Below, in pieces: positions 1-64,000 of a stretch of 64,000 bases of DNA. Within the stretch, counting starts at the first letter, position 1. The number at the start of each line of letters is the position of its first letter. Position numbers and translations under genes: made by a program. This stretch comes from Loktanella sp. M215 (GTDB lineage Bacteria > Pseudomonadota > Alphaproteobacteria > Rhodobacterales > Rhodobacteraceae), in the NCBI RefSeq assembly GCF_021735925.1, contig NZ_WMEA01000001.1, positions 1,704,001 to 1,768,000 on the forward strand. Reading direction: 5' to 3'. The notes beneath the pieces were generated by a model. That model saw nothing but the letters and a program-made list of their open reading frames with translations, ran no database searches and was not told the origin of the DNA.

Positions 1-1197
1 GAGGGGCAGAAATTCCGCCGGGTGAATCAATCCGCGGGTGGGGTGCTGCCACCGCGCCAGCGCCTCGAATCCGCGGATCCGGCCGGTGATCAGGTCGACT
101 GTCGGCTGAAAGTAGAACGTCAGCTTTTCGTCTGCGATGCAGTGCCGCAGGTGTGCCGACAGACGGTCCCGACGCTGCGCCTCTGCATGCAGCCGGCTGT
201 CGTAAATCGCGACATGGCCGCGACCGTTCCGCTTGACCTCGTAAAGGGCGAAATCCGACTTTTGCAGCAGCAGATCGGCATCCGTATCGCCTTGATCCGC
301 CACCACGGCGCCGATGCTGACCGAGGCCGTCAATTCTTCGCCGCCAAACATGAAAGGGATACGGGCGGCGTCGCACAGGCTTTGTCCGATTCGCAAAAGG
401 TCGTCGTCGCTGGTCACGCCAAGGCAGACGGCGACGAATTCATCGCCCCCCATCCGCGCCAGAAGATCGGTTTGCCGCAACTTGCCCGTCATGGCCGCGG
501 TCACGTGCTGCAACGCGGCATCGCCGGCGGCGTGGCCGTGGCTGTCGTTGATCGCCTTGAACCTGTCCATGTCGATCTGCAGCACGGCGAGGCCGTGACG
601 GGTCACGTCCGCGTCGGCAAGTGCCTTGGAGATGAAGTCATTGAACCGGTTCCTGTTGGCCAGACCGGTCAGGCTGTCGTGGGACGCCATCTGGGTCAAT
701 GACCGGGTCGTATCGCGCAGGGCGCGGGTCTGGTCGATTTGTTCGCTGACGTCCCGGCAGACCAGAACGGCGAATGTCTGATCCTGCGCGTTCTTGTGAA
801 AGCTGAAGCTGAGCTGGTTCCAGAACAGGGTGCCATCGCTGCGGCGGTTGCGCAGCACGATCAGTTTTTGCAGGTTCGGATTGGCAGGGTCATAGCGGAA
901 ATCCGCGATCTGCGCACGCGACGGTGTCTGATCCTTCGGCATGCAGAAGGACAGCGGATTGCGGCCGAGGATGCGGTCCATCGGCAGACCGACGATTCGC
1001 GCGAAGGCGGGGTTCGCCCAGATGATGATCCCTTCGAGCGTCTGGACGATGATTCCGTCGTTGGTGCTGGCGCAGGCAATCGCGTCGAAGTCGGGCAGGG
1101 CACCGGCGGCAAGGCGTCTTGCGTTCAGCCTGCGCCACAGGGCGGGGCCGGCCACGGGCAGGAAACGAAACGGTACAGGTACGCTGACGTCTGACAT
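1..1197 (-). CDS. PAS-GGDEF-EAL cyclic-di-GMP signalling protein (3' end outside window)
   Basis: The frame is open from an ATG at 1197 to the window edge, giving 399 codons without a stop. Residues about 40-140 resemble a PAS sensor domain, followed by a GGDEF domain with an intact MGGDEF at residues 249-254 and then the beginning of an EAL domain, where EAL is at 378-380 in the context GFEALARW. GGDEF domains make cyclic-di-GMP and EAL domains degrade it, so the protein may do both or have one inactive half; the catalytic residues of EAL beyond the first motif lie outside the window. No signal peptide or membrane segment is visible in the part seen, so it is probably cytoplasmic. AGAGGTT a few bases upstream supports the start. 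Confidence 0.9.
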   Translation of the reverse strand, partial: MSDVSVPVPFRFLPVAGPALWRRLNARRLAAGALPDFDAIACASTNDGIIVQTLEGIIIWANPAFARIVGLPMDRILGRNPLSFCMPKDQTPSRAQIADFRYDPANPNLQKLIVLRNRRSDGTLFWNQLSFSFHKNAQDQTFAVLVCRDVSEQIDQTRALRDTTRSLTQMASHDSLTGLANRNRFNDFISKALADADVTRHGLAVLQIDMDRFKAINDSHGHAAGDAALQHVTAAMTGKLRQTDLLARMGGDEFVAVCLGVTSDDDLLRIGQSLCDAARIPFMFGGEELTASVSIGAVVADQGDTDADLLLQKSDFALYEVKRNGRGHVAIYDSRLHAEAQRRDRLSAHLRHCIADEKLTFYFQPTVDLITGRIRGFEALARWQHPTRGLIHPAEFLPL

Positions 1198-1348
1198 CTG
1201 AACCTCTGGCACGGGTGAGGCCCACTCTAGGCGCCAGCGCGTTATCAGGGGCTTAAAGGCTGCTGCCGAATTGGCGAGCGGCGGCCACTTTCGGCTTTAC
1301 ATGATGGTCGCGCTGGGCGCTTTTGCTGCCAGCGCACGGAGGAGTGAT

Positions 1349-2005
1349 ATGCAGGGTTGGCCCGCGGCGGCACGGGGACAGGTGGTCGGCCTGCTGGGCG
1401 GATCGTTCGATCCCGCCCACGCGGGACATGTCCATATCACGCGGACCGCCCTCCGGCGATTCGGACTGGATCGCGTGTGGTGGCTGGTCAGTCCGGGCAA
1501 CCCGTTGAAGACCAGCGGGCCGGCCCCTTTGGCTGACCGGATGGCGCAGGCCGCGGCTGTCATGCAGCATCCCCGGGTCACGATTACGGATGTCGAGGCG
1601 CGTCTGGGCACGCGGCACACGGCGCAGACGCTGCGCGCGTTGCAACAACGGTATCCGGGCGTGCGGTTCGTCTGGCTGATGGGGGCGGACAATCTGGTGC
1701 AGTTTGACCGCTGGCAGGACTGGCGCTGGATCATGGACCATGTGCCGGTTGGCGTGCTGGCCCGGCCGGGCGACCGGCTGGCCGCCCGTTTCAGCCGTGC
1801 GGCGCGCATCTATCGCATGGCGCGGGTCCCGGCGTCGGCCAGCCGTGCCTTGGGACGCACTGCCGCGCCAGCCTGGTGTTTCGTCGATCTGCCGCTGAGC
1901 GACATGTCGTCGAGCGCCATTCGGGCGCAGGGGGCATGGCGCAAGCGTGATCGCGCGAAGATTGTCAGCGCGGCGGGCCACGGGGTAGGACTGGTGCATG
2001 ATTGA
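1349..2005 (+). CDS. nadD: Nicotinate-nucleotide adenylyltransferase
   Basis: Transfers AMP from ATP to nicotinate mononucleotide, the penultimate step of NAD synthesis in the cytoplasm. The N-terminal nucleotide-binding motif [11 protein letters not shown] and the C-terminal SSSAIRAQ (the family's ISSTxIR element) are both present. The start at 1349 was chosen because a strong GGAGGAG lies 4 bases upstream at 1338-1344, and it gives 218 residues, the usual NadD size; an upstream in-frame ATG at 1271 would add 26 residues not typical of the family. The 3' end overlaps the next gene by 8 bases, so the two are probably co-translated. Confidence 0.93.
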
Positions 2006-3527
2006 AACGACAAAACGACTATCCCGCCGCGCGCTTTTGACGGGCGGGGTCTGTCTTGCTGCAGGCATGGCGGTCGCGGCACCGCAGACGACCCTGCGGC
2101 CCGTGACACGGCCTACCGTGACGGCTGCCGTGCCAGAGGTGCCTGCCGGCGTCAGGCCCGTCGCGCGCAAGAGCGCCGTCGATCTGATCCGCGCCGCGGG
2201 ACTGGAAGGTCAGGTCGGGTTCGTGATTGCCGATCAGGAGACCGGAGAGGTGCTGGAGCAGGTCAACGGCGCGCAGGGCCGCCCGCCGGCGAGCGTGACC
2301 AAGACCCTTACGGCGCTTTACGCGCTGGAAATCCTGGGTCCCGACTACCGTTTCGCCACGCGTCTTCTGGCGACCGGTCCTGTGACGGACGGCGTGCTGA
2401 AGGGGGATCTGATCCTTGCCGGTGGCGGCGATCCGAACCTTGTGACCGACGAGTTGGCGACGCTGGCACAACGGCTGTCGGATGCGGGCGTGACCCGGGT
2501 GGACGGCGATTTTCTGGTCTGGGGCAACGCCTTGCCCGGTGTGAAGGAGATCGAGCCGGGGCAGTTGGATCAGCTGGGCTATAACCCGTCGCTGGGCGGC
2601 CTGAACCTGAATTTCAACCGCGTCTATTTCGAATGGGCGCGCAGCGGTGCGGCGTATTCCGTGACGCTGGATGCGCGCAGCGAGACGCGGCGGCCTGCGG
2701 TCAAAAGCGCGCGGATGGCTGTCGTGGATCGCGCTGGCCCTGTTTACACCTATACCGAAGGGCAGGGCGTCGATAACTGGACGGTCGCCAAGGGGGCGCT
2801 GGGCAAGGCCGGGTCGCGGTGGTTGCCGGTGCGGTTTCCGGCCCTTTACGCGGGCGAGGTTTTCCAGACGCTCGCACGCGATGCCGGTGTGACGGTCCCG
2901 GCGATGAAGCTGATCGACACGCTGCCCGCCGCGACGGAACTGGCGCGGTTCGAAAGCCAGCCTTTGGTCGACATGATGCGCGACATGCTGCTGTATTCGA
3001 CCAACATCACCGCAGAGGCGGCGGGGATGACGGCGACGGCCAAGCGGGTCGGGACGGCGCAGGACATGCAGACCTCTGCGATGAAAATGGCGGAGTGGTA
3101 CGTCGCGCGGGCGGGAATCCACGTGCAGCTGGAGGATCACTCCGGCCTGACCGACGAAAATCATGTCTCTGCCCGCGACGAGGTCACTTTTCTGAACGCG
3201 CCTGGCGTTGCCACGCAACTGCGGCCCCTGATGAAGTCGATCACGATGCTGGACGATAAGCGCAAGGCGATCCGGGATTTTCCGGGTCAGGTCAGGGCCA
3301 AGACGGGCACGCTGAATTTCGTCTCGGCGCTGGCGGGCTATCTGGAAACGGACCGCGGCCGCACACTGACCTTTGCGATCTTTGCCCACGATCCCGAGGC
3401 GCGGCTGGCGTCGCTGTCGTCACTGGACGAGCAGCCGCGGGGGGCCGCCGGGTTCAACGGCCGGGCCAAAGGCCTGCAACAGGACCTGCTGCAACGCTGG
3501 GCTATTCTGGGCCGCATCGGCGGATAA
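1998..3527 (+). CDS. dacB: D-alanyl-D-alanine carboxypeptidase/endopeptidase, PBP4 type (S13)
   Basis: Periplasmic penicillin-binding protein that trims peptidoglycan peptides. All three active-site motifs are present: SVTK at residues 99-102 (nucleophile Ser99), STN at 334-336 and KTG at 435-437. The 509-residue length and the large insert between SxxK and SxN fit the S13/DacB family. The N-terminus ([10 protein letters not shown] followed by a hydrophobic stretch ending near AVAA) looks like a twin-arginine signal, so export may be by Tat rather than Sec. It overlaps the end of nadD by 8 bases. A strong hairpin terminator follows immediately. Confidence 0.92.
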
Positions 3528-3531
3528 CGAA

Positions 3532-3558
3532 AAGGGCGCAACGATCCGTTGCGCCCTT
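3532..3558. terminator. Hairpin terminator between dacB and the convergent PLDc_N gene
   Basis: A perfect 12-bp inverted repeat (AAGGGCGCAACG / CGTTGCGCCCTT) flanks a 3-base loop. The stem ends in A/T-rich arms, so it could terminate transcription from both sides: dacB on the plus strand and the small membrane protein gene on the minus strand. Confidence 0.85.
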
Positions 3559-3580
3559 CTTCACTTACATGTTCTGGGGG

Positions 3581-3766
3581 TCACACCCGCACGGACGCAC
3601 CGCGCGGTCCGGCCACCAGCCAGACGATGAAGCCGAGGACGGGCAGGATCAGAATGGCGAGAGTCCAGACGACCTTGGATCCGGTCGAGCTGCCGGACGT
3701 CAGCACCTGGTAGATGGCGTAAAGGTCGGCGATCAGGACGATCAGGCCAAAGAGACCATATTCCAT
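3581..3766 (-). CDS. Small two-helix membrane protein, PLDc_N-like
   Basis: A 61-residue protein with two hydrophobic helices (about residues 5-22 and 33-52) separated by a short polar turn containing SGSSTGSKVVW. This pattern, with the WTLAILILPVLG second helix, is that of the phospholipase D N-terminal-like (PLDc_N) family, which despite its name occurs as free-standing small inner-membrane proteins of unknown function. A good AAAGGA ribosome-binding site precedes the ATG. It is transcribed towards dacB and shares its terminator. Confidence 0.75.
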   Translation of the reverse strand: MEYGLFGLIVLIADLYAIYQVLTSGSSTGSKVVWTLAILILPVLGFIVWLVAGPRGASVRV

Positions 3767-3835
3767 GGGACATTCCTTTCAGGACGGTCATTCAATGTCA
3801 TGACAACCCTGTGATGTCCCCGAAAGTTCCGGCGG

Positions 3836-4252
3836 TCAGATCGTCATGTGACGGGCGCGCGCCCCGCGTTCGATCGCGGCGGCGTGCAGCCGGTCCAGAT
3901 CCAGTTCGTCGCGGATTTCTTCCAGCATGCGGCCTTCCGTCTCGCCGATCTTGCCATCGGCGGCGGCCACGTCGCAGGACAGCGCATAGGCCGTTTCGAA
4001 CAGACGCTCTGGCAGGGTGTCGCGGATCAGGCCGAACAGCGCCTCCAGACCATCCTCCTGGTCCAGCAGGTCGAAGACCATGCGCGTGACGCGCGGCAAG
4101 CGGTCGGAGTCGTAGTCCGAGAAGACGGGCAGGTTGTTGATGGCCGAATTGATCTTGATCAGCTCGGACGTCCGGATGTTTTCGTCCGAGGCGGAGACGG
4201 CGATCATCAGGGCGGCCAGCGCGTCCTGCGGGGTCATGGAGTCCGTTACCAT
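3836..4252 (-). CDS. TerB-like (tellurite-resistance fold) acidic helical protein
   Basis: 138 residues, predicted mostly alpha-helical and acidic. The stretch around residues 12-35 (LAALMIAVSASDENIRTSE) and a later DVAAADGKIGETEG element look like the repeated metal-binding helical motif of the TerB/DUF533 fold found in many alphaproteobacterial housekeeping proteins. The start at 4252 is preceded by GGAAGGAC at good spacing; a longer frame upstream to 4396 has no such signal. The gene is divergent from lysS. A role in stress response is only inferred from the fold. Confidence 0.65.
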   Translation of the reverse strand: MVTDSMTPQDALAALMIAVSASDENIRTSELIKINSAINNLPVFSDYDSDRLPRVTRMVFDLLDQEDGLEALFGLIRDTLPERLFETAYALSCDVAAADGKIGETEGRMLEEIRDELDLDRLHAAAIERGARARHMTI

Positions 4253-4365
4253 CGTAGGTCCTTCCGGGGTCAGTCCCGACCCATTTATTGACGGCCCCGC
4301 GCTGTCGCAATAGGGATGCGCGATATGAGGCCACGGGGGCTTCATACCATGAAGCGAGTGAAAAC

Positions 4366-5946
4366 ATGAGCACATTGCGTGACGCTGCGATGACATCGAA
4401 GGCCTGGCCGTTCGAAGAGGCGCGCCGTGTGCTGAAACGTTACGAAAAGAAGGACCCCGAGAAGGGCTACGTCCTGTTCGAGACGGGGTATGGGCCGTCG
4501 GGCCTGCCGCATATCGGTACCTTCGGCGAGGTCGGTCGCACGACGATGATCCGTCGCGCCTTCGAGATCATCAGCGACATTCCGACAAAGCTTTTGTGTT
4601 TCTCGGACGACATGGACGGGATGCGCAAGATCCCCGGCAATGTGCCTGATCCCGCGGCGCTGGAGCCTTACATGCAGCGCCCGCTGACGTCGGTGCCCGA
4701 TCCGTTCGGCACGCACGGCAGCTTTGGTGCGCACATGAATGCGCGGCTGAACAACTTCCTTGATACCTTTGGTTTCGAATACGAATTTGCGAGTGCGACG
4801 GAGTATTATCGCAGCGGCAAGATGGATGCGATCCTGCTGAAGGCTTGCGAGCAATATGACGAGATCATGGAGATCATGCTCAAGTCCCTGCGCGAGGAGC
4901 GGCGGGCGACCTATTCATGCTTTCTGCCGATCAGCCCGACGACCGGGCGGGTGCTTTATGTGCCGATGAAGGCCGTGACCAAGGACGGCATGATCACCTT
5001 CGACGACGAGGACGGGACAGAGCATACGATCAGCGTCACGGGCGGCAACTGCAAGCTGCAGTGGAAGCCGGATTTCGGCGCGCGCTGGGCGGCGCTGGGT
5101 GTCGATTTCGAGATGTACGGCAAGGATCATGCGACGAACACCGCGATCTATGACGGCATCTGCCGGGTGTTGGGCGGCCGCGCGCCGGAGCATTTCACCT
5201 ATGAGCTGTTTCTGGATGCGGAGGGGCACAAGATCTCCAAGACCTCTGGCAATGGTCTGACGATCGACGAATGGCTGACCTATGCGGCGACGGAGAGCCT
5301 GAGCTATTTCATGTATCTGAAGCCGAAGACGGCCAAGCGGATGCATTTCGACGTCATTCCCAAGGCGGTCGACGAGTATCACCAGCAGCTGCGCGCCTAC
5401 GAGACGCAGGACGCGGCGGCGCGGCTGAACAACCCGGTGTTCCATATCCACGGGCACAATGTGCCTGCGTCGGACATGGTCGTGCCGTTTGCGATGCTGC
5501 TGAACCTTGCTTCGGTGTCGAGTGCCGAGAGCAAGGACAAGCTGTGGGGGTTCATCCAGCGCTATGCGCCCGATGCCTCGCCGCAGGCCAATCCGCAGAT
5601 GGATCAGGCGGCCGGTTTCGCCGTGCGCTATTACAATGACTTCGTGAAGCCCGAGAAGGTGTTCCGCGCGCCCACGGATATGGAACGCGCGGCGCTGGAG
5701 GATCTGGCGGCACGGTTGCGGGCCTGGGAGGGCGGTCTGGACGCCGAGGCCTTGCAATCCGAGGTCTTTGCCGTCGGCAAGGCCCACGGGTTCGAGCCGC
5801 TGCGCGACTGGTTCACAGCCCTTTACGAAGTGCTGCTGGGCGCGTCCCAAGGGCCGCGGTTCGGCGGGTTCATAGCATTATACGGTGTCGACGAGACGGT
5901 CGCCCTGATCGAGGCCGCGCTGCGCGGCGATTTGCAGCAGGGTTGA
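4366..5946 (+). CDS. lysS: Lysyl-tRNA synthetase, class I
   Basis: Charges tRNA-Lys with lysine. This is the class I (archaeal-type) enzyme, not the class II LysRS of Escherichia coli: it carries a class I HIGH-type motif (PHIGT, His49) and KISK at 289-292 in place of KMSKS. The length of 526 residues fits the family. Class I LysRS is known in a subset of alphaproteobacteria including Rhodobacterales. The ATG at 4366 gives the usual N-terminus; another ATG 8 codons further on is an alternative, and neither has a strong ribosome-binding site. Confidence 0.93.
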
Positions 5947-6011
5947 TCGCGAAACCTTTTGGCCCCCGGTCGCGTATCTTGTACTCATAAGGTGAACGCT
6001 GGGGGCGAGAC

Positions 6012-6557
6012 ATGCGGTTCTGGATGACGGTGGCGGTGGTGACGGGCATGGCATTGCCCGTTTATGCACAGGACGTGGGATCGCCGGATGCGGGCGGCGG
6101 GTCGGGTCCTGTCACTCCTGTCCCGGTCACGCCGCCGGGGCCGGACATGTCGGCGACACCTGCAGCCCCTGCGACGGATGGCACGTCTGATGCGGCGTCG
6201 GCAGAGGCGGACGTATCGCAACTTTCCATCGAAGAGGTGATCGGGCAGCAGTTGGGCGCGTTCAATGCGCGCGATGTCGATCTGGCCTGGCAATTCGCCA
6301 GCCCGATGATCCGGAACCTGTTCGGCACGCCGCGGAATTTCGGCGTGATGGTCAATCAGGCTTATCCGATGGTCTGGGATAACTCTGCCGTCCGCTTTGT
6401 CGCGACCCGCGAATCCAATGCCGTGACCTTTCAGCAGGTGATGGTGCAGGACACCAACGGCAAGCTGCACCTTCTGGAATACGCCATGATCAAGACCTCC
6501 AAGGGGTGGAAGATCGATGGTGTCTTCCTGTTGCCACCACCCGATGTCGGCACCTGA
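6012..6557 (+). CDS. Secreted DUF4864 protein
   Basis: 181 residues. A Sec signal peptide (hydrophobic core VAVVTGMALPVYA, cleavage near residue 20) is followed by a Pro/Gly/Ala-rich linker to about residue 70, then a compact domain with IGQQLGAFNARDVDLAWQFA and GWKIDGVFLL that matches the DUF4864 (SnoaL/NTF2-like) pattern. Function is unknown; the protein is probably periplasmic. A GGCCCCC at 5961-5967 can pair with GGGGGC at 6001-6006, which overlaps the ribosome-binding site, so translation could be modulated by that structure (inference). Confidence 0.75.
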   Translation: MRFWMTVAVVTGMALPVYAQDVGSPDAGGGSGPVTPVPVTPPGPDMSATPAAPATDGTSDAASAEADVSQLSIEEVIGQQLGAFNARDVDLAWQFASPMIRNLFGTPRNFGVMVNQAYPMVWDNSAVRFVATRESNAVTFQQVMVQDTNGKLHLLEYAMIKTSKGWKIDGVFLLPPPDVGT

Positions 6558-6565
6558 AGGCGTTG

Positions 6566-6590
6566 CGTGACGCAGGGTATCTGCGTCACG
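6566..6590. terminator. Stem-loop after the DUF4864 gene
   Basis: A perfect 10-bp inverted repeat (CGTGACGCAG / CTGCGTCACG) with a 5-base loop lies 9 bases after the stop codon. No T-run follows, so it may be a weak or factor-dependent terminator. Confidence 0.6.
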
Positions 6591-6680
6591 GTGGCATCAG
6601 ACCCGGTTCACTCTCGTTGCTTATTCCGATCCGCGATGACTGGCCCTGCGCCGGACAGCATTCAAACGGGATGACGTGGC

Positions 6681-6696
6681 CTGACCTGCGGGTCAG
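6681..6696. promoter_or_regulatory. Small palindrome upstream of the beta-helix gene
   Basis: CTGACC-tgcg-GGTCAG lies 36 bases before the ATG at 6732. It could be an operator or a leader hairpin; nothing else supports either. Confidence 0.25.
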
Positions 6697-6731
6697 ACAG
6701 ATGCGACATCCCACCGACAAAGGGATCTGGG

Positions 6732-9020
6732 ATGAACAAGGCAATTACCGACGGCATCGTGTTTCAGCCACTGCCGTTCGCGGCCGGGCTTGGCGTCTGG
6801 TCCAGCGGTGACGGCACACCGGGCAGCGACACCTATGCCACCAGCGGGACCGGCGTGTTCGTCGCGGCGGATCAGGATTTCGGCGGTTGCCTTGAGGTGC
6901 AGAAGACCAGCACGGTGCAGAAGGTCCGCTATATGGGCGAGACGCCGATCCTGCCGGGTTGCTACCTGCGCATCACCGCGCGGGTCAAGGCGGTAGCGGG
7001 GCCGCTGCCCGGCGTGCGGATCGCGGGCTGGGCCGGTCGCAACGGTGGCGGGGCCGCGACGGTCCCGACGAGTGTCGGCCCGCAGACCGCGTTGACGACC
7101 TATGGCACCGTGGTCGAGGTCAGCGCCATCGTCGGCACCGGCGACCGGACCGGCGTCGATCTGGTCTGGACCGCCGCGGATTTTGGACACTTCGGGATCG
7201 ACCTGACCGGGCCCAGCGGCGGGCTGGTGCGGATCGATGACATCGTCATCGAGGATTATACTGCCGCATTCCTGCGCGATCTGATCGCGATGGTGGACGT
7301 GCGAGACTATGGTGCGAAGGGTGACAATGTCGCCGACGATTCAGCCGCTTTCGAGGCCGCCGACGCGGCGGCAAACGGGCGAGAGATTCTGGTGTCCGAA
7401 GGTGTCTATCGTCTGGCGCAGGACGTCACGATCCAGAACCGGATCCGGTTCGAGGGGCGGGTGACGCAACCTGCCGACAAGCGGTTCATCCTGCAGAAGG
7501 ATTTCAACTATCAGACCTATGTGGATGCGTTCGAGGACGAGCAGCTGGCGTTTCGCAAGGCCTATCAGGCCCTGCTGAATTATTCTGATCACGAGTCGCT
7601 GGATTTGAACGGACGGATTGTCAATCTGACGGCACCCGTCGACATGCAGGCCTGCGATCCGACCCGCACCACCTTTGCGACACGGCGCGTCATCCGCAAC
7701 GGACAGTTCCGCGCGGCGTCGAGCGCGTCCTGGAACACGACCGACGTGACCTCTCAGGCGACCTACAGCCCGTCCAGCGACCGGACGCTGACCAATGTCG
7801 TCAACGTCGCCAACATTCCGGTCGGCGCCCTTGTCGTGGGATCCGGCGTGGGGCGGGAAATCTACGTCACATCACGCAATGTCGGCGCTCGCACGGTGCA
7901 GATCAGCGGCGGGCTCTATGACGCGGCGGGCACCCAGACCTTTACCTTTCGCCGGTTCAAGTATCTGCTCGACTTCTCGGGCTACGACAGCCTGTCGCAA
8001 TTCGTCATCGACGACGTGGAATTCCAGGGCGACGGCAATGCCAGCGGCATCATGCTGGCGCCCGCAGGCCTGACGTTCCACGTGCGCGATTGCTTCTTCA
8101 CCAAGCCCAAGGACCGCGGCCTCTCCAGCCCCGGCAACGGCTGCCAGGGCATGATGATCGACCGGTGCCAGTTTGTGTCGAACGAGGCGTCCCTTCGCGT
8201 CCAAGACCGCACGACCATCGCGTTCAACGCCAACGCCAACGACGTCAAGGTGCGCGAGAACCGCGTCGTACTGTTCAAGCACTTCGGTGTCATTGCCGGC
8301 GGCGGCAGCACGATCGTCGGCAATCACTGGTTCCATGGCGACACGGAAAACAATGGCGTGCGGCGCGGCGGCATCGTCTTTACCCAGTCGAACTGTCGTG
8401 CGGCGATCACCGGCAATTACATCGACAATTGTTTCATCGAATGGACCAACGAATCAGAGGCGAGCCCGGCCTTTACCACTGGCTTTTCCTTTGGCGGCCT
8501 GACGATCACGGGGAACCATTTCGTGTGCATCAACGTCAACACGGGGTTCAACTTTATCGTCATCAAGCCCTATGGGCCGGGGCATTTCCTGCACGGGCTT
8601 GGCGTCGTCGGTAATGTGTTTCGCACGTTCAACGGGAATATCAGCCGCGTCGAATCCGTCGACACGACGTTCGCGGATCTGGATTACGGACGGATGCGGC
8701 AGGTCACCTTCGCTGGCAACTGCTATAACGGGATCAATGACGAGGTGTTCAATCCCGCGTATCTGACCCACACGCAAGCGACGGCGTCCGATCAATGGGT
8801 CGCGCGCACGGCGCCGCAACTGCCGTTTCTGGGGCGGGCGCGTTTCGTGGAATCGGTTCTGGCGGACGGGCCCTTGCAGACGGCATCGGGTCAGACCGTC
8901 AACGAAATCCCTTGGGCCGACAAGAACTATGGCAGCGACCAGCGCAACGTCCGGTTCGTCTTTGGTCAGGCGCTGAAAGGCACGATCCGCTACACCGTGC
9001 GTATGGACAACCCGGTCTGA
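6732..9020 (+). CDS. Right-handed beta-helix protein, pectate-lyase superfamily type
   Basis: 762 residues. Residues 1-180 look like a jelly-roll or carbohydrate-binding-like module rich in Gly/Thr/Val. A VRDYGAKGDNVADDSAAF element near residue 195 is the signature start of the Pectate_lyase_3 domain shared by polysaccharide lyases, GH28-related enzymes and phage tailspikes. The rest has many short strand-turn repeats with Asn/Asp/Gly turns (such as ITGNYID and VVGNVFR) typical of a parallel beta-helix. There is no signal peptide or membrane segment, so the route to the cell surface, if any, is not explained. No phage structural genes flank it. Substrate is unknown. Confidence 0.8.
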   Translation: MNKAITDGIVFQPLPFAAGLGVWSSGDGTPGSDTYATSGTGVFVAADQDFGGCLEVQKTSTVQKVRYMGETPILPGCYLRITARVKAVAGPLPGVRIAGWAGRNGGGAATVPTSVGPQTALTTYGTVVEVSAIVGTGDRTGVDLVWTAADFGHFGIDLTGPSGGLVRIDDIVIEDYTAAFLRDLIAMVDVRDYGAKGDNVADDSAAFEAADAAANGREILVSEGVYRLAQDVTIQNRIRFEGRVTQPADKRFILQKDFNYQTYVDAFEDEQLAFRKAYQALLNYSDHESLDLNGRIVNLTAPVDMQACDPTRTTFATRRVIRNGQFRAASSASWNTTDVTSQATYSPSSDRTLTNVVNVANIPVGALVVGSGVGREIYVTSRNVGARTVQISGGLYDAAGTQTFTFRRFKYLLDFSGYDSLSQFVIDDVEFQGDGNASGIMLAPAGLTFHVRDCFFTKPKDRGLSSPGNGCQGMMIDRCQFVSNEASLRVQDRTTIAFNANANDVKVRENRVVLFKHFGVIAGGGSTIVGNHWFHGDTENNGVRRGGIVFTQSNCRAAITGNYIDNCFIEWTNESEASPAFTTGFSFGGLTITGNHFVCINVNTGFNFIVIKPYGPGHFLHGLGVVGNVFRTFNGNISRVESVDTTFADLDYGRMRQVTFAGNCYNGINDEVFNPAYLTHTQATASDQWVARTAPQLPFLGRARFVESVLADGPLQTASGQTVNEIPWADKNYGSDQRNVRFVFGQALKGTIRYTVRMDNPV

Positions 9021-9036
9021 ACTGGCGCGGCGATCA

Positions 9037-9066
9037 CCCGGACCGGCACTAGCCGGTCCGGGTTTT
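9037..9066. terminator. Intrinsic terminator after the beta-helix gene
   Basis: CCCGGACCGGC-acta-GCCGGTCCGGG forms a perfect 11-bp stem with a 4-base loop, followed by TTTT at 9063-9066. It terminates the plus-strand gene and overlaps the last bases of the convergent gene that ends at 9065. Confidence 0.85.
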
Positions 9067-9730
9067 AGAATGTCAGCCAGGTTTCCAGTTTCATGGCGCT
9101 GCCGCCATCGCCGGTCAGGGCCTTGACGGCGCCGAGGTTGATCTTGAACCGGTCGCTGAGGGAAAAGATCGCGGTCGGGCTGATCTTTGCGTAATAATCG
9201 TCGTAATAACCCTCACCTGTCTGCAGTTGCAGGGTGGTGGTCCAGCGGTCTGACCAGCTGCGGCCCCAGGTGAAGTCCGCCTTGGGGCGCCAGATCGTAT
9301 CCAGTGTCCCGAAGGTGGCCGAAGTGTCGGCGGCCAGCCAGCCCTTGTTCAGGCCGCGCCCCACCGACAGTCCGATACGCATCAGGGCTTCTGTCGATGC
9401 ATCGGGGTTCAGGCGGTAGCCATATCCGAGAGAGACGGACGCACGGTTCCGCATCTGCAGCGATCCGACCGGCACGCTGATGAAAGTAAAACCCGAGGCA
9501 ATCCGGCCCTTGTCAGCGGTATAGAAATCCAGCCCGAGGGTCAGGCGGTCGGTCAGCCCGTATTCGCCATAGACGGTCGGATCGTAGTGCACCGGCAACT
9601 CGGCCCCCGTCGACAGCAGGAAATTTCCGCCAGCGGCAATGAACAGCTCTCCCTTGTCGCGGGGCCATGCGCCGGCGTGCGACGCGCTGGACAGCACGGT
9701 CAGCAACAGGATGATCCAGATCAGGCGCAT
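9065..9730 (-). CDS. Outer-membrane beta-barrel-like protein of unknown function
   Basis: 221 residues with a Sec signal peptide (cleavage near SHAGA, about residue 19). The mature part alternates polar and hydrophobic residues, with aromatic residues near strand ends (YGEYGLTDRLTLGLDFY, ASVSLGYGYRL, TLQLQTGEGYYDDYY) and ends in Phe, as outer-membrane barrels commonly do. No family is recognised with certainty; it resembles unassigned outer-membrane proteins of Rhodobacterales. It converges on the beta-helix gene and stands alone. Confidence 0.65.
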   Translation of the reverse strand: MRLIWIILLLTVLSSASHAGAWPRDKGELFIAAGGNFLLSTGAELPVHYDPTVYGEYGLTDRLTLGLDFYTADKGRIASGFTFISVPVGSLQMRNRASVSLGYGYRLNPDASTEALMRIGLSVGRGLNKGWLAADTSATFGTLDTIWRPKADFTWGRSWSDRWTTTLQLQTGEGYYDDYYAKISPTAIFSLSDRFKINLGAVKALTGDGGSAMKLETWLTF

Positions 9731-9809
9731 GACACTCTCAGCGGACAGACGCTGAAAAATCGTTCATCAACATTAATTTGGGGTTAACGGGCGCCGGCGG
9801 GGTAAACGG

Positions 9810-10295
9810 TCAGTCGTCACGCCTGATACCCAGCAGTCTGATCGCGTAAAGCGGATAGGCCCCCAGTTCGCGCAGCGCCTGCCGGAGTACACTGCGCTTG
9901 CGACTGCCCCGCAGGGACGGCGCGCTGTATCGCGCCCGCAGCCGAAAATGGCGTGCGACAAGCAGGGCGCGGGGGCCGTGGGTGGCGTCGGTGACGATGA
10001 TGATTCGGCTCACCCCGCGGTCGCGCAGCAACGGCAGGGCAAAGCGGATGTTTTCCAGTGTCGTCGTCGACCGATCTTCTTGCAGGATGGCGTCCCGGGG
10101 CACACCTTGCGCCAGCAGCAGGTCGGTGATTGCGGCGGCCTCTGTCGGCGGATGCCGTCCCAGTCCACCGCAGGCCACCACCCACCGTGCAGCCCCGGCG
10201 TGCCACAGGGCCGCCCCGTGCAACGCGCGGCGGCGTAGCGTGGGCGACGGGCCGTCGGCCCAGACCGCAGCACCAAGTATCACGATGGCATCCAT
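9810..10295 (-). CDS. YdcF/SanA-like DUF218 protein
   Basis: 161 residues with the DUF218 pattern: AIVILGAAVW near the N-terminus, a central CGGLGRHPPTEA, then EDRSTTTLENIRF and IIIVTDATHGPRAL. Members of this Rossmann-like family have been linked to envelope integrity (SanA, ElyC) but reactions are poorly known. The start at 10295 has AGGGGG upstream; an in-frame ATG at 10319 would add 8 residues. No membrane segment is visible, unlike ElyC. The gene is divergent from acsA. Confidence 0.75.
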   Translation of the reverse strand: MDAIVILGAAVWADGPSPTLRRRALHGAALWHAGAARWVVACGGLGRHPPTEAAAITDLLLAQGVPRDAILQEDRSTTTLENIRFALPLLRDRGVSRIIIVTDATHGPRALLVARHFRLRARYSAPSLRGSRKRSVLRQALRELGAYPLYAIRLLGIRRDD

Positions 10296-10342
10296 GCCAC
10301 CCCCTGTAGCAACGCGCAAAGAGGAGGGGAATGCTGTTCACG

Positions 10343-10381
10343 AATTGACAAATTCGCCGCACGATTTTCAATAAATTGACA
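10343..10381. promoter_or_regulatory. Direct repeats AATTGACA upstream of acsA
   Basis: AATTGACA occurs at 10343-10350 and again at 10374-10381, exactly 31 bp apart (about three helical turns). The first copy is part of a short dyad GAATT-gaca-AATTC at 10342-10355. Each contains TTGACA, the -35 consensus, but neither has a convincing -10 box at 16-18 bp. They may be regulator sites, -35 elements, or both. Confidence 0.35.
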
Positions 10382-10521
10382 GACCGGGCCGGCACAACCT
10401 AACGCTGCCTTGGCTTTCCGGCGCCGGACCAGCATCATGCAAGCCGGGAGGAGGCGACGGCCGCGCTGGCTGTCGTTGCGGCGGATCGGACTGCCGCGTT
10501 GCCAAGCAGGAGGAACCCCGG

Positions 10522-12471
10522 ATGACCGACAAGACTTATGCACCACATCCCGACGTGGCTGCAGCGGCCCATGCCGACAAGGCAACCTATGACGAGATGT
10601 ATGCGCGATCGGTAAACGATCCCGAAGGCTTCTGGGGCGAGGAAGGCAAGCGTCTGGACTGGATGACGCCGTACACACGCGTCAAGAATACCAGCTTTGC
10701 GCCCGGCAATATCGACATCAAGTGGTACGAGGACGGCACGCTGAACGTCGCCGCCAACTGCATCGACCGGCATCTGGCGGACCGCGCCGACCACACGGCC
10801 ATCATCTGGGAGCCCGACAGCCCGGAGGATGGCGCGCAGCACATCAGCTATGCGCAGTTGCATGCGCATGTCTCGAAATTCGCGAACGTTTTAAAGGAGC
10901 TGGGCGTCGGCAAGGGTGACCGCGTCGTGATCTACCTGCCGATGATCCCGCAGGCGGCCTATGCGATGCTGGCCTGTGCGCGGATCGGCGCGATCCACTC
11001 GGTCGTCTTCGCGGGCTTCAGCCCCGATGCGCTGGCCGCCCGCGTCAACGGGTCAGAGGCCAAGGTCGTCATCACCGCCGACGAGGCGCCGCGCGGCGGC
11101 AGGAACACGCCGCTGAAGGTCAACGCCGACAAGGCCTTCGACAAGATCACCACTGACACCTCCATGCTGGTGGTCAAGCGGACGGGTGGCAACGTCACCA
11201 TGACCGACGGCCGCGACTACTGGCTGCACGAGATGGAAGAGAAGGTTAGCGCCGATTGCCCGCCGGAAGAGATGAACGCCGAGGATCCGCTGTTCATCCT
11301 CTATACCTCGGGGTCCACCGGGCAGCCGAAGGGGGTCGTGCATTCCACCGGCGGCTACCTTGTCTATGCGGCGATGACGCATCAATACGTTTTCGATTAC
11401 AAGCACGGCGACGTCTTCTGGTGCACGGCGGACGTGGGCTGGGTCACGGGTCACAGTTATATCGTCTATGGTCCGCTGGCGAACGGGGCCACGACGGTGA
11501 TGTTCGAGGGCGTCCCGACCTACCCGGACGCCGGCCGCTTCTGGCAGGTCTGCGAGACGCACAAGGTCAACCAGTTCTATACCGCACCCACCGCGATCCG
11601 GGCGCTGATGGGCAAGGGCAACGCCTTCGTCGAGAAATACGACTTGAGCAGCCTGCGCGTGCTGGGCACCGTGGGCGAGCCAATCAATCCCGAGGCGTGG
11701 AACTGGTATCACGAGGTCGTCGGCAAAGGCACCGTGCCGATCGTCGACACATGGTGGCAGACGGAAACCGGCGGCCACCTGCTGACGCCGCTGCCCGGTG
11801 CCACGCCGACGAAACCGGGATCGGCCACGCTGCCGTTCTTCGGCATCAAACCGGTGGTGCTGGAACCCGAGTCAGGTCAGGAAATCACCACGACCGAGGC
11901 CGAGGGTGTGCTGTGCATCGCCGACAGCTGGCCCAGCCAGATGCGCACGATCTGGGGCGATCACGAGCGGTTCGAGATGACGTATTTCAGCCAGTATCCC
12001 AACATGTTCTTTTCCGGTGACGGATGCCGGCGCGACAAGGACGGATACTACTGGATCACGGGCCGCGTCGATGACGTGATCAACGTGTCGGGCCACCGGA
12101 TGGGCACGGCAGAGGTTGAAAGCGCGCTGGTCGCCCATGCGGCCGTCAGCGAGGCTGCGGTGGTGGGCTATCCCCACGACATCAAGGGGCAGGGGATCTA
12201 TGCCTATGTGTCGCTGATGGCGGGTCAGGAACCGACGGATGCGCTGCGCAAGGAACTGTCGGATTTCGTTCGCCAAGAGATCGGGCCGATCGCCAAGCCG
12301 GACCTGATCCAGTTCGCACCGGGTCTGCCCAAGACACGCTCCGGCAAGATCATGCGCCGCATCCTGCGCAAGATCGCGGAAAACGACTACGGCGCGCTGG
12401 GCGACACATCGACCCTGGCCGAACCCGAGGTCGTGGATGACCTGATCGCGAACCGGATGAACAGGGTCTGA
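10522..12471 (+). CDS. acsA: Acetyl-CoA synthetase (acetate--CoA ligase)
   Basis: Activates acetate to acetyl-CoA through an acetyl-adenylate, feeding the TCA cycle and the ethylmalonyl-CoA pathway whose genes lie later in this window. At 649 residues it is standard length. The AMP-binding P-loop [11 protein letters not shown], the TWWQTETGG motif and the C-terminal [11 protein letters not shown] are all present; the Lys in SGK falls at residue 609, the site known in this family to be inactivated by acetylation. AGGAGG sits at ideal distance before the ATG. The gene is monocistronic, bounded by a hairpin. Confidence 0.96.
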
Positions 12472-12477
12472 CTCTCC

Positions 12478-12505
12478 GCTGCCCTGCCGAAACCGGCGGG
12501 GCAGC
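12478..12505. terminator. Stem-loop after acsA
   Basis: A 12-bp stem (GCTGCCCTGCCG / CGGCGGGGCAGC, one wobble pair) with an AAAC loop starts 6 bases after the acsA stop codon. No T-run follows. Confidence 0.65.
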
Positions 12506-12750
12506 CAGAGACGCGGCTTTGACCGGTCTGTCGCGTCCGCGGTGATTCGAATGTGGAAGAGCGTGAGACGTCTTTTCTTCGTATCCTGACCCAAAAAGAC
12601 ATGTGAAAACATCACTGTATCATTCTAAAAACTGCTTATTCCGGTCGAAATACGCCTCATAGCTGAATTAAAACAGTTTAAGGCCATGGGTTTCAAATTA
12701 TGGACACATTTCTGGTTAGCTTGATGCACTCCTAACTCCGGAATGACATC
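12506..12750. other. AT-richer leader region before the TadE-like gene
   Basis: About 245 bases without a gene, clearly richer in A/T than the surroundings. It holds TTAA-N6-TTAA at about 12668-12681, one base short of the CtrA spacing, and a split dyad GTTAG (12715-12719) / CTAAC (12732-12736). It probably carries the promoter of the TadE/TadG-like pair; no box is certain. Confidence 0.35.
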
Positions 12751-13164
12751 ATGCGGTGGTTCGCCTCCTGCGTTTCGAAACAGATCAAGCACTTCGCCAT
12801 CTGCGAAAAGGGTTCATCGACCCTCGAGGCGCTGATCTGGGTGCCGATTATCGTTTATCTCATGTCGATGATCGCTGACTTTTCCTTCGTCTTCTATGGC
12901 AAGGCCAACACGTTGCGTCTGGTGCAGGACAGCAATCGCGCGCTGTCCGTCGGTCAAGTCGCCAGCACGTCCGAGGTCGAGGAACTTGTCCGCCGGGGCA
13001 TGGCGAATGTAACCCAGGATGTCGCGGTCACGACCACGGTCGATAGCGGGATCATCAGGACGGTCGTCTCGCTGCCGGCCACGGCCTTTTCGGCGGTCCA
13101 TGCCGTGCCCGGACTGTCGCAAATGAATATCACCATCACCTCGCAACAGTTTCTGGAGCAGTAG
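12751..13164 (+). CDS. TadE-like pseudopilin
   Basis: 137 residues. After a basic N-terminus, a KGSSTLEALIWVP motif leads into a single hydrophobic helix (about residues 30-52). The Gly followed by Glu at +5 and the hydrophobic segment are typical of TadE-type prepilins processed by TadV in Flp/Tad pili. The C-terminal part is a small beta-rich domain. It is followed one base later by a TadG-like gene, but none of the Tad machinery (ATPase, secretin, peptidase) is in the window, so the proteins must work with components encoded elsewhere or serve another role. Confidence 0.7.
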   Translation: MRWFASCVSKQIKHFAICEKGSSTLEALIWVPIIVYLMSMIADFSFVFYGKANTLRLVQDSNRALSVGQVASTSEVEELVRRGMANVTQDVAVTTTVDSGIIRTVVSLPATAFSAVHAVPGLSQMNITITSQQFLEQ

Positions 13165-13165
13165 C

Positions 13166-14479
13166 ATGACATCCTTCATGGCGCGCGCCCTGCGGCGACT
13201 TGTGCACGGCAGCGATGGATCCGTGACGCTCATGGGCCTTTACACATTCGTCGCGGGCACGATGATCGGCGCCTTCGCGCTCGACTATACCTATCTGGAA
13301 GCGACCAAGACGCAATTGCAGGTGGCGGCCGACCAGGCGGCACATGCCGCACTTTACAACCGGCGCAGCATGTCGGAGGAGGATGCAAAGAAGGTGGCAA
13401 TCGAGCTGATCCAGCCGCTGCTGCCATCGGGCCGTTACGGCCGGATCCTGACCACGGACAGCATCGAATTCGGCACGTTCGACCGGGAATCCGCCGTCTT
13501 CACGGCAGAGGCGGGATCGGGCAAGGCGGTGCGGGTGAAAGCGTCCATGACGGAGGTCAAGGACAACGCCGCACCGAGCTATCTGTTCAAGATGCTTGGC
13601 AAGGACCACTTCGATGTCGCCGCCAGTTCGGTTTTTATGACCTACATGCCCGGTTGCCTGAAGGAAGGTATCATGGCGGACGGCGTGGTGGACCTGCAGT
13701 CCAACAACAGCTTCTCGAACGGTTTCTGCATCCATTCCAACAGTCACGTGTCGATCAACCAGAACAACTATTTCGAACCTGGCACGGTCGTGTCCATGCC
13801 GAACATCACCGACCTCGACATGCCCCGGTCCGGGTTCGAGAAGAACACCGGCCTGCAAGAGGCGTTGCGCGACCAGCGCATGAACCTCAACATCCTCAAC
13901 CGGCTTGAAGGGATTCAGGAGAGCCTTGCGTCGGGCAAGGGCGCCCGGATTCCTGGTTACATCACCTCTGCCACCACCGTGCCGCTGCAGGCGTCGAGTG
14001 TGCAGCAAAGCATGTTGACCCCCGGCCGCATCTACCGGATCGACTGCAAGGGCCAGTCTCTAGACATCGACGGTGCGACGGCGCCGATCCAGAATGTCGT
14101 CATCCTGACGACATGCCCCGTCAAATTCGCCAATGGCAGCAAGCTGTTCGATGCTGTCATCCTGACGACCAGCACCGATGTCAAATCGGTCACTGCGCCG
14201 CAGGGGCTGCAGATCGGCAAGAACGACAATTGTGCTGCTGGCGGCGGCGCCCAGATCATCACCCTCGGCGGGGTCAGCGTGGCGTCAAAGCTGTCGATGT
14301 TCGGTGGCCAGATCCTGGCCAAGAAGGACGTCGATTTCGCGGCCAACGCGGACGGTCTGCAGGGTGCGTCGATCGTGACGCGCGGCAAGATCGACGGCAC
14401 GTCGAATTCGCGCATGGGGTTCTGCCTGTCGGGGATGGAGCAGAACTTCGAGACCGACTACTACCGCATGGCGCAGTAA
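13166..14479 (+). CDS. TadG-like pilus-associated protein lacking a recognisable vWA domain
   Basis: 437 residues. The N-terminal DGSVTLMGLYTFVAG and the following helix with ALDYTYLEATKTQLQVAADQAA are the hallmark of the Flp pilus-assembly TadG-like N-terminal domain. Known TadG proteins often carry a C-terminal von Willebrand A domain with a DxSxS metal site; here no such motif is visible. Instead there is a strand-rich region full of Asn and Gly (about residues 160-425), with Cys pairs that suggest an exported, disulfide-bonded domain. Co-transcribed with the TadE-like gene, separated by one base. Confidence 0.65.
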   Translation: MTSFMARALRRLVHGSDGSVTLMGLYTFVAGTMIGAFALDYTYLEATKTQLQVAADQAAHAALYNRRSMSEEDAKKVAIELIQPLLPSGRYGRILTTDSIEFGTFDRESAVFTAEAGSGKAVRVKASMTEVKDNAAPSYLFKMLGKDHFDVAASSVFMTYMPGCLKEGIMADGVVDLQSNNSFSNGFCIHSNSHVSINQNNYFEPGTVVSMPNITDLDMPRSGFEKNTGLQEALRDQRMNLNILNRLEGIQESLASGKGARIPGYITSATTVPLQASSVQQSMLTPGRIYRIDCKGQSLDIDGATAPIQNVVILTTCPVKFANGSKLFDAVILTTSTDVKSVTAPQGLQIGKNDNCAAGGGAQIITLGGVSVASKLSMFGGQILAKKDVDFAANADGLQGASIVTRGKIDGTSNSRMGFCLSGMEQNFETDYYRMAQ

Positions 14480-14509
14480 CCCTGCCGTTGCCTGCCGGAC
14501 AGGCTGGCG

Positions 14510-15082
14510 TCAGCCCCCAAGGTCGCTGCTGCCGTATTTCAGGATGACCGGCACGACCAGGTCTTCCTCGTCCGTCAGATGCCGGTTCAGCAGGCGTTCC
14601 ATGTCATTCAGCGACGCCTGGAAGGTTGCCGCGTTGTCCTGCAACAGGCTGCGGTCGTCCAGCCGGGACAGAACGCCGTTCGCGCTGTCCACAAAGGCGG
14701 CAAGGTGGCCGTCCAGCGCATGGTGATCCGCGTCGAGGATGTCGAACCCGCGCGCCACCCGGTCGTCCTTGGCCTGTAGTTTGGGGAAATAATAGGTGTC
14801 CTCGATCGTGTGATGCTCGTGCAGGCCGTTCACGAACATGCCGCCATAGCGCGAGACCTGACCGGCAAAGGCGCGCGCCTCAACCTTGCGGTCAAGCAGC
14901 GCCTCGGTGCCGGTCCGCATCTCGTTCATCAGGCGGCGGAACATCAGGTGGCGATCCAGCCAGAAGCGGATCAGCCCGTCAAAGCCCGGATCCTGCGTCC
15001 AACCCTGGCGGGGATAGGCCTCGACCAGAACGCGCAGGGCGTCGGGCAGGCCGTCGCGGGTTTCCAATGCCAGATCAGTCAT
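14510..15082 (-). CDS. Hemerythrin HHE-domain protein
   Basis: 190 residues with the spaced His/Glu motifs of a hemerythrin four-helix bundle: DRHLMFRR, LHEHHTIED, DADHHALD and NRHLTDEEDLVVP. These residues bind a di-iron centre in the family, with roles in oxygen, nitric-oxide or iron sensing and repair. No signal peptide is seen, so it is cytoplasmic. A GAAGGAC ribosome-binding site precedes the ATG. It stands alone, converging on the TadG-like gene. Confidence 0.85.
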   Translation of the reverse strand: MTDLALETRDGLPDALRVLVEAYPRQGWTQDPGFDGLIRFWLDRHLMFRRLMNEMRTGTEALLDRKVEARAFAGQVSRYGGMFVNGLHEHHTIEDTYYFPKLQAKDDRVARGFDILDADHHALDGHLAAFVDSANGVLSRLDDRSLLQDNAATFQASLNDMERLLNRHLTDEEDLVVPVILKYGSSDLGG

Positions 15083-15166
15083 GCCGTGTCCTTCGATGCT
15101 GCTTTTGGGATGCAGGTGGGCCGTCGCAAGGGTGTTGTCCAGCGGCGCGGGCGCACAGGGGCTGTG

Positions 15167-15192
15167 CTGCCCCGCCGCGGACGGCGGGGCAG
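15167..15192. terminator. Stem-loop after tamB
   Basis: A perfect 11-bp stem (CTGCCCCGCCG / CGGCGGGGCAG) with a 4-base loop lies a few bases beyond the tamB stop codon. No T-run follows on either strand. Confidence 0.6.
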
Positions 15193-15197
15193 GGGGG

Positions 15198-18100
15198 TCA
15201 GTAGTCGCGTTCGAAGAACACGCCGACGCTGGTGTCGCCGTCGGCGCCGGCGGTGCCCTTGGCCGTGATCTCGTCCGTGATGTCGAGGTTCAGGTTGATC
15301 TCGGTCGTGCCGTCGCTGCCGATGGTGACGTCGGTATAGATGTTGTCGGTCAGGTATTTACCGGCCCGCACGGCCGCATTGCCGTTCTCGTCCGTCGTCA
15401 CGTCGAAATCGTCAAGGCCGATGCCGGAGCGGAAGTTGTCGATCAACCCGCCACCCCCGCGCCCGGCGAGTTCACCCACGGCCGCAGCCAGCTGGATCGC
15501 CTGCAAGGGGCTGATTTCAGAGATGTCGCGCCCGAAGATCAGTTGCGACAGAACCTCGTCCTGCGGCAGGTCGGGGACGGACTGGAACGTCACCTCGGGG
15601 TCGTTGGCGGGACCCTGAACGATGATGTTGATCGTCGTGCCGGTCTCTGCGCGGGTCGTGGCGACCAGCCGGATATAGGGGATGAAATCGCCCTGCAGCG
15701 AGGCTGACCCTTCGGTCAGGTCGAACCGCTGTTGCAGGATGCTGATCCGGCCCCGTTGCAGGTCGAACTGGCCGACCGGCACGATATTGGCCGTCGTCCC
15801 GCCCAGTTGCAGCGAACCGCCCAGTTCCGCATCGAGGCCGCGCCCGCGGATGAAGATGCGGTTCGGTGCGTCGATCCGCACATCAAGGGGATAGACCGGC
15901 CCACCGCTGGCGGCCGCCTTGGCCGGGGCAGAAGAGGCGTTGACTGCCACATCCGCCCGGTCGAGCGTCAGGCGCACGGCGGTGCTGGGGTTTAGGTGGG
16001 TGACGGCCGGCAATTCGCCCAGCGCGCCCGTGCCGGAGGAGGGGACCTGGATATTGGTCTCTCCCAGTGCCAGACGACCGGCGATCAGCGCACCCCCGGC
16101 CAGTGGACCGTTCACCGTCACGGTGCCGTTGACGATGGTCTCGTAGAGGTTCGGATCGCGCAGTTCGACCGCGTTCACGTTCAGCGTCAGGTTGCCGTTG
16201 AACGGGGCCGACAGCGTGACCGGGCCGGACAGCGCGATGCTGCCGCCGGTCTGCACGTTCCCGGTCAGATCGACCTGCGCCTGCCCGCCGTTCAGCGCGA
16301 GGGTCGCGTTGATGTCCGTCAGGGCCTGCGACAGCGTCGGGTCGGACAGGCGCGCCCCGGTGGTGCTGATGCGACCGCTGATCGACGACAGGGCAGGGGG
16401 GCCGTTGGCCGAGATGTCGAAATTCGCGATCCCGTCCAGACGGCGCGGTTCGAGGAACGGGTTGGCAAAGCCAAGCGGCGCGTTGCCCGTCACGTCGAAA
16501 TTCAGATTGCCGTTGCCGGCAATCTCTCCGCTTGCGTTGGCGGCGATGCCACCGGGGCCGGTGGCGTCGATGTTCAGCGTATAGCCGCCAGCCGCGGTGC
16601 GGCCGACCTGGCCCTGTGCGGTGACCGGCCCGGACAGGGCATCGGTGAAGAGGCCTATGTCGGCCAGTCGCGCGTTGATGGTGCCATTGGCGGCGCCGCC
16701 ACCGGCAGCGCTGAGGTTGCCGGAGGCGCTGACCTGCGGGAATTGCACGTCAAAGCTGCGCAGGGTGATGTCCTGCCCGGATTTCGCCGCGTCCAGTGCA
16801 ATTGTGCCCTGACCGCGCAGCAACTGGTCGACCTGCGGATTGCCGATCGCGAGGTTGCTTGTCGTGGCATTCACCCGCGCATCCAGCTGGCTGAGGTCGG
16901 GCAAAAGGGTGCCTTCGGCCTGCAGGGTCACACCGCCGGAGATCGGCTGCCCTGCCAATGCCGCGAACTGCGACAGGTTGGACACGGCGGCGTTCAGCGT
17001 GCCGGTGATGCGATAGTCGTCCTCTTGCGGGGCGACCTGCGCGTCGAGCGTGACGTCGGTGCCCGACCCATTGGCCGTCAGGTTGACCTGTGCAGTGCCG
17101 GCGTCATTGCGGCTGGCGTTCAGGTCGATAGCCAGCGGGCCGTTCAGGCCCTGCGCCAGCGCGCCCGCATCGTTCAGCTGCGCCTGAATGTCGGCGGCCA
17201 GCGGCCCCGTCATGCCGCCGTTGGCACTGCCCTGAATGGTCAGCTGCGGTGTGGCCACGTCCAGATTATTGAGCGCGAAGGCATCCGGGCCGGTCCGCGC
17301 CACGCCGCCGCTGATCCGGCCAGAGCCTGCCAGCAGCGCATCCACCTGCGGGATGCCCACGGCCAGATCGTCTGTCGTGCCGACAAGGTTCACGTCGAAC
17401 AGTCTCAGGTCCGGCAGCAGCGTCCCGTCCACGGACATGTCGATGCCGCCCGCGATATCCCGTCCCGCGAGGACGGCGTAGGGTGCAAGGTCGGCCACGG
17501 CGGCGTCGATGGTGCCGGTGATGCGATAATTGTCAACGGGGGCTGCGACTTGGACATCTGCCTTGATGTCGGTGCCGGGGCCGTTGGCCGTCAGCGTGGC
17601 ATCCGTCACGCCCGCATCGTCACGGTCGGCGTTCAGCGCCACCGTCAGCGGGCCGGACAGCCCTTCGGCGATCAGGCCGATGTTGCCGACCCGCAGGATG
17701 GCATCCGCGCTTAGCGGGCCGGTCAGGCCGCCGTCCGCATCCGCGGTCAGGGACAGTTCCGGCGTCTGCACGTCCAGACCCTTGATGATATAGCGATCCT
17801 CGCCGATATAGCCGACCTCGCCCGCGATGGTGCCGGCGCCCAGCAGCAGGGGATCGATCTGGGGCGTCCCGGTCTGCAGATCCTGCGTGGTGCCACGCAC
17901 CTCGGCGGTATAGCGGGTCATGTCCGACAGCATCACAGCGTTCACCGTCAGGTCGACAGCGCCGGACAGGTCGCGTTTCGCGATCTGGCTGAAGCGCGAC
18001 AGGTCGCTGGCCGCCGCATTCACGGTGGCATTGATCGTCTGACCTTCAGCCGATGGGCTGACCGTGCCGTTGGCGTCGAATGTCGTGGCGGGGCCGGTGC

Positions 18101-19973
18101 CGTTCACCTGAAACGTCACGTTGCCCAGATCGTTGCGGTCGGCATTGCCGGTGACCCGCGCGGGGCCGGTCAGGCCGGGCGCGATCAGGCCCACGTTCTG
18201 GACCGAGATGTCGAAATTGCCCGTGCTGACGCCGCTGGTGATGTCGGCGTTCGCCGTCACCGCTGCCTCTGGCGTGTTGACCGCCAGATCCTCGATCCGG
18301 GTGCCGGTGGTGTCGCGCACGGCGCGGACCGACACGGTGCCGGTGCCGGCCAGAACCGGGTCAAGCTGCGGCACGTTGACGGCAAGGTCCTGCGTCGTGG
18401 CGTTCAGCAGGATGTTGAACAGACCGTCCAGCGGTGTGACGGTCGCGGTGACGTCAGCTTGCGCCGATCCGCCCAGATTGCGCCCGGCGAGGGTCGAGAA
18501 ACGCCCCAGCGCCTCTGCATCGAAAGTCACGTCGGCCTGCGTGCGGAACCCGTCAGACGGGCCCTGCACCGTGGCCTTCGCGGCGACTTCGATGCCCGGC
18601 CCGTTCAGGGTCAGTGTGGAAATCTCGGTCGGCTGTCCTTCGACACGGTTCACGACGATCTTGCCGTTCAGGGTGTCGCCGAAGGCCTGTGCCGCACCGG
18701 CGTCGTCCAGTTGCAGGCCGGTCGCGGCATAATCCAGATCGGCGGTAATCCGGCCGGTTTCCGCGCCATTGCCGTTTTCGATGATGCCGCCGCCTTGCAG
18801 CGTGATCTCGTTGATCCCCAGACCGGGACGGTCGAAATTGCGGATGTCGAAATTGGCGGTCCAGTCGGTGCTGACGGCTTGGTCATACTTGATCGCAAGG
18901 TCGATGTTGTCGACATAGGTCTTCGGCCCGCCGATCGGCAGCAGGACCGGTTCGCCGGTGCTGTCGGCCACGGTGCCGGTCAGGTCGATCAGTTCGGGCC
19001 AGCCGTTCTGACCGACATTCACGCGCCCGTTCAGGCGCAGGCTTTGCGCCGTCAGATCCAGCGTTGTCAGGGCAAAGCCGCCGTTGGCGCCCACGTTGCC
19101 TGCGGCCACCAGTGACACGTCGGACCCGAAGAAACCGTCGTAATCATCCGCCAGCAGCGGCGTCAGGTCGCCGCCGATATTCAGCGCGAAACCGGTCTGC
19201 CCGGTGGTAGAGTTCACGGCGAAATCGCCGGTGATCCGGTCCTGACCGTCCGTGGCCAGTGCCAGCGTGGCAGCAAATTCGCTGACCGGTGCCTCGCCGT
19301 TGATCGTCAGTTTCAGCGAGGGGCGGTCCGGCAGGTTGATCAGACGCGCGACGATGCCGTCCTGACCTTCCTCGACGTTCAGGTTCAGGCTCAGGACCTT
19401 GGTGCCGTTGTCATAGCTGCCATCGATGGCGAAGACGCCTGTCTTGCCGTCCAGCCGGTTGGCCGTGACATTGGCCTCGCCTTCGCCACCTGCCAGTCGG
19501 GCGGACCCCTGCAGGTTCAGGGCCACAGGTTCCCCCAGAAAGCTTTCGCCCAGTTCGATCCGCGCAATGTTCAGCGTGTCGAGGTTGATGCCCACCGGCA
19601 GGTCCGGTAGGGAAAACGGCTGCGCCTCTGGCGAGGGGGCCGTGCTGGTCGACACGGGGGCGCGTTCGATCTTGACCAGTTCTGCCGTCAGTTCCTGCAC
19701 GTCGATGCGACCGCGCAGCAGCGCGGTGCGGTTCCAGTCCAGCACGACGTTTTCAAGGTCCAGCCAGACGCCTTCGCTGTCGGCCACGGTGATCCGGTCC
19801 ACGGTCGCCCGCGACGACAGCGCGCCCTGAAAGCCCTGGATATCCACGATCCGGTCATCGCCGGACAGGTTGTCCTGGATCAGCCGGGTCAGATAGCCTT
19901 CGCCTTCGTCGTCCTGCGCCACGGCGGCGAAGGGCAGGGTCAGCAGGGTCAGCAGAAGAAGGAGATGTCTCAA
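15198..19973 (-). CDS. tamB: Translocation and assembly module protein TamB
   Basis: 1591 residues with an N-terminal signal/anchor (hydrophobic run followed by AVAQDDEGEG), a very long series of beta-strand repeats with recurring LTGPL and VTANAD elements, and the conserved C-terminal DUF490/TamB domain (about the last 350 residues, with FDLQRGRISILQQRFDLTEG and the final FERDY). TamB spans the periplasm between inner and outer membrane and works with TamA in outer-membrane protein assembly or lipid transport. The start is TTG, overlapping the tamA stop as TTGA; no ATG lies nearby and the signal peptide begins there, so translation is probably coupled to tamA. Confidence 0.92.
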   Translation of the reverse strand: MRHLLLLLTLLTLPFAAVAQDDEGEGYLTRLIQDNLSGDDRIVDIQGFQGALSSRATVDRITVADSEGVWLDLENVVLDWNRTALLRGRIDVQELTAELVKIERAPVSTSTAPSPEAQPFSLPDLPVGINLDTLNIARIELGESFLGEPVALNLQGSARLAGGEGEANVTANRLDGKTGVFAIDGSYDNGTKVLSLNLNVEEGQDGIVARLINLPDRPSLKLTINGEAPVSEFAATLALATDGQDRITGDFAVNSTTGQTGFALNIGGDLTPLLADDYDGFFGSDVSLVAAGNVGANGGFALTTLDLTAQSLRLNGRVNVGQNGWPELIDLTGTVADSTGEPVLLPIGGPKTYVDNIDLAIKYDQAVSTDWTANFDIRNFDRPGLGINEITLQGGGIIENGNGAETGRITADLDYAATGLQLDDAGAAQAFGDTLNGKIVVNRVEGQPTEISTLTLNGPGIEVAAKATVQGPSDGFRTQADVTFDAEALGRFSTLAGRNLGGSAQADVTATVTPLDGLFNILLNATTQDLAVNVPQLDPVLAGTGTVSVRAVRDTTGTRIEDLAVNTPEAAVTANADITSGVSTGNFDISVQNVGLIAPGLTGPARVTGNADRNDLGNVTFQVNGTGPATTFDANGTVSPSAEGQTINATVNAAASDLSRFSQIAKRDLSGAVDLTVNAVMLSDMTRYTAEVRGTTQDLQTGTPQIDPLLLGAGTIAGEVGYIGEDRYIIKGLDVQTPELSLTADADGGLTGPLSADAILRVGNIGLIAEGLSGPLTVALNADRDDAGVTDATLTANGPGTDIKADVQVAAPVDNYRITGTIDAAVADLAPYAVLAGRDIAGGIDMSVDGTLLPDLRLFDVNLVGTTDDLAVGIPQVDALLAGSGRISGGVARTGPDAFALNNLDVATPQLTIQGSANGGMTGPLAADIQAQLNDAGALAQGLNGPLAIDLNASRNDAGTAQVNLTANGSGTDVTLDAQVAPQEDDYRITGTLNAAVSNLSQFAALAGQPISGGVTLQAEGTLLPDLSQLDARVNATTSNLAIGNPQVDQLLRGQGTIALDAAKSGQDITLRSFDVQFPQVSASGNLSAAGGGAANGTINARLADIGLFTDALSGPVTAQGQVGRTAAGGYTLNIDATGPGGIAANASGEIAGNGNLNFDVTGNAPLGFANPFLEPRRLDGIANFDISANGPPALSSISGRISTTGARLSDPTLSQALTDINATLALNGGQAQVDLTGNVQTGGSIALSGPVTLSAPFNGNLTLNVNAVELRDPNLYETIVNGTVTVNGPLAGGALIAGRLALGETNIQVPSSGTGALGELPAVTHLNPSTAVRLTLDRADVAVNASSAPAKAAASGGPVYPLDVRIDAPNRIFIRGRGLDAELGGSLQLGGTTANIVPVGQFDLQRGRISILQQRFDLTEGSASLQGDFIPYIRLVATTRAETGTTINIIVQGPANDPEVTFQSVPDLPQDEVLSQLIFGRDISEISPLQAIQLAAAVGELAGRGGGGLIDNFRSGIGLDDFDVTTDENGNAAVRAGKYLTDNIYTDVTIGSDGTTEINLNLDITDEITAKGTAGADGDTSVGVFFERDY

Positions 19974-21769
19974 AACGCTTGTCCGATCCCGATGTAAACT
20001 TCGACAGACTTGAACTGGTTATCGCCACTGGCCGGGGTGCCCACGTCAAGGCGGATCGGCCCGATGGCGGTGTTGTAGCGCACGCCAAGACCGACGCCGT
20101 CCTGATAGGTGCCGTCGACCAGCGGTGTCGGGCTGCTGCCGACATAGCCATAGTCGTAGAAACCCACGACGCTGATTGCCTTGGTGATGCCGACCCGCGC
20201 CTCGATCTGCGCACCGGCGTAGGACGTGCCGCCCGTGGTCACGACCTCGCCATTCACCAGACGGTCGACACCCAGCGACTTATAGCCCTGACCGCGCACG
20301 GTGCCGCTGCCACCCGCATAGAACAGGTAGTCGGCGGGGGCATCGGTTTCATCGGCGCCGATGACCGTGCCCAACTGGCCCCGTGCTGCGACGGTAAAGC
20401 GGTCGTCGGTCCCGAAGCTGTAATAGACCCGGCCATCCAGATAGCCGCGCGCACCGCTCGACCCGCCAGCGAGCGCAAGAAAGGGCGTCGCCTCGACGTC
20501 GATGTAATAGCCTTTCTTGGCGTTCGTGTCGCTGTCGCGCTTGTCGTAGGTTGCGGCCAGCGGGGCGGTCAGCAGGGTATAGTTGCGGGTGCCAAGATCG
20601 GTGACTTCCTTCGCGGTCAGCAGACCGACACCGACCTGCACTTCCAGCGCGTCGGTCAGCTGACGTGTGACCAGCACCTCGGTGCTGAACTTGTCGATCA
20701 GGTAATCCGGTTCGTCCTCGCGACTGATCTCGGCCGTCGCGGTCAGGTCGGTATCCGCGCCATAGATCGCGGGAATGCGCAGCGCCGTGCCCAGCGAATA
20801 GTCGATGCCCCCCGTGCCGCCCCCCAGACCCGCCACGGCGGCGTCAAAGCGCAGGTTCTCGGCCCCGCCAAAAATGTTGCGGTGCATCCAGTAGGACGAC
20901 AGGCGCACGCCCTCGACCGTGGAATATTCCACGCCCGCACCGATCCGGCGCGGTTTGCTTTCGGCGATGGTCGCGGTGATCGGCAGGGTGTTGCCCGGCC
21001 CGACCTCCTCGGCCTCGGTCAGCGACACGCTGTCAAAGGCGCCGGTTTCGCGCAGGCGTTGCGCCGCCTTGGTCAGGTCGTCGGGGCTGTAGATCTGCCC
21101 CGTAGGCAGGCCCGCGATCCGGTTGATCGCGCTGGTGCGGACCTTTTCGTTGCCGGTCACGGTCAGCGGGCCGAAGGACAGCTGCGGGCCGGGGGCGATG
21201 GTCACGGTGGCATCCAGCAGGTTTTCCGTGTGGCGGGCCACGATCTGCTGGTTGGCGACGGTCACCTTGGCATAGCCCTGATCGCGCCACGTCGTGCGGG
21301 CGGCGCCGGCGGCCTGCCGGATCACGTCGGCGCGGGCATCCTTGCCGGGGGCAAAACCGTCGGGCAGTTTGGTGCCGGGGGCCAGCGGTGCGACTTCGGC
21401 CCGGCCAAAGGCGAACAGCGGGCCGGGGTTGACCAGAATGGCGATGGTGTCGATCCGGTCGGGTGCGGCCAGCGGCGCGATTGCTGCGGCCTCGTTGCCA
21501 TTGACCTTGATGCTGATCGTGCCGCTGTAATAACCGGCGGCATACAGCGCCGTCAGCAGGCGGCGATAGTCGGCGCGGGCGGCGGCCACGTAATCTTGCG
21601 GCTGCGGATCCGTTTCGTCCCCGATGCTGCGCGACAGGGAGGCGTCCTGCAACAGACCCATCAGGGTGTCATCGGCGCCGGGTGCGTCGATCGTCACCTC
21701 TTGCGCTGCGGCGACGGTGGCTGTCGATAACAACAGGACCGCGGTCCAACTGATCTGCTTTAACTTCAC
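19970..21769 (-). CDS. tamA: Outer-membrane assembly protein TamA (BamA/Omp85 family)
   Basis: 599 residues from a GTG start at 21769. GAGGGG lies 7 bases upstream and the frame then opens with KLKQISW and a clear signal peptide ending in AAAQ; an ATG further upstream at 21859 would bury the signal inside the protein. POTRA-like repeats occupy about residues 40-270 (including GNEKVRTSAINRIAGLPTG), and a 16-strand Omp85 barrel follows, with the conserved GSGTVRGQGYKSLG lid-loop motif and a C-terminal Phe. Stop and start codons overlap with tamB. Upstream lies a striking cluster of CGCAAAC motifs. Confidence 0.93.
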   Translation of the reverse strand: MKLKQISWTAVLLLSTATVAAAQEVTIDAPGADDTLMGLLQDASLSRSIGDETDPQPQDYVAAARADYRRLLTALYAAGYYSGTISIKVNGNEAAAIAPLAAPDRIDTIAILVNPGPLFAFGRAEVAPLAPGTKLPDGFAPGKDARADVIRQAAGAARTTWRDQGYAKVTVANQQIVARHTENLLDATVTIAPGPQLSFGPLTVTGNEKVRTSAINRIAGLPTGQIYSPDDLTKAAQRLRETGAFDSVSLTEAEEVGPGNTLPITATIAESKPRRIGAGVEYSTVEGVRLSSYWMHRNIFGGAENLRFDAAVAGLGGGTGGIDYSLGTALRIPAIYGADTDLTATAEISREDEPDYLIDKFSTEVLVTRQLTDALEVQVGVGLLTAKEVTDLGTRNYTLLTAPLAATYDKRDSDTNAKKGYYIDVEATPFLALAGGSSGARGYLDGRVYYSFGTDDRFTVAARGQLGTVIGADETDAPADYLFYAGGSGTVRGQGYKSLGVDRLVNGEVVTTGGTSYAGAQIEARVGITKAISVVGFYDYGYVGSSPTPLVDGTYQDGVGLGVRYNTAIGPIRLDVGTPASGDNQFKSVEVYIGIGQAF

Positions 21770-21820
21770 CTGTTTGCCCCTCGTCGACCTCGTTTTCTTT
21801 GTAGCGGAAGAGGAAACAAA

Positions 21821-21884
21821 CGCAAACGGCGTCAAACCGATCAGTCGCAAACGTGACACGTTTCACGCAAACCTGATGCGTTTG
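21821..21884. repeat. Cluster of CGCAAAC motifs in the tamA leader
   Basis: CGCAAAC occurs at 21821-21827, 21846-21852 and 21866-21872, with an inverted copy GCGTTTG at 21878-21884 and a partial copy TCAAAC at 21832-21837. Copies two and onward include a perfect palindrome AAACGTG-a-CACGTTT at 21849-21863. This lies between truA and tamA, 50-115 bases before the tamA start, and looks like a regulator-binding array. Confidence 0.5.
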
Positions 21885-21905
21885 TCGCATCGCAGAGGTT
21901 GCGGA

Positions 21906-22679
21906 TCAGGCGTTGCGGAACGGATCGTCCGGATAGGTAACACCCGCCAGATAGAGGCCATGCGGCGGGCTGACCGGCCCGCAGGCCGCGCGGTCGCGCG
22001 CCAGAAGGGCCGTTCTGACGTCGTCGGGCTGCCATGCGCCACTGCCGACGCGTTCCAGCGTGCCGACGATACTGCGGACCTGATTGTGCAGGAACGACCG
22101 CGCGCGGACGTGGATGTGCAGCAACTGTCCCGCGTGGGTCGGAACCTTTTCAATGCGCAATTCATCCAATGTGCGCACCGGGCTGTCGGCCTGACACAGC
22201 GCCGCGCGGAAGGTCGTGAAGTCATGGCGGCCCAGCAGATGGTCCGCACCGACCTGCATCGCCGCCACATCCAGCGGCATCTTGACCTGCCAGATCCCGC
22301 CGGCCTCGACCGTCAGGGGCGCGCGCCGGGCGATCAGGCGAAAGAGATAGCGTCGCTCGGTCGCGGTGAACCGTGCGTGCCAGTCGTCCGCCACTCCCGC
22401 GCAGTCGATGATCGCGACGGGCAGGGGTTTCAGGTGATACGTCAGCGCCTCTGACAACCGGAAGGGATCCCAGTCGCGCATGAGGTCGCAATGGGCGACC
22501 TGACCCGTCGCATGCACGCCGGAATCCGTGCGTCCTGCGGCGGCGATGGTGTGGGGGCCGGGTTCCAGCCGCGCCAGCGCCGCCTCGACCGCACCCTGCA
22601 CCGACGGCTGGTCGGCCTGCCGTTGCCAGCCCGCAAAGGGGCTGCCATCATACTCGATCTTCAGGGCAAAACGTGGCAT
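21906..22679 (-). CDS. truA: tRNA pseudouridine(38-40) synthase
   Basis: Isomerises uridines 38-40 in the anticodon arm of tRNAs. 257 residues, with the catalytic Asp in [13 protein letters not shown] at residue 52, the [13 protein letters not shown]-terminus, and the [15 protein letters not shown] motif near the C-terminus, all standard for TruA. The start at 22679 gives the usual MPRF-type N-terminus. The gene lies upstream of tamA on the same strand, and is divergent from the YcjX gene. Confidence 0.95.
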
Positions 22680-22775
22680 GGCGCGGGGCTTAGGCTGCGT
22701 CCGCGCCAAAATCAATCCCTACCCAAGCCGCAGTTCAGCCCCTATCTGTCGGTGAACCGGATTGGAGGGTGCCGC

Positions 22776-24200
22776 TTGGGCCTGTTCGACATCACCGAAG
22801 GCATCCTGCGCGGCGTGGGCAACGTGACCAGCGCGGTCACCCGCCCCGTCACGGCCCCCTTCAGCGATCAGGTGATCCGGCTGGGGGTCACTGGCCTCAG
22901 CCGTGCGGGCAAGACGGTGTTCATCACCTCGCTCGTCGCCAATCTGATGGACCGGGGGCGGATGCCGCAGTTGCGGGCCGCGGCGAATGGGGGCATCCGC
23001 ACCGCCTATCTGCAACCGCAGCCCGACGACACGCTGCCCCGGTTCGACTACGAGACCTATCTGGCGCAACTGACCGCGCCCGATCCCAAATGGCCAGAGG
23101 GGACGCGGCAGATCTCAGAGCTGCGGTTGTCGCTGAAAGTGCAGCCGACCGGCTTCATGGCCGGGCTGCAGGGTGTGCGGACGGTGCATCTGGATATCGT
23201 CGATTATCCCGGCGAATGGCTGCTGGATCTGTCGTTGCTGGATCAGAGCTATGCCGACTGGTCGAAGGGCGCGCTGGCCCGCGCCGCGGGACGCCCGTTG
23301 GGCGACGATTACCTGGCCTTGATGGGGCAGCCGGACGCCACGCAGCCGCTGGACGAAGCCTCTGCCAAGGTGCTGGCGCAGGCCTATACCGCGCATCTGA
23401 ATGCTTCCCGCGCAGCGGGCTTTTCCGACTGCACGCCAGGACGGTTTCTGCTGCCGGGCGATCTGGCGGGATCACCGGTGCTGACTTTCGCGCCACTGCC
23501 GGGCACAGACTTTCCGCGCGGATCCCTGGGCCGCGAAATGGGGCGCAGGTTCGAATCCTACAAGAAAAACGTCGTGCAGCCGTTCTTTCGCGACCATTTT
23601 GCAAGAATCGACCGGCAGGTCGTGCTGGTCGACGTGCTGGGCGCGATCCACAATGGGCCGCGCGCCGTCGACGATCTGCGCACCGCGATGGCCGAGATCC
23701 TGTCTGCGTTCAATCCCGGGCGCAACGGCTTTCTCAGCCGCATATTTCAGGGGCGCCGGGTGGAAAAGATCCTCTTCGCCGCAACCAAGGCCGACCACCT
23801 GCATCACACGCAGCACCCGCAGCTGACCGCCATTACGCAGGCCCTGCTGCGCGAGGCGAAAGACCGCGCCGATTTTGCGGGCGCGCAGACCGCCGCCATG
23901 TCCATCGCCGCCCTGCGCACCACAGTCGAGGAGACGGTCGATCACCGCGATGGCCCGCTGGATGTCGTGCGCGGTCGGCTGTTGGACACGGGCAAGCAGG
24001 CGGCCTTCTATCCCGGCGCGCTGCCCGACGATCCGCAGCATCTGCTGGCGCCCGCGCGCGCCGGTGCCGCCGACTGGGGCACCGGCGACTACAAGGTGAT
24101 GCGCTTTGCCCCTGCGCCGATGACCCTGCGCCCCGGCGAAGGGCCGCCGCACATCCGGCTGGACAAGGCCGCAGAGTTCCTGATCGGAGACCGGCTGTGA
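22776..24200 (+). CDS. YcjX-family P-loop GTPase-like protein
   Basis: 474 residues from a TTG start at 22776, supported by GGAGGG at 22764-22769 and by the family length (about 465 residues in E. coli YcjX). A P-loop GLSRAGKTVF lies near residue 40, and the conserved LDIVDYPGEWLLDL and VLVDVLGAIHNGP blocks identify the family. Members are predicted nucleotide-binding proteins induced with stress or phage-shock responses; the biochemical role is not established. The stop overlaps the GTG start of the next gene (GTGA), matching the conserved ycjX-ycjF pairing. Confidence 0.88.
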   Translation: MGLFDITEGILRGVGNVTSAVTRPVTAPFSDQVIRLGVTGLSRAGKTVFITSLVANLMDRGRMPQLRAAANGGIRTAYLQPQPDDTLPRFDYETYLAQLTAPDPKWPEGTRQISELRLSLKVQPTGFMAGLQGVRTVHLDIVDYPGEWLLDLSLLDQSYADWSKGALARAAGRPLGDDYLALMGQPDATQPLDEASAKVLAQAYTAHLNASRAAGFSDCTPGRFLLPGDLAGSPVLTFAPLPGTDFPRGSLGREMGRRFESYKKNVVQPFFRDHFARIDRQVVLVDVLGAIHNGPRAVDDLRTAMAEILSAFNPGRNGFLSRIFQGRRVEKILFAATKADHLHHTQHPQLTAITQALLREAKDRADFAGAQTAAMSIAALRTTVEETVDHRDGPLDVVRGRLLDTGKQAAFYPGALPDDPQHLLAPARAGAADWGTGDYKVMRFAPAPMTLRPGEGPPHIRLDKAAEFLIGDRL

Positions 24201-25177
24201 AACGTCCCGTGCTGATCGACCTCGATGAAGCATCCGAGATGACGCCCGCTACGGCGCCGATGGTCATCGATGACGCGCCGCAGGGCGCTGCGATGCAACG
24301 GGTGGCGGCGCTGGCGACGCGGCGGGCGTCCCCTTTGGCCAAATGGTTCTGGTCGCTGCTGGTCAGCCTCATGGGCTTCGTCGTGTCGCTGGCGGCGTGG
24401 AACTTTGTCACCAACCTGATCGCCAGCCATCCGTTCCTTGGCATGATCTTCAGTGCATTGCTGGTGATTTTCTGCTGCGTCCTGCTGGCGATTGCCCTGC
24501 GCGAGCTGTCGGCCTTCAGCCGGTTGCGCCGGATCGACACGATCCAGACCGAGGCGGCAACTGCCCATGCGGGCGATGATCTGCCGATGGCGCGCAAGGT
24601 CGTGGGCCACATGACCAGCCTTTACGCCAAGCGCGACGATACCGCCTGGGGCCGCACTCAACTGGCAGAGCGCGCACCCGAGATCATGGACGCCGACGGC
24701 CTCCTCGATCTGGCGGAACGCAGCCTGCTGGAACCGCTTGACGCGCGTGCCGTGGCAGAGGTGCAGGCGGCGGCGCGGCAGGTCGCGGTGGTGACGGCGG
24801 TGGTGCCGCTGGCGCTGGCGGACGTGTTCACGGCGCTGACGTCGAACCTGCGGATGATCCGGCGCATCGCCGAGATCTATGGCGGACGCTCCGGCACGCT
24901 GGGGTCGTTGCGGCTGGTGCGGACCGTGCTGGGGCATCTGGTGGCGACCGGTGCGGTCGCCGTCGGCGACGACCTGATCCATTCGGTGGCGGGCGGCGGT
25001 CTTTTGTCCAAGGTGTCCCGCCGGTTCGGCGAGGGCGTCGTCAACGGCGCGCTGACCGCCCGCGTCGGCATCGCCGCGATCGAGGTCTGCCGCCCGCTGC
25101 CGTTTCAGGCGTTGAAGCGGCCGTCGGTCACGGGCACGGTTCAACGGGCGCTGACGGGCCTGTTCGGTACCGCCTAG
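24197..25177 (+). CDS. DUF697/YcjF-family inner-membrane protein
   Basis: 326 residues from a GTG that overlaps the YcjX stop codon. A short acidic N-terminus is followed by two hydrophobic helices (about residues 48-67 and 74-98), then a soluble region and the C-terminal DUF697 domain with VTAVVPLALADVFTAL and LRMIRRIAEIYGGR. This is the usual partner of YcjX. The pair probably forms a membrane-attached complex (inference from conserved gene order). Its end overlaps the convergent znuA stop by 4 bases. Confidence 0.88.
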   Translation: MKRPVLIDLDEASEMTPATAPMVIDDAPQGAAMQRVAALATRRASPLAKWFWSLLVSLMGFVVSLAAWNFVTNLIASHPFLGMIFSALLVIFCCVLLAIALRELSAFSRLRRIDTIQTEAATAHAGDDLPMARKVVGHMTSLYAKRDDTAWGRTQLAERAPEIMDADGLLDLAERSLLEPLDARAVAEVQAAARQVAVVTAVVPLALADVFTALTSNLRMIRRIAEIYGGRSGTLGSLRLVRTVLGHLVATGAVAVGDDLIHSVAGGGLLSKVSRRFGEGVVNGALTARVGIAAIEVCRPLPFQALKRPSVTGTVQRALTGLFGTA

Positions 25178-26064
25178 GGCTGGATGCAGCCCTTTAGCGT
25201 TGCAGCGATCCCGGTCAGAAGGTCCGCGTAAAGTGTTGCGCCCGGCGTCAGCGTCACGCCGGTGTCGTCGATGGTGCCCTGACGTGCCTCCGTCCCGTCG
25301 GTCAGCAGATCGGCATAGCGGGTGGGCTCATTGGTTTCCGACAGGACGCAGGTGATCTCTCCGGCCTCCGCGCGGTGGCGCAGGTCGGACAGGTGCGCGG
25401 GACCGGGATCCTCTGCTTCGCTGTCGCTGATGGCGCCGCCAGAGGGCAGATCGAAGCGGTTTTCGAAATAGCCGAAGGCGGCATGGGGCGCGATCCAGGT
25501 GCCGCCGGGCAGACCGGCCAGATCCGCTGCGATCGTCTTGCGCAGCGCGGTCAGCCCGCGCAGGGCGCGGTCGGCGTTGGCCGCATAGGCGGTGGCGTGG
25601 TCCGGGTCGGTCGTCGACAGGGTGTCGCGGATCGCGCCGACCCAGACCATGGCGACTTCGGGGTCCAGCCAGGCGTGCGGATCGTAATCGTGGTGATGGC
25701 CGGCCTCGGTCGCGTGGCCCGCGTCCTCGGGCAGGGTGCGGGGTGTCCAGCCGGGGGCGTCCAGCAGGGTCAGCGTGGCCGCAGCGGGGGCGAGGGTGGC
25801 CAGCGGATCGGTCAGCCAGGGCGTCAGCTCTGCCCCGACCCAGATCACCACATCGGCCTGTGAAAGGGTGCTGGCGTCGGACGGGCGCAGGGCCATGTGA
25901 TGGGCGTCGGCCCCCGGTGGCACGATCAGGTCGGGCTGGCCCACACCCTCCATCACCTGTGCAACCAGAGAGTGGATCGGTGCGATATCCGCCACGACGC
26001 GGGGGGCGTCGGCGTGGCCTGTCGTTGCGGTCAGGATCAACATGGTCGTGAAAATGTGACGCAT
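25174..26064 (-). CDS. znuA: Zinc ABC transporter periplasmic binding protein
   Basis: 296 residues with a signal peptide (cleavage after TGHADA). The zinc-site residues of cluster A-I binding proteins are visible: His in GADAHHMALRPSD, a short His-rich loop HATEAGHHHDYDPHAW, and His in APHAAFGYF. The loop is shorter than in E. coli ZnuA. It hands zinc to ZnuB/ZnuC, whose genes face away across a 70-base region with a Zur-like palindrome, so regulation by zinc is likely. Confidence 0.93.
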   Translation of the reverse strand: MRHIFTTMLILTATTGHADAPRVVADIAPIHSLVAQVMEGVGQPDLIVPPGADAHHMALRPSDASTLSQADVVIWVGAELTPWLTDPLATLAPAAATLTLLDAPGWTPRTLPEDAGHATEAGHHHDYDPHAWLDPEVAMVWVGAIRDTLSTTDPDHATAYAANADRALRGLTALRKTIAADLAGLPGGTWIAPHAAFGYFENRFDLPSGGAISDSEAEDPGPAHLSDLRHRAEAGEITCVLSETNEPTRYADLLTDGTEARQGTIDDTGVTLTPGATLYADLLTGIAATLKGCIQP

Positions 26065-26105
26065 CGGGGCCTCTTGCGATTGACTGTGCGGCGGGCTATA
26101 AAAGA

Positions 26106-26119
26106 TATGTTATAACATA
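26106..26119. promoter_or_regulatory. Zur operator between znuA and zur
   Basis: TATGTTATAACATA is a perfect 14-bp palindrome lying 42 bases before znuA and 16 bases before zur. It fits the A/T-rich TGTTATAnnATAACA type of Zur box known in alphaproteobacteria. One site could repress both divergent promoters. Confidence 0.85.
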
Positions 26120-26134
26120 ACAAGGGCAATTCCG

Positions 26135-26599
26135 ATGACGACCGGCTTCGACCGTCACGACCACGCCGCCTGCATGCATGACGCCCTGCGGAGTGCCGAG
26201 GAAACCTGTGCCACAGGCGATCTGCGCCTGACGCCCGTCCGTCGCCGCGTGCTAGAAATCCTGCTGGAAAGCCATGTGGCCCTTGGCGCCTACGACGTGC
26301 TGGCGCGACTGGATGCCGAAGGCTTGGGATCAAAGCCGCCAGTGGCTTACCGTGCGCTGGGCTTTCTGGTCGATAACGGCTTTGCCCACCGGATCGAGGG
26401 GCTGAACGCCTTCATCGCCTGCGCCCATCCGGGGGCGGCCCACGCGCCGGCCTTCCTGATCTGCCGCGGCTGCCACAAGGTTGCGGAAACCGCCGCCGGC
26501 GCGCCGCTGGGATCGGCCGCGGCGCAATCGGGCTTTGCCATCGAACAGACTGTGGTCGAGGCGCAGGGCCTGTGCCCCGCCTGCCAGACTACGTCATGA
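26135..26599 (+). CDS. zur: Zinc uptake regulator, Fur family
   Basis: 154 residues. A winged-helix domain (LRLTPVRRRVLEILLES, then YDVLARL and PPVAYRALGFLVDNG) is followed by a dimerisation domain with CxxC pairs CRGC and CPAC that hold structural zinc. Position inside the znu cluster points to Zur rather than Fur. It represses zinc uptake when zinc is plentiful. The stop codon overlaps the znuC start (ATGA). Confidence 0.93.
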   Translation: MTTGFDRHDHAACMHDALRSAEETCATGDLRLTPVRRRVLEILLESHVALGAYDVLARLDAEGLGSKPPVAYRALGFLVDNGFAHRIEGLNAFIACAHPGAAHAPAFLICRGCHKVAETAAGAPLGSAAAQSGFAIEQTVVEAQGLCPACQTTS

Positions 26600-27351
26600 G
26601 CCTGCTGTCCGCGCGCGGCATCGGTGTCAGCCGCAATGGCACCGCGATCTTGCAGAATGTCAGTCTGGACATCGCGGCAGGAGAGATCGTCACCATCGTC
26701 GGGCCGAACGGGTCCGGCAAATCGACCCTGCTGCGCGTGTTGATCGGTGCCCTGCGCCCCGATCGCGGGCAGGTCACACGCAGCCCCGGCCTGCGTCTGG
26801 GCTATGTGCCGCAAAAGCTCGCCATCGACGCGACCCTGCCGCTGACGGCGCGGCGGTTCCTCAATCTGCCACACCGCGTGCCAGAGGCAGAGGCCCTGCA
26901 GGCCCTGGAGACGGCGGGCGTGCCGGACGTGGCCGGTCGTCAGATGACGGACCTGTCCGGGGGGCAGTTCCAGCGCGTGCTGCTGGCGCGTGCGATCCTG
27001 TCCCGCCCGCAGCTTCTGATCCTCGACGAGGCGACGCAAGGACTGGACCAGCCCGGTGCGGCCCGATTCTACCGCCAGATCGAGGCGGTGCGCCGCGACA
27101 TGAACTGCGCCATCCTGATGGTCAGTCATGAGTTGCATGTCGTGATGTCCGCCTCTGACCGGGTAATCTGTCTGAACGGCCACATCTGCTGCGAAGGCAC
27201 GCCAGAGGTCGTCTCAGCGGCACCCGCTTACCGGGAGTTGTTCGGTACGGGGACGGGCGGCGCGCTGGCGCTTTATCGTCACGACCATGACCACGGGCAT
27301 GACGAAGACCATCACCATCACCATGACCACGCGGTTCACGATCATGCTTGA
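26596..27351 (+). CDS. znuC: Zinc ABC transporter ATP-binding protein
   Basis: 251 residues with Walker A GPNGSGKST, ABC signature LSGGQFQRV and Walker B LLILDEA. The C-terminus carries a His/Asp-rich tail (HDHDHGHDEDHHHHH), which may bind zinc and is common in ZnuC of this group. The ATG at 26596 overlaps the zur stop; an in-frame ATG 8 codons upstream would lie inside zur. Energises zinc import by ZnuB. Confidence 0.94.
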   Translation: MSLLSARGIGVSRNGTAILQNVSLDIAAGEIVTIVGPNGSGKSTLLRVLIGALRPDRGQVTRSPGLRLGYVPQKLAIDATLPLTARRFLNLPHRVPEAEALQALETAGVPDVAGRQMTDLSGGQFQRVLLARAILSRPQLLILDEATQGLDQPGAARFYRQIEAVRRDMNCAILMVSHELHVVMSASDRVICLNGHICCEGTPEVVSAAPAYRELFGTGTGGALALYRHDHDHGHDEDHHHHHDHAVHDHA

Positions 27352-28150
27352 CGATTTTCTGGTGCGGGCGGCCCTTGCGGCCTTTGGCACTGCACTCGCC
27401 GCCTCGGTGCTGGGCTGTTTCGTGGTCTGGCGGCGCATGGCCTATTTCGGAGATGCCACGGCGCATGCCGCCATTCTGGGCGTGGCGCTGGCATTGGCGC
27501 TGAACATCTCGATCTTTGCGGGTGTCGTGGCGGTCGCACTTGTCGTGGCGTTGCTGATCCATCGCCTGTCGGACCGGGCGCAGGGAACGGACACGATCCT
27601 TGGCGTGCTGGCGCATGGTGCGCTGGCGACCGGACTTGTCGCCGTGACGCTGATCCCCGGCGCGCGGATCAACCTGGAGGCCTATTTGTTCGGCGATGTG
27701 CTGACCGTGTCGCGTCTGGATGTGGCCGTGATCTGGGGCGGCGCTGCGATCGTGCTGGGTGTGCTGTGGTTTCACTGGTCTGCGCTGCTGACCGCGACGC
27801 TGAACCCGGACCTTGCCACCGCGTCGGGCATCGACCCGCGCCGCGAAAACCTGATCCTGACGCTGCTGCTGGCGGGGATCGTCGCAGTCGCGATCAAGGT
27901 CGTCGGCGCCTTGCTGATCACGGCCCTGCTGGTGATCCCGGCCGCAGGCGCGCGCCGCCTGTCCACCTCGCCTGAGGGGATGGCCCTGCGCGCTGCCCTG
28001 ATCGGATCGCTGTCCGCCTTCGGGGGCCTCATGCTGTCGATCCGTCTGGATACGCCGACCGGCCCGTCAATCGTGGTGCTGGCGGTCGTCCTTTACGCAC
28101 TCTCGACACTTGGCGGATATTTGCAGGGAACCGGCGGGAATTCGCCTTAA
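27344..28150 (+). CDS. znuB: Zinc ABC transporter permease
   Basis: 268 residues with about eight hydrophobic segments and the ABC-3 family pattern (FVVWRRMAYFGDATAHAAILGVAL near the N-terminus, split here by family variation, and LLVIPAAGARRL). It forms the inner-membrane channel for zinc. The ATG at 27344 overlaps the end of znuC by 8 bases, so it is translated as part of the zur-znuC-znuB operon. Confidence 0.92.
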   Translation: MLDDFLVRAALAAFGTALAASVLGCFVVWRRMAYFGDATAHAAILGVALALALNISIFAGVVAVALVVALLIHRLSDRAQGTDTILGVLAHGALATGLVAVTLIPGARINLEAYLFGDVLTVSRLDVAVIWGGAAIVLGVLWFHWSALLTATLNPDLATASGIDPRRENLILTLLLAGIVAVAIKVVGALLITALLVIPAAGARRLSTSPEGMALRAALIGSLSAFGGLMLSIRLDTPTGPSIVVLAVVLYALSTLGGYLQGTGGNSP

Positions 28151-28222
28151 GGTTGCCACATGGTTGCCTGATTGATTCGGGATGGTCTAGGTCTTCACCG
28201 ACCAACAACCCAAAGGATGCCC

Positions 28223-28696
28223 ATGTTCAGGACCCTGATTGCCGCCTTCCTGCTGGCGATGACCGCTCAGACGGCTGCCGCTTCCAACGCCTGCGCGATG
28301 CCGGCCAATGCCAACCAGATGGCCTCGCAGATCGCGGCAGGTGTCAATGCAAGCCGTCAGGCCAATGGTCTGAAACCCTTGCGGTACAACCAGACGCTCA
28401 GCAAGGCGGCGATGGCGCATGCCTGCGACATGTCGGTTCACAATTTCTTTGGCCATACGGGCAGCAACGGCAGCCACTCTCAGGGTCGCGTCCGCGCTGT
28501 CGGCTACAAGGACTGCACCGTGGCCGAAAACCTGGCCTGGGGCTATCCGAAGGCCGGTCAGATCATCGGTGGCTGGATGCACTCTGCCGGTCACCGGTCC
28601 AACATGCTGCACCCGCGCGTGACCGAAATGGGCATCGGCATCACCGAAGGCGCCAAAGGTCCGAACTGGGTGCTGGTTCTGGCGCGCAGCTGCTAG
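28223..28696 (+). CDS. Secreted CAP-domain (SCP/PR-1-like) protein
   Basis: 157 residues. A signal peptide (LIAAFLLAMTAQTAAAS) precedes a CAP domain with the usual motifs: AHACDMSVHNFFGHTG, AENLAWGY, and GHRSNMLHP. Four Cys residues may form disulfides. CAP proteins of bacteria are exported; molecular roles vary and the one here is unknown. The ATG at 28223 was preferred over one two codons earlier because AAAGGA is then correctly spaced. Confidence 0.85.
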   Translation: MFRTLIAAFLLAMTAQTAAASNACAMPANANQMASQIAAGVNASRQANGLKPLRYNQTLSKAAMAHACDMSVHNFFGHTGSNGSHSQGRVRAVGYKDCTVAENLAWGYPKAGQIIGGWMHSAGHRSNMLHPRVTEMGIGITEGAKGPNWVLVLARSC

Positions 28697-28755
28697 CATC
28701 CCGCACGCGCCCGCGGTATCCGCTGCCCCGAACGTGACAAGGGAGGGGCTGCCGC

Positions 28756-29655
28756 ATGCGTATCGTTTTCATGGGAACGCCGGATTTTTCGGTGCCGGTC
28801 CTCGACGCCCTGCATGACGCAGGCCACGAGATTCTTGCCGTCTATACCCAGCCGCCGCGCCCTGCGGGTCGCGGCAAGCGCGACCGCCCCGGTGCGGTTC
28901 ACCAGCGCGCCACGGCGCTGGGTCTGCCCGTCCGCCACCCCGTGTCGCTGAAGGGGGCAGAGGCGCAGGCAGACTTTGCCGCCCTCGATGCTGACATCGC
29001 TGTCGTTGTGGCTTACGGGCTGATCCTGCCACAGGCCGTTCTGGATGCGCCGCGCCACGGCTGTCTGAACATCCACGCCTCCCTCCTGCCGCGCTGGCGC
29101 GGGGCTGCCCCGATCCATCGTGCGATCATGGCGGGCGATATGCAGACCGGCGTCTGCATCATGCAGATGGAGGCCGGGCTTGATACCGGACCGGTCCTGA
29201 TGCGGCAGGCGACCGACATCGGCCCTGAGGAAACGACCGGCACATTGCACGACCGCCTGTCCGCCATGGGCGCCGCCTTGATCGTCGCGGCACTCGACGC
29301 GCTGCCGGATCTGACACCCCAGCCGCAACCTGCAGATGGCGTGACCTACGCCACCAAGATCGACAAGGCCGAGGCGCGTATCGACTGGACGCAGCCCGCC
29401 GTCGCCGTGGACGCGCAAATCCGCGGTCTGTCCCCCTTTCCCGGTGCCTGGTGCGAGATCGGTGGAGAGCGGGTGAAGCTGCTCGGCTCTCGGGTGACGA
29501 CCGATGCAGGCGAGCCGGGGCAGGTGCTGTCCGGGCTGACCATCGCCTGCGGCACGGGCGCTGTCGCGGTCACGCGCCTGCAGCGCGCCGGAGGGCGGGC
29601 GCAGGATACCGACGCGGCCCTGCGTGGTTTCGATCCCGGCCCCTTCGTGATGTAA
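28756..29655 (+). CDS. fmt: Methionyl-tRNA formyltransferase
   Basis: Formylates initiator Met-tRNA using 10-formyl-tetrahydrofolate. 299 residues. [18 protein letters not shown] opens the protein, and the catalytic block [16 protein letters not shown] contains the conserved Asn and His, with the substrate-binding Asp in [19 protein letters not shown] ribosome-binding site precedes the ATG. The usual neighbour def (peptide deformylase) is not adjacent here. Confidence 0.95.
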
Positions 29656-29665
29656 GGCCGCGCAG

Positions 29666-30103
29666 ATGCCGCACCGCAACACCCCCTTCGCCCTCGTCGG
29701 CATCGACCATGTCGTGTTTCTGGTCGACGATATGGATCGCGCGCTGGCGTTCTATCATGACGTGCTGGGCTGCGCGCCGGGCTATTCCTATCCCGCGATG
29801 GGGATGGAACAGGTCTGGGCCGGTGCCGCACTGATCGTGCTCTGGGACACGACACATGCCGGGGCCAGCGCCGCGATCCCGCCGGTAGCGGGCGGGCGCA
29901 ATGTCGATCACGTCTGCCTTGCGACATCGCCCTTCGCACCGCAGGACATGCGCGACCATCTGGCCCGCCACGGCGTCGCGATCGAGCGCGAGGCGGTCCA
30001 CGGCGGCGCGCGCGGCATGGGGCATTCGTTCTACATCCGTGATCCCTTCGGCAACAAGCTGGAGGTCAAGGGACCGGCAGACTATCCGGACGGACGCGGA
30101 TAA
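29666..30103 (+). CDS. VOC-family (glyoxalase-like) metalloprotein
   Basis: 145 residues with two beta-alpha-beta-beta-beta halves: IDHVVFLVDDMDRALAFYHDVLG and VDHVCLATSP ... SFYIRDPFGNKLEV. Metal-ligand candidates are the His in IDHV, the His in VDHV and the Glu in KLEV. The substrate cannot be told from sequence. It follows fmt by 10 bases and may be co-transcribed with it. Confidence 0.8.
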   Translation: MPHRNTPFALVGIDHVVFLVDDMDRALAFYHDVLGCAPGYSYPAMGMEQVWAGAALIVLWDTTHAGASAAIPPVAGGRNVDHVCLATSPFAPQDMRDHLARHGVAIEREAVHGGARGMGHSFYIRDPFGNKLEVKGPADYPDGRG

Positions 30104-30107
30104 GCGG

Positions 30108-30527
30108 TCAGTCCAGATCGAAAAACGGATCGTCGGCGTTCTTGAGGCCGCAGGTGTTGCCGTCCGGATCGATGAAGGTCCCGATCGTGCCCCAGTCATA
30201 GTCCTTCACGGTGACATCAATGCCGGCGGCGGTCATCATCGCGGCCATGGCGCGGACGTCGGCCACGTTGAACCGCAGGATCGTCGGATTTTGCTGCACG
30301 GACTTGCGTCCCGGTGCCGCGACGCCCTCTTGTTCGATCATCAGGTATCCGCCGCCGAAGCGCAGGCAGACAAGGCCAGGCTTTTCGAACCAGACAGGCA
30401 GGCCGAGGGTGTCGCGGTAAAAGGCGACGCAGGCGTCGAACCGTTCGGTCAGCAGGATGATCCCCGGCGTCACGAGGTGGTCCACCAGACGTGTGCCGGG
30501 GGAGGTTGGCTGCTGCGACGAGGTCAT
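30108..30527 (-). CDS. VOC-family protein, bleomycin-resistance/dioxygenase fold
   Basis: 139 residues with a VOC fold: IILLTERFDACVAFYRDTLGLPV and, at the C-terminus, GTIGTFIDPDGNTCGL. Metal ligands are poorly conserved compared with its plus-strand neighbour, so it may bind a ligand rather than catalyse. The start at 30527 is preceded by AAAGGCTC. Tail-to-tail with the other VOC gene, 4 bases apart. Confidence 0.75.
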   Translation of the reverse strand: MTSSQQPTSPGTRLVDHLVTPGIILLTERFDACVAFYRDTLGLPVWFEKPGLVCLRFGGGYLMIEQEGVAAPGRKSVQQNPTILRFNVADVRAMAAMMTAAGIDVTVKDYDWGTIGTFIDPDGNTCGLKNADDPFFDLD

Positions 30528-30543
30528 CGGTAGAGCCTTTCGA

Positions 30544-31428
30544 TTACCCCATCCGTTCCGAGGCATAGGACCCGGGCGAGGCGGGGAAGACCACGGTCTT
30601 GTGGCCGTTCAGGAAGACCCGTCGGTGGATATGCGCGTGAATGGCGCGGGACAGGACCTGCGCCTCCACGTCGCGGCCCAGACTGACGTAGTCGGCGGCG
30701 GATTGCGCGTGGGTGACGCGCACCGTGTCCTGTTCGATGATCGGGCCTTCGTCGAGGTCGGCGGTGACGTAGTGCGACGTGGCCCCGATCAGCTTCACCC
30801 CCCGCTCGAACGCCTGCTTGTAGGGGTTGGCCCCCTTGAAGCTGGGCAGGAACGAATGGTGGATGTTGATGATCCGGCCCGACATGGTGCGGCACATCTG
30901 GTCCGACAGGATCTGCATGTAGCGCGCCAGTACGATCAGGTCGGCACCGGCCTCTTCGACCACGCTCATGATCTGCGCCTCGGCCTGCGGCTTGTTGGCG
31001 GGCGTGACCTTGATGCAATGGAACGGGATGTCGTGGTTCACCACGACCTTCTGATAATCGAGGTGGTTCGAAATCACCGCCACGATGTCGATCGGCAGCG
31101 CACCGATCCGCCAGCGGTACAGCAGGTCGTTCAGACAGTGGCCGAAGCGGCTGACCATGATGACGACTTTCATCTTCACGCTTTCGTCGTGAAACGCGTA
31201 GGTCATGCCGAATTTTTCGGCCGCCTCGACAAAGCCCCGCGTCAGCCCGTCCAGATCGCGGGTGCCGTCATTCTCGAAGCTCATCCGCATGAAGAACTGT
31301 CCGGTCTCGGGGTCGTCGAACTGGGACGAATCCGTGATGTTGCAGTCATTGTCCGCCATGTAATTCGCAATCGCGGCCACGATACCCTTGGTAGAGGGGC
31401 AATTTACGGTGAGGGCATAGTTTGTCAT
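30544..31428 (-). CDS. purU: Formyltetrahydrofolate deformylase
   Basis: Hydrolyses 10-formyl-THF to formate and THF, balancing one-carbon pools. 294 residues: an ACT domain at about 1-85 (NYALTVNCPSTKGIVAAIA) then a formyl-transferase fold with the catalytic NIHHSFLPSFKG and the conserved Asp in ADLDEGPII. The start at 31428 has AAGTAAG upstream and removes a non-family extension. It lies 16 bases upstream of the VOC gene on the same strand and could share its transcript. Confidence 0.94.
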   Translation of the reverse strand: MTNYALTVNCPSTKGIVAAIANYMADNDCNITDSSQFDDPETGQFFMRMSFENDGTRDLDGLTRGFVEAAEKFGMTYAFHDESVKMKVVIMVSRFGHCLNDLLYRWRIGALPIDIVAVISNHLDYQKVVVNHDIPFHCIKVTPANKPQAEAQIMSVVEEAGADLIVLARYMQILSDQMCRTMSGRIINIHHSFLPSFKGANPYKQAFERGVKLIGATSHYVTADLDEGPIIEQDTVRVTHAQSAADYVSLGRDVEAQVLSRAIHAHIHRRVFLNGHKTVVFPASPGSYASERMG

Positions 31429-31554
31429 GTGGCTTACTTTTATCTGGGCGTGAAACAGGGCCGGTCTGGCGCACTTGTCGGGCATCGCGCGGTCCGGGGG
31501 CAAGTTGGAAACGGCGCAGTCGCACGCGAAAACGACTTGGACCCGACTTCTGTC

Positions 31555-32187
31555 CTAGTCGATGGCGCCGAAGGCCGCGCGGGGCAGGGTGCAGTCGCGG
31601 ATCGCATCCACACCGCAAGCGCGGGGTGCAAGGTCTTTCGTCAGGCAGATGCGCGCCTCTTGAATGGCGCCGCTTTTGCAGGTGATGGTGACGCCATCGC
31701 GCGGCAGGTCAGGGTTGGCGTCGACGAAGGCATCCTCGATCAGGGATGCGGGCAGGGTCACGTCGCGGGTCAGCTTGGCAAAAGCCTGCGGGATGCGGAT
31801 GCTGTCATAGGCCGCGCGCGCAGTGCGAAAGAACGCCTGCGGCGACAGGCCGCTGCAGGATCCGTGCTTGTTCCACTGGTACCACGCCAGCCCGCCGGTC
31901 CCCATGATGTCGGCCATCGCCGTCGTCTCTGACCGCGAGGGCGGGGCAAAGGCGGTGCGGCAGTCTTGCGGATATCCGATGTCATATTGCGGCCAAAGCC
32001 CGTGCAGGACCCAGCCATAATCGGCCCCCGGTGCGCATTGCGGCGACTGCCGCGCACGGCCCACCGCGTCGCACCAGTTCGGTGACCATGACAGCGACAT
32101 GACATAATAATCGAACACGCCCGCCCGGTCTTGCGCGCCCACCGGTGCGGCAAGGAGAAGTGTCAGGGCCGCGAGAACGGCTTTCAT
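31555..32187 (-). CDS. Ribonuclease T2-family protein with a changed second active-site motif
   Basis: 210 residues with a signal peptide ending PVGAQ, so periplasmic or secreted. The first catalytic motif HGLWPQYD is intact. The second reads WYQWNKHGSC, where the family's catalytic Glu (E-W/Y-x-K-H-G) is Gln; the essential His and Lys remain. Several Cys pairs fit the T2 disulfide pattern. It may be a weaker RNase, or this may be the norm for its subfamily. Start chosen at 32187 because the signal peptide begins there after a GGAAGAT site. The gene is divergent from trcR. Confidence 0.85.
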   Translation of the reverse strand: MKAVLAALTLLLAAPVGAQDRAGVFDYYVMSLSWSPNWCDAVGRARQSPQCAPGADYGWVLHGLWPQYDIGYPQDCRTAFAPPSRSETTAMADIMGTGGLAWYQWNKHGSCSGLSPQAFFRTARAAYDSIRIPQAFAKLTRDVTLPASLIEDAFVDANPDLPRDGVTITCKSGAIQEARICLTKDLAPRACGVDAIRDCTLPRAAFGAID

Positions 32188-32325
32188 GTTTTTGATCTTC
32201 CCAATTTCGACGGCTTTCCCTATATATGACCCAAGTTCCCCGACAATGTGAACCCGGCCCATGCGGTCAGCCCCTGCAAGGGCCCGAGGGAGGCTTGTCG
32301 AAATACAAGGTTAGGAGTGAAGACG

Positions 32326-33129
32326 ATGTCCGATAAACCGATCATGGCCAAGGCCACCGCCGTCTGGTTGTGCGACAACACGACGCTGACGTTCCAGCAG
32401 ATTGCCGACTTCTGCGGGCTGCACCCGCTGGAGGTGCAGGGCATCGCCGATGGCGACGTGGCGACCGGTGTGAAGGGGTTCGATCCCATCAGCAACAACC
32501 AGCTGACGCAGGACGAACTCGACCGCGCCGAAGCGAACCCCCAGCACAAGCTGAAGCTGAAGTTCAACGCCGCAGCCCAGGGCGAGGAAAAGCGCCGCGG
32601 CCCGCGCTACACGCCCTTGTCCAAGCGTCAGGATCGCCCGGCGTCGATCTATTGGCTGGTGAAGTTCCATCCGGAGCTGGAGGACAGCCAGATCAGCAAG
32701 CTGGTCGGCACGACGAAGCCCACGATCGCCGCGATCCGCGAGCGGACGCACTGGAACATCAACAACCTCGACCCCATCGACCCGGTGGCGCTGGGCCTGT
32801 GCAAGCAGTCCGAACTGGACGCTGCCGTGCAGAAGGCCAACGCGAAACGTGCCCGTGAAGGCACCGCGATGACCGATGACGAGCGTCGCAAGCTGGTGTC
32901 GACCGAGTCAAGCCTTGGGTCTGCACCCGAGCCCAAGATGCCGTCGTCGATGGCGGGCCTAGAGACGTTCAGCCTGTCCGACTCTGCGCCGGTCGAGGAA
33001 GAGGAAGTCGAGGACAAGCGCGACATCCGCGACGCCGACAGCTTCTTTAACCTGCCCGATGATGTCGATGCGACCAACGATGATGACGACGAGGATGACG
33101 ACGACACGGACATGCGCCGCAAGCGCTGA
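32326..33129 (+). CDS. trcR: Cell-cycle transcriptional regulator TrcR-like, DUF1013
   Basis: 267 residues. The N-terminal 175 residues are the DUF1013 domain (KATAVWLCDNTTLTFQQIAD, GIADGDVATGVKGFDPI, YWLVKFHPELEDSQISKLVG), with two helix-turn-helix-like segments. The tail from about residue 190 is highly charged and ends in a long Asp/Glu run before RRKR. The family is confined to alphaproteobacteria and is annotated as a cell-cycle regulator. TAGGAG lies at a good distance before the ATG at 32326. A clear hairpin terminator follows. Confidence 0.85.
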   Translation: MSDKPIMAKATAVWLCDNTTLTFQQIADFCGLHPLEVQGIADGDVATGVKGFDPISNNQLTQDELDRAEANPQHKLKLKFNAAAQGEEKRRGPRYTPLSKRQDRPASIYWLVKFHPELEDSQISKLVGTTKPTIAAIRERTHWNINNLDPIDPVALGLCKQSELDAAVQKANAKRAREGTAMTDDERRKLVSTESSLGSAPEPKMPSSMAGLETFSLSDSAPVEEEEVEDKRDIRDADSFFNLPDDVDATNDDDDEDDDDTDMRRKR

Positions 33130-33152
33130 CCGCATCTGACCAGACCTACCCC

Positions 33153-33187
33153 AATGCCCCGGCGGAAACGCGGGGGCATTTTCGTTT
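33153..33187 (+). terminator. Intrinsic terminator of trcR
   Basis: AATGCCCC (33153-33160) pairs with GGGGCATT (33173-33180) across a 12-base loop, followed by TTCGTTT. It lies 24 bases beyond the trcR stop codon. Confidence 0.85.
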
Positions 33188-33254
33188 CTGGATGTCCATT
33201 TGACGAAATGCTGCAGCTGCACGGTGTGGTGCGCGCGTCGTCCGGTCTACGATT

Positions 33255-33322
33255 GTATGCAGAAATGCCTTGTTTTACACGCATACCAGTCATGTTGGAT
33301 TGTCTGTTTTCTACGCATCACC
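33255..33322. promoter_or_regulatory. Short repeats in the 33.2-33.4 kb intergenic region
   Basis: TTTTACACGCATACC at 33273-33287 is echoed by TTTTCTACGCATCACC at 33307-33322, 34 bp on. GTATGC at 33255-33260 is also the inverse of GCATAC at 33281-33286. This 200-base gap before the small secreted protein gene has no reading frame that looks real, so the repeats may mark its promoter. Confidence 0.35.
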
Positions 33323-33390
33323 GTCGTGTGATGCTGCAATGCAGAATAGATAGCGGCCCTGTCCGCGCCCACTGCATGAAAGAGAATGCC

Positions 33391-33732
33391 ATGAAAACGA
33401 TGATCCTCGCCGCTCTGCTCGTCACGCCGCTCGCTGCGACCGCCGACAGCATCATCCTCTCCGCGCCGCTGGCGGGGCAGACGCTGCATACCGACGATGT
33501 GGACATGTCCGTCTACTTTACCGACTCTGATACGACCCTTGGCGTCGTCGCCGTCTATGCGCCCCGGACAGCCGATGCGACGCCGTCCATGCTTCAGATG
33601 GACCTCGCCGATGGTGAAAGCACGACGTTCGGCCTGCCGGGTTATGGTCAGGCGTCCTATACCTTTGCCCGCAGCGGCGACGCCGTCACCGTCACGGGCA
33701 CCCCGCTGCCGATCGTCGAGGCGATGAACTGA
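33391..33732 (+). CDS. Small secreted protein of unknown family
   Basis: 113 residues with a clear signal peptide (ILAALLVTPLAATADS). The mature part is a single, probably beta-rich domain without Cys. No family is recognised. A purine-rich AAAGAGAA precedes the ATG at 33391. It stands alone, converging on recR. Codon use matches the neighbours, which supports a real gene. Confidence 0.65.
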   Translation: MKTMILAALLVTPLAATADSIILSAPLAGQTLHTDDVDMSVYFTDSDTTLGVVAVYAPRTADATPSMLQMDLADGESTTFGLPGYGQASYTFARSGDAVTVTGTPLPIVEAMN

Positions 33733-33763
33733 AGCAAGTTTCACGACACGCCGCGGCGGTGCG

Positions 33764-34357
33764 TTACAGCGCCCGCCGCGCGCGCAGAGCGGCGGTGATC
33801 GTACCGTCGTCGAGGTAGTCGAGCTCTCCGCCCACGGGCACCCCCTGGGCGAGGGACGTGACAGTGACGCCGGTCAGTTGATCGGCGATGTAATGCGCGG
33901 TCGTATGGCCGTCGATGGTCGCCCCCAGTGCCAGAATGACCTCTCGCACCTCTTCCGACGTGATCCGGTCCAGCAGGCGGGGGATGCGCAACTCCTCCGG
34001 CCCCACGGCGTCCAGGGCGGACAGGGTGCCACCCAGTACGTGGTAGCGGCCCTTGAACTGCTGACTGCGTTCCATCGCCCAAAGGTCGGCGACGTCCTCG
34101 ACCACGCAGATTTCACCGTTGGCGCGGCGGTCGTCGGTGCAGATGGCGCAGATGTCGCCGGTGGCGATATTGCCGCAGTTCAGACACTCCCGCACGGTGG
34201 CACCGACACGGGTCATGGCGTCGGCCAGCGGGATCAGCAACTGGCCACGTTTCTTGATCAGGTGCAGGACCGCGCGCCGTGCCGACCGGGGGCCAAGCCC
34301 CGGCAATTTCGCCATCAGGACGATCAGGTCGTTCAGCGCCTCCGTGTCATCGGTCAT
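33764..34357 (-). CDS. recR: Recombination mediator protein RecR
   Basis: 197 residues. Helix-hairpin-helix motif [16 protein letters not shown], a zinc finger made of CLNC and CAIC, then a Toprim domain ([13 protein letters not shown]). RecR helps load RecA at gaps with RecF/RecO. Gene order dnaX-ybaB-recR on the minus strand is conserved across bacteria. A repeat element separates it from ybaB. Confidence 0.95.
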
Positions 34358-34373
34358 GGGATGTGACCGACGC

Positions 34374-34412
34374 CGGACCCTCCGGGGGGAGTATTTCAGA
34401 AAAAGCGAGGCG
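34374..34412. repeat. Rhodobacterales-type intergenic repeat, copy 1
   Basis: GGACCCTCCGGGGGGAGTATTT followed, after a short gap, by AAAAAGCGAGG lies between ybaB and recR. The same pattern (GC-rich block, G/A-rich step, TATTT, A-run, GAGAGG) recurs at about 44690-44723. Elements of this form are frequent between genes in this group. Confidence 0.55.
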
Positions 34413-34423
34413 GGGTGTCACGA

Positions 34424-34768
34424 TCAGAACGGCATCTTCATGCCCGGCGGCAGGCCGAGGCTTTCGGCGATCTTGCCCATTTCCTCTTGTGCGCGGTCCG
34501 AGGCGCGCGATTGGGCGTCCTTGATGGCGGCCAGAATCAGGTCCTCGACCACTTCCTTGTCGGACCCGTTGAAGATGCTGGGGTCGATGTCGAGACCGGT
34601 CAACTCGCCCTTGGCGGTGGCCGTGGCCTTGACCAGACCGGCGCCGGCCTCACCGGTGACGGTGATTGTGTCGAGGTTGTCCTGCATCTCGGCCATCTTG
34701 GCCTGCATGTCCTGTGCGGATTTCATCATCTTGGCCATGTCGCCAAGACCGCCCAAACCTTTGAACAT
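34424..34768 (-). CDS. ybaB: Nucleoid-associated protein, YbaB/EbfC family
   Basis: 114 residues, the standard length. FKGLGGLGDMAKMMKSAQDM and the central TVTGEAGAGLVKATATAKGEL and SDKEVVEDLILAAIKDA segments match the family, which forms tweezer-like dimers that bind DNA. A Met-rich amphipathic helix at the N-terminus and LGLPPGMKMPF at the end are typical. It lies between dnaX and recR in one transcription direction. Confidence 0.94.
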   Translation of the reverse strand: MFKGLGGLGDMAKMMKSAQDMQAKMAEMQDNLDTITVTGEAGAGLVKATATAKGELTGLDIDPSIFNGSDKEVVEDLILAAIKDAQSRASDRAQEEMGKIAESLGLPPGMKMPF

Positions 34769-34832
34769 CGTGCTGTCTCCGTTGCTGTGCTTTGTCTTCA
34801 GATACGTATGGGGCGGGTGCGGAACAAGGGTG

Positions 34833-36581
34833 TCAGCCGTCCTCGAACGGGTCCCATTCATCCTCGACCTCGGCCAGCGCGTCGCTCGCGGCCTCTTGCG
34901 CCCGGTCGGCCTCGGTGCGGATGTCGGTGATGCGGGCCTTGGGAAACTGCGCCAGCACGGCCTGCACCAGCGGGTGCGCCGTGGCGCGCTGTTGCAGGGC
35001 AGAGGCGGCGGCATCGCGGACCTCTGCGATGGTGGGCCCGCCTGCGTCGTTGCTGACGATCACAGCCCAGCGGTTGCCGGTCCAGGCCTGCAGCCGCGCG
35101 CCCAGACGTTGCGTCAGGTCGGGGGCCGCGTTGTCGGTGGGGTGGACCTCGATCTGGCCGGGTCTGTAGCTGACGAGGCGCAGGTAGCCTTCGACCTCGG
35201 TCAGCAGCTTGATGTCCCGGTGGGCGCGGATCAGGTTCACCACGTCCTCGAACCGGGCGTAGTGATGCAGCGCCTCGGTCGCCAGTTGCGGGGCGGCAGA
35301 GGCGGAGGGGCCAGAGGGGCCGCTGTGGGTGGGGGCAGGCGTGCGCGACATCGCCTGCGTCGTACCGGTCGCGGGCGCCATGCGGGCGCCGCCACCGCCG
35401 CTCGAGGGCGGTGGCGGTGTTGCGTCCTTGAGCTTGCGCACCAGATCTTCTGGCGTGGGCAGGTCGGCCACATGGGTCAGGCGGATCACGGCCATTTCGG
35501 CGGCCATCATGGCGTTGGGAGAGGCCGCGACCTCCTCCAGCGCCTTGAGCAGCATCTGCCACATCCGGGTCAGCACGCGCATCGGCAGGGCCTGCGCCAT
35601 CGACAGGCCGCGGGTCCGTTCGTCAGGGCCGATGGTGGGGTCATCGGCGGCATCAGGCGTGATCTTGATAACGCTGACCCAATGCGTGACCTCGGCCAGA
35701 TCGCGCAGCACGGCCATCGGATCGGCGCCGTCGGCGTATTGGGTCGACAATTCGTTCAGCGCCTCGGCCGCCTCGCCGCGCAGGATCATGTCGAAAAGGT
35801 CCAGCACGCGGCCGCGATCCGCGAGGCCCAGCATCGACCGCACCTGATCGGCGGTGGTTTCCCCGGCGCCATGGCTGATCGCCTGATCCAGCAGCGAGGT
35901 TGCGTCGCGGGCGGAGCCTTCGGCGGCGCGGGTGATGAGGGCCAGCGCATCGGCACTGATCTGGGCGTCCTCGGCCTTGGCGATGCGGTTCAGCAGGCCG
36001 ATCATTACCTCGGGTTCGATACGGCGCAGGTCGAAGCGCTGGCAGCGGGACAGGACGGTGACCGGGACCTGCCGGATTTCCGTGGTGGCAAAAATGAACT
36101 TCACGTGGGCTGGTGGTTCTTCCAGCGTTTTCAGCAGCGCGTTGAACGCGCTTTTCGACAGCATGTGGACTTCGTCGATGATGAAGATCTTGTAGCGTGC
36201 CGAAACCGCGCGGTAGCTGACCGTCTCGATGATGGCGTCGCGGATGTTCTGCACACCGGTGTTCGAGGCCGCGTCCATCTCCATCACGTCGACGTGGCGG
36301 CCTTCCATGATGGCCACGCAATGCTCGCAGACGCCGCAGGGGTCGGTCGTGGGGCCACCCTGGCCGTCGGGGCCGATGCAGTTCATGCCCTTGGCGATGA
36401 TCCGGGCGGTCGTGGTCTTACCCGTCCCCCGGATGCCCGTCATGATGAAGGCCTGCGCGATGCGGTCAGCGGCAAAGGCATTCTTCAGCGTGCGCACCAT
36501 CGCATCCTGACCGACGAGGTCGGCGAAGGTTTCCGGACGGTATTTCCGCGCGAGGACCTGATAGGCGGGTTTGTCTGACAT
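34833..36581 (-). CDS. dnaX: DNA polymerase III subunit gamma/tau
   Basis: 582 residues. The clamp-loader AAA+ domain has Walker A GIRGTGKTTTAR, a four-Cys zinc module (CIGPDG...CGVCEHC), DEVHMLSK Walker B and SRC sensor I. A variable Pro/Gly/Ser-rich linker lies near residues 395-430, followed by a C-terminal tau region that ends in an acidic EDEWDPFEDG. No poly-A slippery heptamer of the E. coli type was seen near the domain III boundary, so a separate gamma product is not indicated. First gene of the dnaX-ybaB-recR set. Confidence 0.95.
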   Translation of the reverse strand: MSDKPAYQVLARKYRPETFADLVGQDAMVRTLKNAFAADRIAQAFIMTGIRGTGKTTTARIIAKGMNCIGPDGQGGPTTDPCGVCEHCVAIMEGRHVDVMEMDAASNTGVQNIRDAIIETVSYRAVSARYKIFIIDEVHMLSKSAFNALLKTLEEPPAHVKFIFATTEIRQVPVTVLSRCQRFDLRRIEPEVMIGLLNRIAKAEDAQISADALALITRAAEGSARDATSLLDQAISHGAGETTADQVRSMLGLADRGRVLDLFDMILRGEAAEALNELSTQYADGADPMAVLRDLAEVTHWVSVIKITPDAADDPTIGPDERTRGLSMAQALPMRVLTRMWQMLLKALEEVAASPNAMMAAEMAVIRLTHVADLPTPEDLVRKLKDATPPPPSSGGGGARMAPATGTTQAMSRTPAPTHSGPSGPSASAAPQLATEALHHYARFEDVVNLIRAHRDIKLLTEVEGYLRLVSYRPGQIEVHPTDNAAPDLTQRLGARLQAWTGNRWAVIVSNDAGGPTIAEVRDAAASALQQRATAHPLVQAVLAQFPKARITDIRTEADRAQEAASDALAEVEDEWDPFEDG

Positions 36582-36634
36582 GGGGTGCTGCGTTCCGATC
36601 CGGTGGGTTGCGGCAATCTAGGCGCGCGCGGCGG

Positions 36635-36880
36635 TCAGAGCAACCAGAGGACAGCGCCCATCATTACTGTGGCCTCCGACAGGATGGTGGCGACGGCCTT
36701 GCGGAAGCGCCGGGGGCAATCGACCCGATGACGGCCTGCAAACCGTGGTTGGATCACGATGCAGGCGATTCACTTCGGATGATCCATGCGGCGCAGGTCT
36801 GTCGTTGGCCAAATCATGCGATCTTGGCCTCCGTCGGTGCGGCCTTGCGCCGGATCGCCCGAGGTTTGCGCCTGTGCCAT
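36635..36880 (-). pseudogene. Possible small gene split by one in-frame TGA
   Basis: An ATG at 36880 with AGAGGGG eight bases upstream opens a 36-codon frame that stops at a TGA (36770-36772). The same frame then continues for 44 more codons to a second TGA at 36635-36637. The downstream half has the high GC3 of local genes and ends in a membrane-like stretch (ILSEATVMMGAVLWLL). Joined, the frame would give 81 codons. It could be a decayed gene, a sequencing error, two tiny genes (a GTG at 36757 could start the second), or chance. An overlapping basic 29-codon frame (36903 to 36814) competes for the first half. No family is recognised. Confidence 0.3.
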
Positions 36881-36924
36881 GGACGAAGCCCCTCTTGCTT
36901 CATCCCGTGCCAAGGATCGGCCCG

Positions 36925-38373
36925 TCACATCCCCGCACGGCGCTGGTCCATGGGCGGCGCAAAAGCCGCGAGGGTCTGCACGGCCAGTTGCAGGTCCGCA
37001 ATCATGGCGGCCTCGGCCTCTGGCCTTGCGGCGGGGGGCATCCGCAGCAGGGCGCTGGGGTGCAGGGTGATCAGGACGGGGCCGTGCGGGGTGTCCTCGA
37101 TCGTGCCACGCCGCTTCATCACGGCCTTCGCGTCGCCGGTCAATGCGCCCATCGCCGTCGCCCCCAGCGCAAGCGTCAACCGGGGGCGCAGCAGGGTGCG
37201 TTCGGTATCGAGCCAGAACTTGCAGTGGCTGACCTCTGACGCGTTCGGGTTCACGTGCAGGCGCCGCTTGGCGCCTTCCTTGAATTTGAAGTGCTTGACC
37301 GCATTGGTGACATAGGCGGCACTGCGGTCGAAGCCGGCGCGCGCGGCCAGTTGGTCGAAAAGTTGCCCGGCGGGACCGACAAAGGGGGTGCCTGCCAGAT
37401 CCTCCTGATCGCCGGGCTGTTCGCCGACGATCATCAGGGCTGCGCCGTGCGGTCCGGCGCCCGGCACCACCTGTGTCGCCGGGCCATGCAACGGGCAGCG
37501 GGTGCAGCCCGCCAGACCGGCGGTCAGCAGGTTCCACGAGGCGGGCTGCGGCACCTCTTGCAGTTGCGCATGGATCCGGGCGACGCGGGCGGGTTCCAGC
37601 GTGGGGGCGGTTTCGGCCATCTCGCGCACGCGGGCTTCGGCGGTGGCGATCAGATCGGGAATATATTGTGCCTCTGGCAGATTCTTCCAGTATTTCTTGG
37701 GCATCTCTGACGTCATGGCAGAGATCTTCAGTCGTGCGGGGTTGAAGATGTTCTTGAAATAGGTGCCCCAGAGCGCCTCTGCCGCGTCTTCCGGCAGGTC
37801 CGGCTTTTCGCGCCCCTCGTGAAACGTCAGCGCGCCGTCGGTGAATTTTGCCGTGACGTCCGGTGTGACGATCATCCAGTCCATATCGGCAAAGCGGCGG
37901 GCGAAGAACGGCGCGCAGGGTTCGACCGTGTGATGCGTCGGTTCGAACCAGGCGGCAAAGCTGCGGCGCGGACCGTCGCTGCGCAGATCGCGGAAGCGCA
38001 CGAAGGCACGCATCTTGTGCTTGCACCGATGCACTGCCTTTTCCATCTGGCGCAGGCGGGCAAGGTCAGGGTCGGCGCGGTCGGCCATGATGCCCTTGTC
38101 CAGCCTAAGCCGCCAAAGCAACGCATACAGACGGGCAAAGCGCTGCGGGTCCTTGTGCCAGACGACCCACTGCGCCATCTCGACGAAATCGGCGGGCACG
38201 CGGATCGCCTGTCGGGTCGTGGGTGGCGGCATGTCGGTTGCAAACAACTCTGTCGCCGATCCGTCCCAGTCCCAGACGATGTCCTCTGGCGGCACGCGCG
38301 CTGCGAGAAGGGCACGCGCGGCATCGCGCCACGCGGCCCATGTGCCGATGCGGGGCAGGGGCACGCTGATCAT
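36925..38373 (-). CDS. DUF4130 domain fused to UdgX-type uracil-DNA glycosylase
   Basis: 482 residues. The first about 250 residues match the DUF4130 (TIGR03915) pattern, including MEKAVHRCKHKMRAFVRF and FEPTHHTVEPCAPFFARRF. The C-terminal about 210 residues are a family 4-like uracil-DNA glycosylase with an iron-sulfur Cys pair CTRC, GEQPGDQEDLAG from residue 317, and HPSALL. KRRLH at 369-373 corresponds to the KRRIH loop of UdgX, in which the His is known to bond covalently to the abasic site after uracil excision. The gene starts within a base of the radical-SAM partner's stop, so both are one operon. LexA control is likely. Confidence 0.9.
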   Translation of the reverse strand: MISVPLPRIGTWAAWRDAARALLAARVPPEDIVWDWDGSATELFATDMPPPTTRQAIRVPADFVEMAQWVVWHKDPQRFARLYALLWRLRLDKGIMADRADPDLARLRQMEKAVHRCKHKMRAFVRFRDLRSDGPRRSFAAWFEPTHHTVEPCAPFFARRFADMDWMIVTPDVTAKFTDGALTFHEGREKPDLPEDAAEALWGTYFKNIFNPARLKISAMTSEMPKKYWKNLPEAQYIPDLIATAEARVREMAETAPTLEPARVARIHAQLQEVPQPASWNLLTAGLAGCTRCPLHGPATQVVPGAGPHGAALMIVGEQPGDQEDLAGTPFVGPAGQLFDQLAARAGFDRSAAYVTNAVKHFKFKEGAKRRLHVNPNASEVSHCKFWLDTERTLLRPRLTLALGATAMGALTGDAKAVMKRRGTIEDTPHGPVLITLHPSALLRMPPAARPEAEAAMIADLQLAVQTLAAFAPPMDQRRAGM

Positions 38374-39606
38374 TCAGAACAACGTCAGCTGTTCCGGGGG
38401 CGGCGCAAAGCGCGCGCGCAGGTCAAGGCTGTCAGTCAGCCCGCCCGGCGTCCAGTCCAGTGCCGTCACGAAGGCGCGCGCCTTCTTCAGGCTTGCCCCA
38501 AGCCGCAGCAGGTCGTCATAGCGCAGCGTCCGGTGACGGCGTGTCGTCAGGATGCGGTTCACCGTCTTGGTGCCGAACCCCGGCACGCGCAGCAGCATAT
38601 CACGCCCGGCCCGGTTCACGTCCAGCGGAAACAGGTGCCGGTTCTGCAGCGCCCAGGCAAGCTTTGGGTCAATCTCCAGATCCAGATTGCCGCCCTGGGC
38701 GACCGATGTGATCTCGTCCACGCCGAACCCGTAAAACCGCATCAGCCAATCCGCCTGATACAGCCGGTGTTCGCGCATCAGGGGCGGCTTGATCAGGGGC
38801 AGCTTGGCCGTGCTGTCGGGGATCGGCGAGAAGGCGGAATAATAGACACGCCGCAGCTTGTAGTCGCCGTAAAGCGAGGTCGATCGGGTCAGGATCGTCG
38901 CATCCGTGGCGCCGTCGGCGCCTACGATCATCTGCGTCGACTGCCCGGCGGGGGCAAAGACAGGGGGGCGCTTGCCCGTGTAACTACGGTCCTTGGATGC
39001 GGCGCGCGCGGTGCGGACATTGCCCATCGCCGCCCGGATCGTCACCGGGTTCTTTTCGGGGGCAAAGGCCTGCACGCTGCGGTCCGTCGGCAGTTCGACG
39101 TTGATCGACAGGCGGTCGGCGTAAAGCCCCGCCTCTGCGATGATCTCGGGGGCGGCATCGGGGATCGTCTTGAGGTGGATGTAGCCCCGAAAATTCTCGA
39201 CCGTGCGCAGGCGCTTGGCGATGCGGACCATGTCGGACATCGTGTCATCCGGGTTGCGGATCACGCCCGATGACAGAAACAGCCCTTCGATGTAGTTGCG
39301 GCGGTAGAATTCCAGCGTCAGGCTGACGACCTCGTCCACGCTGAACCGGGCACGCGTCACGTTGGACGACACCCGGTTCACGCAATAGGCGCAGTCGTAG
39401 ATGCAGAAATTCGTCATCAAGATCTTCAGCAGACTGATGCAGCGCCCGTCGGGGGCGTAGGCATGGCAGATGCCGGACCCTTCGGTGCTGCCCAGCCCCT
39501 TGCCGTCGCGGCTGTCACGCCGGGTTGTGCCGCTGGACGCGCAGGATGCGTCATAGCGGGCGGCGTCCGACAGGATCGCGAGTTTCTGGTGCAAGGTTTG
39601 TGCCAT
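38374..39606 (-). CDS. Putative DNA modification/repair radical SAM protein (TIGR03916 type)
   Basis: 410 residues from the ATG at 39606. A radical SAM CxxxCxxC site is at Cys68, Cys72 and Cys75 (FCIYDCAYC), set in the family's characteristic surroundings (LAILSDAARYDASCASSG at the start, HLKTIPDA, and DRLSINVELP). The C-terminus has a helix-hairpin-helix-like LLRVPGFGTKTVNRIL, suggesting DNA binding. Its substrate is unknown. In other bacteria it is nearly always next to a DUF4130 gene, as here. Earlier in-frame ATGs at 39615 and 39630 lie inside the LexA box and promoter, so the start at 39606 is preferred; it would be leaderless. Confidence 0.85.
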   Translation of the reverse strand: MAQTLHQKLAILSDAARYDASCASSGTTRRDSRDGKGLGSTEGSGICHAYAPDGRCISLLKILMTNFCIYDCAYCVNRVSSNVTRARFSVDEVVSLTLEFYRRNYIEGLFLSSGVIRNPDDTMSDMVRIAKRLRTVENFRGYIHLKTIPDAAPEIIAEAGLYADRLSINVELPTDRSVQAFAPEKNPVTIRAAMGNVRTARAASKDRSYTGKRPPVFAPAGQSTQMIVGADGATDATILTRSTSLYGDYKLRRVYYSAFSPIPDSTAKLPLIKPPLMREHRLYQADWLMRFYGFGVDEITSVAQGGNLDLEIDPKLAWALQNRHLFPLDVNRAGRDMLLRVPGFGTKTVNRILTTRRHRTLRYDDLLRLGASLKKARAFVTALDWTPGGLTDSLDLRARFAPPPEQLTLF

Positions 39607-39642
39607 GATGTTCATGGTATGTTCGCGCATGGATCATGACAA
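39604..39642 (-). promoter_or_regulatory. LexA-controlled, apparently leaderless promoter of the radical-SAM/udgX operon
   Basis: On the minus strand: -35 TTGTCA (39637-39642), a 17-base spacer, -10 TACCAT (39614-39619), then 7 bases to the ATG at 39606. The perfect direct repeat GAAC-N7-GAAC (39610-39624; GTTC-N7-GTTC on the plus strand) covers the -10. That repeat is the known LexA box of alphaproteobacteria. LexA bound here would block the polymerase and DNA damage would release it. Confidence 0.8.
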
Positions 39643-39776
39643 GTGCAATCTCGGTCAGCCAGGCAAATGTCGCCGGAATACTGCAGCAGTTCGGTTTCCC
39701 GCGCGCGTCCCTGCCTGCTCTTCCCTCGCGGCTCAGGCGGTCTCATTCGGATCGCGGCTTTCTCGTCTGCGCGTGA
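39636..39776 (+). CDS. Possible 46-codon gene divergent from the LexA box
   Basis: The ATG at 39636 lies 12 bases beyond the LexA box and opens a frame with high GC3 ending at a TGA (39774-39776). It would encode a short, basic, uncharacterised peptide. No ribosome-binding site is seen and two other frames are also open over part of it, so this is tentative. A second short plus-strand frame (39831-39944) overlaps the neighbouring minus-strand gene and is not called. Confidence 0.2.
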   Translation: MTSAISVSQANVAGILQQFGFPRASLPALPSRLRRSHSDRGFLVCA

Positions 39777-39877
39777 CCGATCAGTGATGTTGGCTGCGCT
39801 TTGCGACGGCCCCTCCGGGGCGGCCCGAAAATGCGGGCGGAGCCTTTGAAAGCGCTTCAGCGATCGCGAAGTGGACG

Positions 39878-40081
39878 TCAGATTCTGGAGCTGTTCGGAT
39901 CCGATCTGCCGCAGCTCCACCGCTTGATCCGCCAGTTCGGATGACCTTCGGACCACATTGCAAGTTGTCCGGGCGCACCATTCATGCAGGCCATCACGGG
40001 CATGTCTGCAAACAGAAGGTGTTCGGTTTTACATTCCTGTGGCGCCGTCGACAGACAGACCAGAAAGACAAGTTCAATCAT
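39878..40081 (-). CDS. Small uncharacterised protein, 67 residues
   Basis: Starts at 40081 after a good AGGAG six bases upstream. The sequence opens with a hydrophobic IELVFLVCLST, followed by a Cys-bearing CKTEHLLF, then ACMNGA, HPNWRIKRWSC, which resembles a small conserved family in Rhodobacterales of unknown function. The spaced Cys residues suggest a disulfide-linked, exported fold. Function is not known. It stands alone. Confidence 0.55.
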   Translation of the reverse strand: MIELVFLVCLSTAPQECKTEHLLFADMPVMACMNGAPGQLAMWSEGHPNWRIKRWSCGRSDPNSSRI

Positions 40082-40285
40082 CTGAAACTCCTGAAAACGG
40101 AATTGATGTGCCGACGATGCTGCAGGTGCGAAGGTGACCCCAAACGAAAACGTCCGAAGTGCTGCGGCCAGCGATGCGGATCGCCTGCCGTTGCTCAATC
40201 CTTCAGCATGGTGATCTGGCAAGTGACATAGCGTAAAGCCGCGCTGCGGCGAGTGGACGGCCTGGCCGTCCCTTGTCGCTGTCTT

Positions 40286-40309
40286 GCGGACCAGCCTTGG
40301 CTGGTCCGC
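40286..40309. terminator. Stem-loop after the ene-reductase gene
   Basis: GCGGACCAGC-cttg-GCTGGTCCGC is a perfect 10-bp stem with a 4-base loop, located 9 bases past the stop codon of the minus-strand gene. No T-run follows. Confidence 0.65.
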
Positions 40310-40317
40310 GATGTGGC

Positions 40318-41424
40318 TTAAGCGAGCGTCTTGAGGTCTTCTGCGTCAAAGCCCTGCAGCTCTTCCATGCGATCGTCGCGGACTTTTTCCACCCAATGGG
40401 CATCCGACAGGATCGCGCGGCCGACGGCGATCAGGTCGAACTCGTCCTTTTCCATCCGGGTGACCAGACGGTCGAGCGGCGTGGTCTGCGATGCTTCCCC
40501 GGCAAAGGCGCCACCGAAGTCGGAGTTCAGACCGACAGAGCCCACGCTGATCGTGGCAGCCCCGGTCAGTTTCTTGGCCCAGCCGGCAAAGTTCAGACCC
40601 TCTGCGCCGTCCAGCTCGGGGAATTCGGGTTCCCAGAACCGGCGCTGTGAACAGTGCAGCATGTCGGCACCGGCCTCGACCAATGGCATCAGCCAATCGG
40701 TCATCTCGTCCGGGGTGGCGGCCAGACGCGCGGTATAATCCTGCTGCTTCCACTGGCTGACGCGCAGGATCAGCGGAAAGTCGGGACCGACGGCAGCACG
40801 GATCGCGGTGATGATCTCGGCTGCAAAGCGCGACCGTTCCTTGATCGTCGGACCGTTCCAGGCGTCGTCGCGCAGGTTCGTGCCGGACCAGAAGAACTGG
40901 TCGATCAGGTAACCGTGGGCGCCGTGGACCTCGACCGCGTCAAAGCCCGCGTCCTTGGCCAGTTTCGCCGAGGATGCGAAGGCCGCGATGGTGTCGGCGA
41001 TATCTTCTTGGGTCATCGCATGGCCGCGCGGCTCGCCAGGGCCGACCAGCCCGGATGGGCTTTCGACCTCGGCCTCGGGTTCCCACTTGCCACCGCGGGT
41101 CGATCCGGTGTGCCAGATTTGCGGTGCGATCTTTCCGCCTGCGGCGTGGACGGCGTCGGCGACATTCTTCCAGCCAGCCATTGCCTTGTCACCGTGAAAG
41201 AACGGGATGCCGGGCGTGTTGCGCGAGGCGGGGCGGTCGATCACGGTGCCTTCGGTCAGGATCAGACCCACATCGGCGGCGGCACGGCGCTTGTAGTATG
41301 CGACCTGCGGCTGCCCGGGGATGCCCTCTGGCGCCATGCTGCGCGTCATGGGGGCCATGACGATGCGGTTGGGCAGGTTCAGCCCCTTGAGCGAGAAGGG
41401 GCGAAAGAGTGTGTCGGTCTTCAT
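40318..41424 (-). CDS. Old-yellow-enzyme-family ene-reductase
   Basis: 368 residues, an FMN-dependent TIM barrel. LKGLNLPNRIVMAPMTRSMA, the active-site IWHTGS (where most relatives have HxGR/H), GFDAVEVHGAHGYLIDQFF, and the late ISVGSVG / LIAVGRAILSD phosphate-binding motifs fit the OYE/NemA group. Such enzymes reduce activated C=C bonds with NAD(P)H and are often part of electrophile responses. The start at 41424 gives the standard KTDTLFRPF opening. The HxlR regulator gene is divergent and probably controls it. Confidence 0.9.
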   Translation of the reverse strand: MKTDTLFRPFSLKGLNLPNRIVMAPMTRSMAPEGIPGQPQVAYYKRRAAADVGLILTEGTVIDRPASRNTPGIPFFHGDKAMAGWKNVADAVHAAGGKIAPQIWHTGSTRGGKWEPEAEVESPSGLVGPGEPRGHAMTQEDIADTIAAFASSAKLAKDAGFDAVEVHGAHGYLIDQFFWSGTNLRDDAWNGPTIKERSRFAAEIITAIRAAVGPDFPLILRVSQWKQQDYTARLAATPDEMTDWLMPLVEAGADMLHCSQRRFWEPEFPELDGAEGLNFAGWAKKLTGAATISVGSVGLNSDFGGAFAGEASQTTPLDRLVTRMEKDEFDLIAVGRAILSDAHWVEKVRDDRMEELQGFDAEDLKTLA

Positions 41425-41478
41425 GACGTATCCTGATTGGTTTTGTCTTTGCGACCGCTTAGGTATACATTGTGCACT

Positions 41479-41508
41479 TGGTGTCCAGAGCGCACTTTGA
41501 TGACACCA
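41479..41508. promoter_or_regulatory. Candidate HxlR operator between ene-reductase and regulator
   Basis: TGGTGTC (41479-41485) is the inverse of GACACCA (41502-41508), separated by 16 bases, just before the regulator's start at 41527. GTGCAC at 41472-41477 and GTATAC at 41463-41468 are further short palindromes in the same 100-base gap. Confidence 0.4.
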
Positions 41509-41526
41509 GGTCACCCGGAGGAAACC

Positions 41527-41910
41527 ATGCTGCACGAGACCCCCTGCGCCGGATCGCATTTTTCGGTCGATTGCCCGTCGCGCCTGTTGTTCGATCAGGT
41601 GGCCGACAAGTGGTCGATGATGATCATGACCGTCCTGAACGGAGGCGGCACCCGTTTCAACGACCTCAAGCGCAGGCTGGAGGGCGTGTCGCAGAAGTCG
41701 CTGTCGATGACCCTCAAGCGGCTGGAGCGCAACGGGATCATCGCGCGCACCGTCGTGGCCAGCACGCCGCCGGGGGTGCTGTATGAATTGACTCCACTGG
41801 GACTGACGTTATTGCCGCCGTTTCAGGCGATCTATCGCTGGGCGAACGACAACATGCACGCGGTCGAGGCGGCCCGGCTGGCCTACGACGGAAACCACGG
41901 CGCGAATTGA
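41527..41910 (+). CDS. HxlR-family transcriptional regulator
   Basis: 127 residues: a winged helix with the HxlR signature (CPSRLLFDQVADKWSMMIM, LKRRLEGVSQKSLSMTLKRLERNGII, YELTPLG). Cys7 and Cys16 lie near the N-terminus, where redox-sensing members of the family carry their reactive Cys. GGAGGAA precedes the ATG at 41527. Divergent from the ene-reductase gene, which is its likely target; the signal may be quinones or other electrophiles (inference from family). Confidence 0.88.
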   Translation: MLHETPCAGSHFSVDCPSRLLFDQVADKWSMMIMTVLNGGGTRFNDLKRRLEGVSQKSLSMTLKRLERNGIIARTVVASTPPGVLYELTPLGLTLLPPFQAIYRWANDNMHAVEAARLAYDGNHGAN

Positions 41911-42195
41911 TCCGCGCGCGGGCCCTGGGTCAATGACCGAATCGCCGGCCCTTGGATGATCGCACGGACGCGGCGATTTTTGGGGCCGGGGCCTGATGAT
42001 CGGCTAGGGGAAGGGGGTGGGGGTGTCACCCCCTGCCACCCGGCCTGGCCACGCCCCTGCGCTCCACATTCGCAGCGCCAAGATAGCGACGGCCGCGGGT
42101 GGCGGAGCTTTCCAATGGCTCACAGCCAATCAGCGTCACGGGACGCCAAGTCCTACTGCGGCTAGAGGGCCAAGTGCTGCGCCGTGACCCATTGG
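41911..42195. other. Gene-free stretch with GC-rich palindrome
   Basis: 285 bases with no convincing frame. GGGGGTG-t-CACCCCC at 42019-42033 is a perfect palindrome, inside a larger imperfect G/C hairpin. It could act as terminator for the HxlR gene or be a repeat remnant. Confidence 0.4.
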
Positions 42196-42450
42196 CTAGG
42201 GCTTGATCAACATATCTTCGATCTGGTCGGCAAGGCGGGCAAGCGGCAAGAGATTGTCACTGTGTCCGTCCTTCAAGTTTTTATCGGCTTCCTTGCCAAG
42301 CAGTTCGTGTAGATGCACTGCAAATGCGTCTAAGGCGTTACTTTCCAGTGAGTTGGCAAAACTGGCCAAAGCATAAAGCCAGGCTTTTCGTTCGATCTGC
42401 AATTCTGCGACCGCGTCCTCAAGGACCAAAAGCCGTTCTTGATGATCCAT
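42196..42450 (-). CDS. Small helical protein of unknown function, lower GC
   Basis: 84 residues, acidic and predicted all alpha-helical with coiled-coil character at the N-terminus (HQERLLVLEDAVAELQIERKAW). Base composition is visibly lower in GC than neighbours and codon use is less biased, suggesting transfer. It lies 226 bases from the 3' end of tRNA-Ala, a common integration site. No family is recognised. The ATG has only a weak AGGCAATC upstream. Confidence 0.5.
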   Translation of the reverse strand: MDHQERLLVLEDAVAELQIERKAWLYALASFANSLESNALDAFAVHLHELLGKEADKNLKDGHSDNLLPLARLADQIEDMLIKP

Positions 42451-42676
42451 CAGATTGCCTATTTTGCTTCTTAAAACTGTCGCATGGTCGCAGGATCCGC
42501 CGCACTCTTCCTCTTTAAGTCCCCTGCATCAAGAGACGCAACGGTCACGCAATTCCTGCGCTTTTGCCGGTAGTAGCTTCATGTTTTCGTGAAAGCCCGC
42601 TGGTGGGATAAATGGTGGGACAGTCCGCGGGTCGCGGCTATTTCCCAGTAATCTTAATTGTTTGAATAGGGCGGTT
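42451..42676. other. Lower-GC stretch next to the tRNA-Ala 3' end
   Basis: 226 bases without a gene. It contains a direct repeat GGTGGGA (as GGTGGGATAAATGGTGGGA, near 42602-42620), similar to the terminal TGGTGGAG at the tRNA's end. Together with the low-GC gene beside it, it may be a scar of a past integration. No full att duplication was found. Confidence 0.3.
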
Positions 42677-42752
<76 letters not shown>

Positions 42753-42851
42753 GAACCGTGTGACGCGAACCGCGTCGTCTGTCTGGCGCTGTCTATGCAG
42801 CGACCGGGACGAGATCAAGCATGAAATCGCGTCCCGGCGTCATCTTTTTCG

Positions 42852-43178
42852 TCAGTCGTCGTCGCCCTTGCTGACGTCGGCAATGTCGTCGAGGCTGACG
42901 GTGTCATCATCGTCGTCTTCCAGGACATCATCGCCCAGATCGACGTCCTCGTCCTCGTCATCATCGTCGTCCAGAACCAGATCGTCCTCTTCGTCGGCGA
43001 CCTTCATCTTCTTGGTCTGCGCGTCTTCGGCATCGGCGACCATGGTGCGGGTCTTCGATGTCTCGATGTTGACGACGTTGCCCGTGTAGGGGCTGACGAC
43101 GGGAGTCTTGTTCAGGTCATAGAAGCGCTTGCCCGTTTCCGGGCACAGGCGCTTGGTGCCCCATTCTTCTTTCGGCAT
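42852..43178 (-). CDS. FYDLN-acid family protein (TIGR02300)
   Basis: 108 residues. The first half is conserved: GTKRLCPETGKRFYDLNK and PVVSPYTG, containing the FYDLN motif that names the family. The second half is almost all Asp and Glu. Found in many alphaproteobacteria; function unknown. The start at 43178 follows an AAGGGGG site. It lies between tRNA-Ala and a divergent metallopeptidase gene. Confidence 0.85.
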   Translation of the reverse strand: MPKEEWGTKRLCPETGKRFYDLNKTPVVSPYTGNVVNIETSKTRTMVADAEDAQTKKMKVADEEDDLVLDDDDDEDEDVDLGDDVLEDDDDDTVSLDDIADVSKGDDD

Positions 43179-43290
43179 GGGTAACCCCCTTATGAATATC
43201 GGTGCGGCCCTTGCGGCGGCCTGACGTCCCCTGCCATAAGGCAGAAGCGGTGTCAAAGACCTTTGCTGCCGGGCGGGACAAAGGATGCAT

Positions 43291-43977
43291 ATGGGCCGCG
43301 ACCTGATCATTGGCAACCCCCCGATTGCGGTGGACCTGCGCCGCTCTGCGCAGGCGCGACGGTTGAGCCTGCGTGTGTCCCGGCTGGACGGCAAGGTGAC
43401 CCTGACCATGCCGCCCCGTGCGCCGGAACGCGAAGCGATCGCCTTTCTGAAAGAGCGCGAGGCCTGGTTGCGGGGGCATCTGGCGGATGTGGCCCCGCAG
43501 GCCCCCGTCGCGGCCGGGGAAGAGGTCCTGTATCGCGGCAGGCTGCTGCCGATCCGGCATCATGCGGGCCGCGGCGTGCGGGTGGACGCGGATGCGGTCT
43601 ATCTGGCCAAGGGGGCGGGGGCCGCGGCGCTGAAGGCCTTCATGCGGGCGCAGGCGCGCGACGTGTTGACCACAGCCTGCGACCATTATGCCGCACGGGT
43701 GCGACGTCCCTATAAGCGGCTGACCCTGCGGGATACGCGGTCGCGCTGGGGGTCCTGCACATCCGACGGTGCACTGATGTTTTCGTGGCGGCTGATCATG
43801 GCGCCGCCGGAGGTGCTGGACTACGTCGCCGCCCACGAGGTGGCACATCTGGTCGAGATGAACCACTCGCAGGCCTTCTGGGACGTGGTCGCGGCCCTTG
43901 TGCCGGATTACGCGCGTCACCGGCTGTGGCTGCGCGAACATGGCGATCAACTGCACCGGCTGCGGTTCGATGGCTGA
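43291..43977 (+). CDS. YgjP/DUF45-type zinc metallopeptidase
   Basis: 228 residues. The zinc-binding HEVAH, followed by a third ligand His in MNHSQAFW, identifies the M48-related YgjP-like (WLM/DUF45) family. The N-terminal QARRLSLRVSRLDGKVTLTMP and RWGSCTSDGALMFSWRL segments are conserved. No signal peptide, so cytoplasmic; related WLM/SprT proteases act in DNA-protein crosslink repair, but the role of this one is unknown. The ATG at 43291 was chosen over one two codons earlier because AAAGG is then spaced well. It ends 12 bases before the GntR gene. Confidence 0.85.
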   Translation: MGRDLIIGNPPIAVDLRRSAQARRLSLRVSRLDGKVTLTMPPRAPEREAIAFLKEREAWLRGHLADVAPQAPVAAGEEVLYRGRLLPIRHHAGRGVRVDADAVYLAKGAGAAALKAFMRAQARDVLTTACDHYAARVRRPYKRLTLRDTRSRWGSCTSDGALMFSWRLIMAPPEVLDYVAAHEVAHLVEMNHSQAFWDVVAALVPDYARHRLWLREHGDQLHRLRFDG

Positions 43978-43989
43978 CGGGGGCGCCGC

Positions 43990-44637
43990 ATGATCCCGCC
44001 GCGTGTGCCGGCAACACCGGGCGCCGCCCATGACCGCGTCTTTCGCGCCTTGCGGACCCGTATCCTGCACGGGCAGGTCGAACCGGGAACGACGCTGACG
44101 CTGCGCGGGATCGCCCGCGATTTCGAAGTCTCGATGACCCCCGCGCGCGAGGCGGTGCGGCGGCTGGCCTCGGAAGGGGCGCTGTCGCTGTCGGCCACGG
44201 GCCGGATCAGCACGCCGCTGTTGTCGAACGAACGGATCGAGGAGCTGGCGACCCTGCGCGCGCTGCTGGAACCGGAACTGGCATCCCGGGCGCTGCCCCG
44301 CGCGCATTTTGCCCTGATCGAGCGGCTGGAGACGATCAACCTCGGCGTCAGCCAGATGGTCGCGCGCCATGACGCGAGTGGCTATATCCGGATGAACCTT
44401 GAATTTCACCGCACGCTTTACCTGCGCGCGCAGTCGCCCGCGATCCTTGCGATGACAGAGACGGTCTGGCTGCAACTGGGGCCAACGATGCGGGCGCTCT
44501 ATGGCCGTCTGAACCGCACCGATCCGCCGATGCACCATCGGTTGATTCTGGCGGCGCTGAAGGCAGGGGACGAGCCGGGGCTGCGGCTTGCGGTGCGCGG
44601 TGACGTGACCAAGGGGCTGCGGCTGCTGAAGGCCTGA
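43990..44637 (+). CDS. GntR-family regulator, FadR/FCD subgroup
   Basis: 215 residues. A winged helix at the N-terminus (RTRILHGQVEPGTTLTLRGIARDF then MTPAREAVRRLASEGAL) is followed by an all-helical FCD ligand-binding domain with metal-ligand pattern residues (Asp/His in NLEFHRTLY and MHHRLILAAL). The effector is unknown; FCD regulators usually control acid or sugar metabolism. Placed directly after the metallopeptidase gene, with a terminator hairpin behind it. Confidence 0.88.
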   Translation: MIPPRVPATPGAAHDRVFRALRTRILHGQVEPGTTLTLRGIARDFEVSMTPAREAVRRLASEGALSLSATGRISTPLLSNERIEELATLRALLEPELASRALPRAHFALIERLETINLGVSQMVARHDASGYIRMNLEFHRTLYLRAQSPAILAMTETVWLQLGPTMRALYGRLNRTDPPMHHRLILAALKAGDEPGLRLAVRGDVTKGLRLLKA

Positions 44638-44650
44638 GCATTTGGCCAGC

Positions 44651-44723
44651 GGCAGAGGGGGGCTGTCTGCCCCCCGTCGCGTGCCGCGCCTCCCCCCGAG
44701 GATATTTTCAAAACAGAGAGGGG
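44651..44723. repeat. Hairpin plus Rhodobacterales-type intergenic repeat, copy 2
   Basis: GGGGGGC-tgtct-GCCCCCC (44657-44675) forms a terminator-like stem for the GntR gene. It is followed by CTCCCCCCGAGGATATTTTC and AAAACAGAGAGG, the same composite element seen near 34390. Confidence 0.6.
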
Positions 44724-44808
44724 CTGGCGTTTACTGGTCGTTAACGCTGCTGCGCCTTTATGGAGTGGCGGGACAGGCAGGGATGCCGATGGCCGTAAAC
44801 AGAGAGAG

Positions 44809-44832
44809 GCCCCCGGAGATGATCCCGGGGGC
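44809..44832. terminator. Stem-loop after lpdA
   Basis: GCCCCCGG / CCGGGGGC, an 8-bp stem with an 8-base loop, lies 12 bases past the lpdA stop on the minus strand. Confidence 0.65.
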
Positions 44833-44843
44833 TGATCTTTTGG

Positions 44844-46232
<1,389 letters not shown>

Positions 46233-46245
46233 ATTGGGCCTCCGT

Positions 46246-46656
46246 TCAGATGAGGGCAGAGAGAAGCATGAGCATGGTCGCCGTGAACCCGACCATCCAG
46301 ATGATCGAGCGCCAGGGCGTCAGCCCGAAGTAATAGGCGGGGATGTAGAGGACGCGGGCCGCCAGATAGGCCCAGGCGCACACTGCGGTCAGGCCCGTTG
46401 CCTTGTCGCCCAGCGTCAGGACGACCACGGCAAGGGTGAACAGGATCAACCCTTCGAAATGGTTGTTCAGCGCACGGATCAGGCGGCCGGTGCGGGGACT
46501 GACCTGTTCGGTGATCGGCTTGCCAAGACGGTCGGGGTCGCGCGGGCCCATCGTCTTGCCCGCCGGCAGTTCGAGGTTTGTGCGCACCGCCATCAGGACG
46601 AATTGCACCCCTTGCAGCAGACCGGCGAGGGTCAGGACCGTCAGTTCAGTCGTCAT
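46246..46656 (-). CDS. MAPEG-family membrane protein
   Basis: 136 residues with four predicted membrane helices. The conserved polar [10 protein letters not shown] and [13 protein letters not shown] identify MAPEG (membrane-associated proteins in eicosanoid and glutathione metabolism). Bacterial functions are poorly known. The start overlaps the stop of the second MAPEG gene (ATGA). It is part of the suc-lpd gene string, though a hairpin after sucB may separate transcripts. Confidence 0.85.
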
Positions 46657-47042
46657 AGCGCCACCACATAAAGCCAGATCGTCGCCAGCAGGCCCGCCAC
46701 CCAGACGAGAGTGCGCAGGCCGGGGATCCCCGCGACGTAGATGATGGGATAAAGGATACGCGCCACCAGAAAGACCTGTGCCGCGAGGATCGCACTGTCG
46801 AGCACCATCGGTTTCGTCGCCTGCAACAGGACCGCAGGCGCGAAAAGGGCGAGCGACACAACCGAATTGTCCTTGGCCCGGGCCAGACGTGCAGCGCGCC
46901 CGGTCGGTGGGCCGACATCATCGCGCGGCCCCAGCATGGCGGAGATGCCGTGCTGTGCGATGCCCACCATGGCCTGTGCATTCAACAGCACGATGACCCA
47001 AAGGGCGTAAAGCGCGAGGATCGAGAAGATGTTGGACAACAA
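46653..47042 (-). CDS. MAPEG-like membrane protein, second copy
   Basis: 129 residues with four hydrophobic helices. ARAKDNSVVSLALFAPAVLL and ARILYPIIYVAGI parallel the motifs of the downstream copy, so the two are likely an old duplication (divergent in sequence). Together they may form a hetero-oligomer (inference). Overlaps the next gene by 4 bases. Confidence 0.8.
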   Translation of the reverse strand: MLSNIFSILALYALWVIVLLNAQAMVGIAQHGISAMLGPRDDVGPPTGRAARLARAKDNSVVSLALFAPAVLLQATKPMVLDSAILAAQVFLVARILYPIIYVAGIPGLRTLVWVAGLLATIWLYVVAL

Positions 47043-47089
47043 GGGCGGCCTTTCTGGCGGAAGGATGGCTGTGAAGCCACGTTAAAGCA

Positions 47090-47332
47090 TCACGCGGTCT
47101 TGAGGAACCGTCCGGTGACCTGCGATCCGGTCTGGCGTTCCGCGTCAAGCCAGGCCTTGGCCCGTGCCTTGTCGTTCACATCGAACAGGCACAGCACCGA
47201 TCCGGCATCATCCGCATCGTGCCACATCTGCATCAGTGTCAAACCGGCGTTCATGCGCTTTTCCGCCTCCGCATCGAAAGCGGATTTGAAGGCGGCAAAA
47301 TCGCCGGTTTTCATCTGGGTCAGCAGTTGCAT
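47090..47332 (-). CDS. Small conserved-looking protein of unknown function
   Basis: 80 residues, no signal or membrane segment. QLLTQMKTGDFAAFKSAFDAE and the pattern GLTLMQMWHDADDAGSVLCLFDV suggest a small ferredoxin-like (dimeric alpha/beta barrel) fold, as in monooxygenase-like ABM proteins, but this is only a pattern judgement. Sits between sucB and the MAPEG genes on the same strand. Confidence 0.6.
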   Translation of the reverse strand: MQLLTQMKTGDFAAFKSAFDAEAEKRMNAGLTLMQMWHDADDAGSVLCLFDVNDKARAKAWLDAERQTGSQVTGRFLKTA

Positions 47333-47355
47333 GCGCGTGATCTTTCAAAAGGACT

Positions 47356-47378
47356 GTGGCGGGCCAATGACCCGCCAC
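47356..47378 (-). terminator. Stem-loop after sucB
   Basis: GTGGCGGG / CCCGCCAC is a perfect 8-bp stem with a 7-base loop. On the minus strand it is followed by AGTCCTTTTG, a weak T-run. It lies 14 bases past the sucB stop and may end or attenuate the suc transcript. Confidence 0.6.
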
Positions 47379-47392
47379 GGCGTCTTGTTCCG

Positions 47393-48685
47393 TCAGAGAT
47401 CCATCAACAGGCGGCGCGGATCCTCCAGCGCTTCCTTGACGCGCACGAGGAAGGTGACAGCACCTTTGCCGTCGACGATGCGGTGGTCGTAGGACAGGGC
47501 CAGATACATCATCGGACGGATGACGACCTGACCGTTGATCGCCATCGGACGGTCCTGGATCTTGTGCATGCCCAGGATGCCGGACTGCGGGGGGTTCAGG
47601 ATCGGCGAGGACATCAGCGAGCCGTAGACACCACCGTTCGAGATCGTGAAGGTGCCGCCCTGCATGTCGGCCATGCTCAGCTTGCCGTCGCGGGCCTTGG
47701 CGCCCATCTCTCCGATCGCCTTTTCGATGCCGGCAAAGGACATCTGATCGGCGTCCTTCAGCACGGGGACCACGAGGCCCGTCGGCGTGCCGGCGGCGAT
47801 GCCCATGTTGACGTAGTTCTTGTAGACCACGTCGGTGCCGTCGATTTCGGCGTTCACTTCCGGCACTTCGTGCAGGGCGTGGATGCAGGCCTTGGTAAAG
47901 AACGACATGAAGCCCAGTTTGACGCCGTGCTTCTTGAGGAACAGGTCCTTGTACTCGTCCCGCAAGGCCATGATCTCCGTCATGTCGACCTCGTTGTAGG
48001 TCGTCAGCATGGCTGCGGTGTTCTGGCTGTCTTTCAGGCGCTTGGCGATGGTCTGGCGCAGGCGGGTCATCTTGACGCGCTCTTCGCGGTCGGCCTGATC
48101 GGCGGCGGTCGCGGGGCGCGGCGCGGACTTGGGGGCCTCGGCGGGCTTGGGCTGCGACAGCGCCTTCAGCACGTCTTCCTTCATCACGCGGCCGTCCTTG
48201 CCGGTCGCTGTGACGGCGTCGCGGTCGATGCCCTTTTCAGCCATCATCTTGGTGGCAGAGGGGGCGTCTTCGGGATCGCGCGGCTTGGTTTCTTCCGGGC
48301 CGGCGTTCACGGTGTCGGTGCCGCCTGTGGCGGGGCTGCCTGCGCCCGCGGCTGTGGGCACGTCCTCGGCCTTGGCCGCCTGATCGGCGCTGGATTTTTC
48401 CGGTTTGGCGTCGGCCTTGGGCGCCTCTGCCTTGGCGCTGTCGGCCTCGCCTTCGCTGATCTGCGCCAGCAGGGCGTCCACGCCGACGGTATCGCCTTCG
48501 GCCGCGACGATTTCCGACAGGGTGCCGGCGACGGGCGAGGGGACTTCGACCGTTACCTTGTCGGTTTCCAGTTCGCACAGCATCTCGTCCACGGCGACGC
48601 TGTCGCCAGGCTTCTTGAACCATGTGGCGACAGTGGCCTCGGTGACGGATTCACCCAGAGTGGGGACGCGGACTTCGGTGCTCAT
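47393..48685 (-). CDS. sucB: Dihydrolipoyllysine succinyltransferase (E2 of 2-oxoglutarate dehydrogenase)
   Basis: 430 residues. A single lipoyl domain at about 1-78 with the lipoylated Lys43 in [10 protein letters not shown], an Ala/Pro/Glu-rich hinge, a peripheral-subunit-binding domain ([19 protein letters not shown]), a second hinge, then the catalytic core ending with the active-site [14 protein letters not shown]. It transfers the succinyl group to CoA. The ATG overlaps the sucA stop codon (ATGA), tying E1 and E2 translation. Confidence 0.96.
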
Positions 48686-51642
48686 TGGTCTTTTCCTTCG
48701 ATGTTCAGGGCCTCGGCCACCAAGGCGGCCTGCTGGGCTTTGTGCTGGCTGGCCAAGCCTGTCGCGGGCGACGCGGCACCCGCGCGACCGGCGTAGATGG
48801 GCCGTGTGTGTTTCGCCTTGATCCGGGTCAGGCACCATTCAAGGTTCGGTTCCATGAAGGTCCACGCCCCCTGGTTCTTGGGCTCTTCCTGGCACCAGAC
48901 CATTTCGGCGTTCGTGAAGCGTTGCAGCTCGTTCACCGCCGACTGGGCCGGGAAGGGATAGAACTGCTCGAACCGCAGGATGTAGGTGTCGGTGATGCCG
49001 CGCGCGTCGCGTTCTTCCAGCAGGTCGTAGTAGACCTTGCCGGAACACATGACCACGCGCTTGATCTTGTCATCGGCAACCAGCTGCGTGTCCGAATGAC
49101 CCTTTTCCGCATCGTCCCAAAGGACGCGGTGGAACGACGATCCGGTCGTGAAATCGGCGGTATCCGACACGGCCATCTTGTGGCGCAGCAGCGACTTCGG
49201 CGTCATCAAGATCAGCGGCTTGCGATAGCTGCGGTGCAGCTGGCGACGCAGGATGTGGAAGTAGTTCGCAGGCGTCGTGCAGTTGGCGACGATCCAGTTG
49301 TCGTTGCCGCACATCGTCAGGAACCGTTCCAGACGGGCGCTGGAGTGTTCCGGCCCCTGTCCTTCGTAGCCGTGCGGCAGCAGGCAGACGAGGCCCGACA
49401 TCCGCAACCACTTGGATTCGCCCGACGAAATGAACTGGTCGAACATGATCTGCGCACCGTTGGCAAAGTCGCCGAACTGCGCTTCCCACAGGGTCAGGGC
49501 GTTGGGCTCGGCCAGAGAGTAGCCATACTCGAACCCCAGCACCGCGTATTCAGACAGCATGGAGTCGATGACTTCGTACTGGGCCTGACCGTCGCGGATG
49601 TGGTTCAGCGGGAAGTAACGCTGTTCGTTGTTCTGGTCGATCAGCGCCGAATGGCGCTGGCTGAAGGTGCCGCGCGTGCTGTCCTGACCCGCCAGACGGA
49701 CCGGGTATCCTTCGAGCGCCAGCGAGCCAAACGCCAGCGCCTCTCCGGTCGCCCAGTCGAACCCGGTGCCGCTGTCGAACATCTGCTTTTTCGCTTCCAG
49801 CAGGCGGTCGATCGTCCGGTGGGTTGTGAAATGCTCTGGCGGGACGGTCAGCGCGTGGCCGATGTCGGCCATCGCCTCGGGGCTGATGGCCGTTTCGCCG
49901 CGCTGATAGTTGTCCTTGTCGCGGTCAAGGTGCGACCAGCGCCCGTCCAGCCAGTCGGCCTTGTTCGGCTTGTAGGTCTTGCCGGCCTCGAACTCCTCGT
50001 TCAGCTTGGACTGGAACGCGGCCTTCATATCCTCGATCTCGCCCTCGGGGATCAGGCCGTCCTTGACCAGACGGTCCGTGTAAAGCGTCAGCGTCGTCTT
50101 CTGCTTCTTGATCTTGGTGTACATGACCGGGTTGGTGAACATCGGCTCGTCACCTTCGTTGTGACCGAAGCGGCGATAGCAGATGATGTCCAGCACCACG
50201 TCCTTGTGGAACTTCTGGCGGAACTCGGTCGCCACACGGGCGGCGTGGACCACGGCCTCGGGGTCGTCGCCGTTGACGTGAAAGATCGGCGCCTCGACCA
50301 TCAGGGCGATGTCGGTAGGGTAGGGCGAAGAGCGCGAGAAGTGCGGCGCCGTCGTGAAACCGATCTGGTTGTTCACGACGATATGCATGGTCCCGCCGGT
50401 GCGGTGGCCGCGGATGCCCGACAGCTGGAACCCTTCGGCCACGACGCCTTGCCCCGCAAAGGCCGCGTCGCCGTGCAGCAGGATCGCCATGACCTTCGTG
50501 CGGTCCTTGTCGTGCTTCTGGTCCTGCTTGGCGCGGACCTTGCCCAGCACGACGGGGTTCACCGCTTCGAGGTGAGAGGGGTTCGCCGTCAGCGACAGGT
50601 GGACGGTGTTACCGTCGAAATCCCGGTCAGAGGACGCGCCGAGGTGATATTTCACGTCACCCGAGCCTTCGACGTCCTCTGGCTTGAAGCTGCCGCCCTG
50701 AAATTCGTTGAAGATCGCGCGGTAGGGTTTCTGCATGACGTTCGCCAGCACCGACAGACGGCCCCGGTGCGGCATGCCGATGACGATCTCTTCCATGCCC
50801 AGCTGCCCGCCGCGCTTGATCACCTGTTCCATCGCGGGAATCAGCGACTCACCGCCGTCGAGGCCGAACCGCTTGGTCCCCATGTATTTCACATGCAGGA
50901 ACTTCTCGAAGCCTTCGGCCTCGACCAGCTTGTTCAGGATCGCTTTGCGGCCATTCTGGGTAAAGGTGATTTCCTTCCCGTAACCCTCGATCCGCTCTTT
51001 CAGCCAGGCGGCTTCGTCGGGGTTCGAGATATGCATGTACTGCAGCGCGAAAGTGCCGCAATAGGTGCGCTTCACGATGGCCATGATCTCGGACATCGTC
51101 GCGATTTCCAAGCCAAGCACGTTATCGATGAAGATCGGGCGATCCATGTCCGCCTTGGAGAATCCGTAGTTGGCCGGGTCCAGCTCTGGATGGCTGTTGA
51201 CCTCGCGCATGCCCAGCGGGTCCAGATCGGCGATCAGGTGGCCCCGGATGCGGTAGGCGCGGATGATCATCAGCGCGCGGATGCTGTCCAGCACGGCGGC
51301 ACGGACCTGCGCCTCGGACAGGCTGGCACCCTTTTCCTCGGCCTTGGCGGCGATCTTCTTCGCCGCTGCCGCCGGTTCCTGCGCCCACTGGCCGTCCAGC
51401 GCCTGCGTCAGGTCATCGTTCGGCACCGGCGGCCAGTCCATGCGCGACCACGACGGGCCCGCCGCCTCTGCCCGCGCATCGGCGGGCGAATCGCCCAGTG
51501 ATTTGAAGAAGTCCCGCCAGCTTTCATCCACGGCCTGCGGATTGTCCGCGTAGCGCGCATAAAGCTGTTCGACGTAATCGGCGTTATGCCCCTGCAGAAA
51601 GCTGGAGGCGTGAAACACGTCGTTGGAGGGTTGGTCAGTCAT
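48682..51642 (-). CDS. sucA: 2-oxoglutarate dehydrogenase E1 component
   Basis: 986 residues, close to the usual length. Thiamine-diphosphate enzyme that decarboxylates 2-oxoglutarate. Diagnostic segments include the N-terminal E2-binding helix region ([19 protein letters not shown]), [45 protein letters not shown] and [12 protein letters not shown]. Organised with sucB in the sucCD-x-sucAB order. 27 bases separate it from the upstream unknown gene. Confidence 0.97.
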
Positions 51643-51669
51643 GAAAGGACCTCTCGGGGGAATGGCCGG

Positions 51670-52332
51670 TCAGGGAAGAAGGATGCTTTGGCTGGTATAG
51701 GTCACGGGAAACCGGACGGGCAGTTGCCGCTGTGCCGCATCGCTGCGTGCGCTGTCGTCGATCAACATGATCGCCATGTCGGTCCATCCGGTCTTGGGTT
51801 GTGCCGCCTGCAGGGCCGCAGGGTCGGCGGTGTAGACGGCAGGCGTCACGGCTTCGTTGTGCATGATGTCCGCGTAGCGTGACGTTGCCATCATGTCCGA
51901 ACGGCTGCCGGCGGCCGTCGTTCCCACATATTTGCACGTCAGGCGAAGGGCCGCCGTCGTCGGCGACCGTTCCAGCAGGGTATAAAGGATCGCGCTGTCG
52001 TCCGGCAGGCGCCAGACCGACACGTCCGGGTTCGCCTTCAGGCTGGCGACCGCGCCGCCCGCCTGCGCGATCATCGCGTCCAGTTCCGGCCCGGGCTGCA
52101 TCATGCCGATCAGCGATCCCAGCAGCGTGGCGTCCGACGTCAGGGCGTCCGTCAGCAGCGCGTCGGACACCGGCTGGACGAAACCTGCGTCCGCCAGTGC
52201 CGCCGTGCGCTGGTCATAGCTGGCTACGGGATCCGTGCAGATCCCGTCCACAGCCGAGAGCGTTGTCCCGGCTGCGGCCATCGACCCAGCGACACAGGCC
52301 GCCGTCGCCATGATGAAGGACATCAGGCGCAT
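51670..52332 (-). CDS. Secreted protein of unknown function inside the suc operon
   Basis: 220 residues with a signal peptide (FIMATAACVAGSMAAAG). The mature protein is neutral, with Cys32 and Cys130 that could form a disulfide (positions approximate). No known motif is recognised. It lies between sucD (5 bases away) and sucA (27 bases away) and is on the same strand, so it is part of the operon by position. Why a periplasmic protein is co-transcribed with cytosolic TCA enzymes is not clear. Confidence 0.7.
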   Translation of the reverse strand: MRLMSFIMATAACVAGSMAAAGTTLSAVDGICTDPVASYDQRTAALADAGFVQPVSDALLTDALTSDATLLGSLIGMMQPGPELDAMIAQAGGAVASLKANPDVSVWRLPDDSAILYTLLERSPTTAALRLTCKYVGTTAAGSRSDMMATSRYADIMHNEAVTPAVYTADPAALQAAQPKTGWTDMAIMLIDDSARSDAAQRQLPVRFPVTYTSQSILLP

Positions 52333-52337
52333 GGCGT

Positions 52338-53219
52338 TCAGCCGATCGCCTTCAGAACGGCCTCGCCCAGCGTGGCGGGGCTGTCGGCGACGATGATGCC
52401 TGCGGCCTTCATCGCCTCGATCTTGCTTTCCGCATCGCCCTTGCCGCCGGCGACGATGGCACCCGCATGGCCCATGCGACGTCCCGGAGGCGCGGTGCGG
52501 CCCGCGATGAAGCCTGCGGTCGGCTTCCAGCGACCGGCCTTGCGTTCGTCGGCCAGAAACTGCGCGGCCTCTTCCTCGGCGGAGCCGCCGATTTCACCGA
52601 TCATGATGATCGAATGGGTCTCGGGGTCGGCGAGGAACATTTCCAGGATGTCGATATGTTCGCTGCCCTTGATCGGGTCGCCGCCGATGCCGACAGCGGT
52701 GGACTGGCCCAGTCCGGAATCGGTCGTCTGCTTGACGGCCTCATAGGTCAGGGTGCCGGACCGCGACACGACACCGACCGATCCGCGCTTGTGGATATGG
52801 CCGGGCATGATGCCGATCTTGCAGGCGTCGGGTGTGATGACGCCGGGGCAGTTCGGCCCGATCAGGCGGGACTTCGATCCTTCCAGCGCGCGCTTGACCT
52901 TCATCATGTCCAGCACCGGGATGCCTTCGGTGATGCAGATGATCAGCTCCATCTCGGCGTCGATCGCCTCGAGGATCGAATCGGCGGCAAAGGGGGGCGG
53001 GACATAGATCACCGATGCATTCGCCTCGGTGCGGGCGCGCGCCTCGTGGACCGAATCGAAGACCGGCAGATCAAGGTGCGTTTGGCCGCCCTTGCCGGGG
53101 GTCACGCCGCCGACCATCTTGGTGCCGTAGGCGATCGCCTGTTCAGAGTGGAACGTGCCCTGAGAGCCGGTGAAGCCCTGACAGATGACACGTGTGTTTT
53201 CGTTGACGAGAATGGCCAT
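52338..53219 (-). CDS. sucD: Succinyl-CoA synthetase alpha subunit
   Basis: 293 residues. CoA-binding N-terminal Rossmann domain ([15 protein letters not shown]) and ligase domain with the phosphohistidine in [14 protein letters not shown]. Forms ADP/GDP-dependent succinyl-CoA synthetase with SucC, making ATP or GTP in the TCA cycle. A 97-base gap with two strong hairpins separates it from sucC. Confidence 0.97.
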
Positions 53220-53245
53220 GTGGGCCTCCGTATATTGAATGTCCT

Positions 53246-53314
53246 TGGTGGATCAGTCCACCACACGCCGGTCGGGACGGCAGCGCAGGGTCAGGCGACG
53301 CTGCGCTGCCGTCC
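53246..53314. other. Two stem-loops in the sucC-sucD gap
   Basis: TGGTGGA-tcag-TCCACCA at 53246-53263 has a 7-bp stem and 4-base loop. GGACGGCAGCGCAG (53275-53288) pairs perfectly with CTGCGCTGCCGTCC (53301-53314), a 14-bp stem with a 12-base loop. Lying in the middle of an operon, they may stabilise or process the mRNA, or attenuate sucD and downstream genes. Confidence 0.65.
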
Positions 53315-53316
53315 GG

Positions 53317-54510
53317 TCAGCCCTTCACCGCCTTCACGATCTTCTGCGCGCCGTCCTTCAGGTCGTCGGCGGCGATCACGTCGAGGCCGGAGTTGCGGAT
53401 GATGTCCTTGCCCTTCTCGACGTTGGTGCCTTCGAGGCGGACGACCAGCGGCACCTTCAGGCCGACTTCCTTCACCGCAGCAATCACGCCTTCGGCGATG
53501 ACGTCGCAGCGCATGATGCCGCCGAAGATGTTCACGAGGATGCCTTTGACGTTGGGGTCAGAGGTGATGATCTTGAACGCCTCGGTCACCTTCTCCTTGG
53601 TCGCGCCGCCGCCCACGTCGAGGAAGTTGGCGGGCTCTGCGCCGTAAAGCTTGATGATGTCCATCGTCGCCATGGCGAGGCCGGCACCGTTGACCATGCA
53701 GCCGATTTCGCCGTCCAGCGCGATGTAGTTCAGGTCGTACTTGGAGGCGGCGAGTTCCTTGCTGTCCTCTTCCGTCTCGTCACGGAGCGACGCGATGTCG
53801 GAATGGCGATACATGGCGTTGCCGTCGAAGGAAATCTTGGCGTCCAGCACCTTCAGGTCGCCCTTGTCGGTCACGATCAGCGGGTTGATCTCCAGCATCT
53901 CCATGTCCTTCTCGGTGAAGGCTTTGTAGAGCTGACCCATCAGCGTGACGCACTGCTTGACCTGACCACCGGTCAGACCCAGCGAAAAGGCGACGCGGCG
54001 GCCGTGGAAGGCCTGGTAGCCGGTGGCGGGATCGACGCTGAACGACAGGATCTTGTCGGGCGTGTTGGCCGCGACCTCTTCGATGTCCATGCCGCCCTCG
54101 GTCGAGCAGACGAAGCTGATCCGGCTGGTCTGGCGATCGACCAGCAGGGCCAGATACATCTCGGTCTCGATCCCCGATCCGTCCTCGATGTAGATGCGGT
54201 TGACGACCTTCCCCGCGGGACCGGTCTGGTGCGTGACCAGCGTGCGGCCCAGCATCTTCTTGGCTTCCTGCGCGGCTTCCTCGACCGATTTGGTCAGGCG
54301 CACACCGCCCTTTTCACCGGCATCGGCTTCCTTGAAGTGGCCCTTGCCGCGGCCGCCGGCGTGGATCTGCGCCTTGACCACCCACAGCGGGCCATCCATC
54401 TCTCCCGCGGCGGTCTTGGCGTCCTCGGCCTTCAGGACGGCACGGCCGTCGCTGACGGGGGCGCCGTAGGTCCGCAAAAGCGCCTTGGCCTGGTATTCGT
54501 GAATGTTCAT
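53317..54510 (-). CDS. sucC: Succinyl-CoA synthetase beta subunit
   Basis: 397 residues. ATP-grasp fold: [35 protein letters not shown] (nucleotide-binding) and [16 protein letters not shown] near the C-terminal domain. First gene of the suc operon, about 100 bases downstream of the paired TGTGATCACA palindromes. Confidence 0.97.
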
Positions 54511-54606
54511 GTCTGGTCCCTTGTCTGACTGGGTTTGACCCTATCAATCATATCGGCATTTAACAAAAAACTGCTTGCGACTGTTCCAACGGATAAATCC
54601 GACATT

Positions 54607-54637
54607 TGTGATCACAGGCCTGAAACGTGTGATCACA
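54607..54637. promoter_or_regulatory. Double palindrome TGTGATCACA upstream of sucC
   Basis: Two perfect TGTGATCACA palindromes at 54607-54616 and 54628-54637 are centred 21 bp apart, flanked outward by TTT and AAA, so the whole unit is also a near dyad. They lie 97-127 bases before the sucC start. An almost identical pair with the same spacing precedes sdhC. On the minus strand TTGGAA at about 54585-54590 may be the -35 box. Confidence 0.75.
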
Positions 54638-54640
54638 AAT

Positions 54641-55023
54641 AAAAGCAGGTCCACGCCCCTTTGCGTTTTGTTAGGCATTTGCGGCCAGAGAGGCTGCCCA
54701 AATGACAGTCTGCACTGTTCAGGAGTCGTGCAACCGCCGATCATGGATACCGTGACAACCCTGCGTGAGCCGCTGCCGCGACGCGTGCCTCTGTTGCGCA
54801 GCATCTGGCGCGGGAAGCTGTACCTGTCCTTCGACGATTCCCGCGACCCTGCTATCGCCCTGCTGACGGCGAAGCGTCAGGTGCGAATCACGGTCTGCGA
54901 CAAGCGTTACTGCGCCACAAACGGCGGACGGGTGCCGTCCGTCGCAACCGCTGATCGCGCCGGATTCATGCGACCGATTGCTGGTTGCATCATCCGCGGC
55001 GCCCACCCGACGGTCCGCATGAA
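54641..55023. other. Gene-free stretch between the suc promoter region and mdh
   Basis: About 380 bases. A plus-strand frame is open through most of it (54575-55057) but it runs into the mdh terminator hairpin, has no ribosome-binding site and shows no recognisable family. Nothing else stands out. Confidence 0.4.
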
Positions 55024-55025
55024 AA

Positions 55026-55055
55026 AGGCACGCTGCGGTGTCCCGCAGCGTGCCT
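55026..55055 (-). terminator. Intrinsic terminator of mdh
   Basis: AGGCACGCTGCGG / CCGCAGCGTGCCT, a perfect 13-bp stem with a 4-base loop, followed on the minus strand by TTTTT. It lies 22 bases past the mdh stop codon, so mdh is transcribed apart from sucC. Confidence 0.95.
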
Positions 55056-55076
55056 GAAAACTGCCTGTCGCAAGCG

Positions 55077-56096
<1,020 letters not shown>

Positions 56097-56193
56097 CTAG
56101 GGGCGCAAGTGTGCAGCCAAGCGACCGCAGGCGTGGTGTTTCCGACGCCATGGATTTACGCAGTGTGAACACGCGCAAGGAGTGCCATCCGCC

Positions 56194-56949
56194 ATGATCG
56201 ACTTCGACTGGACATTCTTCGCCCTCGCCATCCCGGCGGTCATGTTTGCGGGGATTTCAAAGGCGGGGTTCGGATCCGGCGCCGCCTTTGCCGCCTCGGC
56301 GATTCTGGCGCTGGTCGTGCCGCCGGGTGCTGCACTGGGCATCATGCTGCCGCTTCTGATGGTGATCGACGCCGTGTCGCTGCGGCCCTACTGGCGCAAG
56401 TGGGACGTGCCCTCGGCTCGCGGCATCATCATCGGCGCCGTCCCGGGGACCGCACTGGGCGCGCTGGTCTATGCGCTGGTGGATGCCGATGTGGTCCGCA
56501 TCCTGATCGGTCTGATCTGCATCGCCTTCGTCGGCTGGCAATGGGGCCGCGCCCGCGGGCTGATCCGGGTCGGCAGCTTTGCGTTCTCGCGCGGCTGGGC
56601 CTGGATCACGGGGACAGTCGCGGGGTTCACCAGCTTTGTCAGTCATGCGGGCGGCCCGCCGGTCGCCGTGTTCCTGCTGGGGCAGGGGATCGCCAAGACG
56701 ACCTATCAGGCCACCACGGTCGTGTCGTTCTGGGCGATCAACTGGATGAAGTTTCTGCCCTATCTCTTTCTGGGGATATTTTCGGCGCAGACGGCGCTGG
56801 CCGATCTGATGCTGGCACCCTTTGCCGTTCTGGGCGCCTGGCTTGGTGTGCGGGCGCATCATCTGGTGTCCGACCGTGTTTTCTTCGGTCTGACCTATGT
56901 GTTGTTGCTGGCCACCGGTGGGCGGCTGCTCTGGCAGGCGCTTTCATGA
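56194..56949 (+). CDS. TSUP/TauE-SafE family membrane transporter
   Basis: 251 residues with seven to eight membrane helices and the family's duplicated pattern; ISKAGFGSGAAFAASAIL in the first half and FVSHAGGPPVAVFLLGQ in the second. Such proteins export sulfite, sulfoacetate or other organic anions; the substrate is not told by the sequence. Start at 56194: AAGGAG lies 11 bases upstream, and a GTG four codons earlier overlaps that site. Its end runs into the terminator of the convergent PRC gene. Confidence 0.85.
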   Translation: MIDFDWTFFALAIPAVMFAGISKAGFGSGAAFAASAILALVVPPGAALGIMLPLLMVIDAVSLRPYWRKWDVPSARGIIIGAVPGTALGALVYALVDADVVRILIGLICIAFVGWQWGRARGLIRVGSFAFSRGWAWITGTVAGFTSFVSHAGGPPVAVFLLGQGIAKTTYQATTVVSFWAINWMKFLPYLFLGIFSAQTALADLMLAPFAVLGAWLGVRAHHLVSDRVFFGLTYVLLLATGGRLLWQALS

Positions 56950-56953
56950 AAAA

Positions 56954-56975
56954 GGCCGCTCCCGAAGGAGCGGCC
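56954..56975 (-). terminator. Intrinsic terminator of the PRC-barrel gene
   Basis: On the minus strand GGCCGCTCC-ttcg-GGAGCGGCC forms a 9-bp stem capped by a stable UUCG loop, followed by TTTTT. It lies 22 bases past the stop of the PRC-barrel gene. Confidence 0.92.
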
Positions 56976-56997
56976 CGACTTTCACGACAGAAGCCGA

Positions 56998-57672
56998 TCA
57001 GTTGTTGGCAGCGGGTGCTGTGCCATCAGCGGCGGGTGCTGTGCCATCAGCAGCGGGTGCTGTGCCGTCCGTCGCAGCGGGCATCGTATCCGTTGCTGCT
57101 GCATCGGCCGGTGCCTCATACTTCGGCAGCTCTTTCAGCTGATCTTCGGTCATCGAGACATAGGCGCGCATGTCGTCGCCATCCGTCTGCTTCATGATCT
57201 GGACGCTGTCGAAAGCGATCGAGACGGGCTTTTCGCCCAGACCCAGAAAGCCGCCTACGTCGACGATCACGTCGGTCACGGTCCCGTCGGCGCCCATCAC
57301 GAGGTCACCGATCTCGCCGACTTCCTTGTCGTCCGGACCGTAGACTTCGGTGCCGGTCAGCGCGTCGGTCGTCACGTCGGCGTTCATCACCGTGTCATAG
57401 CCGTCCATGGTCATGGTCGGCGCGGTGGCGGTGCTGTCCATTGCCATACCGGTGGACGTATCGGCCGGTGCGGTGGTCGTGTCGGTGGTCATGGTGCTGT
57501 CGGCAGCCGGTGCCATCGTGTCGGTCGATGTTGTGCTGTCAGCGGCGGGCGCCATCGTGTCGGTCGACGTTGCGGCGTCCTTCGGCGTACCGTCGGCATT
57601 CATATGGCTTTCGGCGAAGGCGCCGTTGGCCATGACGAGGGCGATTGCGGTCGTTGCAAGAATCTTTTTCAT
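56998..57672 (-). CDS. Exported PRC-barrel protein with Ala/Thr/Asp-rich repeats
   Basis: 224 residues. Signal peptide KKILATTAIALVMANGAFA. Residues about 25-85 are low-complexity repeats based on STDTMAPAADS. A PRC-barrel follows (GTEVYGPDDKEVGEIGDLVM then VIVDVGGFLGLGEKPV). The C-terminus has three copies of DGTAPAA encoded by a 21-bp tandem repeat. PRC-barrel proteins of this type are periplasmic and of unknown function. Start at 57672 has GAGGA upstream. Confidence 0.85.
   Translation of the reverse strand: MKKILATTAIALVMANGAFAESHMNADGTPKDAATSTDTMAPAADSTTSTDTMAPAADSTMTTDTTTAPADTSTGMAMDSTATAPTMTMDGYDTVMNADVTTDALTGTEVYGPDDKEVGEIGDLVMGADGTVTDVIVDVGGFLGLGEKPVSIAFDSVQIMKQTDGDDMRAYVSMTEDQLKELPKYEAPADAAATDTMPAATDGTAPAADGTAPAADGTAPAANN
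57008..57070. repeat. Three tandem 21-bp repeats in the PRC-barrel gene
   Basis: GCAGCGGGTGCTGTGCCATC-type units occur head to tail at 57008-57028, 57029-57049 and 57050-57070 with one to three mismatches. They encode DGTAPAA repeats in frame, so copy number could change without breaking the gene. Confidence 0.85.
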
Positions 57673-57806
57673 TGTCTTCATCCTCATTCGGATATTGGGT
57701 CCGGTAGTCCAGGCCCTTCCATGTGAAGACAACAGCGTGCAGACCGAATGGTTTCCTTTCCAAACCGCTATATATTTACGCGATCGGCGGGAACCTGCAC
57801 GCGGCC

Positions 57807-58117
57807 TCAGGTCGCGCGGTCCGGGATCAACCCGCTGCGGTGCAGCAAGTTGAAGTCCTGTCCCGCGGCAACGATGCAGGCATTTTGACCTGCGGCCTGC
57901 AGGGTCATCGTCCAGGTCCCACGCTGCGATGTATAAAGTGTCATCAGCGACCCATCGGGCATCAGAGCGGTGGCGAGGGGGCTTCGCTGTAGCTGCGTTC
58001 CAGCGCTGTGGACAGGTCCTGCGCCGGCAGGCATGTGCGCCCCTCGGCCTGACCACGGTTCGCGATCAACAGGCACAGACTCCACAGGATCAGATAGGTC
58101 GTGATGGTGCGGCGCAT
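57807..58117 (-). pseudogene. Small secreted protein gene with a 1-base frameshift
   Basis: An ATG at 58117 opens a signal peptide (TTYLILWSLCLLIA) and a Cys-containing mature start (GRTCLPAQDL) up to ERSYSEAP, then the frame closes at a TGA at 57962-57964. In the next frame the expected continuation of this small Rhodobacterales protein type appears without break: ATALMPDGSLMTLYTS, GTWTMTLQAAGQNACIVAAG, ending at 57807. The two halves meet at a run of five C (plus strand GGGGG at 57977-57981). One added base would restore 103 codons. It may be a real mutation, phase variation, or a sequencing error. Confidence 0.6.
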
Positions 58118-58259
58118 GGCGGAACTCCCTTTGATGATGATCCACCCAGCCTGCGGTCTTGTGGTAAGCGGGATCTGACCGCAGCGCGCGCTGCGCTGCG
58201 TCATTCCGCAACGCAGCATTTTCGGGGTTGAAGAATCTGACCGTTCAGGGCCAAGTCCG

Positions 58260-58274
58260 CGCAACTTTGTTGCG
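58260..58274 (+). promoter_or_regulatory. Leader hairpin before the malyl-CoA thioesterase-like gene
   Basis: CGCAAC-ttt-GTTGCG sits directly before the AGGATA ribosome-binding site of the gene at 58285. A second 7-bp stem GCTGCGT (58195-58201) / ACGCAGC (58211-58217), followed by ATTTT, lies 43 bases upstream. They could modulate initiation or early termination. Confidence 0.4.
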
Positions 58275-58284
58275 AGGATAAGCC

Positions 58285-59127
58285 ATGCATAATCGCCCGA
58301 CCCGGTCGGCCCTTTATATTCCCGGCTCCAAGCCGCGGGCACTGGAAAAGGCCCGGGGCCTGCCCTGTGACGTGATCCTTTTCGATCTTGAAGACGCGGT
58401 GACCCCCGACGCGAAGGTGGAGGCACGCGACACCCTGCGCGAGGCGCTGGCGCAGGGCGGCTATGGCGCCCGCCTGCGCCTTGTGCGGATCAACGGGTTG
58501 GATACGGACTGGGGCGCCGACGATGCGCGCGCCGTGGCGGACATGGCCTGCGACGGTGTGCTGGTGCCCAAGGTCTCCAGCCCCGGCGATCTGGACGCCG
58601 TGGCTGAACTGGTGCCGGATCTGCCGCTTTGGGCGATGATGGAAACGCCGCTGGGCGTGCTGAATGCCCACAGCATTGCGGCCCATCCTCGGTTGGACGG
58701 GTTCGTCATCGGAACCAACGATCTGGCCAAGGATCTGGGCACCCGCACGCGCGCGGCCCTGACCATGGCCTTGCAGCATTGCCTGCTGGCCGCCCGTGCC
58801 ACGGGCATCGTGGCGATCGACGGCGTCTACAATGCCTATCAGGACGATGACGGGCTGCGTGCCGAATGCAACGATGGCCGCGACATGGGTTTCGACGGCA
58901 AGTCCCTGATCCATCCCGCACAGGTCGATATTACCAACGCCGTTTTCGGACCCACGGCAGAGGAGCTTGACCTCGCGCGCCGCCAGATCGCCGCCTTCGA
59001 CGCCGCGGCCCGCGCGGGGCAGGGGGTCGCCGTGGTCGATGGCCGCATCGTCGAGAACTTGCATATCGTCACGGCGCGGGCCACGCTGGCCAGACTTGAC
59101 GCCATCGCCGCACTGGAGCGCACATGA
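58285..59127 (+). CDS. mcl2: CitE/HpcH-family enzyme, probable (3S)-malyl-CoA thioesterase
   Basis: 280 residues. TIM-barrel acyl-CoA lyase fold: ALYIPGSKPRALEKA, the metal-binding DLEDAV, LVPKVSSPGDL, METPLGVLNA and GKSLIHPAQV. The short N-terminus and IPGSKxRALEKARGL motif are more like the malyl-CoA thioesterase (Mcl2) than the about 318-residue malyl-CoA/beta-methylmalyl-CoA lyase (Mcl1) of the ethylmalonyl-CoA pathway. Gene order with mesaconyl-CoA hydratase supports a role in acetate assimilation. The stop overlaps the nnrU start. Confidence 0.82.
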   Translation: MHNRPTRSALYIPGSKPRALEKARGLPCDVILFDLEDAVTPDAKVEARDTLREALAQGGYGARLRLVRINGLDTDWGADDARAVADMACDGVLVPKVSSPGDLDAVAELVPDLPLWAMMETPLGVLNAHSIAAHPRLDGFVIGTNDLAKDLGTRTRAALTMALQHCLLAARATGIVAIDGVYNAYQDDDGLRAECNDGRDMGFDGKSLIHPAQVDITNAVFGPTAEELDLARRQIAAFDAAARAGQGVAVVDGRIVENLHIVTARATLARLDAIAALERT

Positions 59128-59669
59128 TACTTATCCTTCTCGGCCTGATCCTGTGGTCGGGGTCACATTTCTGGAAACGGGCGGCACCCGACAGCCGCGC
59201 CGCGATGGGCGACAAGGGCAAGATGGTCGTGGCCGTCCTGTCCGTGCTGGCCATCGTGCTGATGGTGATCGGCTACCGCGGCGCCACGGGCACCGTCTAT
59301 TGGGGCAAGACCCCGGCGATGACCGGCATCAACAACCTTCTGGTGCTTTTCGCCTTCTATCTCTTCGCCGCCTCCGGCAAGGGCACGCGCGTCACGAAGC
59401 TGATCCGCAACCCGCAGCTGACCGCTGTCGCGGTCTGGGCCGTCGCCCACCTGCTGGTGAACGGCGACACTCCGTCCTTCCTGCTGTTCGGCGGCATGCT
59501 GGCCTGGTCGCGGGCAGAAATCGCCGTGCTGAACCGTGCCGCTGGTCCGCGCGGCGCCTACCACGCGCCGCCCGTCAAATCAGAGATCATCGCCGTCGTC
59601 GCCACGCTCGTCGTCTTTGCCGTCGTGGCCGGCATCCACACCGCCCTTGGCTATTCACCGTTCGGATAA
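59124..59669 (+). CDS. nnrU: NnrU-family membrane protein
   Basis: 181 residues with five hydrophobic segments; GSHFWKRAAPDSRAAMGDKGK and AVWAVAHLLVNGDTPSFLLFGG are family motifs. NnrU was first linked to nitric-oxide metabolism in denitrifiers, but many members stand outside nitrogen clusters, as here. Start overlaps the preceding stop (ATGA), and a DUF1737 gene follows after 3 bases, so it is within the operon. Confidence 0.85.
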   Translation: MILILLGLILWSGSHFWKRAAPDSRAAMGDKGKMVVAVLSVLAIVLMVIGYRGATGTVYWGKTPAMTGINNLLVLFAFYLFAASGKGTRVTKLIRNPQLTAVAVWAVAHLLVNGDTPSFLLFGGMLAWSRAEIAVLNRAAGPRGAYHAPPVKSEIIAVVATLVVFAVVAGIHTALGYSPFG

Positions 59670-59672
59670 ATC

Positions 59673-59879
59673 ATGCCCAAAATCTATCGCCTGCTGACCG
59701 AGGACGACACCTCGGCCTTCTGCCACAAGGTCTCTGACGCCCTGTCCAAGGGGTGGGAGCTTTACGGCACACCCACCTACGCCTTCGATCAGGCCAATGG
59801 CGTCATGCGCTGCGGTCAGGCCGTGACCAAAGAGATCAGCACGGCCTATACCCCAGACATGAAACTGGGCCAGCAATGA
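59673..59879 (+). CDS. DUF1737 small protein
   Basis: 68 residues. YRLLTEDDTSAFCHKVSDALSKGW followed by LYGTPTYAFD is the DUF1737 pattern, a small, soluble protein of unknown function. Fully within the operon: 3 bases after nnrU and overlapping the next start codon by 4 bases. Confidence 0.8.
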   Translation: MPKIYRLLTEDDTSAFCHKVSDALSKGWELYGTPTYAFDQANGVMRCGQAVTKEISTAYTPDMKLGQQ

Positions 59880-60901
59880 CCAAGACCAACGCGGGGCGGT
59901 TCTTCGAGAATTATGCCGTGGGTGACGTCATCACCCACGCCGTCCCGCGCACGATCAAGATGGGGGAACGCGCGCTGTATCACGCGCTTTACCCCGCCCG
60001 CCACGCGCTGCACTCTGCCGATACCTTTGCGCAGTCCTGCGGCCTGCCGTTCAGCCCGCTCGACGATCTGGTCACCTTTCACACGGTCTTCGGCAAGACG
60101 GTGCCGGACGTCTCTCTCAATGCCATCGCCAACCTCGGTTACGCCGAAGGCCGCTGGATCACCCCCCTCTGGCCCGGCGACACGATCACCGCCACGTCCA
60201 CGGTGATCGGCGTCAAACAGAATTCCAACGGCAAAAGCGGCGTCGTCTGGGTCCGCACCACCGGGCGCAACCAGCACGGAGAGGTGCTGTTGACCTACGT
60301 GCGCTGGGTCATGGTGCGCAGACGCGGCGACGGGCCGGCGCCGGAGACCGTCGTGCCGGACCTCGCGGACAGCGTCGCCGCCGCTGACCTCGTGATCCCG
60401 CGCGGCCTCGACTTTACAAACTACGATTTCGCACTGGCGGGCGAACCGCACCGCCTGGGCGACTACAAAGTTGGAGAGGTCATCGACCACGTCGACGGCG
60501 TCACCATCGAAGAGGCAGAGCACATGCTTGCCACGCGCCTGTGGCAGAACACCGCCAAGGTGCATTTCGACGCGACCCAGCGCCCGGACGGCAAGCGCCT
60601 GATCTACGGCGGTCACATCATCAGCCTTGCGCGCGCCCTGTCGTTCAACGGGCTGGCCAATGCGCAACTGATCGTCGCCCTGAACGGCGGTGCCCATGCC
60701 AATCCCTGCTTTGCCGGTGACACTATCCGCGCCTGGTCAGAGGTGCTGGAGACCGCCGAAACCCCAGCCCCCGGCGTCGGGGCAATCCGCCTGCGGCTGG
60801 TTGCGACAAAGGGAGCGGCGGGCGCGTTGCGCGGCGAGGACGGCCGATATTCACCGGATGTCTGCCTCGATCTGGATTACTGGGCGCTGATGCCGATCTG
60901 A
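59876..60901 (+). CDS. mch: Mesaconyl-CoA hydratase
   Basis: 341 residues, a double hot-dog (MaoC-like) hydratase. GRFFENYAVGDVITHAVPRTI and the later GDYKVGEVIDHVDGVTIEEAEHMLATRL mark its two halves, and CFAGDTIRAWSEV is the C-terminal hydratase motif. Converts mesaconyl-C1-CoA to beta-methylmalyl-CoA in the ethylmalonyl-CoA pathway for acetate assimilation. Start at 59876 overlaps the DUF1737 stop. It is the last gene before the sdh promoter. Confidence 0.9.
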   Translation: MTKTNAGRFFENYAVGDVITHAVPRTIKMGERALYHALYPARHALHSADTFAQSCGLPFSPLDDLVTFHTVFGKTVPDVSLNAIANLGYAEGRWITPLWPGDTITATSTVIGVKQNSNGKSGVVWVRTTGRNQHGEVLLTYVRWVMVRRRGDGPAPETVVPDLADSVAAADLVIPRGLDFTNYDFALAGEPHRLGDYKVGEVIDHVDGVTIEEAEHMLATRLWQNTAKVHFDATQRPDGKRLIYGGHIISLARALSFNGLANAQLIVALNGGAHANPCFAGDTIRAWSEVLETAETPAPGVGAIRLRLVATKGAAGALRGEDGRYSPDVCLDLDYWALMPI

Positions 60902-60925
60902 CGTGGCGGTCATCCAGCGATATCG

Positions 60926-60956
60926 TGTGATCACAGCTTCAAAATCCGTGATCACA
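60926..60956. promoter_or_regulatory. Double palindrome (TGTGATCACA / CGTGATCACA) upstream of sdhC
   Basis: TGTGATCACA at 60926-60935 and CGTGATCACA at 60947-60956 are centred 21 bp apart and followed by AAAATTGG. TTGGAA at 60960-60965 with GATATC 17 bases on may be a promoter, placing the sites immediately upstream of -35. This matches the pair upstream of sucC. Confidence 0.75.
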
Positions 60957-61093
60957 AAATTGGAAAAAGATGCAGCCGCGGCGATATCGCGCGGGTTTTC
61001 GCCCGTCCTATACGTGACTTCACCCCTGCGATGGTGCAGAACGACGACAATTGGACGCCCGGACGCGGGCCGTCAAAGCCAAAGGGAACCGAC

Positions 61094-61477
61094 ATGGCCA
61101 ACGGACATCAGGGCAATCGCCCGCTTTCGCCGCATCTTTCGATTTACCGCCCGCAGTGGACTTCGGCGACTTCGATCTTCACCCGGATCACCGGCAACGC
61201 ATTGCTCGTCGCGGCGCTGCTGATCGTCTGGTGGTTCGTCGCATTGGCCAGCGGGCCCGACGCCTTTGCCACCGCTGACGGGTTCATCACCAGCTGGTTC
61301 GGCGATCTTGTCATGTTCTTCTCGGTCGCCGCGATCTGGTATCACACGCTGGCCGGCATACGGCACCTGATCTGGGACAGCGGCCACATGCTGGAGGTCG
61401 ACAAGTCCGAGACCTTCGGTCAGGCCATGGTCCTTGCGGCCGTGCTGCTGACCATCTTCACCGTCATCGTGCTGTAA
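61094..61477 (+). CDS. sdhC: Succinate dehydrogenase cytochrome b556 subunit
   Basis: 127 residues with three membrane helices. RPLSPHLSIYRPQWTSATSI is the usual N-terminus and the haem-ligand His lies in YHTLAGIRHLIWD. It anchors SdhAB and binds ubiquinone and haem b together with SdhD. The ATG at 61094 follows AAAGGGAA; an earlier ATG (61031) in frame is less likely because the family begins near here. Confidence 0.94.
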   Translation: MANGHQGNRPLSPHLSIYRPQWTSATSIFTRITGNALLVAALLIVWWFVALASGPDAFATADGFITSWFGDLVMFFSVAAIWYHTLAGIRHLIWDSGHMLEVDKSETFGQAMVLAAVLLTIFTVIVL

Positions 61478-61489
61478 GGGGTTCTGACC

Positions 61490-61861
61490 ATGGCTTACCT
61501 GACCGACCGCAAACGCGCCGCTGGCATGGGCTCTGCCAAGTCCGGCACCCTGCACCACTGGCACATGATGATCAGCTCCGTCGCCCTTGTCGGTCTGATC
61601 CCCTGCTTCATCTTCACCTTCGGCAGCATCTACGGCGCGCCCTACGAAGATGTCGTCGCCTATTACCAGCGTCCGTTCCCGTCCATCGTGGCGCTGCTGA
61701 CATTTGCCGTGGGTTTCATCCACTTCCGCGGCGGCGTGCAGACCCTGATCGAGGATTACGTCCACGGAGTCGCCGGACGCGCCCTGCTGATCGGCATGAT
61801 CTGCCTGTCCTACACCGCCATGGCCGCCGGTATCCTTGCCGTCGCGCGCCTTGCCCTTTGA
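61490..61861 (+). CDS. sdhD: Succinate dehydrogenase membrane anchor subunit
   Basis: 123 residues with three membrane helices. GTLHHWHMMISSVALVGL and FIHFRGGVQTLIEDYVHG are typical of SdhD in alphaproteobacteria. Works with SdhC as the membrane anchor of complex II. 12 bases after sdhC and 20 before sdhA, so one operon. Confidence 0.94.
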   Translation: MAYLTDRKRAAGMGSAKSGTLHHWHMMISSVALVGLIPCFIFTFGSIYGAPYEDVVAYYQRPFPSIVALLTFAVGFIHFRGGVQTLIEDYVHGVAGRALLIGMICLSYTAMAAGILAVARLAL

Positions 61862-61881
61862 ATCGCTTGAGGAACTGACCG

Positions 61882-63687
61882 ATGGCTGCTTACGAATACG
61901 AAACACATACCTATGACGCGATCGTCGTCGGTGCCGGCGGATCCGGCCTGCGCGCCACGCTGGGTCTGGCCGAACAGGGGCTGAAGACCGCCTGCATCAC
62001 CAAGGTCTTCCCGACCCGGTCCCACACCGTCGCCGCACAGGGTGGCATCGCCGCGTCCCTGTCGAACATGGGCCCCGACCACTGGCAATGGCACATGTAC
62101 GACACCGTCAAAGGCTCCGACTGGCTGGGCGACACCGACGCGATGGAATACCTCGCGCGCGAAGCCCCCAAGGCGGTTTACGAGCTGGAACACTACGGCG
62201 TGCCGTTTTCGCGGACCGAGGAAGGCAAGATCTACCAGCGCCCCTTCGGCGGCCACACCACCGAATTCGGTGAAGGCCCCCCGGTGCAGCGCACCTGTGC
62301 CGCTGCCGACCGGACCGGCCACGCGATCCTGCACACGCTTTATGGCCAAAGCCTCAAGCAGAAGGCCGAGTTCTACATCGAATACTTCGCCATCGACCTG
62401 ATCATGTCCGAAGACGGTCAGTGTCAGGGCGTCGTCGCGTGGAAGCTGGACGACGGCACCATGCACGTCTTCAACGCCAAGATGGTCGTGCTGGCGACGG
62501 GCGGCTATGGCCGCGCCTACTTCAGCGCCACGTCCGCCCACACCTGCACCGGTGACGGCGGCGGCATGGTCGCGCGTCAGGGGCTGAAGCTGCAGGATAT
62601 GGAATTCGTGCAGTTCCACCCGACCGGCATCTACGGCGCCGGCTGCCTGATTACCGAAGGCGCGCGGGGCGAAGGGGGATACCTCACGAACTCCGAAGGC
62701 GAGCGGTTCATGGAACGCTATGCGCCGACCTACAAGGATCTCGCGTCCCGTGACGTGGTCAGCCGCTGCATGACGATGGAAATCCGCGAAGGCCGCGGTG
62801 TGGGTCCAAAGAAGGACCACATCCACCTGAACCTGAACCACCTGCCGCCGGAAACGCTGGACCTGCGCCTGCCGGGCATCACCGAATCGGCCCGCATCTT
62901 TGCCGGTGTGGACCTGACGAAGGAACCGATCCCGGTGCAGCCGACCGTCCACTACAACATGGGCGGCATCCCCACTAACTACTGGGGCGAGGTGCTGAAC
63001 CCAACGGACGAGAACCCCGATGCCATCGTCCCTGGCCTGATGGCTGTGGGTGAGGCTGGCTGTGCGTCCGTGCACGGGGCCAACCGCCTTGGCTCGAACT
63101 CCCTGATCGACCTCGTGGTCTTCGGCCGCGCTGCCGCGATCAAGGCGGGCGAAATCGTCGATCCCAACACGGAAAACGCACCGCTCAATCAGGCCTCCGT
63201 CGATGCAGCCTTCGACCGCTTCGACAAGCTGCGCAACGCCAACGGCAGCACCCCGACCGCTGCCCTGCGGCTGGAGATGCAGGAGGCCATGCAGGCCGAC
63301 GCCGCCGTCTTCCGGACGGACAAGACACTGGCCGAGGGTGTGGAGGCGATGACCAAGATCGCCGCCAAGCTCGACGATCTGAAAGTCACCGACCGCAGCC
63401 TCGTCTGGAACTCCGACCTGATGGAGACGCTGGAACTGACCAACCTGATGCCGAACGCGCTGGCGACTATCGTGTCGGCAGAGGCGCGCAAGGAATCCCG
63501 CGGTGCCCACGCGCACGAGGATTACCCGGACCGCAACGACACCGACTGGCGCAAGCACAGCCTGGCCGTCGTGACCGGGTCAAAGGTCGATCTGACCTAC
63601 CGCCCGGTCCACATGGACCCGCTGACGACGCAGGAGCAGGGCGGCATCGACATGGCCAAGATCGCACCGAAAAAGCGGGTCTACTGA
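61882..63687 (+). CDS. sdhA: Succinate dehydrogenase flavoprotein subunit
   Basis: 601 residues. FAD motif [16 protein letters not shown], the covalent-FAD His48 in [12 protein letters not shown], the substrate-binding [21 protein letters not shown], and the late catalytic [15 protein letters not shown]. Oxidises succinate to fumarate and passes electrons to SdhB. Its stop overlaps the next start (TGATG). Confidence 0.97.
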
Positions 63688-63983
63688 TGCGTAACCTCGT
63701 CCTGATGGCTGCGTTGGCAGGAGCGGCGGGTTGCGGCCCCCGCATCCCGCCGACACCGGCGCAGGTCGAGGCGGCCTGCCTGCGCGAAGCGCGGGCAGCC
63801 ACGGCACCGACCGGCGAAGTCGCCGTCGGTATCGGCACCGGCGGCATGCGGTCGCGGGTTCAGGTCGACCTCAGCACCGACATGCTGCGCGGCAACGATC
63901 CCGCAACCGTCTATGCCCAATGCTATTCCCGTCTGTCGGGGGCCGCCCCGCAGTTTCCCTATTCGCCTGCCGCCCGCCGGTAA
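63687..63983 (+). CDS. Small putative lipoprotein between sdhA and (expected) sdhB
   Basis: 98 residues. A short hydrophobic leader ending in LAGAAGC fits a lipobox (Cys16), though -3 is Ala. Two further Cys lie later (ACLREA and AQCYSRL). No known function. The ATG overlaps the last base of the sdhA stop, so it is in the sdh operon. sdhB presumably follows beyond the window. Confidence 0.65.
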
Positions 63984-64000
63984 GGCCGTATCCCGAAGGA

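Follow-up and report, generated by a model that had tools for sequence, protein, structure and literature searches.

Probable LexA-Regulated Radical-SAM/DUF4130-UdgX Cassette with a Predicted Leaderless Promoter in Loktanella sp. M215 and Other Alphaproteobacteria

Genomic Organization of the Cassette

The analyzed window is a stretch of 64,000 nt from Loktanella sp. M215 (NZ_WMEA01000001.1, positions 1,704,001-1,768,000), and the coordinates of its features, as in the first-pass annotation of this DNA, are window positions. It carries on the minus strand two adjacent genes, preceded by a putative operator and promoter:

36925-38373, minus strand: fusion of DUF4130 (TIGR03915) and UdgX (TIGR03914), 482 aa, assigned by profile matches
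38374-39606, minus strand: radical-SAM protein TIGR03916 (rSAM_link_UDG), 410 aa, 574.9 bits at a cut-off of 343.5
39606, minus strand: predicted transcription start at the A of the ATG (leaderless), deduced from the -10 spacing and the conserved distance between box and ATG
39610-39624, minus strand: putative LexA operator (SOS box) GAACATACCATGAAC, a direct repeat GAAC-N7-GAAC
39614-39619, minus strand: predicted -10 element TACCAT, inside the LexA box
39637-39642, minus strand: predicted -35 element TTGTCA, with a 17-nt spacer to the -10 element

The ATG of the fusion gene immediately follows the stop codon of the radical-SAM gene (TGA/ATG junction). The start of the latter at 39606, rather than at the upstream in-frame ATG 39630, agrees with the N-termini of its relatives, whose own starts were chosen by script as the nearest ATG, and only the three bases ATC separate GAACATACCATGAAC from this codon. 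The coordinates previously assigned to the box, the promoter and the ATG were re-read from the sequence and all proved to be right. The cassette is located directly upstream of dnaX (TIGR02397/PRK09111), on the same strand and with a gap of 343 nt (region 33764-39606), and the same-strand ORFs that follow dnaX are presumably YbaB-like and RecR-like. Upstream of the cassette, a small ORF on the minus strand (39878-40222) may encode a real small protein.

LexA Boxes in the Loktanella Genome

The operator GTTC-N7-GTTC is given as the Caulobacter LexA motif in Table 1 of PMC9578287. The bare GAAC-N7-GAAC pattern has two matches in the window, compared with a mean of 1.75 in shuffled sequences, the second of them (14585-14599) lying within an ORF of 190 aa; in the 5.2-Mb genome it occurs 118 times vs. 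95 times for the reversed control pattern. At such a near-chance frequency the string alone is no proof, and the case for a LexA operator is made by position and conservation. The lexA gene of the same genome, which was identified by eye from its protein sequence and not by HMM, is preceded by GAACAGGGATAGAAC with the box start 49 nt before its ATG, and the recA gene (TIGR02012) has GAACAGACCAAGAAC about 100 nt upstream. Thus, the GAAC-N7-GAAC type is the one used by the Loktanella genome.

Some further boxes were seen in genome G000. Overlapping GTTC-N7-GTTC repeats with an 11-base period occupy C1:333159-333184, with no ORF of at least 80 aa overlapping or closely following them. The smaller contigs also have boxes of the GTTC-N7-GTTC type, with spacers rich in AT (C4:37170, C4:186150, C5:3042, and C5:53485), which possibly mark SOS genes of secondary replicons.

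Conservation of the LexA Box in Alphaproteobacteria

The compared loci comprise every place that matches TIGR03916 above its curated cut-off in three overlapping genome draws; places below the cut-off were left out, which concerned 16 of 41 matching genomes in the class draw and 15 of 99 in the phylum draw. The gene is present above the cut-off in 11 of 41 relatives, 25 of 385 genomes of the class, and 84 of 398 genomes of the phylum, so the cassette has a sporadic distribution. The pooled set contains 78 alphaproteobacterial loci (the window's own included) and 29 loci from non-alphaproteobacterial Pseudomonadota, and the related genomes among these counted loci are not independent of each other.

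A perfect GAAC-N7-GAAC on either strand is found within 200 nt upstream of the cassette in 77 of the 78 alphaproteobacterial loci, compared with a shuffled mean of 0.47 (maximum 4 in 500 shuffles) and with 3 of 1229 control windows of the same loci. Counted by genus, the box is present in 42 out of 43, and in the genus of the window all nine genomes of the relatives draw, its own included, have it just before the start. The only missing case, locus L045, belongs to a 1.5-Mb genome (G222), in which LexA is represented by partial C-terminal matches (residues 85-201 and 85-164 of 203, both below the cut-off). Thus, the one locus without the box is in a genome that yielded no full-length LexA; this assembly is 92% complete, so its lexA gene could also be absent from it. 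The first-pass annotation had recognized an alphaproteobacterial LexA box before the radical-SAM cassette and had proposed that homologous cassettes be searched for it; both the position of the box and its conservation in these loci confirm that reading.

In PLSDB, 158 plasmid records, including 58 from Phaeobacter, carry a relative of the radical-SAM gene; the three copies that were read among the 158 (from Phaeobacter, Sulfitobacter, and Paracoccus) all keep the partner gene and the LexA box, with the box start 17 nt before the ATG. One of ten phage records was read, namely L272 from the record "Acinetobacter phage MD-2021a"; glyS and glyQ lie next to the cassette there, and by its appearance the record is a bacterial contig, not a phage.

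Lineage-Specific Operators Upstream of the Same Gene

None of the 29 non-alphaproteobacterial Pseudomonadota loci has the alphaproteobacterial box. CTG-N10-CAG is located within 200 nt upstream in 24 of them (mean of 1.7 in shuffles; 38 of 459 control windows), and the strict form CTGT-N8-ACAG in 19 (shuffled mean 0.09). Three genomes of one non-alphaproteobacterial genus (G681, G487, and G763) encode a full LexA and have neither box before the cassette; G731 has a LexA match below the cut-off and no box, and the Psychrobacter-like genome G470 has a partial LexA match (residues 83-202, below the cut-off) and no CTG-N10-CAG. A palindrome TCTCAT-N3-ATGAGA, which precedes the cassette in the former three genomes (L273-L275), was considered as an operator and rejected, since a single exact match per genome is unlike a regulon motif.

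A scan of named genomes listed the 80 loci most similar to a Psychrobacter-like first sequence, so that this sample is weighted to Moraxellaceae and Bacteroidota; exclusion of L189-L193, L208, L248, L249, L255, L262, and L266 left 69 Bacteroidota loci. Within 100 nt upstream of these listed loci, CTAA-N5-TTAG was found in 21 (vs. 9 of 3998 control windows) and GGA-N5-TCC in 16 (vs. 95 of 3998 control windows). At least one of these two published Bacteroidetes LexA motifs is present in 37 of the 69 loci, and neither was found within that distance in the other 32. GGA-N5-TCC is also present at L262, outside the 69, in a metagenome-assembled genome labelled Saccharospirillaceae. Four Chryseobacterium cassettes (L194-L197) have GAAC-N7-GAAC at -42 to -63 and not the two Bacteroidetes motifs. 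In the eight Moraxellaceae loci (L189-L193, L248, L249, and L266), the four patterns are missing from the 150 nt upstream, apart from one relaxed CTG-N10-CAG at -134 of L191; Acinetobacter is, to our knowledge, without a canonical LexA.

The occurrence of differently designed operators before the same gene in each lineage is hard to explain except by selection for LexA control. Together with the box type shared by this genome's own lexA and recA, it upholds the link to LexA and the SOS response that had been proposed from the window alone, and these sequence comparisons make it highly probable that the cassette is a LexA-controlled SOS operon. If GAAC-N7-GAAC were instead a chance string or the site of another regulator and the cassette stood outside the SOS response, the shuffle-like count in the window and the small genome-wide excess over the reversed control would be as expected; such a reading, however, leaves aside the 77 of 78 alphaproteobacterial loci, the lineage-specific LexA operators elsewhere, the boxes at lexA and recA, and an SOS assignment published in PMC8565304, and we consider it extremely improbable.

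Promoter Architecture and Predicted Leaderless Transcription

The predicted promoter is the sole sigma70-like site in a scan of 36500-40300 (shuffles, mean 0.2), with a weak -10 element, since TACCAT has 4 of 6 consensus matches. Its geometry was compared in the 63 of 78 alphaproteobacterial loci that have a GAAC-oriented box within 130 nt, leaving out 14 loci with the GTTC orientation only and one boxless locus. At -18 from the box start, 21 of the 63 loci have TTG (mean 1.77 and maximum 6 in 2000 rotations); these 21 come from 12 genera and thus are not independent. TA is present at box positions +5/+6, the expected beginning of a -10 element, in 47. This TTG/TA pattern is that of a predicted promoter with a 17-bp spacer and the -10 element inside the operator.

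In 41 of the 63 loci, the distance between the box start and the first in-frame ATG is 16-20 nt (17 nt in 27 of them). These short-distance loci, which represent 20 genera, have TTG at -18 in 18 cases and TA in 36, and the other 22 loci (18 genera), in which the ATG is more than 20 nt away or lacking, have TTG in 3 cases and TA in 11; a Shine-Dalgarno-like stretch is found in 8 of the latter. Thus, the promoter-on-operator geometry tracks an ATG that coincides with the expected start of transcription, which is what a leaderless transcript predicts, and the longer-distance loci form a second group of cassettes that is, by these motifs, built differently. The idea that promoter and operator also overlap where the ATG is further downstream was dropped, given that both elements are mostly gone there. 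The short-distance loci have hardly any room for a Shine-Dalgarno sequence, so its absence from them is weak evidence. In the 14 loci with a GTTC-oriented box, several of the boxes are about 100 nt upstream, and promoter overlap and a leaderless start are therefore not universal.

The leaderless promoter described in the first-pass annotation is supported as a predicted start by the ATG distance and by the -35 and -10 elements conserved in the short-distance loci, and a leaderless transcript beginning at 39606 is quite likely. Alternatively, LexA might bind a real box and, from its place at the start codon, act as a roadblock to transcription from an upstream promoter that gives an ordinary leader. 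The weak -10 element would suit such an arrangement, as would the 22 longer-distance loci with their 8 Shine-Dalgarno-like stretches; on the other hand, no other promoter-like site was found within 36500-40300, the TTG with the exact 17-bp spacer exceeds every rotation and falls in short-distance loci in 18 of its 21 occurrences, and in each of the three plasmid copies read the box start and the ATG are 17 nt apart. We judge a roadblock with an ordinary leader to be improbable and retain the leaderless start.

Radical-SAM Protein and DUF4130 as the Core of the Cassette

The CX3CX2C motif of the radical-SAM protein (C68/C72/C75) is identical in 188 of 188 aligned rows, and C22, C47, H48, and C56 are invariant in the same rows. 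The six invariant cysteines suggest two Fe-S clusters. The two-cluster layout of the lipoyl-synthase type has three N-terminal cysteines besides CX3CX2C, which C22, C47, and C56 fit in all 188 rows; in the structure model, the residues 20-57, where these extra cysteines sit, have pLDDT <50. At its C-terminus the protein has what we take to be a helix-hairpin-helix-like motif, and PF12836 is precomputed for the homologue P0047. The radical-SAM profile gave no sequence match in the PDB at E 0.001, and the PDB matches of the fusion profile are confined to its UdgX part; the list of structural relatives of the fusion protein is likewise filled by UdgX.

The radical-SAM and DUF4130 genes are almost always found together: TIGR03916 and TIGR03915 are each present above the cut-off in 25 of 385 class genomes, 24 of them in common. 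The radical-SAM gene without a partner is at a contig end (G069). In the apparently decaying cassette of G206 (L065 and L114), only a C-terminal part of the radical-SAM gene is left (65.6 bits), next to a shortened DUF4130 gene. UdgX is not fused to 7 of the 25 DUF4130 genes of the class, the shortened gene of G206 (L114) being an eighth case, and a UdgX above the cut-off is encoded elsewhere in the genome in 2 of these 7. Many members of TIGR03915 are without a UDG domain, as noted by NCBI. Since the pairing of the radical-SAM protein with DUF4130 is near-complete and UdgX is often missing, the former two constitute the core. The cassette was rightly described as a radical-SAM gene followed by a DUF4130-UdgX fusion, but UdgX is not an essential part of it, and an obligatory role of UdgX was rejected as the leading view.

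The UdgX domain of the window has its motifs intact, namely motif A GEQPGD at 317, the R-loop KRRLH at 369, and motif B HPSALLR at 438. In PMC10359453, UdgX is defined by GEQPG, KRR-x-H with the crosslinking His, and HPS; by these motifs and its fold the domain is a UdgX, with predicted covalent crosslinking to uracil-DNA. In three families, the UdgX domains of L105, L107, and L111 are without all three conserved Fe-S-type cysteines and keep motif A, the R-loop His, and motif B; they possibly represent a cluster-free UdgX.

UdgX could be the business end of the cassette, in which SOS-induced excision or trapping of uracil would be aided by the radical-SAM protein and DUF4130, for example in dealing with the UdgX-DNA crosslink. 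The intact motifs agree with this, and the related operon described in PMC8565304 is regarded there as a putative UDG-based excision-repair system; nevertheless, the unfused DUF4130 genes, few of which have a UdgX elsewhere, and the near-constant pairing of the other two proteins argue against it, and we find this reading rather unlikely.

Proposed Model and Its Implications

The proposed model, in which the radical-SAM/DUF4130 pair is the core, is built on the sequence, its conservation, the gene pairing, and the presence of the motifs. In undamaged cells, LexA bound at 39610-39624 would cover the -10 element and abut the start of the sigma70-type promoter, so that RNA polymerase could neither bind nor start. 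DNA damage would lead to RecA-stimulated cleavage of LexA and thus free the promoter. A leaderless mRNA, beginning at the ATG 39606 or within a few bases of it, would then be translated into the radical-SAM protein and, via the junction of the two genes, into DUF4130-UdgX. The radical-SAM protein is predicted to bind an auxiliary cluster in addition to the SAM-binding [4Fe-4S] cluster, and with DUF4130 it may form an obligate core for chemistry on a damaged or altered DNA base; the optional UdgX would excise uracil and crosslink to the resulting abasic site, either capping the site or tethering the core.

We put forward the chemical part, i.e., a core that acts on a damaged or altered base with UdgX for capping or tethering, as a tentative proposal. 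The earlier suggestion that the pair repairs or processes damaged DNA is likewise an extrapolation from domains and regulation. A bolder version is possible and, in our judgment, doubtful: the radical-SAM/DUF4130 pair would be an unrecognised direct DNA-repair or base-modifying enzyme, a two-cluster radical-SAM protein that works on a base of damaged DNA, stays part of the SOS response by means of at least four different LexA operators, and is optionally pinned by UdgX to uracil or abasic sites.

Control by DNA damage emerges as a near-constant trait of the cassette in Alphaproteobacteria that is common in other lineages too, and it opens a family of uncharacterised radical-SAM enzymes to direct experimental tests. 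If true, a leaderless promoter whose -10 element is covered by the operator next to the start codon would be a compact SOS switch with sharp repression. With six cysteines invariant and UdgX dispensable, the focus shifts from uracil excision to the radical-SAM/DUF4130 core.

Comparison with Known Systems

Full-text literature searches found no source that combines LexA, alphaproteobacteria, and UdgX, and among the matches listed none has UdgX alongside LexA or radical SAM. The main text of the D. shibae study mentions no radical SAM, uracil or glycosylase, and that of the Caulobacter 2025 study no radical SAM or uracil. In the portions of the literature covered by these searches, we found no description of the promoter layout, of how widely the operator is conserved, of the pattern of six cysteines, or of UdgX as an optional component.

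The radical-SAM protein of the window has 10-17% identity to lipoyl synthase (human LIAS 8trw and others), HydE, and biotin synthase, and its region beyond about residue 312 is outside the alignments with them. A shared core is expected for any radical-SAM enzyme. COG4277 is presumably the same radical-SAM family as TIGR03916, which fits the Bacteroidetes motifs found upstream of 37 of the 69 listed Bacteroidota genes.

In PMC8565304, a two-gene operon COG1573-COG4277 is placed under both Bacteroidetes motifs as a putative UDG-based excision-repair system, and an earlier report of a UDG-based repair system under SOS control in Verrucomicrobia and Alphaproteobacteria is cited. The SOS control of such operons is thus already in print, so that the tie to the SOS response made in the first-pass annotation is supported as a LexA link but is not new. 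The COG1573-COG4277 operon resembles the window in having two genes, a UDG and a partner, under LexA control; it differs in that the window has a DUF4130-UdgX fusion, and no counterpart to the operator position at the ATG, on a promoter that is presumably leaderless, was met in the available part of that paper.

LexA control has also been suggested for Clostridium acetobutylicum CAC3343-CAC3344 (PMC3828012), which belongs to a Firmicute; the partner is described there only as of unknown function. DUF4130 is predicted in PMC3765255 to be an enzyme related to mutagenesis, with links to radical-SAM photolyases and UDGs, and a radical-SAM gene of the same name is up-regulated in desiccated Acinetobacter (PMC13130816). 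The UdgX of Mycobacterium smegmatis (6ail and others) is the structural counterpart of the window domain; unlike it, the UdgX of the window is fused behind DUF4130 and is encoded in an operon with a radical-SAM gene.
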